Shown: piece after piece, positions 1 through 39,929 of the stretch
Layout: each line of letters opens with the position of its first letter
How positions within the stretch are numbered: the stretch's first letter is position 1
NCBI GenBank assembly: GCA_019683695.1
Contig: JADGHX010000024.1
Coordinates: forward strand, 1-39,929
DNA from: Steroidobacteraceae bacterium
GTDB lineage: Bacteria; Pseudomonadota; Gammaproteobacteria; Steroidobacterales; Steroidobacteraceae
DNA: 39,929 nt
Direction: 5' to 3'
Notes under the pieces: model-generated
Seen by the model: the letters and a program-made list of their open reading frames with translations, nothing else
Databases searched by the model: none
Told to the model about the DNA's origin: nothing
Translations under genes and position numbers: made by a program

Positions 1-47
1 CTCAATAAGCGCTCACCGCGCGCTATTTCCGCGGAATGCTCACTCAT
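1..47 (-). CDS. start of a further operon gene, cut by the left edge (possible methyltransferase)
   Basis: Reading leftwards from an ATG at 47-45, an open frame of 15 codons runs to the window edge (MSEHSAEIARGERLLS-like). It begins 47 bases after the stop of the CgeB-like glycosyltransferase on the same strand, so it would be the next gene of the polysaccharide operon. An AGGG lies about 12 bases upstream. The start loosely resembles the N-termini of class I methyltransferases found in O-antigen clusters, in which a GER motif precedes the first helix, but 15 residues cannot settle the family. The call rests mainly on operon position and an open frame. Confidence 0.35.
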   Translation of the reverse strand, partial: MSEHSAEIARGERLL

Positions 48-94
48 GCCCAACTTGCCCTGGATGTACGGATGCTGCACGCGCGCCTGAACAC

Positions 95-1222
95 TCACGC
101 AGGCGCCCGGAGTGCGCCTGCGCTGGCGCTGTTCTTCGGTATACATGCGGCCCAATCTAGGAGTCGGCGCAGATTGGTTTCCCAGTTGTAGTCTTTCCAG
201 AAGCGATCGAAGCCTGCGGCGGCGATCTGTAATCGTTCTTCATCGTGCTGCAGATAGTATTCCACGAGCTCAATCGCCTCCTCGATGGAGTCGTAGTAAA
301 CAGCTTCGCTGCCCGGCCGGAAGATGCGCTCGTGTGCGTTGCCTCCCGCCTTGTCGCAAACAAGCATCATGCCATGCGCCGGCACCTCGTACATCCGCGC
401 GTTCCCGGTTTCGGTGGGACTTTCTGAAACGTGCATGTTGAAGCCGATCTTCGTGCGCCAGTACAGGCGTGTCCGCTCGTCTGTCGAAAGCCTGGTGACC
501 CGGTACGGATAGATAGGCTTGCCGAGCAGGCCGCGGGCGAATCCCATGTACCCCCGTAAGGGCCAACGGCCGTGAATGCGAATGCGGTCGCCGAAATGCT
601 GCTTCAGGCGGATGAGCCTCTCGACTTTCGAACCTGTGGGATTGCCGACGTATACGATGTCGACGTCGCGGTTCCGAAGAAACGCTTCGCGCGGTTGCTC
701 CGATCGGGGCAGGTCCGCGTAGACGAGAGGGAACCAAGTCACCGGCCCCCGCGTCCAGCGCCGCAGGGATTCCTCGAACGTACGGTCATCGATGTAGCTC
801 GGTGAAATGTAGAAAGCGCCATCGAAGGCCCACAGATACGGAATCCCGCGCACGTAAGTCGACATCGGATCGTCGACGAAACCCATGATCTTGACCGGCT
901 TGCTCAGATCCCGATGCAACACCTCCGGGTGCACGAAGTTGTAGGTCGCCATGATGATCAGGTCGAAATCGTGAAAGCGCTCCACGAATTCGCGGATCAT
1001 GCGCATGTAGTGCGGATTGCGCTCGCGATAGAGCCGATCGACACCTGCAGCGCCGTGCAGAATCGCCCTGCGGTGATTGAAACCGTTCAACCCGCCCGTG
1101 ATGAGGTCCGCCAGCGACCAAGCCGCCCGTTTCGGGATGTACTCGAAGGGATCGAAGGTCTCCAGCCGGTAACCATGGAAATCGGCCATCGGTGGGAAGT
1201 TGAACAGGCACACGTTCTTCAT
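95..1222 (-). CDS. CgeB-like glycosyltransferase
   Basis: A 375-residue protein that probably adds a sugar to the growing lipid-linked repeat unit on the cytoplasmic side of the membrane. The C-terminal half carries the CgeB / glycosyl transferases group 1 pattern: FNMHVSESPTETGNARMYEV, followed by a hydrophobic strand and a conserved Glu/Asp-rich helix (EEAIELVEYYLQHDEE). There is no signal peptide or membrane segment. The longest frame begins 50 codons earlier, inside the flippase gene. I chose the ATG at 1222 because it forms an ATGA overlap with the flippase stop and gives the usual N-terminus (MKNVCLFNF). It is the only clear sugar transferase in this operon within the window. Donor and acceptor cannot be read from the sequence. 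Confidence 0.85.
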   Translation of the reverse strand: MKNVCLFNFPPMADFHGYRLETFDPFEYIPKRAAWSLADLITGGLNGFNHRRAILHGAAGVDRLYRERNPHYMRMIREFVERFHDFDLIIMATYNFVHPEVLHRDLSKPVKIMGFVDDPMSTYVRGIPYLWAFDGAFYISPSYIDDRTFEESLRRWTRGPVTWFPLVYADLPRSEQPREAFLRNRDVDIVYVGNPTGSKVERLIRLKQHFGDRIRIHGRWPLRGYMGFARGLLGKPIYPYRVTRLSTDERTRLYWRTKIGFNMHVSESPTETGNARMYEVPAHGMMLVCDKAGGNAHERIFRPGSEAVYYDSIEEAIELVEYYLQHDEERLQIAAAGFDRFWKDYNWETNLRRLLDWAACIPKNSASAGALRAPA

Positions 1223-2562
1223 CGGAGGAAGCGTTTCAGTGCACGTCGTGCCGAAGTAAAGGATAGCGCCGCGAGCACCGCATAGCCGAATGCGGCAGCC
1301 AGTGCGATCCCGAATGCGTCGAAGCGCACGCCTAGGATATAGGCAAGCGCAATCTGGAATGCGAGGACGCATACCGTATAGACACTCACGAGACCATTAC
1401 GCCCGAGTGCGGAGAGCGTTCGCGCACCGAGCATCGCGACCAGCGCGAAAGGAATCTGCGCGAAATACGCCACCTGGACCGGAGCGACGCGCAGTACGGA
1501 GTCGTAATCGAAGGCGCCGCGTTGGTAGAGCGCCGCCACGATCTCTTCGGAGAACCACCCACACGGCAGCGCCAGCGCGATCCCAACGAGCAGGGCTCCA
1601 TATGCGATCCGGTTGAGACTGTGCAAACAATACTCGAACCGCTGCTGCGCAATCTGCTCAGCGAAATAAGGCAAGGCGATTATTCCCATCGCAGTGACGG
1701 ACAGGCTCATTAGCGCCGACGGCAGTTTATATCCGTAACCGAGCGTGGCATTCGTACCGACTCCGAGTGATGCGGCAATAGCCTGCTCGGCTGCCGGACC
1801 GACCGCCGTCATGAACGTGCCAGGGATCAATGCCAAGCCGTGACGTACGACCGCGCCGAATGCCGGGAAATTGTATATTCGTGGACGCGCAATGTGGCCT
1901 GCACGGTACAACGCGACCAGCAGCATCAATGTTTCGGTGGCGGTTCCCGCTACGAGCGCGACGACCAGGGGTCGCCAGCCGCCCCCCGCGCCTGCGAGAA
2001 CCACGACGAGTATCGTGATCACCGGAGTGGCAAGCGGCAGCATGCCACTCGCGAAATAACGCCTGTTCGCCTGAAGAGCGCTGTACCCGAGCAGGTTCAC
2101 GGCGTTCAGGAAGTAATACGGAATGAGCCAGTACAGCGCGAAAAGCAACTCCGCCTGCTTTGCGGCCGCGAATCCGGACACGAGCAGCGGAAACAACCAG
2201 GGAAGCACGAGCAGCCATATGGGCAGCAGCACCAACAGGCAAGCAGAAGTAACCAGAATGGTTGTCGTCAGGAGCTGCCCAACGTCCCTGAACGTCTCGG
2301 TCCTGCCCGCGATGACCGATACCAGCGCCGTCTGCACGGCATTCAGCAGGATGCTGAGGGGGAAGCCTATCAGCACCACAGCTACAAGGTAGATGTCCAC
2401 CGCATCGGACAGGCCGAAGTGGGCCGCAATCGCGACCTCCTTGAGAAATCCGAGAAAGCGGGCAGCCAGCGACGTCGACGACACCACCAGTGCATCGTGC
2501 CCGAGACGACGCAGGGGCGAGCCGCCGACAAACGCTTTCCACCTGGACGACAGTGCCCTCAC
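1219..2562 (-). CDS. MurJ/Wzx-type polysaccharide flippase
   Basis: A polytopic inner-membrane protein (447 residues from this start, about 12-14 hydrophobic segments) that would flip the undecaprenyl-linked oligosaccharide to the periplasm. The N-terminal pattern, ARFLGFLKEVAIAAHFGLSD then AVDIYLVA, is that of the MVF/MurJ branch of the MOP superfamily rather than the classical Wzx branch. The longest frame starts at a GTG at 2607. I prefer the GTG at 2562 because it makes a four-base GTGA overlap with the methyltransferase stop, as seen elsewhere in this operon. Both starts have weak ribosome binding sites, so the choice is not certain. Its position beside a polymerase and chain-length gene argues for an exopolysaccharide flippase rather than the cell's essential lipid II flippase. 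Confidence 0.85.
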   Translation of the reverse strand: MRALSSRWKAFVGGSPLRRLGHDALVVSSTSLAARFLGFLKEVAIAAHFGLSDAVDIYLVAVVLIGFPLSILLNAVQTALVSVIAGRTETFRDVGQLLTTTILVTSACLLVLLPIWLLVLPWLFPLLVSGFAAAKQAELLFALYWLIPYYFLNAVNLLGYSALQANRRYFASGMLPLATPVITILVVVLAGAGGGWRPLVVALVAGTATETLMLLVALYRAGHIARPRIYNFPAFGAVVRHGLALIPGTFMTAVGPAAEQAIAASLGVGTNATLGYGYKLPSALMSLSVTAMGIIALPYFAEQIAQQRFEYCLHSLNRIAYGALLVGIALALPCGWFSEEIVAALYQRGAFDYDSVLRVAPVQVAYFAQIPFALVAMLGARTLSALGRNGLVSVYTVCVLAFQIALAYILGVRFDAFGIALAAAFGYAVLAALSFTSARRALKRFLR

Positions 2563-3125
2563 TTGCGCGGCGGAGTGGGCTCCCGCGCAGGTGCGGGCTT
2601 GTCGCACTCCACGTTCAGGCTGATCAGGAAACCGTTCTCCTTGTCCATGTGGGGAATGTATGCCTGCGAGAAATCGTCCACGTTCGCATGCTCGGTCTGC
2701 CGCCAGTCGTAACGACGAACGTTCACGAAGCCCACCCGCTCGAGCGTCGCCGACAGCGATGCGAAATCGAAGGTGTTGTAGTGGATATTGTATTCATAGT
2801 CCTGCCGGCCGTACAAGGGACCGATGATCAACTGAAGCTGTCCGTGCGTCGCATAGAGCCGGCAGAGTGCTTCGAAGTCCGGTACCGCAACCCGTAACGG
2901 GCCTCCGGGAGCCAGTACGCGCCACCACTCGCCCAGAACACGCTCGACGTCCTGGCGCTTGAAGTGCTCAAGGAGGTGACAGGCGTAAATAAGCTCGACG
3001 CTGCCGTCCCGAATGAAGGACAGATCCTCGGCCGAGGCAACGTGATCCACGTGCGGATGCGCGACCGCATCGACGTGCACGAATCCGGGAATGAATCGGG
3101 ATCCGCATCCCAAATGCAGCTTCAT
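2559..3125 (-). CDS. small class I SAM-dependent methyltransferase
   Basis: A 188-residue methyltransferase of the Methyltransf_11 type. Visible motifs are the SAM-binding LHLGCGSRFIPGFVHVDA at residues 3-20, the acidic strand-2 end, ELIYACHLLEHF (motif IV region), and WWRVLAPGGPLRVAVPDFEA (motif V/VI). The protein is short for the family and lacks a long C-terminal substrate domain, as is common for methyltransferases in O-antigen and capsule clusters. Its ATG directly follows the TAG of the GDP-fucose synthase gene with no spacing, and its TGA overlaps the flippase GTG. It probably O-methylates a sugar of the polymer or a precursor; this role is inferred from the operon only. Confidence 0.82.
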   Translation of the reverse strand: MKLHLGCGSRFIPGFVHVDAVAHPHVDHVASAEDLSFIRDGSVELIYACHLLEHFKRQDVERVLGEWWRVLAPGGPLRVAVPDFEALCRLYATHGQLQLIIGPLYGRQDYEYNIHYNTFDFASLSATLERVGFVNVRRYDWRQTEHANVDDFSQAYIPHMDKENGFLISLNVECDKPAPAREPTPPRK

Positions 3126-4112
3126 CTATCGCCCCATGAACGAACGGTACGTATCGCGTAGCCCCGCCTCGAGGGAGATCGAGGGCTTCCATCCGAGCGC
3201 CCGAATGCGGCGGATGTCGAGCACCTTGCGGGGGGTGCCGTCCGGCTTGGACGGATCGAACTCGATGCCGCCACTGAACCCGACGACCGCGCGGATCTTC
3301 TCCGCAAGCTCGCTGATCGGCAGATCTTCTCCTGAACCGATATTGACCAGAGGGGGCATGAAGATCCCGGTCCTCGCTTCGTCGCGACCGAGCAGCGGCT
3401 CGAACTGATCATCGGGAAGCGCGAGAAGAAATGCACAAGCATCCGCCACGTCGTCAACGTGCAGAAACTCCCGCCGGGGCGTGCCCGTTCCCCAGACCGT
3501 GACGCTGGTATCGCCACGTTCCCTGGCCTCGTGAAACTTGCGAATGAGCCCGGGAATGACGTGCGAGTTCTGCGGATGAAAGTTGTCGCCAGGCCCATAC
3601 AGATTGCATGGCATGACGGCCAGAAACCGCGTTCCATACTGACGATTGTAGCTCCAGCACATTTCGATGCCGGCGATCTTCGCGATCGCATACGCGCGGT
3701 TAGTGCGCTCCAGCGGCCCGGTGAGCAGGTACTCCTCCCGGATCGGCTGCGGCGACATGCGTGGATAGATGCAGGACGAACCGAGAAACAGCAAGCGCTT
3801 CACACCGTGCATCCAGGCGGCATGAATCACGTTCGTCTGAATCGCGAGATTCTGCTGGATGAACTCCGCCGGGTAGGTGTCATTGGCCAGAATCCCTCCG
3901 ACCTTCGCAGCCGCCAGAACGACGTATTCAGGCTTCTCGGCTGCGAAGAATGCCTCGACGGCATGGCAGTCCGTGAGATCCAGCTCCGTGCGCGTACGGG
4001 TGATCACCGTCGCCGGCACCGCCGCCTTGTCGGCGGCAGTCAAGCGCCTGACGATCGCGGATCCGACGAGTCCGCGATGTCCGGCTACAAAGACCCGACC
4101 GTCGAGACTCAC
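3126..4112 (-). CDS. fcl: GDP-L-fucose synthase (3,5-epimerase/4-reductase)
   Basis: Converts GDP-4-keto-6-deoxymannose to GDP-L-fucose with NADPH. It is a 328-residue extended short-chain dehydrogenase. The nucleotide-binding motif is AGHRGLVGSA (Gly11, Gly14, Gly17). The catalytic set is in place: the LGSSCIYP segment (Ser112/113 and Cys114) and YAIAKIAGIE with Tyr141 and Lys145, followed by the family-specific NLYGPGDNFHPQNSHVIPGL. Length and motifs match the WcaG/Fcl family. It lies six bases downstream of gmd, which supplies its substrate, so the two form a complete GDP-fucose module. Confidence 0.96.
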   Translation of the reverse strand: MSLDGRVFVAGHRGLVGSAIVRRLTAADKAAVPATVITRTRTELDLTDCHAVEAFFAAEKPEYVVLAAAKVGGILANDTYPAEFIQQNLAIQTNVIHAAWMHGVKRLLFLGSSCIYPRMSPQPIREEYLLTGPLERTNRAYAIAKIAGIEMCWSYNRQYGTRFLAVMPCNLYGPGDNFHPQNSHVIPGLIRKFHEARERGDTSVTVWGTGTPRREFLHVDDVADACAFLLALPDDQFEPLLGRDEARTGIFMPPLVNIGSGEDLPISELAEKIRAVVGFSGGIEFDPSKPDGTPRKVLDIRRIRALGWKPSISLEAGLRDTYRSFMGR

Positions 4113-4118
4113 GACAGG

Positions 4119-5204
4119 TTACCCGCGCTGCTCATATGGAGAATACCCGTGCCTCTTCACGAGCTCATCCCTCTGTGCCGATTTGAGATCTTCCGAGACC
4201 ATCTCGGCCACCAGCTCGCGAAAACTGGTCCTGGGTTTCCAGCCGAGCTTCATCCGGGCCTTGCTGGCGTCTCCAAGCAGGCTGTCCACCTCAGCCGGCC
4301 GGAAGTAGCGTGGGTCCACCTTTACTACGCAGCGCCCGCGCGCGTCGCAGGCCTTCTCTTCTATGCCGTGACCGCTCCAGCTGAGCTGCATGTCAAGCTC
4401 GGCCGCCACTGCATTCACGAAATCGCGCACGCTGTACTGCACGCCCGTTGCGATGACGAAGTCGTCAGGTTCCGCCTGCTGCAACATCATCCACTGCATC
4501 TCGACGTAGTCTCGGGCGTGCCCCCAGTCCCGCTTCGCATCCAGGTTGCCGAGGAACAGGCAGTCCTGAAGACCGAGCTTCACGCGCGCCAGCCCGCGGG
4601 TGATCTTACGCGTAACGAACGTCTCACCACGAATCGGGGATTCGTGATTGAAGAGAATCCCGTTGCATGCGTACATTCCGTACGCTTCGCGGTAGTTGAC
4701 CGTGATCCAGAAGGCATACAGCTTTGCGCAGGCGTAGGGGCTACGCGGGTGGAATGGTGTCGACTCGCTCTGCGGTATCTGCTGTGTCTTGCCGAATAGT
4801 TCGCTGGTCGACGCTTGATAAAAGCGGGTTCGTCGCTCGAGACCGAGCATGCGGATCGCTTCGAGTATGCGTAGCGTACCGAGCGCATTCGCGTCGGCGC
4901 TGTACTCTGGCGTCTCAAACGATACCGCGACGTGACTCTGGGCCCCGAGGTTGTAGATCTCGTCCGGTTGCACCTGCTGGATGATCCGGATGAGACTCGA
5001 CGAGTCTGTGAGATCACCGTGGTGCAGGATCAGACGGCGATTCTCCACGTGAGGATCTTCGAGCAGGTGATCGATACGCCCTGTGTTGAAGAGCGACGTC
5101 CGGCGCTTCACACCGTGAACCTCATACCCCTTGCTGATGAGGAACTCCGCAAGATACGCCCCGTCCTGACCCGTTATGCCGGTAATGATTGCCTTTTTGC
5201 TCAT
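4119..5204 (-). CDS. gmd: GDP-mannose 4,6-dehydratase
   Basis: First committed step to GDP-L-fucose: GDP-mannose to GDP-4-keto-6-deoxymannose, NADP-dependent, cytoplasmic. The 361-residue protein starts with [14 protein letters not shown] (GxxGxxG at 9-15). The active site is visible as STSELFG (Thr133, Glu135) and YACAK (Tyr157, Lys161), one position off the well-known Escherichia coli numbering. HHGDLTDSS and [17 protein letters not shown] are diagnostic for GMD as opposed to other dehydratases. It begins three bases after the polymerase stop. GDP-mannose synthesis genes (manA, manB, manC) are not in the window. Confidence 0.97.
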
Positions 5205-5207
5205 CAG

Positions 5208-6539
5208 CTAAGCCTGTCGTTGTGGATTGTCTGTCGCCGGGCGCGATATGAAATAGATGACCGCACTGGCAAGAACCAGTGGCAATGCGGTGATGAACGT
5301 GTGATGCGGGTTGCCGTACATGACTCTCGAACAGAGATATGCGATCCACGCGGCACGCATCGTAAGCATTACAGGATCCCGGCAGGCCGGGAACCACGCC
5401 TCGAAACGTGCCACCAGCCAACCGAACCCGATCGCCGCGATCACGATACCCATCGGACCGGCGCTCCAGTAACCAAACGTGATCAGGTCCGCGGGCACCG
5501 GTCCCCTCACGAGGTCCGAGAGCTGCATGGAGACGGTCTCGGGCAACTCCAGTGCGAACAGCCGCTTTGGCATCAGGTACGCAAGCCCGATCGGCACATC
5601 GGAAAACCACCGATATGCATAAGGCTCGGTGCCTACGTCGCGCAATGTCAGCGCGAGGCTCTCGACAGGGTAGGCAAACTCGAGCCCGACGCGGATGCCG
5701 ATCTCGGCCGGTCCCTGCGATGCGTTCTCGAACTGCGTCGCGATCCGCTCCGTCCCTCGGAACAGGTCGAACATCCCGTGACCGAACACGGTGATCGTCC
5801 CGAAGATCAGCAGCCCGGCAACGCACATTGGGACGAGCAGCCGATGTGACGAACGCAGCAGGAAATACAACGGAAACAGCAAAAGGAACTGCACAGTCAT
5901 GAGCCGGCCCGCATTCACAACCAGCGCGAGCATGGAAACGGCGAGCGCGAACGCAAAGACCACGTACATCCACACCGAACGGCGACCGGCCTGTATCGCC
6001 GCAAAAAGCAGCACCGTGCCGCCAGTTGCCACGGGGGACAATGTTTTCAAGAATCCCAGCCTCGAATACACCGGCTCCGCAGATGCGCGGTACGCAAGGA
6101 TCGTCTCCAGCATGAACTGAATGCCGCCGATATCCCGTGCGTACAGGTAGAGGGACATGAGCCCAACGAGCGAGAAGGCGACACCTGCAAGCACCAGAAG
6201 GCCGGAATGGGTCGAGCGCTCGGGCGTTCCCTGATCAGACCGCCCCAGCCGATATCCGAGCAGTAGAAGAAAGTAGGCCGCAAGAGCGACCACAACGGCG
6301 TACGCGTAATAGCCACTCGTTGGCGCGAGGTGCGTGACGAAGGACCACTCGGACGGGATGGCACCGGCTTCGAATGCGAAAAACACGAGCAGCGGCGCCA
6401 CACCGAACAACAGCACGAATACGAAGGTCGTAGTGAAGAGAAAATCGACGAGACCCGCCTGCCTGGCCCGTACGAGTTCCACCACGAATGCGCTCAGAAT
6501 CAGGGCAGCGCTAGCAAGCACCAAAATGATCGAGCTCAT
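5208..6539 (-). CDS. Wzy-type oligosaccharide repeat-unit polymerase
   Basis: A 443-residue inner-membrane protein with about 10-12 hydrophobic segments and a long central periplasmic loop (roughly residues 240-330). This is the layout of O-antigen/EPS polymerases, whose sequence is otherwise poorly conserved. It would polymerise flipped repeat units in the periplasm. Evidence is topology plus position: the chain-length gene is immediately upstream, gmd starts three bases downstream, and the flippase lies in the same operon. The ATG at 6539 follows a 31-base gap after the Wzz-type gene, the largest gap between complete genes of this operon. A ligase-like (WaaL) role cannot be excluded from sequence alone. 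Confidence 0.75.
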   Translation of the reverse strand: MSSIILVLASAALILSAFVVELVRARQAGLVDFLFTTTFVFVLLFGVAPLLVFFAFEAGAIPSEWSFVTHLAPTSGYYAYAVVVALAAYFLLLLGYRLGRSDQGTPERSTHSGLLVLAGVAFSLVGLMSLYLYARDIGGIQFMLETILAYRASAEPVYSRLGFLKTLSPVATGGTVLLFAAIQAGRRSVWMYVVFAFALAVSMLALVVNAGRLMTVQFLLLFPLYFLLRSSHRLLVPMCVAGLLIFGTITVFGHGMFDLFRGTERIATQFENASQGPAEIGIRVGLEFAYPVESLALTLRDVGTEPYAYRWFSDVPIGLAYLMPKRLFALELPETVSMQLSDLVRGPVPADLITFGYWSAGPMGIVIAAIGFGWLVARFEAWFPACRDPVMLTMRAAWIAYLCSRVMYGNPHHTFITALPLVLASAVIYFISRPATDNPQRQA

Positions 6540-6570
6540 CGTGCGCAGAGGCAGACATGCGCTGCCCTCA

Positions 6571-7482
6571 TCATGAATGCTTGGCTTGTGCTACCACGTA
6601 AGCGACCGCCACACCCATCAGGGCGAGCACCCACAGCGCCGGCGTCATCACGTACCGAGGACGCACCGATTTGTCCGGTGCGACCGCCGGATCGACGACG
6701 CGCAACGCAAATTCAGGCTGCACGGTCGCCATCATCTCGCGCTTCATCTGCTCTTCGATCAGGCGCGCGAGTGCGACCCGCAGCTCTGCGACGTTCGCGG
6801 AGGCTGACTCCCGCTCGAGATACTCCATGGCGCGCCGCGCTTCGGCGAGCGCCTGCGCACGCGAAAACTCGTTGAAATCCGAGACCATCGCGTTCGCCAG
6901 GTCCGCAGCCCGCGCCGCCGTGGGCCAATCCAGCCGAATGCGCACGAGACCGGAAGGCTTGTCCAGCGACACGGACCGCATCGAAGCCAAGCGCGAGACA
7001 AGCTGCAGCTGGGTCGGCGCTCTCGGGCCGTCCGGCACCATCGGGAGCCACGCGAGAAAGTGCGGACGCCAGGTGCCCGAATCGCTATCCCATCGTTCCG
7101 GAAACAGCTCCTGAGCGAGCTTGTTCTTCGTAATGAACCGGTAGGAAAACTGGGTAGAGGTGAGCGTTGCGATCGTGCGCTCCGCTTCGTTGTTACCGGA
7201 AGCACCCGGGACGAGATCGAGCATTGCACCGATGCCCAGGCCTGCTCCGAGCTGGTCGAGTGCGCTATCACGCTGAATGACCGGTGCGACCAGGACCTCA
7301 GCGCGGTACGCGGTGTCCGTAAACAGAACGTTCGCGACGCCGATCAGCAGCCCGATCAACCCGCAGAGCAGAATGAGTCGCCATCGGCTGAGCAAGACCC
7401 GCAGCAGATCGCGTTGTGCGACGTATGCCGTCGGAGTCGATGTTGAGCCGCTAATCAGCGATTTGTCGTCGTGTGCGAACAT
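6571..7482 (-). CDS. Wzz-type chain-length determinant (polysaccharide co-polymerase)
   Basis: A 303-residue inner-membrane protein of the Wzz family that sets polymer length together with Wzy. It has a short cytoplasmic N-terminus, a first membrane helix at about 36-55 (ILLCGLIGLLIGVANVLF), a periplasmic region with helical, Arg/Glu-rich segments (about 190-250), and a second helix at about 275-298 preceded by the proline-containing VVDPAVAPDKSVRPR. No Walker motifs or Tyr-rich tail are present, so it is not a Wzc-type kinase fusion. Its ATG overlaps the stop of the SLBB exporter gene by one base (TGATG), which suggests translational coupling. It probably bridges the polymerase to the exporter in the envelope. 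Confidence 0.88.
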   Translation of the reverse strand: MFAHDDKSLISGSTSTPTAYVAQRDLLRVLLSRWRLILLCGLIGLLIGVANVLFTDTAYRAEVLVAPVIQRDSALDQLGAGLGIGAMLDLVPGASGNNEAERTIATLTSTQFSYRFITKNKLAQELFPERWDSDSGTWRPHFLAWLPMVPDGPRAPTQLQLVSRLASMRSVSLDKPSGLVRIRLDWPTAARAADLANAMVSDFNEFSRAQALAEARRAMEYLERESASANVAELRVALARLIEEQMKREMMATVQPEFALRVVDPAVAPDKSVRPRYVMTPALWVLALMGVAVAYVVAQAKHS

Positions 7483-10433
7483 CAGAACGAATTGACTGCG
7501 GCGGCCGCGATCGCAAGGTTATAGATAATGGACGTTACAGCCTGCCAGAACGGAAGTGCTGGCAGTTTCTCAGTATTCAACGGCACCACGACCGTATCGC
7601 CAGGCTTGATATCGACGCTGTCGCGCGAGAACCAGCGCCCACCCTGCCGCGTCACGACGGCACCGTTCGCTCGCACCACATAGATGCGCTCCGCATCCGC
7701 CCGCCGCGTCAGCCCACCGCTGAGGGCGATGTAGTCGTCGCGACCGAGCTCTGGCCTGTAGAGATGCGACGTGGTGGTCTGCACCTCGCCGATGACGGTC
7801 ACTTCCTGCTGGAACTTCGGAACGATGAGCCGATCGCCGTCGCGCAGCACGATGTCCGCACCTGAACCCGGTGGCGCGCGCAAGGCGCGGGGCAGATCGA
7901 TCACAAGACGCCCAACGGCCTGCGCACCTCTCAACTGCGTCAGCAGCGATTGGCCGACAGCGAGCGCGGTCCCTGCTTGCGCCTGATTAGCCGCCGCGCC
8001 CTGCAAGGCAAGCGTGATGAGATCGTTCTGCATGCGGGTCGCCAGCTCGTCGATTTGTCGTTGCTCGCGCCGCTTCAGCTCCTCGCGCGTGAACACGCTG
8101 CCTTCCGGGAAGGCGAAATCCGTAAGCCCGCCGGCGCGTTGAATCACGGATTTCAGCGTTTCGCCCTGCTTGATCGAATACCGACCGGGGAAGCGGACCT
8201 CGCCCAGAATCGTGACGTACTGCTGAGCGTCCCACTCCGGCACCTCCTTGATGCTCAGGCTATCGAACGGCTCGAGCGCGATGTCTGCCGCCGGGTCGCC
8301 TCTCAGGATGGCCGCCAGATCGATCTGAATCTGCTCGGTCCGGCGCGTATCGCCATTCACCACGCGGTAACGGGTCAGCTCCGCCTTGCCGCCATACGCG
8401 GCATCGGTGAGGTTGCCGCCGGCCCGAATCAGGTCGCTCACTCTCATGCCGGGCTCGAGCGGATACTCGCCAGGCACCCTCACCTGCCCGTCCACCGAGA
8501 CGATTTCCGTGGGCCTGTTGAAATTCGACTGCGTGCGAAGCTCGTTCATCAGCGGGCGAATGATGCGCTCGCGGCTCGTCTCGAGATCGAAGACGATGAT
8601 CCGGTCGCGCGGCATGAGCAGCACGTCCTGCTCCGAGCCGGGTGCATTCAGGGCCGCGCCGAGGTCGGCCGAAAGGACGGTGACCTGTCGATTCGGCGGC
8701 AGCTCGCGCCGGATCAGGAGGTAGTTGATATCGGCATTCGGCTTCAGCTCATCGACAGAACGAATCACGTCCGTGAGTCGCAGGCCTTCGCGATAGGCAT
8801 ACGTGGCGGGCGAGAACACGTGCCCCTGGACCACCACACCGGAATCGAGCGTCGGCTTCAGCCTGGAGATCTGCAGTACATCCCCATTACGCACGCTCTG
8901 CGCGGACGCCTCAGCCCCCGTCAGACTCACGCTGATGACAACACGCTGCTGGTTCTCGGTGATACGCGTGAGCGAGGCCTTGCTGATATCCGCTTCCGCG
9001 GTGAGGCCACCCGCGAGATCGACCACGTCCGCGATCGTGGAATTCTTCGTCACCTCGTAGATCGCAGGCCGTCGTACCTCGCCCTGAACGGTTATCGTCG
9101 GGCCTACGGGTGGAATGAACACGACATCGCCCGGCAGCAGCCGCGCATCGTCTGTCGTATCCCCGCGGATGAGCATGTCGTACAGATCGAAGTTCCGCAC
9201 GACCACGCCCTGCCGCTTGAGCTGAATGTTTCGCAATGAGCCGATGGGCTTCACGCCACCCGCGGCAAAGAGCGCGGAGGTGATGGTGCCCAGGCCGCTG
9301 ATGGTGTAGGAGCCCGGCCGCGTGGCCTCGCCCAGCACGAACACGCGAATGGCGCGCGTGTCGCCCATGGAAAGGCTGGCCCGTACCCCGATCATCTGCC
9401 GCTCGACACGCTCTTCGATCGTCTGCTTCACGGTCGTGAAGCGCTGGCCGGCGACGTTGATGGGACCGAGCTCGGGGAAGCTCACGACGCCATCCCGCCC
9501 GACAACGAGCCGCAGCGTGCGGTTCTGGTTGCCATAGAGCTGCACGTCGAACTCGTCGCCCGGACCCACGATGTAATCCGCCGGCACCGGCACGTTCGTC
9601 ACCGGCGCAAAGGTGGACGGCGCCCGCTCGAAGAGGTCGTACCCGAACGGCTTCAATGCCTCCGTCCCGATCTTCTTGAGCGGCAGGCGAATCAGATTCA
9701 CATCGAAGTCACGCAGCTCAGGGTCCGCCTGCAGGCGCACGGTGGCCTCGAACTCCGTGAGCCCGGCGAGGGGGATGCCCGGGAACCCCGGCAATTGCAG
9801 CACGCCCTCGCGCGTCAGCCGGTACGGATTGCGCGACAGAATAAGCTCGACGAGCTTCTGGCGCTGCTCCCGCTCTTCCTGCGTGAGCTCCGGCGGTCGC
9901 GACTGTGCAGGCGATGGGATAGCGCCACCGTTCTGTTGTGCGGGCACCGAGGTGCCACCCGGCGGAGTGCCCGGCGCGACAACTGACGTTCCGGCACCGG
10001 GGAGTACAACTCCGCCCTGCTGCGGCTGACCGCGAAGTGCGGAACCCGGCTGCGCCTGTTTGAGCTGGATTCGGATGATGACGGTGTCGTCACCCTTGAG
10101 AAGCGGCATTCCGTTCCGCGTTTCCTCCTCCTCGGCTTCACGTTCGCGCATGCGCTCCAGCGCCCGTCTGTCGCGTTCGGCTTCCTGCTCCGTGTCCGGC
10201 AAGCCGCGCTCGGCCCGGTCCCGCGGTGTCGAGCTGATGGTGCCGCCTCCGCCTGCTCCGGTGATCTGCCGGAGAATCTGTTCCCGCTGCTCCGGCGTGA
10301 GATTCCGCAGCAGCTCGAGTTGCTCAGCGGTCGGGGCCGGCACCTGTGCCGTCAAAGGCGACGAGTGAATGACGCCTGCCACCAGCAGTGCAGCAGCGGT
10401 AACTCTCAGAATCAGGGACCGGATCACTCGCAT
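7482..10433 (-). CDS. very large Wza-like polysaccharide export protein with many SLBB domains
   Basis: A 983-residue secreted protein, more than twice the length of Wza (about 380). A signal peptide (residues 1-30, ending near LTAQ) is followed by a Pro/Gln/Glu-rich linker to about 190. A Poly_export domain follows at roughly 270-350 (DYIVGPGDEFDVQLYGNQ). After it comes a run of SLBB/beta-grasp units, recognisable from repeated phrases such as VLGEATRPGSY, VQGEVRRPAIYEV, VQGHVFSPATYAY, VDGQVRVPGEYPL, LGEVRFPGRYSI and IGEVQTTTSHLY, so about six. The C-terminus is a hydrophobic helix ending in Phe, as in outer-membrane Wza-type pores. The longest frame opens with a TTG one codon earlier; the ATG at 10433 has AAGGA five bases upstream. 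First gene of the polysaccharide operon. Confidence 0.9.
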   Translation of the reverse strand: MRVIRSLILRVTAAALLVAGVIHSSPLTAQVPAPTAEQLELLRNLTPEQREQILRQITGAGGGGTISSTPRDRAERGLPDTEQEAERDRRALERMREREAEEEETRNGMPLLKGDDTVIIRIQLKQAQPGSALRGQPQQGGVVLPGAGTSVVAPGTPPGGTSVPAQQNGGAIPSPAQSRPPELTQEEREQRQKLVELILSRNPYRLTREGVLQLPGFPGIPLAGLTEFEATVRLQADPELRDFDVNLIRLPLKKIGTEALKPFGYDLFERAPSTFAPVTNVPVPADYIVGPGDEFDVQLYGNQNRTLRLVVGRDGVVSFPELGPINVAGQRFTTVKQTIEERVERQMIGVRASLSMGDTRAIRVFVLGEATRPGSYTISGLGTITSALFAAGGVKPIGSLRNIQLKRQGVVVRNFDLYDMLIRGDTTDDARLLPGDVVFIPPVGPTITVQGEVRRPAIYEVTKNSTIADVVDLAGGLTAEADISKASLTRITENQQRVVISVSLTGAEASAQSVRNGDVLQISRLKPTLDSGVVVQGHVFSPATYAYREGLRLTDVIRSVDELKPNADINYLLIRRELPPNRQVTVLSADLGAALNAPGSEQDVLLMPRDRIIVFDLETSRERIIRPLMNELRTQSNFNRPTEIVSVDGQVRVPGEYPLEPGMRVSDLIRAGGNLTDAAYGGKAELTRYRVVNGDTRRTEQIQIDLAAILRGDPAADIALEPFDSLSIKEVPEWDAQQYVTILGEVRFPGRYSIKQGETLKSVIQRAGGLTDFAFPEGSVFTREELKRREQRQIDELATRMQNDLITLALQGAAANQAQAGTALAVGQSLLTQLRGAQAVGRLVIDLPRALRAPPGSGADIVLRDGDRLIVPKFQQEVTVIGEVQTTTSHLYRPELGRDDYIALSGGLTRRADAERIYVVRANGAVVTRQGGRWFSRDSVDIKPGDTVVVPLNTEKLPALPFWQAVTSIIYNLAIAAAAVNSF

Positions 10434-10463
10434 CAAAATCCTTCTCGCCGCTCACCCGAACAG

Positions 10464-10547
10464 GGCTTCAGTTGCCCTCGGCGGATCGGCTGTCGCATCT
10501 CGCAAACACGGGCGCCCCCCGCGCGAAGCGGCGATTGTACTGAAGCC
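10464..10547. promoter_or_regulatory. spaced 9-base inverted repeat in the divergent control region
   Basis: GGCTTCAGT at 10464-10472 and its exact reverse complement ACTGAAGCC at 10539-10547 sit 66 bases apart in the 169-base gap between the divergent exporter and Wzi-like genes. The right arm abuts the candidate -10. This layout fits a regulator binding two sites, but it could be chance. No family can be assigned. Confidence 0.3.
10534..10539 (-). promoter_or_regulatory. possible -10 element (TACAAT) for the polysaccharide operon
   Basis: The minus strand reads TACAAT here, one mismatch from the sigma-70 consensus, about 100 bases before the ATG of the SLBB exporter gene. No good -35 box lies 16-18 bases upstream, so it would need an activator or is a chance match. 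It touches one arm of a spaced inverted repeat (see that entry). Confidence 0.25.
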
Positions 10548-10602
10548 GACACGCATTTGGGGGCTCCGAGGGAATCCGCCGCCGACATGCGATACTCCGT
10601 GC

Positions 10603-12555
10603 ATGAAGCGCTTCGTCGTCGTGATGGCCTGTTGCCTGCTGGGCACGCCATTCCTCCCGGCTTTCGCCCGCGGAGTCAGCCCCTACCTCCCGCTCAACAT
10701 CGATCCCTACATCGAGCGCCAGATCGAGCGCGTGCTCATCCTGGCGGACAAGCCGGTACTGACGCGACCCATCGCGGCGGCGACGGTGCTCGATGCCCTT
10801 CCCGAGGCCTGCCGGGTGAACCCGACACTGTGCGAAGAGGTCCGACGCTACCTCGCGCGCTACATGCGGAACTGGAGCCTGACGGACGCGACCCTCGAGG
10901 CATCGGCCTCGGGTGGCGCCTTGACGACCCTGCCCAATCGATACGGCCTCACGACAGAGTCCGATTGGGCGGCATCGGTCCGAGGCTTCTTCCAGCCATA
11001 CGACCACATGCTCATCTCCGCAGGCGCCGTGGCCTATGAAGGCGAGGTTGTTCCGCAAGGCTCGGTGATCAGCCTGGGCTGGGATCGGGCGCAGCTGGAT
11101 ATCGGCTACAGGGCCCACTGGTTCTCGCCGTTCACCGACAGCAGCATGCTGGTGAGCACGCAAGCGCCCACGATGCCCTCCATTACGCTGTCGAACTACA
11201 CACCACTGACCCGCTTCGGTCTGCGTTATGAAGCGTTCGTCAGCGAGATGTCCAGGTCCGACCAGATCGTTTTCGGGGGCGCGTTCGTCAGCGGCAACCC
11301 ACGCCTCGCCGGCGTGCACGTCTCCATGGAGCCGGCCTCGGGCTGGGCGCTCGGATTCAATCGCCTGATGCAGTATGGCGGTGGCCCCAGGCCCTCGAGC
11401 TTCGGCGACCTGCTTCGCGCGTTCTTCAGGCCCTACGACTACGACAACACCAACCCCAATCTCACGAGCGACGAACAGTTCGGCAACCAGCTCGCCTCCA
11501 TCACCAGCTCATTCATCGTTCCGGGCCGTGTCCCCTTCTCCATCTATCTGGAGTACGCGGGCGAAGACACGCTCGACGGCAACAATTTCCTGCTGGGGAA
11601 CATGGCGCTTTCCGCCGGCATCCATTTCCCGCAGCTCTGGCGACGGTTCGATCTCACCTACGAAGCCTCGGAATGGGTGAACGGCTGGTACGTGAACGGC
11701 GTCTATGGCGACGGGCTGACCAACAAGGGGCACGTCATCGGCCATTGGGGCGGCGACATGCGCCAGTTCAACGACGGAGTCGGTGCGCAGAGTCACGCGC
11801 TGCGCGTTGGATGGCGAGCGCCATTCGGAGGGCTCTTCGAGCTCCGCCTGAGCACGCTCGCCAACGAAGACTACTCCGGCGTTCCGTACGAGCGTGCGTA
11901 CGACGGCACACTCCGCTACTCGCGGCCGATGGGCCTGTTCGAAGTCGGCGCGGAAGTATTCGCGGGGCGCGATGTCTTCGGGGAAGACTTCTCGCGCGTC
12001 GGCGCATTCTTCCGGTACACGGGCGATCGCCGCGCCATCATCCCTTCATACGATGAGGATCTCGTGGGCGCCGTCGATGACTCTGCGGAACTGTTCTTCG
12101 AGGCGGGAGTGAGCTCCAGCCGGGCTCGCATTGATCTCGACGTCGAAAACGTCTTTCACAAGAGCAACGCCAGCCCGCATCTGGCATTCGGCGCGCGCCG
12201 CGCTGTGTCGGACCGCAGCGATCTCGGCGTGCGCGCCGAGCTGGACGAGATCGACAACCACACGTTGTTGAGCATTCGCGCGGTCGACTACCGGTACCGC
12301 TTCGCCAATCCGCTCGCGCTCAACGTGTTCGTGGGGGCGGCGCGATACGACCTGGCGACGCCGGCCTTCGGCATCTTTTACGGCGCAGGACTGCAGTGGC
12401 GCGACATTCGTCCTGGCTGGGATGTCGGCGTGGACGGGCGGTACTACCGCAGGATCGCGCGGGATCATCTGCTCCCGGACGATCCGCAGACCGAAAGGCC
12501 GGACAGCTTCTACGACATCACGACGGTGAGCTTGGTCGTGACAAAACGTTTCTGA
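10603..12555 (+). CDS. Wzi-like outer-membrane capsule assembly protein
   Basis: A 650-residue predicted outer-membrane beta-barrel that would anchor or organise the exported polysaccharide at the cell surface. A signal peptide (residues 1-22, LPAFA then RG) is followed by a helical segment (IDPYIERQIERVLILADKP), as in Wzi/capsule assembly proteins. After that come many alternating, aromatic-rich strands (for example FNRLMQYGGGPRP, FDLTYEASEWVNGWY) ending in LVVTKRF with a C-terminal Phe, the usual barrel assembly signal. The longest frame starts 78 codons earlier; the ATG at 10603 gives the signal peptide directly. Divergent from the exporter operon. The Wzi family (Caps_assemb_Wzi) call is by pattern and context. 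Confidence 0.78.
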   Translation: MKRFVVVMACCLLGTPFLPAFARGVSPYLPLNIDPYIERQIERVLILADKPVLTRPIAAATVLDALPEACRVNPTLCEEVRRYLARYMRNWSLTDATLEASASGGALTTLPNRYGLTTESDWAASVRGFFQPYDHMLISAGAVAYEGEVVPQGSVISLGWDRAQLDIGYRAHWFSPFTDSSMLVSTQAPTMPSITLSNYTPLTRFGLRYEAFVSEMSRSDQIVFGGAFVSGNPRLAGVHVSMEPASGWALGFNRLMQYGGGPRPSSFGDLLRAFFRPYDYDNTNPNLTSDEQFGNQLASITSSFIVPGRVPFSIYLEYAGEDTLDGNNFLLGNMALSAGIHFPQLWRRFDLTYEASEWVNGWYVNGVYGDGLTNKGHVIGHWGGDMRQFNDGVGAQSHALRVGWRAPFGGLFELRLSTLANEDYSGVPYERAYDGTLRYSRPMGLFEVGAEVFAGRDVFGEDFSRVGAFFRYTGDRRAIIPSYDEDLVGAVDDSAELFFEAGVSSSRARIDLDVENVFHKSNASPHLAFGARRAVSDRSDLGVRAELDEIDNHTLLSIRAVDYRYRFANPLALNVFVGAARYDLATPAFGIFYGAGLQWRDIRPGWDVGVDGRYYRRIARDHLLPDDPQTERPDSFYDITTVSLVVTKRF

Positions 12556-12623
12556 TCTGTGACACATTCCCACAGTCGCAAACTGCACACACCGCGAGAC
12601 CGTTCATCCGCGCACGGCGGGAT

Positions 12624-12629
12624 TACAAT
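12624..12629 (+). promoter_or_regulatory. possible -10 element (TACAAT) before the DUF707 gene
   Basis: TACAAT lies 36 bases upstream of the favoured GTG start at 12665, a sensible place for a promoter. The 17-base-spaced -35 position (12601-12606, CGTTCA) is a poor match, so confidence is low. Confidence 0.25.
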
Positions 12630-12664
12630 TCCCGGGCTTGAACGTTCGGAAGAAGTTGTCGCCC

Positions 12665-13558
12665 GTGTCCCCCGCCCCCCTCCACTCGCAAACCCGCAAT
12701 CTCGTGATCGTGCGCGCCGGCGACCGGAGCCTTCATCCTGCGTGGCTCGAAGGCGCCCGCGCCCGTCACTATGACCTCATCGTCAGCTACTTCGGCGACG
12801 ATCCGGCACGCTATCGCAGCCCCGAGGAACATCGGGTCGACTTCAAGGGCGGCAAGTGGGACGGCATCCACGCCGTGTTTGCCAACGACCCGGGGCTGCT
12901 CGAACGCTACGACTACTTCTGGTTCCCCGACGATGACATCGAAGCCGACAGCGCTACCGTGGCCGAGATGTTCCGGCTCATGGCGCAGCACGGTCTTGCC
13001 CTCGCGCAGCCCGCTCTCACGCACGACAGCTACTTCTCTTTTCTGCTGTTCCTGCAGTGCCCGTCGTTCCGGCTGCGCTATGCGAACGTCATCGAGATCA
13101 TGGTGCCCTGCCTGAGGCAGGACGTCCTACGGCAGGTGCTGCCGCTGTTCCGCGAAACGCGCAGTGGCTTCGGGCTCGATTTCGTCTGGACGCGTCTGCT
13201 GCCCGACAACCGCTGGAAAGCGGCCATTCTCGATGCCATCACCGTGCGCCATACGCGCCCCGTCGGCGGCGAGCTGCACAGAAAACTCGCCAGGCGCGGG
13301 GAATCGGCCCGTGCCGAACAGACTCGCCTCATGAGGCGCTTCAATCTCCGGCGCCCGAAACTCCTGGTCTACGCGGGTCTCACCCGTGCAGGCGCAGTCG
13401 TCGGGTCACCCTGGCGGCTGGCCTCGATGATGTGGGCGGACTACTTCACGGCACGGCACCGCGCGGTCCAGCGCAACTGGATGACGCACCTGTTCCGCAT
13501 CGTCCGTCGCCACGTGTGGTATCGAACGGACCTGGCCCAGCTCGCGCTGTCGAACTGA
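12665..13558 (+). CDS. DUF707-family putative glycosyltransferase
   Basis: A 297-residue cytosolic protein of the DUF707 type, distantly related to glycosyltransferases. Features seen: NLVIVRAGDRSLHPAWL near the N-terminus; a metal/nucleotide-binding-like acidic triplet in YFWFPDDDIEAD (Asp89-91); then SGFGLDFVWTRLL and the conserved VRHTRPVGG. The open frame extends to a TTG at 12638. I prefer the GTG at 12665 because GGAAGAAG sits nine bases before it. The gene follows the Wzi-like gene by 109 bases on the same strand and converges on glf with only three bases between stops. It probably transfers or modifies a sugar of the same polymer; this is inferred from family and locus. Confidence 0.75.
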   Translation: MSPAPLHSQTRNLVIVRAGDRSLHPAWLEGARARHYDLIVSYFGDDPARYRSPEEHRVDFKGGKWDGIHAVFANDPGLLERYDYFWFPDDDIEADSATVAEMFRLMAQHGLALAQPALTHDSYFSFLLFLQCPSFRLRYANVIEIMVPCLRQDVLRQVLPLFRETRSGFGLDFVWTRLLPDNRWKAAILDAITVRHTRPVGGELHRKLARRGESARAEQTRLMRRFNLRRPKLLVYAGLTRAGAVVGSPWRLASMMWADYFTARHRAVQRNWMTHLFRIVRRHVWYRTDLAQLALSN

Positions 13559-13561
13559 ACG

Positions 13562-16409
<2,848 letters not shown>

Positions 16410-16414
16410 GATGT

Positions 16415-17614
16415 TCAGCGCCTGTAGAAATCGGCGATGCAATCCACAACGTATCGAAGCTGCGCTTCAGTCAACTCCGGAAAAATCGGCAGCGCGAGTG
16501 TCTCTTCCGCCGCACGCTCCGCGTGCGGAAAGTCGCCCTTGGCGTGCTTCAGGTACGCAAAGCATTCCTGCAGATGCAGCGGCACGGGATAGTAGATTTC
16601 CGTGCCGACGCCCGCGGCCATCAGATGCTGGCGCAGCAAATCACGGTCCCGCGCACGAATCACGTACTGGTTGAAGATGTGCCGCACGCCTTCCAGCGCG
16701 CGGGGCGTCTCCACGGCCTTGCCCAGATCCGCCTTGTCGAACGCGTCGTCGTAAATGCGAGCGTTGCGCTGGCGCGCGGCGCTCCACGCATCCAGGTGCC
16801 GCAGCTTGATGTTGAGCACCGCGGCCTGGATCTCGTCGATGCGGAAATTGCCGCCGATGTACGAGTGAAAGTACTTCGGCTTGCCACCATGAACGCGCAG
16901 CACTTCGATGCGCTCCGCGAGCGCGGGGTCGTTGGTGACGCACATGCCGGCATCCCCGAACGCACCGAGGTTCTTCGTGGGGAAGAAGGAGAGACACCCC
17001 ACGTCACCGAAGCTGCACGCGCGGCGCTTCTGCGCATCCTCGGCGCCGATGGCCTGCGCGGCGTCCTCGATCACCTTCAACCCGTACCGGCGTGCGATCT
17101 GCACGATGGGCCCGATATCCGCGACCTGCCCGTACAGATGCACCGGCATGATCGCCTTGACGACACCGCCGGTCTCGCGATTGACGAGCTTGCCGTCGCG
17201 CATCTCGCAGCGGCCCTCGATGAACGCGGTGACGGCCGCAGGAGACAGGTTGAACGTCACGGGATCGATGTCGCAGAACGCCGGCCGTGCCCCCGTGCGC
17301 GCGATCGTGCCCGCGGTGGCGAAGAACGTGTACGGTGTCGTGATCACCTCGTCACCGGCGCCGATCTCGAGCGCCATGAGCGCCACGAGCAAGGCGTCGG
17401 TTCCCGACGACACGCCGATGCCGAACCGGCATTGGCAATACGCCGCGACGTTCGTTTCCAGCTCGCGCGTCGCCGGGCCGAGAATGAACTGCTGGCTTGC
17501 GCACACCTTCTCGATGGCGGCCAGGATCTCGGACTTGAGCGGTTGATACTGAAGCTTGAGGTCGAGCAGCGGCACCTGCATTGCAGGCGCCGGCTGCGGA
17601 TTGGAAGCCGACAT
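16415..17614 (-). CDS. DegT/DnrJ/EryC1/StrS sugar aminotransferase
   Basis: A 399-residue PLP enzyme that aminates a keto-sugar nucleotide. Motifs: VPLLDLKLQYQPLKSEI at the N-terminus; FGIGVSSGTDALLVALMAL (PLP phosphate contact); VIEDAAQAIGA (the Asp that pairs with the PLP ring); and SFFPTKNLGAFGDAGM, with the Schiff-base Lys. The start of the protein resembles WbpE-like enzymes that act on 3-keto uronic acids, but the keto substrate is not proven and the oxidase WbpB and acetyltransferase WbpD are absent here. The ATG at 17614 has GGAG five bases upstream. It heads the tight group with pgi and glf and may have its own promoter (TAGAAT at 17650-17645). Confidence 0.92.
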   Translation of the reverse strand: MSASNPQPAPAMQVPLLDLKLQYQPLKSEILAAIEKVCASQQFILGPATRELETNVAAYCQCRFGIGVSSGTDALLVALMALEIGAGDEVITTPYTFFATAGTIARTGARPAFCDIDPVTFNLSPAAVTAFIEGRCEMRDGKLVNRETGGVVKAIMPVHLYGQVADIGPIVQIARRYGLKVIEDAAQAIGAEDAQKRRACSFGDVGCLSFFPTKNLGAFGDAGMCVTNDPALAERIEVLRVHGGKPKYFHSYIGGNFRIDEIQAAVLNIKLRHLDAWSAARQRNARIYDDAFDKADLGKAVETPRALEGVRHIFNQYVIRARDRDLLRQHLMAAGVGTEIYYPVPLHLQECFAYLKHAKGDFPHAERAAEETLALPIFPELTEAQLRYVVDCIADFYRR

Positions 17615-17644
17615 TCGGACTCCGCCACACTGATGATGCGGCGG

Positions 17645-17650
17645 ATTCTA
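17645..17650 (-). promoter_or_regulatory. possible -10 element (TAGAAT) before the aminotransferase gene
   Basis: The minus strand reads TAGAAT, 30 bases before the ATG at 17614, which would give a leader of roughly 24 bases. The -35 region is not recognisable. Together with the hairpin at 17710-17735 it suggests the aminotransferase-pgi-glf group is its own transcript. Confidence 0.3.
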
Positions 17651-17709
17651 CCGAAGTCAGTGATTACTTACTGTTCCGGAGTGCCGCGCGCGGCGAAATG
17701 CCTCGCGCG

Positions 17710-17735
17710 TGCTGCCGCCGAGCTCAACGGCAGCA
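17710..17735 (-). terminator. hairpin directly after the epimerase gene
   Basis: TGCTGCCG (17710-17717) pairs perfectly with CGGCAGCA (17728-17735) around a ten-base loop, starting two bases after the epimerase stop. There is no T-run downstream on the minus strand, so it is a terminator-like or RNA-stabilising hairpin rather than a textbook intrinsic terminator. Confidence 0.45.
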
Positions 17736-17737
17736 GT

Positions 17738-18751
17738 TCACTTCTTCTGGCCGTAATACTCGAGATACCACTCGACGAACCGCCGCACGCCTACTTCCAC
17801 GGGTGTGGCCGGCCGATAGCCCACATCGGAAACGAGGTCGTCGATGTTCGCGCTGGTTTCGGGCACGTCCCCGAGCTGCAGCGGCAGCATGTTCTTCTCG
17901 GCCTTGCGCCCAAGGCACTCCTCGAGCACCTCGATGTACCGCATCAGCTCGACCGGACGGTTGTTGCCGATGTTGTAGATGCGGAACGGCGCATTGCTGG
18001 TGGACGGATCCGGGTTGTTGCTGTCCCATGCCGGATCCGGCTGAGCGATGCGGTCGGTCGCGCGCACCACGCCTTCCACAATGTCGTCCACATACGTGAA
18101 GTCGCGCTTGTGGTGGCCGTGGTTGAACACGTCGATCGGCTTGCCCGCGAGAATGTTGCGCGTGAACAGGAACAACGCCATGTCCGGCCGGCCCCACGGG
18201 CCATACACCGTGAAGAACCGCAGCCCCGTGGTCGGCAGCTTGAAGAGCGACGAGTAGTTGTGCGCCATCAGCTCGTTCGCGCGCTTGGTGGCGGCGTAGA
18301 GCGAGAGCGGATGGTCCGCGATCCGGTGAGGCGAGAACGGCATGTTCGTGTTCGCGCCGTACACAGAGCTCGTGGACGCATACACGAGATGCTCGACGCC
18401 ATTGTGCCGGCAACCCTCCAGCACGTTCAGCGTGCCCGTGACGTTGCTGTGGACGTATGCATGCGGCACCTCGATCGAGTAGCGCACGCCCGCCTGCGCG
18501 GCGAGGTGCACCACGCGCTGGAACTTCTCGCGCGCGAACAGTTCCGCCATGCCCTGCTGATCACCCAGATCCAGCTTCACAAAGCGGAAGTTCGGGGCTT
18601 TTTCGAGCTGCGCGAGCCGCGCCTGCTTCAGGGTCGGGTCGTAGTACTCATTCAGGTTGTCCAGCCCGACGACCTCGTCGCCCCGGGCCAGCAGCTTCCG
18701 AGCCGTGTGGAACCCGATGAACCCTGCTGCACCCGTCACGAGAATCTTCAT
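17738..18751 (-). CDS. NAD-dependent epimerase, UDP-glucuronate 4-epimerase type
   Basis: A 337-residue extended short-chain dehydrogenase. The N-terminus [20 protein letters not shown], then [20 protein letters not shown], is the hallmark of CapI/LpsL UDP-glucuronate 4-epimerases (UDP-GlcA to UDP-GalA). The catalytic residues are in STSSVYG and YAATKRANE (Tyr, Lys). The [20 protein letters not shown] and [17 protein letters not shown] segments also fit that family. It follows the TviB-type dehydrogenase by 149 bases, which contain a large stem-loop. The usual partner of this epimerase is a UDP-glucose dehydrogenase, whereas its neighbour looks HexNAc-specific, so the true substrate is open. 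Confidence 0.9.
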
Positions 18752-18827
18752 GAGACTTCAGGCCTGCCGAACTGAGAAATAGTGAAACCTTGCAACCCTG
18801 CCACGCCACCCGCCGAATGACGCCTGC

Positions 18828-18866
18828 GCGGGCCGCTGCGGACATTATCCGCAAGAAATGGCCCGC
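18828..18866 (-). promoter_or_regulatory. two-tier stem-loop between the dehydrogenase and epimerase genes
   Basis: Outer arms GCGGGCC (18828-18834) and GGCCCGC (18860-18866) enclose an inner stem TGCGGA/TCCGCA (18837-18842 and 18848-18853) with a five-base loop. It lies 34 bases past the end of the dehydrogenase gene in the transcribed direction and 77 bases before the epimerase start. No T-run follows. It may be a terminator-like, attenuator-like or mRNA-processing structure. Confidence 0.4.
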
Positions 18867-18900
18867 CGTGGCGCTCTTTCAGCGAGCGTCGCCTGCTCCC

Positions 18901-20178
18901 TCAGAGCCGGCCATCGACCTCGGAGGCCTTGAAGACGTGCTTGATGTCGTACAGCACGTGATTCTTGCGCCCGAGCTTGCGCACGCCCTTCACGCCCATT
19001 TCCTTGAACTCGCGGTGCGCCACGGCGACGACGATTGCATCGTACCGGCGAGGCTCAAGTGACTTGACGAGGCGAACGCCGTATTCGTGCTTGCACTCCG
19101 CACTATCGGCCCAAGGATCGTACACATCCACCTTCGCGCCGAACTTCTGCAGCTCCTTCACCACGTCGAAAACCTTGGAATTGCGGATGTCCGGGCAGTT
19201 CTCCTTGAACGTGGCGCCGAGCACCAGCACCTGGCTGCCATTCACGTGAATGCGGCGCTGGTTCATGAGTTTCACGATCTCCTGGGCCACGTAGATCGCC
19301 ATGTTGTCGTTCAGGCGACGCCCCGCGAGGATCATCTCCGGGTGGTAACCGATTTCCTGCGCCTTGTGCGTGAGGTAGTACGGGTCCACGCCGATGCAGT
19401 GCCCGCCCACGAGGCCGGGGCGGAACGGCAGGAAGTTCCACTTCGTGCCGGCGGCGGTGAGCACTTCCTCGGTATCGATGCCGAGCCGGTTGAAGATGAG
19501 CGCAAGCTCATTGATGAGCGCGATGTTCACGTCGCGCTGCGTGTTCTCGATGACCTTTGCCGCTTCGGCCACCTTGATGCACGAGGCCTTGTGAGTGCCC
19601 GCCTTGATGATCGACGCATAGAGCTTGTCGACGAACTCGCCCACCTCCGGCGTCGACCCGGACGTCACCTTGCGAATGGTGGTCAGCCGGTGCTCCTTGT
19701 CGCCGGGATTGATGCGCTCGGGGCTGTATCCGCAAAAGAAGTCCTTGTTGAACTTCAGCCCCGACACCCGTTCCAGAATCGGCACGCACACCTCTTCGGT
19801 GCACCCCGGGTACACGGTGGACTCGTACACCACCACGTCACCCTTCTTCAGCACCTTGCCGACGCTTTCACTCGCGCGCTCGAGCGGGGTGAGGTCCGGC
19901 CGCTTGTAGCCGTCGATGGGCGTGGGCACGGTGACGATGTACACGCGGCATTTCTTCAGGTCCGCGAGATTCGTGGTGAAGCTGAGATATTTCGCGCTCT
20001 TCAGCTCCTTGCGGTCCACCTCGAGCGTGCTGTCGCGCCCGGCGGTGAGCTCCGCGATACGGGCGGGCTTCACGTCGAAACCCACGGTTTCGAAGTGCTT
20101 GCCGAACTCCACGGCCAGGGGCAACCCGACATAACCCAATCCGATGACGCCGACACGGCACTTGCGAAGACTTAACAC
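18901..20178 (-). CDS. tviB: UDP-N-acetylhexosamine 6-dehydrogenase, TviB/WbpO type
   Basis: NAD-dependent, two-step oxidation of a UDP-HexNAc (GlcNAc or GalNAc) to the uronic acid. The 425-residue length equals that of Vi-antigen TviB. Features: [17 protein letters not shown] (NAD site), [48 protein letters not shown] (typical of the TviB branch rather than UDP-glucose dehydrogenase), the catalytic [13 protein letters not shown] with Cys261, and [14 protein letters not shown]. Start is GTG at 20178, with AAGGGA about 12 bases upstream. It is the first polysaccharide gene after dnaQ on this strand, separated by 148 bases. Confidence 0.92.
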
Positions 20179-20326
20179 GGTAGATGGTTTCCCTTAGTTG
20201 TTCTCGATGCCTGGCCTCACCGGCTCAGGGGAGGCAGGGGGTAGCAATTGTCAACCCCGGACACCCTACATGCCCGAGACGGCGTTCGCAGCTCGTCGCA
20301 AAAACGAGGCGCACATCCGGCACCCA

Positions 20327-21094
20327 TCAGGCGCTGGACAGGTTCGGCACCTCTGCCCCGGCCGCCTCGAGCGCCTGCCACAGGCAGCGGCCCTTGCTGG
20401 CCTTGGCGATGGTCTGGAGCATGGACTCGTGGCGCGACAGCTCTTCTTCCGAGGCACGCACCACCACCAGGGGCACCGCCGGCCGCACCAGGGCACGCAC
20501 CTGTCCCGCGCCGGCGGCCGCCAGTGGTCCGGTGGGCACCTCGTCCAGCGCCAGGCCCACCTGGCCACCCGTCATCGCCAGATAGACGTCCGCGAGAATG
20601 CGGGCATCCAGCAGCGCGCCATGCAGCTCGCGGTGGGAGTTGTCGATCTCGTATCGCTTGCAGAGCGCGTCCAGGTTGTTCTTCTGCCCCGGATGCATCT
20701 GGCGCGCGAGGGCGAGCGTGTCGAGGATGCGGCACTCGGCGGAAACGAGCCGGCCTTCGAACGCGGGATTCTGCGCCGCGTACCGGCGCAGCTCCGCATC
20801 CAGGAACGCCACGTCGAACGCGGCGTTGTGGATCACCAGCTCGGCACCGGAGATGAACGCGAGCAGCTCTTCGGCAATGTCCGCAAAACGCGGCTTGCCC
20901 TGCAGGAACTCCGCGGTGATGCCGTGCACTTCGAGCGCGCCCTGATCGATCTCGCGCTCGGGATTGAGGTAGTGGTGAAACGTGCGCCCGGTGGGGCGGC
21001 GGTTCACCAGCTCGACACAACCGATCTCGATGATGCGGTGACCGAGGTCGGGCTCGAGGCCGGTGGTTTCGGTGTCGAGGACGATCTGGCGCAT
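20327..21094 (-). CDS. dnaQ: DNA polymerase III epsilon subunit (proofreading exonuclease)
   Basis: The 3'-5' proofreading exonuclease of the replicative polymerase. It is a 255-residue DEDDh protein: ExoI is VLDTETTGLE near the N-terminus, ExoII is HNAAFDVAFLD, and ExoIII is HRELHGALLDARILADVYL with the catalytic His and Asp. The C-terminal region after about residue 185, which in the family binds the alpha subunit, is present and ends in a Ser-rich tail. The frame stays open upstream to 21190, but the ATG at 21094 gives the standard MRQIVLDTETTG start. It is downstream of rnhA on the same strand; in E. coli the two are adjacent but divergent. Confidence 0.97.
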   Translation of the reverse strand: MRQIVLDTETTGLEPDLGHRIIEIGCVELVNRRPTGRTFHHYLNPEREIDQGALEVHGITAEFLQGKPRFADIAEELLAFISGAELVIHNAAFDVAFLDAELRRYAAQNPAFEGRLVSAECRILDTLALARQMHPGQKNNLDALCKRYEIDNSHRELHGALLDARILADVYLAMTGGQVGLALDEVPTGPLAAAGAGQVRALVRPAVPLVVVRASEEELSRHESMLQTIAKASKGRCLWQALEAAGAEVPNLSSA

Positions 21095-21303
21095 GGCGCG
21101 CGAGTGTAGCTGGTTTGAGGAGAGAATTGCCTGCGCCCGCGTGCGGCCGTTCTGCCGGAGGCAACTTCGTGACGGCTGCAGAGAATACAACTTGCTGCCC
21201 GCTCTTCAGTGGCATCAAGCCTTACCGGCGGGTTCTTCGCAGAACGCGTGGGTTGGTGGCGGCGTGCGGTATGCGGATACGTGTGTGCGACGGTCCTGGC
21301 GGC

Positions 21304-21747
21304 TCACCCTCGCATCAGCGCATCGATGGCGCGGTTGGCGAGCTCATCAACGCGCTCGTTTCCGGGAATGCCTGCGTGCCCGCGTACCCAATGCCACTCG
21401 AGGCTGTGGCGGGCTGAAAGTTCATCCAGCCGCTCCCACAGGTCCTGGTTCTTCACGGGCTTCTTGTCTGCAGTGCGCCAGCCGCGCGCTTTCCACGAGG
21501 GCAGCCATTCCTCGATGCCCTTGATGACGTACTGCGAATCCGTGTACACACGCGCGCTCACACCCGGCCACTTCAGCGCTTCGAGCGCGCGGATCACGGC
21601 CAGCAGCTCCATGCGGTTGTTCGTGGTGAGCGGCTCGGCCCCGGACAACTCCTTCTTGTGCCCATCGCACATCAGCAGCACGCCCCAGCCGCCCGGGCCG
21701 GGATTGCCGCGGCATGCGCCGTCTGTATAGATGTCTATGGTGCGCAA
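21304..21747 (-). CDS. rnhA: ribonuclease HI
   Basis: Cleaves the RNA strand of RNA-DNA hybrids. The 147-residue protein carries all catalytic acids: [12 protein letters not shown] (Asp9), [10 protein letters not shown] (Glu47), [11 protein letters not shown], and [18 protein letters not shown] (the His loop and last Asp). The frame begins with TTG at 21747. This looks genuine because GAGAAGAG lies five bases before it and the codon leads straight into the family's normal N-terminus. The start is ten bases after the stop of the methyltransferase gene. The next gene in line is dnaQ. Confidence 0.96.
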
Positions 21748-21757
21748 CCGGCTCTTC

Positions 21758-22510
21758 TCAGGACGGATTGCGAGTCGTGGGCTTCACGAGGCCGCCGATC
21801 ACGGCGGGCTTCTCGCGCAGGCGCGGACGGATGGGCGTGAGCGTGTACACGCGCTTGCGTGCCTTCAGAAGATACGCGCCTGCCGGGAGTGGGTTGAAGC
21901 CACGGCGCAAGTAGCGGCCCGTGCCCTCTCGGGGCGACAGCGCGCTCCACGGTGAGCGAAACAGATAGTGCCGCGCAGCGACAACTTCGTAACCAAGCAG
22001 CACCAGCCAGTCCCGCACCCGTTTCTCGGAGAGCACGCGACGCAGGCCCGGTGGAAAGCCGCTGCGGTTGAACCGCGCACGCAAGCCCCAGACGCTCCAC
22101 GGGCGGAAACCGAGCACCATGAGCTGCCCTTCTCCCGTCAGCACGCGATCCACTTCGCGCACGATGGCGTACGGGTCGGATGCGAACTCGAGCGTGTGGG
22201 GCAGCAGCACAGCGTCGATCGCATCGCTCGTCACGGGCAGCTGCGCTGAGCGGCCGATGACGTCGGTGCCTTGCGACAAGACCAAGGGCGCCACCACGGT
22301 CTGACGCCGTGTGCGTGCGTTGCAAATGAGCTCGCGCGACGTGCCCCACGCGCCCACCTGCAACAGCTCCCAGCCGAACACATCCTCGAGCGCTTCGCTC
22401 ATGAGGTCGGACTCGGCACGCAGCAATCCACTGCCGACGGGGCCCTGCCACCAGGCCAGCAGCGCCGCATCACGGTCGAGATGTCTGGAATTGCGCAATG
22501 GAGCAGACAC
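21758..22510 (-). CDS. YafS-like SAM-dependent methyltransferase
   Basis: A 250-residue class I methyltransferase-like protein. The fold is recognisable from [10 protein letters not shown] (a degenerate SAM motif I), [20 protein letters not shown] and [25 protein letters not shown]. The glycine-rich motif I is weaker than in typical enzymes (no D/E-x-G-x-G-x-G), a known trait of this gene family. It corresponds by position to yafS of E. coli, next to rnhA and dnaQ. Start is GTG at 22510 without a clear ribosome binding site. Function is unknown in the family. Divergent from mltD with 123 bases between starts. Confidence 0.85.
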
Positions 22511-22633
22511 AGGCTGGAAATATTGTGAACTCAGCGGTTAGAGTCCGCCTCCGGAACACGTAGTTTCGTGCCTGGGCGATCGCCCGGCGCGAGCTGACCT
22601 TAGCACGCGGCCCGGCGCATTTCGAAGAAGTCC

Positions 22634-24310
22634 ATGCGCTGCCGGGACGCGAAGCCGACGCCGGCGAAGAGGGTACGGAACTTGAGAGTTGAGTCGATCC
22701 GCAGGGCACGACCTGTTTTTGTTTTTGGCGCCGCGCTCCTGCTCGCTGCCTGCGCCCACACCCCTGCAGATCGCTCGCTGAAAGGCCCCGTCGAACAGCC
22801 CGTGGGCGTGCCCGTGGACCCTGTGGCCACGTCCCAGCCGAGCGCGACGCTTCCCGAGCCCATCACACCACCCGCCGCGCAGACGCCGCAGGCCGAAAGC
22901 TCGGCCGAGACAGAACCGACGACCGTTGCCGGCATCACGCCCGCGCAGTACGCGGATCTGTTCGACCGCATGCGCGCCGGCTTCCAGCTCGAGGATGTCG
23001 ATCGTCACGCCGTGGACGTTCAGACGAGCTGGTACGCGGAGCATCCGGAGTACCTCGAGCGCGCCTTCGCGCGCGCCGAGCTGTACATGTACCACATCGT
23101 CACGGAGCTCGAAGCGCGCGGCATGCCGCTGGAGATCGCGCTGCTGCCCGTGATCGAGAGCGCCTTCGAGCCGTATGCGTATTCGCGAGCGCGGGCTTCG
23201 GGACTGTGGCAGTTCATTCCCGGCACGGGCTCACGCTTCGGCCTCAAGCAGAACTGGTGGTACGACGGGCGCCGGGACGTGGTCGAGTCCACGCGCGCCG
23301 CGTTCGATTACCTGCAGTTCCTCTACAACGAGTTCGAGGGCGACTGGCTGCTGGCGATTGCCGCCTACAACTGCGGCGAGGCGGCCGTTTCACGCGCCAT
23401 CGCCAACAACGAAGCGGCCGGCAAGCCCACGGACTTCTGGCATCTGCACTTGCCGAAGGAGACCCGGGCCTACGTGCCCAAGCTCCTTGCCATGAAACGC
23501 CTCGTCGCCGATCCGGAGGCGTATGGCCTCGCGTTCAGCCCCATCCCCAACCAGCCCTACTTCGCGCGCGTCGAAACCTTCGGCCAGATCGATCTCAAGG
23601 TGGCGGCGGACATTGCCGGCATCTCGCATGAGCAGCTGTACGAGCTGAACCCCGCCTTCCATCGCTGGGCGACGGATCCGAGCGGGCCGCATTACCTGCT
23701 CGTGCCCGCCGAGGCGGCTGAAACGTTCAGGCAGAACCTTGCGCAGCTCACGCCCGAGCAGCGCGTCGGCGCCTCCACTTATGTGGTGCAGAAGGGAGAC
23801 TCGGTCGCCTCCATCGCGCGCAAGTTCAACACGCGCATCGAAGTGATCCGCGAGCTGAACGACCTGCCCTCCGGGAAGCTGCTCGTGGGCACGCACCTGC
23901 GCGTGCCGGCCAACGTGAAGCTTCCGCCGAAGGTGATGCGCGCGGCCGCGCTGGTGGATGGCCGCGGCCCGCGTCCGCACGTGCACATCGTGCGCCGGGG
24001 GGACTCGCTCTGGGCCATCTCACGCCGCACCGGCATTGACGTGAATACGCTCGCGATGATGAACGGCATGTCGCCGAACGACACGTTGCGTGCCGGGCAG
24101 CGCCTGCGCCTCACGAGCACCTCGCTCGCCAGCGCGGATGACGGGCGGAAGGTCACGTATACCGTGCGCCGGGGCGATACGCTCTCGGCCATTGCCCGCA
24201 TGTTCCAGGTGACGGTGGCCCAGATCACCGCCTGGAACCACATCAGCTCCCGGAGCACCATCCGGCCGGGCCAAAAGCTCACGATCCGCGTATCCTCCCG
24301 CCGCGGCTGA
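22634..24310 (+). CDS. mltD: membrane-bound lytic murein transglycosylase D
   Basis: Cuts the glycan strands of peptidoglycan to leave 1,6-anhydro-muramyl ends; it acts in the periplasm. A lipoprotein signal (FGAALLLAACAH, Cys40 from this start) targets it to a membrane. The SLT domain (about 155-260) holds ALLPVIESAFEP with catalytic Glu175, then ASGLWQFIPGTGSRFGL and AIAAYNCGE. Three LysM repeats follow at about 383-425, 450-493 and 509-553 (each with the KGDS/RGDS/RGDT signature). The ATG at 22634 gives an unusually long n-region. A TTG at 22682 with GAGGG upstream would put the lipid Cys at position 24 and is a credible alternative. Confidence 0.96.
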   Translation: MRCRDAKPTPAKRVRNLRVESIRRARPVFVFGAALLLAACAHTPADRSLKGPVEQPVGVPVDPVATSQPSATLPEPITPPAAQTPQAESSAETEPTTVAGITPAQYADLFDRMRAGFQLEDVDRHAVDVQTSWYAEHPEYLERAFARAELYMYHIVTELEARGMPLEIALLPVIESAFEPYAYSRARASGLWQFIPGTGSRFGLKQNWWYDGRRDVVESTRAAFDYLQFLYNEFEGDWLLAIAAYNCGEAAVSRAIANNEAAGKPTDFWHLHLPKETRAYVPKLLAMKRLVADPEAYGLAFSPIPNQPYFARVETFGQIDLKVAADIAGISHEQLYELNPAFHRWATDPSGPHYLLVPAEAAETFRQNLAQLTPEQRVGASTYVVQKGDSVASIARKFNTRIEVIRELNDLPSGKLLVGTHLRVPANVKLPPKVMRAAALVDGRGPRPHVHIVRRGDSLWAISRRTGIDVNTLAMMNGMSPNDTLRAGQRLRLTSTSLASADDGRKVTYTVRRGDTLSAIARMFQVTVAQITAWNHISSRSTIRPGQKLTIRVSSRRG

Positions 24311-24321
24311 TTGCCGCTGAA

Positions 24322-24351
24322 CGGTCCGGCTCGCCACGGCGACCCGGACCG
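24322..24351 (+). terminator. GC-rich hairpin after mltD
   Basis: CGGTCCGG (24322-24329) pairs with CCGGACCG (24344-24351). Inside, after a single C-C mismatch, TCGCC pairs with GGCGA. It starts 11 bases after the mltD stop. No T-run follows, so it is terminator-like only; it may separate mltD from fabI, which starts 102 bases later. Confidence 0.45.
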
Positions 24352-24452
24352 CCGCGTCCGAGGCTCCCGGCATCGGGGTTGCGGGCGTCACTGTTCCATT
24401 TCGCGAGCCCGGGGTGGCATGCCCCTGGCTGCTGACTCGGGAGGTTCATTGC

Positions 24453-25253
24453 ATGGGGTTTCTGGCGGGAAAGCGCGCGCTCATCGTCGGCGTCGCCACG
24501 GATCGCTCGATTGCCTGGGGCATTGCGCAGGCGATGCACCGCGAAGGCGCCGAGCTGGCCTTCACGTACCTGAATGACAAGATGAAGGAACGCGTGGTCC
24601 CCCTCGCCGAATCGCTCGGCAGCCGGCTCACGATGCCGATGGACGTGACGAACGATGGCGAGATGGACGCGGGGTTCGATCTGCTGAAGCGCGAATGGGG
24701 GCACCTGGACATCCTCGTTCATTCCGTGGCCTTCGCGCCGCGTGAGGCGCTCGCCGGCAGTTTCGTCGAGAGCACCACGCGGGATTCCTTCCGGACCGCG
24801 CACGAGATCTCCAGCTACAGTTTCACGGCGCTCGCCAAGCGCGCCCTGCCCCTGATGGAAGGTCGCGACGGCGCGATGGTCACGTTGTCGTATCTGGGCG
24901 CCGTGCGCTCGATCCCGAGCTACAACGTGATGGGCCTTGCCAAAGCGAGCCTCGAAGCGAACGTGCGCTTCCTGGCCGCGGACCTCGGCCCCCGGGGCAT
25001 CCGCGTGAACGGCATTTCCGCCGGCCCCATCAAGACGCTCTCGGCCGCCGGAATCTCCGGCTTCCGCAAGATGCTCGGGCACGTCGCCGAGGTCGCTCCG
25101 CTTCGTCGCAATGTCACGCTGGAAGACGTGGGCAATGCCGCCGCCTTCCTCTGCTCGCATCTGGCGAACGGCATCACGGGCGAAATCCTGTACGTGGATG
25201 CAGGGTTCAGCACGGTGGGCATGAGCTTCCCGCACGAGGCGGGCGAAGGCTGA
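24453..25253 (+). CDS. fabI: enoyl-[acyl-carrier-protein] reductase (NADH)
   Basis: Last step of each fatty-acid elongation cycle: reduces trans-2-enoyl-ACP. The 266-residue protein begins [20 protein letters not shown], the divergent short-chain dehydrogenase start of FabI. The active site is [21 protein letters not shown], one residue pair apart from the E. coli pattern, with both tyrosines and the Lys. [17 protein letters not shown] is the substrate loop. The longest frame starts at 24414; the ATG at 24453 has GGGAGG eight bases upstream and the correct N-terminus. As a FabI-type reductase it belongs to the family inhibited by triclosan and isoniazid-like compounds. Confidence 0.97.
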
Positions 25254-25273
25254 CGACCTTCAATTCGACTCGC

Positions 25274-25301
25274 GGTGTTGCCTGTCGATGCAGGCAACAC
25301 C
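25274..25301. terminator. bidirectional terminator-like hairpin between fabI and the symporter
   Basis: GGTGTTGCCTG (25274-25284) and CAGGCAACACC (25291-25301) form a perfect 11-base-pair stem with a six-base loop, in the 52-base gap between two convergent genes. The position and perfect pairing make it the best terminator candidate in the window, although neither side has a T-run. Confidence 0.65.
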
Positions 25302-25305
25302 TGCA

Positions 25306-26619
25306 CTAACGCTCCGCCGCCCGCATCTTCGCGTCGACTACAGCGGTCGTCACCACGTCGGAGCCGACGTTCACCATCGTGCGGGTCATGTCGAGCAGGC
25401 GGTCCACGCCAAGCACGATGCCAATCCCTTCGGGAGGAATGCCGAAGGTGATGAGCAGGCCGGCGATGAGCGGCAGCGATCCACCCGGAATGCCGGCCAC
25501 CGCCACTGCCGAGAGCACCGAGAGCAGCAGCAGCGTGATCTGGTGGCCCAGCGTCAGGTCCACGCCAAACACCTGCGCCACGAACAACACTACGCAGCCT
25601 TCGTAGAGCGCGGTGCCACTCATGTTCATGGTGGTACCGAGGGGCAGCACGAATCCGGCCGTGGTCGGCGCAATGTTCAGGCGCTCACGCGCGGCGGCCA
25701 ATGCCGTGGGCAGCGTGGCGCTGCTGGAGCTGGTGGAGAACGCGGTCACCAGCACATCCCGGATCGCCAGAAAGAATTCCTTCGGCCGCCACGACGTCCA
25801 GATCCGCAACCAGATGGACATCGTGCCGAACAGGTGCAGCAGCATCACCACGCCGCACCCGAGAACGAACACGCCCAGCGCCACCAGAATGTCGAACCCG
25901 ATCTTCACCACCACGCTGTAGATCAGCGCCGGCACGGCGTACGGCGCCAGCCGGAGCGCGAAATGCACGATGGTGGTCATGAGATCCGCGATCGTTTCGA
26001 GCCCTTGCTGGAAGCGCTCACGACGCTCGGGCGGCAGGCTGATGCCCGCAGCGCCCACGAGAATGGCGAACAGGATCAGCGGCAGCACGTCCCCGAGCAC
26101 GTTGCGCTGATTGCCGACGAAGGCACCGAAGAGGTTTCGCGGCATGAACATGTCCACGACCAGGGCAGGCGTCATCTCCGGGGATTGCGCCTGTCGCTCC
26201 ACGTGCGCGCCCGCAGCCGCGCCGTATTCCGCCATCAGGCGCTCCTGCGACACGGGATCGAGCCGGTCCCCGGGCGCGAGGACGTTCATCATCACGAGGC
26301 CAAGCGCCACCGCGATGGCCATGTTCAGGAAGAACAGCGCAAACGTGCGCGCGGCGAGCGGCCCGAGCTTGCGCAGCTCCCCGAGCTGCACGATGCCGAG
26401 CGCAAGCGAAGCGAAGATCAGCGGAATGATCACGAAGAACAGCAGGCGCAGGAACACCTGCCCGAGCGGATCCAGCACGTATGTGGCGACCTGACGCGCG
26501 CCCTCGAGCAGCGCCGGGAATACCAGCCCGACGAGCAACGTCAGTGCACCGGTAGCCGCACCGGCGGCGAGCCCGATCAGAATGCGGTTGGCAAGACGAT
26601 TGTCACCGGTCCCCGCCAC
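25306..26619 (-). CDS. dicarboxylate/amino acid:cation symporter (DAACS family)
   Basis: A 437-residue inner-membrane secondary transporter of the GltP/DctA/GltPh family, importing C4-dicarboxylates or acidic amino acids with H+ or Na+. The re-entrant hairpin HP1 is seen as FSTSSSSATLPTAL, the metal-binding NMSGTALYEG follows, HP2 is AVAGIPGGSLPLIAGLL, and the last helix has DRLLDMTRTMVNVGSDVVTTAVV. Substrate choice depends on residues I cannot assign with confidence: the final helix has DMTRTMVNV, close to glutamate/aspartate carriers. Start is GTG at 26619 with GGGGGT six bases upstream. Confidence 0.93.
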   Translation of the reverse strand: MAGTGDNRLANRILIGLAAGAATGALTLLVGLVFPALLEGARQVATYVLDPLGQVFLRLLFFVIIPLIFASLALGIVQLGELRKLGPLAARTFALFFLNMAIAVALGLVMMNVLAPGDRLDPVSQERLMAEYGAAAGAHVERQAQSPEMTPALVVDMFMPRNLFGAFVGNQRNVLGDVLPLILFAILVGAAGISLPPERRERFQQGLETIADLMTTIVHFALRLAPYAVPALIYSVVVKIGFDILVALGVFVLGCGVVMLLHLFGTMSIWLRIWTSWRPKEFFLAIRDVLVTAFSTSSSSATLPTALAAARERLNIAPTTAGFVLPLGTTMNMSGTALYEGCVVLFVAQVFGVDLTLGHQITLLLLSVLSAVAVAGIPGGSLPLIAGLLITFGIPPEGIGIVLGVDRLLDMTRTMVNVGSDVVTTAVVDAKMRAAER

Positions 26620-26697
26620 GCGACACCCCCATGCGCCGGATCATTCGTCGCAACGCGGGACCACAAAGCCCGATCGCGACCAGTGCTGCCCGAGTGC

Positions 26698-28599
26698 TTA
26701 TTCGAACGCTTTCGGATTCTTGCTGACGTCCGCCGTGCGCCGCAGCTCATCGACGTAAGCGGCTGCATCGGCCATGCCCTGACGGGCTGCAACTTCTTCC
26801 TTGAGTCGCGCCTGCAGGTTCGGGTCCGGCGAAGGCTCGGTGCGCACGCCGGTGACGGCGAACACTGCCGTGCCTTCGGGCACAGCCACCGTGCGATTCA
26901 CGCTCTTGTCGCCCGTGGGCCGCGGCGTGCGGAACACCGCGTCCCGGATCTGCGCGGGGACGGACGGATCGTCACGCCCGATGAACGTGGCCGGATTCGG
27001 CGTAACGCCCAGCTCCTTCGCCACCTGCTCGAACGGCGTGCCGATATCGAGCCGCGCACGCGCTTCATCCGCCGCCTTCGCGGCGGCCTGCGTGCCGTGC
27101 TCCTTGCGCAAGGCAGTCACGATTTCCTCGCGGACGCTGGCAAGCGGCTTCGGTTCCGGCTTGTGATGGTTCGTGGCGGAGACCACCACGATGCGATCTT
27201 CGCCAAGCGCCACGGGACCGCCGACGCGCTTCTCATCGAGCACGGTCGGGCTGAACACCACCTCTTCCAGCTCGGGCGAGTTGCCGAGCGGTGCACCGCC
27301 CGTGCCGCGCTGGAACTGCGGCACATCGCCCGCCTGCAGATTGAACTCCTTCGCGAGATCCGCGAGAGCGATCCCGGGCTGCTCTTCGAGCTTGCGCTGG
27401 AGGGCCTCCTGCAGATCCCCGAACCGGTCGCCCGCCTTCTGTCGGCGCAGCTGCGCCTCGATCTCGGGGCGCACCTCCTCGAACGTGCGCGTCTTGCCGG
27501 GCTGGATCTCCTCCAGCTTGATGATGTGATAGCCGAACTGCGACTTCACCGGCCCGCGGATCTCGCCCACCGACATGCTGAAGAGCGCATCCGCGAATGC
27601 GGGATCGAAATACCCGCGCTCCGCCCAGCCGAGATCACCGCCCTTCGAGGCCGAGCCCGGATCCTGCGAGTTCGCTTTCGCGAGCTCGGCGAAGTCCTTG
27701 CCGGCCTTGGCTTCGGCCAGCAGCTCCTGCGCCTTCTTCTGTGCGGCCGCATCGTCTTTGCCCGCCTCGATGAGGATGTGGCGGGCGCGGCGCTTCTCCG
27801 GCTGGACGTAGCTCTGCTTGTCCTTCTCGTAAGCGGCCTTCAGCTCATCGTCGCTCACCGTGACCTGGCTCGCCACCTGCTCCAGGCGCAGCTCGCCATA
27901 CGCGAGGTCCACGTATTCCGGCGTCATGAAGCGCGCCTGGTTGTCCTTGTAGTGCTTCTCGATCGCGGCGTCGTCGATCTTCGCCTCCTTGGCAAACTTC
28001 TCGGACGGCACCACCACGTAGCGCACCTCGCGCTGCTCCGTCTGCAGCGCCTGCAACCGCGCAAGCTCGGTGGGCGTGACGAAATCCGACGCGCGAATGG
28101 CGGTTTCGAGCTGCGCGCGGCGCATTCCGCGACGGATGCTCGCCTCGAACTCCGGCAGCGACAGGCCCGCCTGCTGGAGCGCGAAGCGCGCGGCCTCCGG
28201 CGAATACTTCCCATCCACCTGGAACTGCGGGATGCGACGGATCTCTTCCACGATCTGCGCATCGCTCACGCGATAGCCCATGTCCTCGGTGTGCTTGTTC
28301 ACCAGCGCATCCACGACGAGGCTTTCGAGCACCTGCTCCTGCAGCCGCGCACGCAGCTCATCCGGCAGCGCGCCGCCGAAGTTCTGCGACCACTGCATCT
28401 GCTGGCGCTGCCAGGCCTCCTGCGCCTCCTGCAGGGTGACCTTCTCGCCCTCGACCTTCGCCGCGTAGTTACCGGCGCCGATGCTGAGATCGACGATGCC
28501 GTAGGCGCCCCACGCAGCGAATACCAGCGCGAGCGCGCCCAAGATCACGAGCGCGAGCCATCGCTGCGCCTGCAGGCTATCTCTGATCCGTTGAAGCAT
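26698..28599 (-). CDS. ppiD: periplasmic chaperone / peptidyl-prolyl isomerase D
   Basis: Membrane-anchored periplasmic chaperone at the SecYEG exit that helps newly exported proteins fold. The 633-residue protein has an N-terminal cytoplasmic tip (MLQRIRDSLQ), one membrane helix at 14-35, a SurA_N-like chaperone region (about 45-230), a parvulin domain (about 262-365: RARHILIEAGKDD, FAELAKANSQDPGSASKGGD, FGYHIIKLEEI) and a further C-terminal lobe. Full length for PpiD. An AGGGG eight bases before the ATG serves as ribosome binding site, and a perfect GC hairpin stands just upstream. The usual partner hupB is not found directly upstream here. Confidence 0.95.
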   Translation of the reverse strand: MLQRIRDSLQAQRWLALVILGALALVFAAWGAYGIVDLSIGAGNYAAKVEGEKVTLQEAQEAWQRQQMQWSQNFGGALPDELRARLQEQVLESLVVDALVNKHTEDMGYRVSDAQIVEEIRRIPQFQVDGKYSPEAARFALQQAGLSLPEFEASIRRGMRRAQLETAIRASDFVTPTELARLQALQTEQREVRYVVVPSEKFAKEAKIDDAAIEKHYKDNQARFMTPEYVDLAYGELRLEQVASQVTVSDDELKAAYEKDKQSYVQPEKRRARHILIEAGKDDAAAQKKAQELLAEAKAGKDFAELAKANSQDPGSASKGGDLGWAERGYFDPAFADALFSMSVGEIRGPVKSQFGYHIIKLEEIQPGKTRTFEEVRPEIEAQLRRQKAGDRFGDLQEALQRKLEEQPGIALADLAKEFNLQAGDVPQFQRGTGGAPLGNSPELEEVVFSPTVLDEKRVGGPVALGEDRIVVVSATNHHKPEPKPLASVREEIVTALRKEHGTQAAAKAADEARARLDIGTPFEQVAKELGVTPNPATFIGRDDPSVPAQIRDAVFRTPRPTGDKSVNRTVAVPEGTAVFAVTGVRTEPSPDPNLQARLKEEVAARQGMADAAAYVDELRRTADVSKNPKAFE

Positions 28600-28940
28600 C
28601 TAAGGGACCCCTGGCTGCCCGGGCGCGCTGGCGCCCGTGTCATGTGGAAGCAATAGCAGTAGGTAGGGCGAAAGGCCTCGAAGTTCCAGCGTCAAGCCAC
28701 TGATCTCGCTAGGAAATGCACCTCGGACCTCACGTACCCCCTGAACTCGGCCGGGGGCGGCCTGTGCAACCCGCTTCCCGAGCCGCAGCCGCCATCGGCG
28801 GGCGCGGATGATAGCAAAGCGCCACGCCCTGACGCCGGCGGGAAGGTTCGCGCGAACGAGGTGATCAGGCGGCGAGTCGAGAGCGCCCGTCGGCAGGCCG
28901 CAGCGCCTGCGAGCACTGCGCGCGACGAGCGCTTCGCGAT
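28600..28940. other. 341-base gap upstream of ppiD with no gene
   Basis: Besides the hairpin at 28620-28637 I see nothing convincing. I looked for hupB and for tRNA genes, which often precede ppiD, and found no conserved T-loop or histone-like frame. The minus strand has a TTGACG at about 28694-28689, but no -10 box at the right distance. The ppiD promoter should lie here. Confidence 0.5.
28620..28637 (-). terminator. perfect GC hairpin in the ppiD leader
   Basis: CGGGCGC and GCGCCCG form a seven-base-pair stem with a four-base loop, ending about 20 bases before the ppiD ATG, just ahead of its ribosome binding site. It could end transcription from the peptidase gene upstream or shape the ppiD leader. 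No T-run on the minus strand. Confidence 0.4.
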
Positions 28941-30341
28941 CTATCGCGACGTGACCTGGGTTGCGCCGGCGGAGCCGGCGCCCGCCTCACGCAGCTTGCG
29001 CATGATGCGATCTTCCACCCACTTGCTGCTCCACCAGTCGATGGGCGTGACGGCCTCGCCATTCAGCAGCACGGTGAAGTGGAGATGATCCCCGCCCGCG
29101 AGACCGGTGGCACCGCTGCGGCCCAGTGTGCCGCCCTGCTCCACCATGTCGCCCACCTTCACGTCGATGGACGACATGTGCGCGTAGATCGACTGCAGCC
29201 CCATGCCATGGTCGAGGATGACGCAGTTTCCGTAGATGCCGAGGTAGCCCGCATGCACGACCTTGCCGCGATTGGCGGCGACGATGGTCGCGGCGGCCGT
29301 GGACGCGAGGTCGTACCCGAGGTGCACCTGATGATCCACTTCCTGGCCCTTGTAGAAATACGTGCGCTGATCCGCGAAACCGCCCTCGACCGCCGTGTTC
29401 ACGAGCTGCTTGAACGGGCCGCGCCACAGGATCTCCGGTGACGTCTGCGCGGCCAGCGAGGCGATGCGCGCGTTGTTCTCACGGCGCAAGTCCCGGTTCA
29501 CGCGGAGGAAGGATGCGAGCAGGTCCGACGGGTTCTCCACCTTCAGTTCGGGCGTGTTCTGCAGGATGGCCGGCACCACCCGCTGCAGGAAGCGATCGTC
29601 CAGCTCGATGCGGCTCTTGCGGAACTGCTTGGGGAACACGCGATAGTCGAGCCCCGCGGTGCTCTCGTTGCCGACGTCGTCGCGCGCGAAGACGGTGATG
29701 GGCGTGTTCACGTCCTGATTCCACAGCAGCGCGAAGAACGCCACGCGCAGGCCGGGATCCGCGTTCGCGATGCCGGCGCCGCTCGCCGGGAATCCCGGGT
29801 ATTCCTTGTCGCCGACACGTACACCGGAGCTGACATCGGCCGGCGAGACGCGGTACACGACCATCTCCGACCCGCCGTGATTGATGTAGTGATGGGTGGA
29901 CTGCACGCTCACCACAGGCGGGTTGAGACGCACCTCGATATCCCGCGTGGCGGTGGACTGCACTTCACGCAGCCCGAAGAGCACGGTCCGCGAAGCAGTG
30001 ACCGTGAGGCGCGCAGGGCCCGCCTGGAGGTCGGGCAACTCGCGCTTGCCGATGGTGCGCACGAGCATGAGCCGCTGCTCGCCTTCACGCACGAGCTGCG
30101 AAGCATCTCCACCGGGCAGCGTGAAGATGGGCAGGCGCTTCTCGCCCTGCTCGATGGCCACGTCCAGCGCACTGATCGCGGCGCCGGGCGCATCGATCGC
30201 GATGGAAAGCTGACCGGTCTGGCCGATGGCCTTCACCGGGTTCTCGATCGTGATCGCCGGACCATTGGCGCGCCCGGCGACGTACCACGTCACACCGGCC
30301 GCAATGGCGAGCAGCACGAGAAAACCGACGAATTTCTTCAT
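28941..30341 (-). CDS. secreted M23 (LytM-type) metallopeptidase
   Basis: A 466-residue, probably membrane-anchored zinc endopeptidase that cuts peptide cross-links in peptidoglycan. An N-terminal hydrophobic helix (residues 3-22) precedes a long region of beta-sandwich-like segments (about 30-240) and a helical linker (about 245-310). The M23 domain is at about 335-445: VHLGYDLAS supplies His340 and Asp344, IYAHMSSI supplies His388, and GGDHLHF supplies His419/His421, so the zinc site is complete. I moved the start from 30491 to the ATG at 30341 because it opens directly into the signal/anchor helix. Divergent from the HExxH protease gene. Confidence 0.92.
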   Translation of the reverse strand: MKKFVGFLVLLAIAAGVTWYVAGRANGPAITIENPVKAIGQTGQLSIAIDAPGAAISALDVAIEQGEKRLPIFTLPGGDASQLVREGEQRLMLVRTIGKRELPDLQAGPARLTVTASRTVLFGLREVQSTATRDIEVRLNPPVVSVQSTHHYINHGGSEMVVYRVSPADVSSGVRVGDKEYPGFPASGAGIANADPGLRVAFFALLWNQDVNTPITVFARDDVGNESTAGLDYRVFPKQFRKSRIELDDRFLQRVVPAILQNTPELKVENPSDLLASFLRVNRDLRRENNARIASLAAQTSPEILWRGPFKQLVNTAVEGGFADQRTYFYKGQEVDHQVHLGYDLASTAAATIVAANRGKVVHAGYLGIYGNCVILDHGMGLQSIYAHMSSIDVKVGDMVEQGGTLGRSGATGLAGGDHLHFTVLLNGEAVTPIDWWSSKWVEDRIMRKLREAGAGSAGATQVTSR

Positions 30342-30573
30342 AGCGATTCCGGGAACCTTGGCGGGAGCGAGAGCGCGCAAGTCTGACGGAACGCGGTGGC
30401 GAACCGCAACGGTCGAGAAACCGCAGGCGGACGTGGCGAAGCGCACGAAAAGCGCGGGCGACCCGGTGCTATCCTCGCGCCCGCCAAACAACCTCTGGCG
30501 TGACCACGGCGTTACGACCAGACATCGGCGCGAGCGTCGATCGAAGCATCAGGACGGGAGGCGACACGGTCTC

Positions 30574-32307
30574 ATGGCAATCCGCTCGAAAAGCTGGGTC
30601 GTCGGCCTGCTCTTGATGGCGGCCTTGCCTGCGCTGGCAGGCAATCGCGAGTGGAAGATGGCAGTGACACCGCACTACCGGCTCATCTCGCAGCTCAACG
30701 ACCGCGAGACAGCGAAGTGGATGCGGGACTTCGACCAGTTCATCCTGTCGACATCCGATGTCCTGCAGATGGACCTGCGGGTGCTCCCACCGTTGACGGT
30801 GGTGATCTTCGCGCGAGACACGGACTACACGCCGTACAAGCTGCGCCTGCAGAACGGTCAGCCCGCCCAGGTCGCCGGTCAGTTCGTGCGCCGTCCAACG
30901 TGGAGCATCATTGCGATGGTGCGCGATTGGAACAACAGGGAGCTGCGCAGAACCATCCACCACGAAGCCACCCACTGGCTCATGAGCGTGGATCAGTCAC
31001 GGCAGCCTGCCTGGTTGACCGAGGGCATCGCGGAGATGTTCTCCACGTTCGAGCGCCGCGGCGACCAGGTGAACTGGGCCAAGCCGATATCGGCGCACCT
31101 GGCGGTGCTTCACTATATGGGACGGATGCCGCTCGAGCGGTTCCTCATCGCGCCCAGCGCATTCTTCGAACGCGAGCAGCACACCGCCCAGTTCTACGCG
31201 CAGGCGTGGGCATTCACGCATTTCCTCATGATGTCCAAGGACCCGGGCCGGCGGCAGCTGCTGTTCAAATTCCTGCAGAGCTACCGGACGCAATCGGGCA
31301 AGGCGGCAGTCGAATCCGTCTTTGGCCCCGCGCTGCAGGACATCGAGCGTGAGTTCCACCTCTACACGAACCAGCACTGGTACACCTATATGGTGCAACC
31401 GGCCAAGCCCGCGCCGGAACCGCCTCCCCTGCAACCCGCGCCGGGCACGTTCGTCGAAGCCACACTCGGATTCCTCGCGCTCGGCGCGGACCAGAAGGAC
31501 CTGGCCCGGAATCACGCCGAGAAAGCGATCGCGCTCGACCAGAATGCGCCCGATGGCCACGCCTTGCTGGCGTACCTCGCGATGGAGAATAACGAGCTCG
31601 ACGAGGCCGCCACACACGCGGAAACCGCTCTGCAGCTCGGCTCGCAGGACGGCGATCTCTTCCTGCTGCTCGGAGCATCGTACGCGCATGGCAAGAACGC
31701 CGAGCGCGCCAATGCGAAGCAATTGCGCGTGAGCATGTACGAGAATGCGATCAACCTGAACCCGCGGCGGCTCGCCGCCTACCAGGAGCTCGTTGAAGCA
31801 CTGTTCGCGATCGATACACCGCGCGAGGAAGACGCCCGGTTTCTCGAAGTGGTGCTGCGTGCGTTCCCGGGCGAAGACTGGCTGCGCGTTGGCACTGCGG
31901 TCGTGGACTACCGGCTCGGGCGCCGCGAGGCGGCGATGAGCACACTGGCGGACGTGCTGCGCCCGGAGAGCACGTTGGATGAAACGGAGCGCGACCGCGT
32001 AAACCGTCTCCGCCGGCGCTGGGTCGGAGAGGAAGTCCAGGCGGCCTTTGCCAAGTCTGGCTTCCAGGCGACGCGCGAAGTCCTCGACCGATACCGAAAC
32101 CTGCGCGACGACCCGGAGATTGCCCGCCTCTTCGAGCAGTTGGAGTCACTCACGGAAATGAACGACGAGATCGAGCAATTCGAGGCGGCGCTGCGTGCCC
32201 ACCGGACAGCCGAGGCACGCACCCTCGCCGATCAGCTGCTCGCCCACGGTGACCTGCCCGAAGCCATTCGCCGCTATCTGGAGCAACGCCTTCGCGACGG
32301 CATGTAG
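30574..32307 (+). CDS. secreted gluzincin-like protease (DUF1570/peptidase MA-like) with TPR-like repeats
   Basis: A 577-residue exported protein. A signal peptide ends near LPALA (residue 22). The protease-like domain has HHEATHWLMS with the zinc motif H130-E131-A-T-H134. WLTEGIAEMF follows, and it supplies the third ligand, Glu150, or less likely Glu154, as in peptidase MA-type gluzincins. From about residue 285, alpha-helical pairs (GFLALGADQKDLARNHAEKA, AYLAMENNELDEAATHAETA and others) look like TPR repeats. The frame is open back to 30226; the ATG at 30574 gives the signal peptide and has GGGAGG about 12 bases upstream. Substrate unknown. Shared regulation with the divergent M23 enzyme would suggest an envelope role. 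Confidence 0.82.
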   Translation: MAIRSKSWVVGLLLMAALPALAGNREWKMAVTPHYRLISQLNDRETAKWMRDFDQFILSTSDVLQMDLRVLPPLTVVIFARDTDYTPYKLRLQNGQPAQVAGQFVRRPTWSIIAMVRDWNNRELRRTIHHEATHWLMSVDQSRQPAWLTEGIAEMFSTFERRGDQVNWAKPISAHLAVLHYMGRMPLERFLIAPSAFFEREQHTAQFYAQAWAFTHFLMMSKDPGRRQLLFKFLQSYRTQSGKAAVESVFGPALQDIEREFHLYTNQHWYTYMVQPAKPAPEPPPLQPAPGTFVEATLGFLALGADQKDLARNHAEKAIALDQNAPDGHALLAYLAMENNELDEAATHAETALQLGSQDGDLFLLLGASYAHGKNAERANAKQLRVSMYENAINLNPRRLAAYQELVEALFAIDTPREEDARFLEVVLRAFPGEDWLRVGTAVVDYRLGRREAAMSTLADVLRPESTLDETERDRVNRLRRRWVGEEVQAAFAKSGFQATREVLDRYRNLRDDPEIARLFEQLESLTEMNDEIEQFEAALRAHRTAEARTLADQLLAHGDLPEAIRRYLEQRLRDGM

Positions 32308-32759
32308 TCCACGCACTGACGGGGGTTTGCGCGCGGCGGAGTGCGCAACCCCCACCACTTCCGCACCCGGCGGCCCGTTCGCATGGCGGTGCACCGCCCG
32401 TTCTCCCGCAGCGAATCGGACGCAGAAGGGCCGTCGCGCTTGACCGCCCTGTCCGTAAATGCATCAATTCGCACCACACCATGAACACTGCACCGCCGCC
32501 CTCAGCGCAACCTGCAATGCGCTTGCGCTCGGGGCGCCACGATCGCCCGGAATTCCACGTTGCTTGCAAATGAGCCTCACATCTTCTGGCCGGCGCAGGG
32601 CATCCGGAACGGGCCGATCGCACGCACCGTAGCGCCCACGAGGGCCTCGGGATCCCGCTGACCCCGATCGCACGGCGCGCAACGGCCACGAGGCCGGCGC
32701 GTGATGCGCGCGTCCCCGACTCCAGAATTTCTTCTCACGACGACAAAAGCTGAACGCTC
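32308..32759. other. 452-base gap, no gene recognised
   Basis: The open frames here are Arg/Ala-rich with no family resemblance and run antisense or out of phase. On the plus strand, TTGACC at 32440-32445 is followed after 17 bases by ATCAAT (32463-32468), a weak promoter-like pair about 290 bases before the class V aminotransferase. Nothing else stands out. Confidence 0.4.
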
Positions 32760-33896
32760 ATGCCCGGTTTGCTCCCCAACATCGATCCCGATGGCCTGCT
32801 CGAATTCTCCGTGGTCTATACGGACCGCGCCCTCAACCACATGTCGAAGCGCTTCACGGGCGTGATGCAGGACATCCTCGCCACGCTGAAGAGCGTGTAT
32901 CACGCCCAGACGGCCGTGCTCGTGCCGGGGAGCGGCACCTTCGGCATGGAAGCGGTGGCCCGCCAGTTCGCGAACCGCGAGAAGGTGCTCATCGTGCGCA
33001 ATGGCTGGTTCAGCTATCGCTGGACGCAGATCTTCGAGGCCGGCGCGCTGGGCAATGGCGCGGTGGTCTGCCAGGCCCGCAAGGTTGGCGAGGGCCCGCA
33101 TGCACCGTGGGCACCCTGCCCCGCCGCGGAAGTGGCCGCTTCGATTCGCGCCGAGCGTCCCCGCGTCGTCTTCGCACCGCACGTGGAGACGGCGAGCGGC
33201 ATGATCCTCTCCGATGAGTATCTGCGCACGATCAGCGCGGCCACGCGTGAGGTCGGCGCGTTGCTCGTGCTCGACTGCATCGCCTCCGGCGCGATGTGGG
33301 TGGACATGCAGGCCACGGGGGTGGACGTGCTGATTTCCGCCCCTCAGAAGGGCTGGAGCAGCTCGCCTTGCTGCGCCATGGTCATGCTCGGCGAACGCGC
33401 GCGGCAGGCCATCGACGGCACGCAGAGCTCGAGCTTCTCCTGCGATCTCAAGCGCTGGATGCAGATCGCCGAAGGCTACGAGAAAGGCCAGCACGCCTAT
33501 CACACCACCATGCCGACGGACGCGCTCCTGCGCCTGCGCGACGTGATGCTCGAGACGCGTGACTATGGCTTCGAGAAAGTGCGTGCCGAGCAGATCGAGC
33601 TCGGCACGAAGGTGCGCGCGCTGCTGGAGTCGCGCGGCTTCCCGAGCGTGGCGGCGGAGGGCTGGAAAGCGCCCGGAGTGGTCGTGAGCTACACCACGGA
33701 TCCTGGCATCCAGAACGGCAGCAAGTTCATCGCTGCGGGGCTGCAGACCGCGTCGGGCGTGCCGCTGATGTGTGGCGAAGGGCCGGAGTTCATGACGTTC
33801 CGCCTCGGGCTTTTCGGGCTCGAGAAGTGGCACAACGTGGACCGTACGGTGGCCCACCTCGCTGCAGCGCTCGATAAGGTGGCGCCGCGCGGGTGA
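32760..33896 (+). CDS. class V aminotransferase (alanine-glyoxylate / serine-glyoxylate type)
   Basis: A 378-residue PLP enzyme that moves an amino group between small amino acids and glyoxylate or pyruvate. Motifs: VPGSGTFGMEAVARQF (PLP phosphate loop), LLVLDCIASGAM with Asp172 and the SAPQKGWSS loop with the Schiff-base Lys197. The C-terminal FMTFRLGLFG carries the carboxylate-binding Arg. The length fits the AGXT/SPT family. The ribosome binding site before the ATG is poor (AAAAGC). No pathway partners (serine cycle, photorespiration, purine salvage) are beside it, so the physiological substrate cannot be inferred from context. Confidence 0.9.
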   Translation: MPGLLPNIDPDGLLEFSVVYTDRALNHMSKRFTGVMQDILATLKSVYHAQTAVLVPGSGTFGMEAVARQFANREKVLIVRNGWFSYRWTQIFEAGALGNGAVVCQARKVGEGPHAPWAPCPAAEVAASIRAERPRVVFAPHVETASGMILSDEYLRTISAATREVGALLVLDCIASGAMWVDMQATGVDVLISAPQKGWSSSPCCAMVMLGERARQAIDGTQSSSFSCDLKRWMQIAEGYEKGQHAYHTTMPTDALLRLRDVMLETRDYGFEKVRAEQIELGTKVRALLESRGFPSVAAEGWKAPGVVVSYTTDPGIQNGSKFIAAGLQTASGVPLMCGEGPEFMTFRLGLFGLEKWHNVDRTVAHLAAALDKVAPRG

Positions 33897-34024
33897 GGCT
33901 CCGGCGGTCGTTTCCGCGACGCACGCGTGCGGGACGGTGGTTTCCGCTCACACAGCCGTGTCGGCACAGGCGCATCTCGTGCGTCCTTGGGTCGAGACAC
34001 ACAACACTGTGAAGGAGACTCACG

Positions 34025-34471
34025 ATGGCGGGTAACACGATTCGTCTGCATCGGGTGCTGCGTGCCAGGCCGGAAAAGGTGTATCGCGCCTTCGTCGAGG
34101 CGGACGCGCTGGCGCGGTGGCTGCCGCCCAATGGGTTCACCTGCAAGGTGGACCAGCTGGATGCCCGCGTGGGCGGCACGTTCCGGATGTCATTCAGGAA
34201 CTTCACGAGCGGCAACGCTCACGCGTTCGGCGGCAAGTATCTCGAGCTCGTGCCGGGCGAGAAGCTGCGCTACACGGATGTGTTCGATGATCCGAACCTG
34301 CCCGGCGAGATGATGACGACCGTCACGCTGCGCGCCGTGTCCTGCGGCACCGAAATGAACGTCGTGCAGGAGGGCGTTCCAGAAGTGATCCCGCCCGAGG
34401 CCTGCTATCTCGGTTGGCAGGAATCGCTGGATCATCTGGCGCGCCTCGTCGAGCCGGAAATCCCGGATTGA
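34025..34471 (+). CDS. AHSA1-like SRPBCC-domain protein
   Basis: A 148-residue soluble protein filling a single START/Bet v1-like (SRPBCC) domain of the Activator of Hsp90 ATPase 1-like kind. The family start RLHRVLRARPEKVYRAFVEADALARWLPP is clear, followed by VGGTFRMSFRN, GGKYLELVPGEKLRYTDVF and the C-terminal helix GWQESLDHLARLVE. Such proteins bind small hydrophobic ligands, and most bacterial members are uncharacterised. AAGGAG sits seven bases before the ATG, a strong ribosome binding site. It is a single gene, 128 bases after the aminotransferase and convergent with the secreted protein gene. Confidence 0.9.
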   Translation: MAGNTIRLHRVLRARPEKVYRAFVEADALARWLPPNGFTCKVDQLDARVGGTFRMSFRNFTSGNAHAFGGKYLELVPGEKLRYTDVFDDPNLPGEMMTTVTLRAVSCGTEMNVVQEGVPEVIPPEACYLGWQESLDHLARLVEPEIPD

Positions 34472-34521
34472 GCCGGACGGGCGCGGGAGGCGCCTGAAGA
34501 GAAGCGCGCCGTCGCGGCGAC

Positions 34522-34559
34522 GTGAGCGGCGCGACCTGCGGCTTCGGCGGGTCGCTCAC
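34522..34559. terminator. imperfect hairpin between convergent genes
   Basis: GTGA plus GCGACC (34522-34525, 34531-34536) can pair with GGTCGC plus TCAC (34550-34559), with a five-base bulge, in the 137-base gap between the AHSA1-like gene and the secreted protein gene. A weak bidirectional terminator candidate without a T-run. Confidence 0.3.
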
Positions 34560-34608
34560 TCGAGCCGCTTGCGGACGTCCACGCCCGACCTGATCGTCAG
34601 GGCAATCC

Positions 34609-35577
34609 TCATTCCCAGCCGGTGGGCGAGTTGTACGGCGCGCTCAGGCCCACGGCCTCGATCTCGTGGATCTGCCCGCCCCAGATCTTGAAGACGTGCA
34701 TCGCCGGCATGTCGAAGGGCCGCTGATCGGGCATCTTCCGCACCTCCATACCCGGGATGCCGAACACGGGAAACTCCCGCGTCTTCATCGAATGCCGGAA
34801 ATGCGAGAACCCGACGGCAAGGCCAGTCTCCTCATCCGCGATCCAGACCCGGCGATTGTCGATGGTGTCGATGTACTCGAAGAAGTTCGTGTCGAGCTGC
34901 TTCGCGCAGCCGAGCGAGCCGGCCAGACCGAAGCCCTGTGAGGGGTCCCGCTGCACGGGGTTGCGCACCGTCTGTATGCCGTTCTCGTACCGCACGCAGT
35001 CGTCCGCGAACGGTGCGAGGGAGCCGTTGTTGTTGTCCAACGCGTCGTAGTACGACGCCGCAATGTGCAGCAGGCGATTGCGCGAATCGCGATAGCCATC
35101 GGGAACGGTGCTCACCAGCGGCACGCGCGGCGCCTGCAGGCGCGGGTTGTTCGGGTCGCGCACCGGAACGACGATGTGCTCGGCTTCGGTGATCTTGCCG
35201 CCTTCCACCTTGAGGCGCAGGCCGAGCTGCACCGGCTTGCCCTCGGCTTGCATCACGCCGATGAACCCCACCTGCTGGGCGATGGCGTCCGGAACGTAGA
35301 TCTTGAATGTGGAGGGCACGGCCGAGGCGGTCTTCCACAACCCTTCGCCCGGCTTCAGGCGTGTGACGTTCTCGACGAAGCGGATGTCACTTGCGAGCGG
35401 CGCCTTGGAAGGATCGTGCGCCACCAGGGCTGCCAGATACGTATCGGTGAGTTTGGTGAGGCACGCGCGATCACAGGAGGTGGCGGCGGAGCCCTTCCCT
35501 GTCGATGCGGCTTGTGCTGTTAACGATACAGACGCCAGAACGGCGAACGAGACCAACCCCGCGATGACACGCAACAT
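34609..35577 (-). CDS. secreted protein of uncertain function, possibly SnoaL/NTF2-like (DUF8021-like)
   Basis: A 322-residue exported protein. The signal peptide (MLRVIAGLVSFAVLASVSL, cleavage after TAQA) is clear. The N-terminal phrase CDRACLTKLTDTYLAALVAH, followed by FVENVTRLKPGEGLWKTAS, recalls proteins with an NTF2/SnoaL-like fold that are annotated as domains of unknown function. A second related half may begin near LLHIAASYYDALDNNNGSLA, with a Cys pair (DDCVRYENG, LGCAKQLD). No catalytic motif is evident. The start was moved from 35685 to the ATG at 35577, preceded by GGGGGGA. It lies 120 bases downstream of the TonB-dependent receptor gene on the same strand, so the two may be co-expressed. 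Confidence 0.7.
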   Translation of the reverse strand: MLRVIAGLVSFAVLASVSLTAQAASTGKGSAATSCDRACLTKLTDTYLAALVAHDPSKAPLASDIRFVENVTRLKPGEGLWKTASAVPSTFKIYVPDAIAQQVGFIGVMQAEGKPVQLGLRLKVEGGKITEAEHIVVPVRDPNNPRLQAPRVPLVSTVPDGYRDSRNRLLHIAASYYDALDNNNGSLAPFADDCVRYENGIQTVRNPVQRDPSQGFGLAGSLGCAKQLDTNFFEYIDTIDNRRVWIADEETGLAVGFSHFRHSMKTREFPVFGIPGMEVRKMPDQRPFDMPAMHVFKIWGGQIHEIEAVGLSAPYNSPTGWE

Positions 35578-35697
35578 ACGTCCCCCCTCGAGCCCATTTG
35601 CGCGCGAGCTTAGACGTCTGCCACGAGGGCGACGACGCGCATGTGCGGGGTTGTCCGGTGAGCGGAAAGCGCAGCTACGATGCACTCGGCCGGGCGC

Positions 35698-38046
35698 TCA
35701 ATCCTCATCGGCCTGCGCGGAGGACGGCCCGAAGGAATACCTCACACCCAGCCAGGCGCCGCGCGGAGCACCGGGGCCCCGGAACTGCTCGGGCTGCGGA
35801 TCCGCGCCCACGGCGGGGCCGAACGTGCGATCCGGGCCCGTGAAGAAGTTCTCCCCCACCACGCCGAAGTTTGCGTAGCGCCGATCGAACAGGTTGTCCA
35901 CTCGCGCGAACACGTCCAGGCGATCCGACACGAGATAGCGTGCATCCAGACTCACGACGGTGTAGCCCGGCAGCGGGCCGTTCACGTCCTGATTGTTCTC
36001 GTCGCCGCGCGCGTATGAGCCCGAGCTGGTGAGCACGTTTGCACCGAGCAGCAGCCGCGGGGTTGCCGCCCAGTCCGCGCGAATCTTGAGCACGTGTCGC
36101 GGGTTGGCGGGAATGCGATCAACCGGAACAACCTCGATGACGCCCTCCTCGTCCGCGCTCGAGTTCGCGGGGCTGCTCTCGAGGAATCCGGATCGAAACG
36201 TCGCGTCCAGAAACGTGTAGCGCATGGCGAAGGACACCGGTCGCAGCTCGGCGCGCAATCCGAGCTCCACGCCTTGCCGCCGTGTCGTGCCGATGTTCGC
36301 GAAAAATCCGGCATTCGTCGCACCCGCGCCGGCGCTGATGAACTGGATATCGTGAAGCAGCCGCGTGCGGTACACCGAAGCGCTCCAGTGCCACACAGCC
36401 GCCGCGGTACCGCGCGCTCCCAGCTCCACTGTTTTCGAGACCACCTCGTGCAACGGCGGGTCCGCGAGAAAGTCGTTCGGCAGCTTGCACGGCGCATTCG
36501 GATCCGCACAGGTGAGCTCCACCGCCGTGGGCGCTCGCACACCTTCGTTATAGCTCGCGTAGGCGGTCAGCTGCGGAGTCGGGTTGTAGTTGACGCCCAC
36601 CGCCGGGTTGAACCGCGAGTACGTGCTTTCGCCGTTGAGCAACGGCGCGATTCCAGTGCGATCTTCTATTCTGATACGTGCGTGGTTGTAGCGACCCGAA
36701 GCGGTGAGCGTCCACTCGGTGCTGAGATTGAAAGTATCCGCGATGAATACCCCCAGATAGCGGCTGCGCGTATCCGCGTCGGTCTCGAGCTCGAATTCAC
36801 CAATGCCGATGGTCCCTCGATCGGCCGTGAACTGCGCTGGCTGGGAGTTCTGCGTGAACCGCGCGCTCGCAAGGTCGGCGCTGGCGCCGAGTGTCAATTG
36901 GTTCTTTCGCCCCGCCGGCTCGCCCGTGAGCACGAGCTGGAGGCCGGCACCGTACCCTTCCTGATCGATGTCCGAAGCGTCGTTCGTCGCCTCGATCCCA
37001 TCTTCGTCGAACTCATCGTTGACGTTGCTGCTCACGTTGCTCGTGCGGTAATCGCGGTAGTACAGATTGCCGCCCACGAGCAGGTTCGGGTTCAGGAAGT
37101 GGCTGCCTTTGGCGGTGGCGAACGCCAGCCTGTTCCGATTCTCGTCCGGGAACGTGTAGGCCTGGCGAATGTCGTCGAGGAACGAGCGCGGCAGCGTTTG
37201 CGTGCCCTCGAGCTCGTTGTCCGCGCCGGTGAAGCTGACATCGAAATCGCTGGTCTCGTTCTGCCATCCGACCTTGCCGAAGAACTGCCGCACGGTGCTC
37301 GGGTTGTGATCGGCCCAACCCTCGTCATCGTAGTACTCCGCGGTCGCGAAATAGTCGACGATGCCGCTCGAGCCGCCCCACTCGAACTGGCCGCTCTTGC
37401 GACCGAACGAGCCGGCGGAGAGCTCGACATTCCCGCCCGGAAACTGTGCGCCGCTCTTCGTATACACGGCCACGGCACCACCCAGCGTGTTGAGACCGAA
37501 TGCGGGATTCGAGCCGGGGATCAGCTGGATGCTCGCGATGGCCGATTGCGGGATCAGGTCCCAGTTGACCACGTCGCCGAACGGTTCGTTGACGCGAACG
37601 CCGTCCTGAAAAATCGACACGCCCTGCGGCGTGCCGAGCAGCGGCGAGGCGCTGAACCCGCGAAAACTGATGTCCGGTTGGAACGGATTACCTTGCGCGG
37701 CATTGGCGGCGATCCCCGTGGGATTCTGCTCGAGGAAATCCGTCACGTTAGTCTGGCGCTGACGCGCCAGATCGCTGCTCGTGAAGATCTGCACATTCGC
37801 GGGCACATCGCGCCGGGCCGTGCCGAGACCCGGGAGCGGTGTCGTTCCGACAACCTCGACGGTCGGCAGCTCCAGCGCTTCAGCCGGATTCTCGCTCCGG
37901 GGGGTTTGTGCGTGCGCCGCGTAGGGGATGCAGAGCGCGCAGAAGACCCCGATGACGGTGGGCGCTGAAGGGGTACGCGTTGCAGACGCTCGCTGCGCTC
38001 GAACGGCGCGCACGAGCGCAGAAACGCACGAGTTGGATCGAATCAC
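35698..38046 (-). CDS. TonB-dependent outer-membrane receptor
   Basis: A 782-residue outer-membrane transporter for siderophores, metals or other scarce nutrients, energised by TonB. It has a signal peptide ending near residue 46 (AAHAQ) and a TonB-box-like ELPTVEVVGTT at about 59-69. The plug domain (about 75-195) contains DFLEQNPTGIAANAAQGN, PDISFRGFSASPLLGTPQGV and DLIPQSAIASIQLIPGSNPAFGLNTLGG. A long beta-barrel follows, with LVSDRLDVFARVDNLFDRRYANFG near the end. Start is GTG at 38046 with AAGGGA seven bases upstream; an ATG further up is followed by a stop. The ligand cannot be told from sequence. No Fur box is convincing in the 166-base upstream gap. Confidence 0.95.
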   Translation of the reverse strand: MIRSNSCVSALVRAVRAQRASATRTPSAPTVIGVFCALCIPYAAHAQTPRSENPAEALELPTVEVVGTTPLPGLGTARRDVPANVQIFTSSDLARQRQTNVTDFLEQNPTGIAANAAQGNPFQPDISFRGFSASPLLGTPQGVSIFQDGVRVNEPFGDVVNWDLIPQSAIASIQLIPGSNPAFGLNTLGGAVAVYTKSGAQFPGGNVELSAGSFGRKSGQFEWGGSSGIVDYFATAEYYDDEGWADHNPSTVRQFFGKVGWQNETSDFDVSFTGADNELEGTQTLPRSFLDDIRQAYTFPDENRNRLAFATAKGSHFLNPNLLVGGNLYYRDYRTSNVSSNVNDEFDEDGIEATNDASDIDQEGYGAGLQLVLTGEPAGRKNQLTLGASADLASARFTQNSQPAQFTADRGTIGIGEFELETDADTRSRYLGVFIADTFNLSTEWTLTASGRYNHARIRIEDRTGIAPLLNGESTYSRFNPAVGVNYNPTPQLTAYASYNEGVRAPTAVELTCADPNAPCKLPNDFLADPPLHEVVSKTVELGARGTAAAVWHWSASVYRTRLLHDIQFISAGAGATNAGFFANIGTTRRQGVELGLRAELRPVSFAMRYTFLDATFRSGFLESSPANSSADEEGVIEVVPVDRIPANPRHVLKIRADWAATPRLLLGANVLTSSGSYARGDENNQDVNGPLPGYTVVSLDARYLVSDRLDVFARVDNLFDRRYANFGVVGENFFTGPDRTFGPAVGADPQPEQFRGPGAPRGAWLGVRYSFGPSSAQADED

Positions 38047-38212
38047 AGTCAGGTCCCTTCAGCGCATCGGCTGGCCCACAACCGGCACATCGCCCGGTGA
38101 TCGTATGCTTGGGGATGATCAATTGGGAGATGTATCGCGAACGACACATTGTTGTCCGGCGCAGCTCTCGCCCGATGCCCGGGGTTAGCAGGCGCCTGCA
38201 CGCCGAAAGCAC

Positions 38213-38569
38213 TCACCCTGCCACGTCACGCGAGGGAGCAATGGCGCCCCCGATGATCGCGCCGATGAGCAGACCCACGCTCGAGAACAGCGCCCACAGG
38301 CCCACGGCCAAACCTCCGATCAAGCCGATGATCGGCGCCCCGAACATGGCGAACGCCGCCCAGAGGATCAGTCCCACCGCGACGGCGGGAAGAATGGCCG
38401 CGCCGAGCGCACGGCCGACCGACCCGGCCTTGTAGCCGCCGACTGCGCCGCCGATCAGGCCATTGATCGCCGGGAGAAAGAACAACACGAGGCTCACTCC
38501 GACCATCCACAAGGCACTCACCATCAGCGACGCGTTGCGCGCCGCTGGCACCGACCTCTCGTGGTTCAT
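38213..38569 (-). CDS. small glycine-rich membrane protein of unknown function
   Basis: A 118-residue hydrophobic protein with three to four predicted membrane segments (about 15-33, 36-52, 58-76, 78-110). Glycines are placed at short intervals (NGLIGGAVGGYKAG, GLLIGAIIGGAIAP), typical of tightly packed helices. I do not recognise a named family. The frame opens at 38587, but the ATG at 38569 has a perfect AGGAG six bases upstream and is the likely start. It precedes the TonB-dependent receptor gene on the same strand, 166 bases away. Confidence 0.72.
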   Translation of the reverse strand: MNHERSVPAARNASLMVSALWMVGVSLVLFFLPAINGLIGGAVGGYKAGSVGRALGAAILPAVAVGLILWAAFAMFGAPIIGLIGGLAVGLWALFSSVGLLIGAIIGGAIAPSRDVAG

Positions 38570-39185
38570 GGATCTCTCCTGATTCATCCAACTGCTGCCG
38601 GCTGCACCGTGCCAACGGCTTCGTCGCGCGTCGCGATACTGCAGCCGCCGCGTCTCATCGCATCCGCTCCGCCCACGCCACCGCTACCGCAATTCTTGCC
38701 CGCAACGTCTTGTCCGATGAGCGCTCATTGAGCGCCGCCCGCATCGGCCGCGAGCGCTTCGGCAGAAGAATGGCTTTTCACACGGCATGTTCCGGAACCG
38801 CGCCGCGGCCCAACGATGCCTCAAGCCAAAACCGCGAGCGCCGCCAGAGCAAGCCAATCGCCGCACCGCTTCCGACAGCAGACACGCTCGACAGCAGTTG
38901 ATCACGGAGAAGCCGCGCCCGGCACCGAATCCGCGAAAACCGAACGCCCGCCGCCTCGCACTCGCCATGCCGAGCCCTGCGCGCTCACGCGCATCCATTC
39001 GGACGTCGCCATGAGCCCTCCGCTCCGACATCAGACCGGCAACCGAACGGCGACACCTGCCCATCAACGTGCGCCCCCGAAGGCGCACGCTACATCGGCA
39101 CATTCCGGTGCGAGCGCGGCGTTTTCGCCGTGGCCGCGCCTGCACACGCCTTGGCTGCGCACACAGCACCCAACCGCCAATCCGC
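38570..39185. other. gene-poor stretch with no recognised feature
   Basis: Several open frames cross this stretch on both strands, but all are Arg/Ser/Ala-rich, lack ribosome binding sites and resemble no family. From about 39100 to 39180 the text begins to resemble the tandem repeat that follows (for example GGTGCGAGCGCGGCGTTTT and CAACCGCCAA), so a decayed extra unit probably lies here. Confidence 0.45.
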
Positions 39186-39713
39186 GATTCCGTCGCGCGC
39201 TCAACTGATCGTCGCAGCGCGATCGGTAAAGCGCGAGCTGTCGCGAACGAACCTCGCGTTCCCGCGGAAATATCGTCCCCGCCTCGCCGCGCAAACGCTG
39301 CCGCGTTCGCCCCCTGCGAGCAGCTGCACGGCAACCGCCGGTCCGCAATTCGTTCGCGCACTCAACTCCACTTCGCATGAGCGTTCCCGCGGAAACATCA
39401 TCCCGGCGTCGCCGCGCAAATGCTGCCGCATTTGCCCACTGCGAGCAGCACGCTAACCGACAGATGACTCCAGCGCGCGTTCAACTCAGCACCGCATGCG
39501 CGACCGACAAGGCGCGAGATGGCGGCGGCGAATGCCGCGTTCCACCGGGAACTTCATCGCCGTGTGTGGTCGCAGCGCGCACGCTGCCGCGCTTTTCCGC
39601 TGCGCGCGGCGCGCTATCCGACGGCTGATTCCATCGCGCGCTCAACTCAGCGCTGCATGCACGACTGGCAAAGCGCGAGGTGGCAGGTGCGAATGCCGCG
39701 TTTCAGCGGAGAC
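39186..39713. repeat. imperfect tandem repeat, 161-base period, about 3.3 units
   Basis: Four copies of a GATTCC-(G/A)TCGCGCGCTCAAC-like anchor begin at 39186, 39347, 39466 and 39627, so the spacings are 161, 119 and 161 bases. The second unit lacks about 40 bases after the anchor. Shared inner blocks include AAAGCGCGAG (units 1 and 4, near-match in 3), GCGAATGCCGCGTTTC (3 and 4), GCGTTCCCGCGGAAA (1 and 2) and CACTGCGAGCAGC-like text (1 and 2). Units are diverged, at roughly 70-80 percent identity by eye. No reading frame is kept through the array. The fourth unit breaks off around 39713, just before the transposase gene. Confidence 0.8.
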
Positions 39714-39929
39714 TGTGTGAGAACGTGCTGTAATGCGGGAATGACACCATCGGGGTTGGGAGTACCGATGCGCCACGTTCAGGGGGAGAGCCGGCATCAG
39801 ATCGCGTTGTTGCCGGAGTCACTGGAGGATTTCGTCGCAGCAGATCACCCGGTGCGAGTGATCGATGCCTATATCGAGCGGCTGGACATGGGTGCCCTGG
39901 GGTTCGCCAAGGCGGTGCCCAAAGAGACC
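39714..39929 (+). mobile_element. left end of an IS1182-family insertion sequence, cut by the window edge
   Basis: The boundary is placed where the fourth tandem-repeat unit stops matching the third (about 39713), roughly 55 bases before the transposase ATG. The terminal inverted repeat cannot be confirmed because the right end is outside the window. The exact first base may differ by several positions. Confidence 0.55.
39768..39929 (+). CDS. IS1182-family transposase, N-terminal part
   Basis: The first 54 codons of a transposase that continues past the window. The translation starts MRHVQGESRHQIALLPESL and continues EDFVAADHPVRVIDAYIERL, then DMGALGFAKAVPKET. This is the N-terminal domain pattern of IS1182-type DDE transposases (LPESL-D-(Y/F)V, then HPVRVIDA and LGF). 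The ATG at 39768 has GGGAG five bases upstream; an in-frame ATG at 39741 is a weaker alternative. Whether the transposase is intact cannot be judged from this fragment. Confidence 0.85.
   Translation, partial: MRHVQGESRHQIALLPESLEDFVAADHPVRVIDAYIERLDMGALGFAKAVPKET

Follow-up and report, generated by a model that had tools for sequence, protein, structure and literature searches.

Free-standing HNH homing endonucleases are selfish HNH genes that spread by break repair, and the homing gene disrupts its own target site. REP palindromes with RAYT transposases represent another arrangement, in which the gene of a DNA-cutting protein is accompanied by palindromes and solo relics. Multicopy DUF222-HNH genes are known from the REP13E12 (13E12) loci of M. 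tuberculosis, which are scattered in the chromosome and prone to gene conversion (PMC10589994, PMC13061034), and these genes are among the most frequent gene-conversion loci of that species (PMC13061034). DUF222-HNH genes are multicopy in many bacteria, and the REP13E12 loci among them are described as being without a defined function. Here we analyse a stretch of 39,929 nt from a Steroidobacteraceae bacterium (the window; contig C175 of a 5.18-Mb genome in 312 contigs), which carries a repeat array related to such genes. The family to which it belongs resembles REP13E12 in its multicopy, dispersed and conversion-prone DUF222-HNH genes, and differs in having 5′ and 3′ arrays of partial copies together with a parS-like palindrome, which sampled actinobacterial genes have only sporadically. 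As in the REP/RAYT arrangement, the gene of a predicted DNA-cutting protein occurs with palindromes and solo relics, whereas the predicted chemistry is HNH rather than HUH/Y1 and the palindromes lie mostly in coding sequence. With homing endonucleases it would have in common a selfish HNH gene and the break-repair spread that we propose here, but intact sites persist inside the gene itself.

The array occupies 39186..39713, with the gene sense on the minus strand, and is a putative scar array from the 3′ end of a DUF222-HNH endonuclease gene, made up of four decayed units that each correspond to about the last 50 codons. The first-pass annotation had anchored a degenerate 161-base tandem repeat at 39186, 39347, 39466 and 39627, and these anchors are exact direct repeats with the spacings of 161, 119 and 161 that it gave. 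Direct comparison aligned the copies at 39408 and 39569 with 78% identity over 146 nt, and a second copy pair at 39256 and 39381 with 88% identity over 69 nt at an offset of 125, and the tandem-repeat search that had been recommended (TRF) did not report the array because the copies are too diverged. A unit profile derived from the genome's 11 other loci, with the window excluded, recovered four units at E-values from 1e-25 to 8e-11, and the best match in the reversed window used as control had an E-value of only 0.08. The outermost unit lies at 39193..39338 (minus strand, E 2e-18), followed by a unit at 39354..39463 (minus strand, E 8e-11) whose deletion of about 42 nt accounts for the spacing of 119 and which shares the local duplication of 125-nt offset with the preceding unit. 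The third lies at 39474..39617 (minus strand, E 1e-25), and within it 39484–39603 corresponds to residues 437–475 of the HNH protein at 72% identity; the unit closest to the lost or hidden gene lies at 39633..39713 (minus strand, E 2e-18). An upstream half-unit supposed to begin near 39100 found no backing, as the profile gives 39083–39128 at an E-value of 0.23.

Twelve such arrays are present in the genome, the window included, which bears out the suggestion that the repeat is the remains of a larger family. Nearly all are located at contig ends and point outward, because the adjoining multicopy gene breaks the assembly, and at all 11 other loci the array leads directly into a multicopy DUF222-HNH gene, at its 3′ end. 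The sole full-length gene copy (contig C26) encodes 475 aa with a DUF222 domain (PF02720, E 6.8e-29) and an HNH domain (PF01844, E 8.6e-6), and the assembly suggests that about a dozen or more copies are collapsed. Residues C321, C326, H335, H336, N350, C355, H358 and H359 of the HNH domain are invariant among 74 proteins, and in the protein model this domain aligns with the IscB and McrA nucleases. A PDB sequence search gave weak HNH matches only. The repeat unit is the antisense of the gene's ~50 final codons, and on inspection of the sequence the anchor CGCTCAACTCAGC includes the antisense stop codon of most gene copies; since 161 is not divisible by three, added copies cannot lengthen the frame. 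The window array is thus almost certainly the 3′ flank of one copy of the multicopy DUF222-HNH family, and its units are decayed copies of the gene end. The first-pass annotation had seen no reading frame, which holds for the units as they stand and fails for their origin as antisense coding copies, and it had stated that its reading would fall if the unit matched a known coding family out of frame; this is the case, the units being antisense, frame-broken DUF222-HNH 3′ ends. An old satellite or a structured RNA array with no relation to genes, as that annotation had considered, would agree with the fixed period and with the lack of an intact frame in the window, but all relatives in the genome adjoin a DUF222-HNH gene and overlap it, and an Rfam search of the window gave no match, so that this alternative is hardly credible; an origin unrelated to genes is already refuted by homology to the gene's 3′ end. 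A search of viral contigs for relatives found none and a plasmid search found only three records, and for these reasons the element does not look phage- or plasmid-borne. PADLOC made no defence-system assignment.

The IS1182 element into which the array had been said to run is real, with a transposase N-terminus and a terminal-repeat-like end. The left end of this IS1182-family element lies at 39711..39929 (plus strand) and runs off the contig, which stops 219 bases into the IS, so that whatever follows lies outside the assembly. The terminal-repeat-like sequence GACTGTGTGAGAAC, which was compared with GGCTGTGTGAAAAC, starts at 39711, and the N-terminal 54 residues of the transposase are encoded at 39768..39929 (plus strand) and share 57% identity with ISPpu20 across that length. 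This homology and the terminal repeat together place the element in the IS1182 family; the assembly contains its left end only. The insertion begins inside the last array unit, within a palindrome at GTTTCAGCGG|GAAC (profile position 81–82), and the left part of this broken palindrome, GTTTCAGCGG(GAAC), is found at 39700..39710 from sequence and unit profile.

The relationships among units bear on how the arrays arose. Comparison was possible for 45 units of sufficient length, and 44 of these are most similar to a unit from a different locus, in many cases one of equal rank; the exception is the window with its one local duplication. Truncated units beside a characteristic neighbour recur at several loci, and the farther a unit lies from the gene, the lower its identity to the gene-embedded unit (rho −0.66, p 8e-7). 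A second tandem array, with palindromes and a unit of ~430 nt, flanks the gene on its 5′ side. Because the closest relatives are at other loci, the arrays moved or were converted together with the gene; judged by unit kinship, a separate origin at each locus is rejected, and the arrays either predate dispersal or would be kept alike by conversion. Simple tandem duplication, or a satellite, would require that units resemble their neighbours in the same array, and this candidate was discarded on the same count. Tandem repeats can form without a nuclease, and the window has one local duplication. The arrays might be ordinary unequal-crossover duplications of the 3′ end in a dispersed family without function, whose palindrome is unrelated to any protein activity, but the kinship of units across loci speaks against this explanation, as do the DNA-level selection of palindromes within genes of many taxa and a predicted fold that points to a parS-binding type (both described below); we regard it as unlikely. 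Because the assembly breaks at these genes, neither an empty insertion site nor a duplication of the target could be defined. Clustering of breakpoints near the palindrome is not claimed, because the ends of local alignments are biased toward the conserved palindrome. At L104 (G000:C190), the last ~200 bases hold an HNH fragment (residues 85–126) that abuts the 5′ array directly, the start of the gene having been lost by internal deletion. On the G000 contigs C39, C56, C126, C130, C176, C195 and C278, the 5′ arrays that belong to additional HNH copies stop where the contigs do.

Palindromes of the type GTTTCAGCGGGAAC, intact or as relics, are borne by most array units, and in this genome they are present within the 5′ as well as the 3′ arrays. 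In the window, decayed palindromes read from the sequence lie at 39258..39271 (GTTCCCGCGGAAAT) and 39539..39552 (GTTCCACCGGGAAC), and the palindrome scan found GTTCCCGCGGAAAC at 39383..39396. The consensus is ACGTTTCCGCGGAAACGT, and the palindrome of the genes is written (A)CGTTNCNGCNGNAACG(T). Sites of the form GTTYCNGCNGRAAC number 43 in the genome, against 0 for the reversed pattern, and nearly all are at the DUF222-HNH element; among relatives, several gene-bearing genomes are enriched in the same pattern and most gene-less ones are near background. Nearly all of the related genes first inspected had their own version of the palindrome within the gene, and there are lineages with CGATTCC, GTTACC and GTCTCC sites. 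In a survey of 80 named loci, mainly from Gammaproteobacteria with a few from other phyla, perfect palindromes of at least 14 nt occurred at 0.80/kb in the gene and at 0.08–0.12/kb outside it, and were thus 7–10 times denser in the gene. Palindromes of at least 16 nt numbered 73 in 78 full DUF222-HNH genes, against 4.15 (maximum 11) after synonymous shuffling, and 199 neighbouring control genes had no palindrome excess (8 against 7.9 shuffled). Two reading frames are used for the palindrome: in linkers, in the core and in the tail it is translated as VSAET, and at the conserved W-x-G site close to the C-terminus as RFRGNV. Its symmetry is preserved by paired non-synonymous changes (VSAET, VTAVT, VPAGT and DSAES), and together these features argue that selection acts on the DNA. 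Moreover, sites within one gene are more alike than permuted ones (0.93 against 0.87, p<1/2000). A recognisable site is missing in 13 of the 80 genes. These comparisons show, at the level of sequence, that a parS-like palindrome at several coding positions is kept by selection on DNA itself in DUF222-HNH genes mainly of Gammaproteobacteria. We found no description in the open-access literature of a palindrome in the DUF222-HNH context, nor of the VSAETS peptide.

If the palindromes acted instead as mRNA hairpins, perfect copies could form stems with a 4-nt loop; on the sense strand, however, A.C is at least as frequent as G.U among imperfect pairs (the scan fixed the central GC by design), and this lack of preference for G.U indicates selection as DNA rather than as mRNA. 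Since copies are found in non-coding flanks too, a role as mRNA hairpins is very improbable, and the missing G.U bias in these related genes, like the empty Rfam search, leaves the proposal of a structured RNA array unsupported. The palindrome might also be an independent miniature element, comparable to REPs or to the palindromic elements of Rickettsia, with insertion into gene loops where it is tolerated. The sites of the C26 gene do fall in a low-confidence linker and the disordered tail, two reading frames are used, and intergenic occurrences exist in one genome. Against this, the sites are concentrated in one gene family, at 1.20/kb in the 80 genes compared with 0.016/kb far from them, and the 199 neighbouring genes are without excess, which makes an independent element distinctly unlikely, though less so than the hairpins.

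The protein model suggests what may recognise these sites. The binding site parS of ParB is TGTTTCACGTGAAACA (PMC7383237), and the consensus half-site CGTTTCCG has GTTTC in common with the parS half-site TGTTTCAC and TTTC in common with the Noc site TATTTCCC (PMC7383237), so that the palindrome has the GTTTC/GAAAC of parS. Five of eight positions agree between the two half-sites (P 0.027 for a random 8-mer), a likeness that is weak alone. AlphaFold2 models of the whole protein and of residues 1–193 alone (pLDDT 91) were compared with the PDB. With the DUF222 domain model, the top 14 VIA-align matches were all DNA-binding domains of ParB, Noc, Spo0J or KorB, at Z 8.8–5.3 against 4.4 for the next unrelated match, a Z near 8 being middling by the tool's own note; rmsd values of the ParB-type matches were mostly 2.2–2.8 Å, and Noc:NBS and Spo0J:parS complexes were among the matches. 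Foldseek with this domain alone ranked ParB or Noc at positions 1–8 with probabilities of 0.97–1.0, but E-values of ~0.1–0.3, and with the whole protein it did not rank ParB high, whereas a second comparison by VIA-align did. A profile–profile comparison of DUF222 with ParB gave no match (hhalign probability 2.9, with the alignment off the helix-turn-helix); the ParB link therefore rests on predicted structure and on the site. The link was first drawn ahead of the VIA-align result, on the basis of the motif, the site and a single Foldseek match of low rank, and the open-access literature held nothing that links DUF222 with ParB. In the full model the tail (residues 448–474) is disordered and a linker near residue 200 is of low confidence, and these are the places where the C26 palindromes are encoded. 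DUF222 is thus predicted to be a helix-turn-helix domain of the ParB/Noc/KorB type, and it probably binds the palindrome. The predicted fold and the 16-bp palindrome with GTTTC/GAAAC half-sites are as in ParB/parS, Noc/NBS and KorB/operator, whereas here the domain is fused to HNH, with no ParB CTPase domain detected by Pfam, the sites lie inside the protein's own gene, and the site centre is NGCN.

The main functional rival is autoregulation without cutting, in which the palindromes would be operators or roadblocks and the DUF222-HNH protein would bind its own gene to limit expression. The ParB/KorB-like domain is predicted and KorB (1r71, 8qa9) is a repressor, the gene that holds the sites encodes the protein itself, and some lineages have single copies upstream (at −74 in L251, and in G009 76 nt before the called start). 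Yet the 300 nt upstream of the 80 surveyed genes hold 0 sites, which counts against the simplest autoregulation only, the sites lie deep in the coding region, and the HNH residues are conserved; regulation of this sort is about as improbable as unequal crossover. In the mechanism that we favour, the N-terminal DUF222 domain would bind the palindrome and the HNH domain would cut or nick there. The breaks would then be repaired from other copies or from misaligned repeats, and by this repair gene copies may convert one another, the gene and its flanks may be carried to new places, and tandem partial copies may be left beside the gene, the window array being such a scar, now decaying. As a whole, the explanation that a ParB-fold HNH nuclease acts on its own gene and flanks and that the window array is its scar is moderately probable; self-targeted cutting as the driver of conversion and spread is, taken by itself, a tentative proposal that we hold at somewhat less than even. 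A nuclease that cuts its own intact gene would come at a cost, and would have to be kept in check or act as a nickase.

With similar reserve, DUF222-HNH proteins might form a ParB-fold class of self-targeting nucleases with their recognition palindromes inside their own coding sequence, so that each gene would be the substrate on which breaks drive its conversion, duplication and spread; this is a candidate explanation for REP13E12. The conversion hotspots at REP13E12 fit, by analogy, a model of break-driven conversion. Actinobacterial DUF222 genes have a weak palindrome excess (9 against 3.0, maximum 7), and for this reason we extend the palindrome model to REP13E12 as a hypothesis. A selfish element of this kind is not described in the open-access literature searched. 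A conserved in-gene DNA site together with a predicted parS-type domain yields a hypothesis on the protein's binding target that is specific and cheap to test, and that would address why DUF222-HNH genes convert, multiply and leave arrays.

Several further loci carry palindromes. At two actinobacterial DUF222 loci the palindrome lies just upstream of the gene, at −74 (L251) and −102 (L247), and the one in L251 matches its in-gene palindrome. In L217 (G046:C28, 2697–7136), five DUF222-HNH-type palindromes are spaced in ~1-kb steps among toxin–antitoxin-like nucleotidyltransferase and PIN genes; near them no DUF222-HNH gene was detected, and the palindrome may there mark the boundaries of inserted genes. 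In L218 (G046:C6), a gene of ~170 aa occurs three times, at 2410, 5279 and 9677, with ~83–95% DNA identity and with the palindrome CGTTTCTGCAGAAACG at one end of each copy. In L219 (Wenzhouxiangella sp. 15190, 1–7700), palindrome-bearing DUF222-HNH 3′ remnants alternate with other genes beside attC-like repeats, and this locus is possibly an integron-type cassette array with HNH relics.
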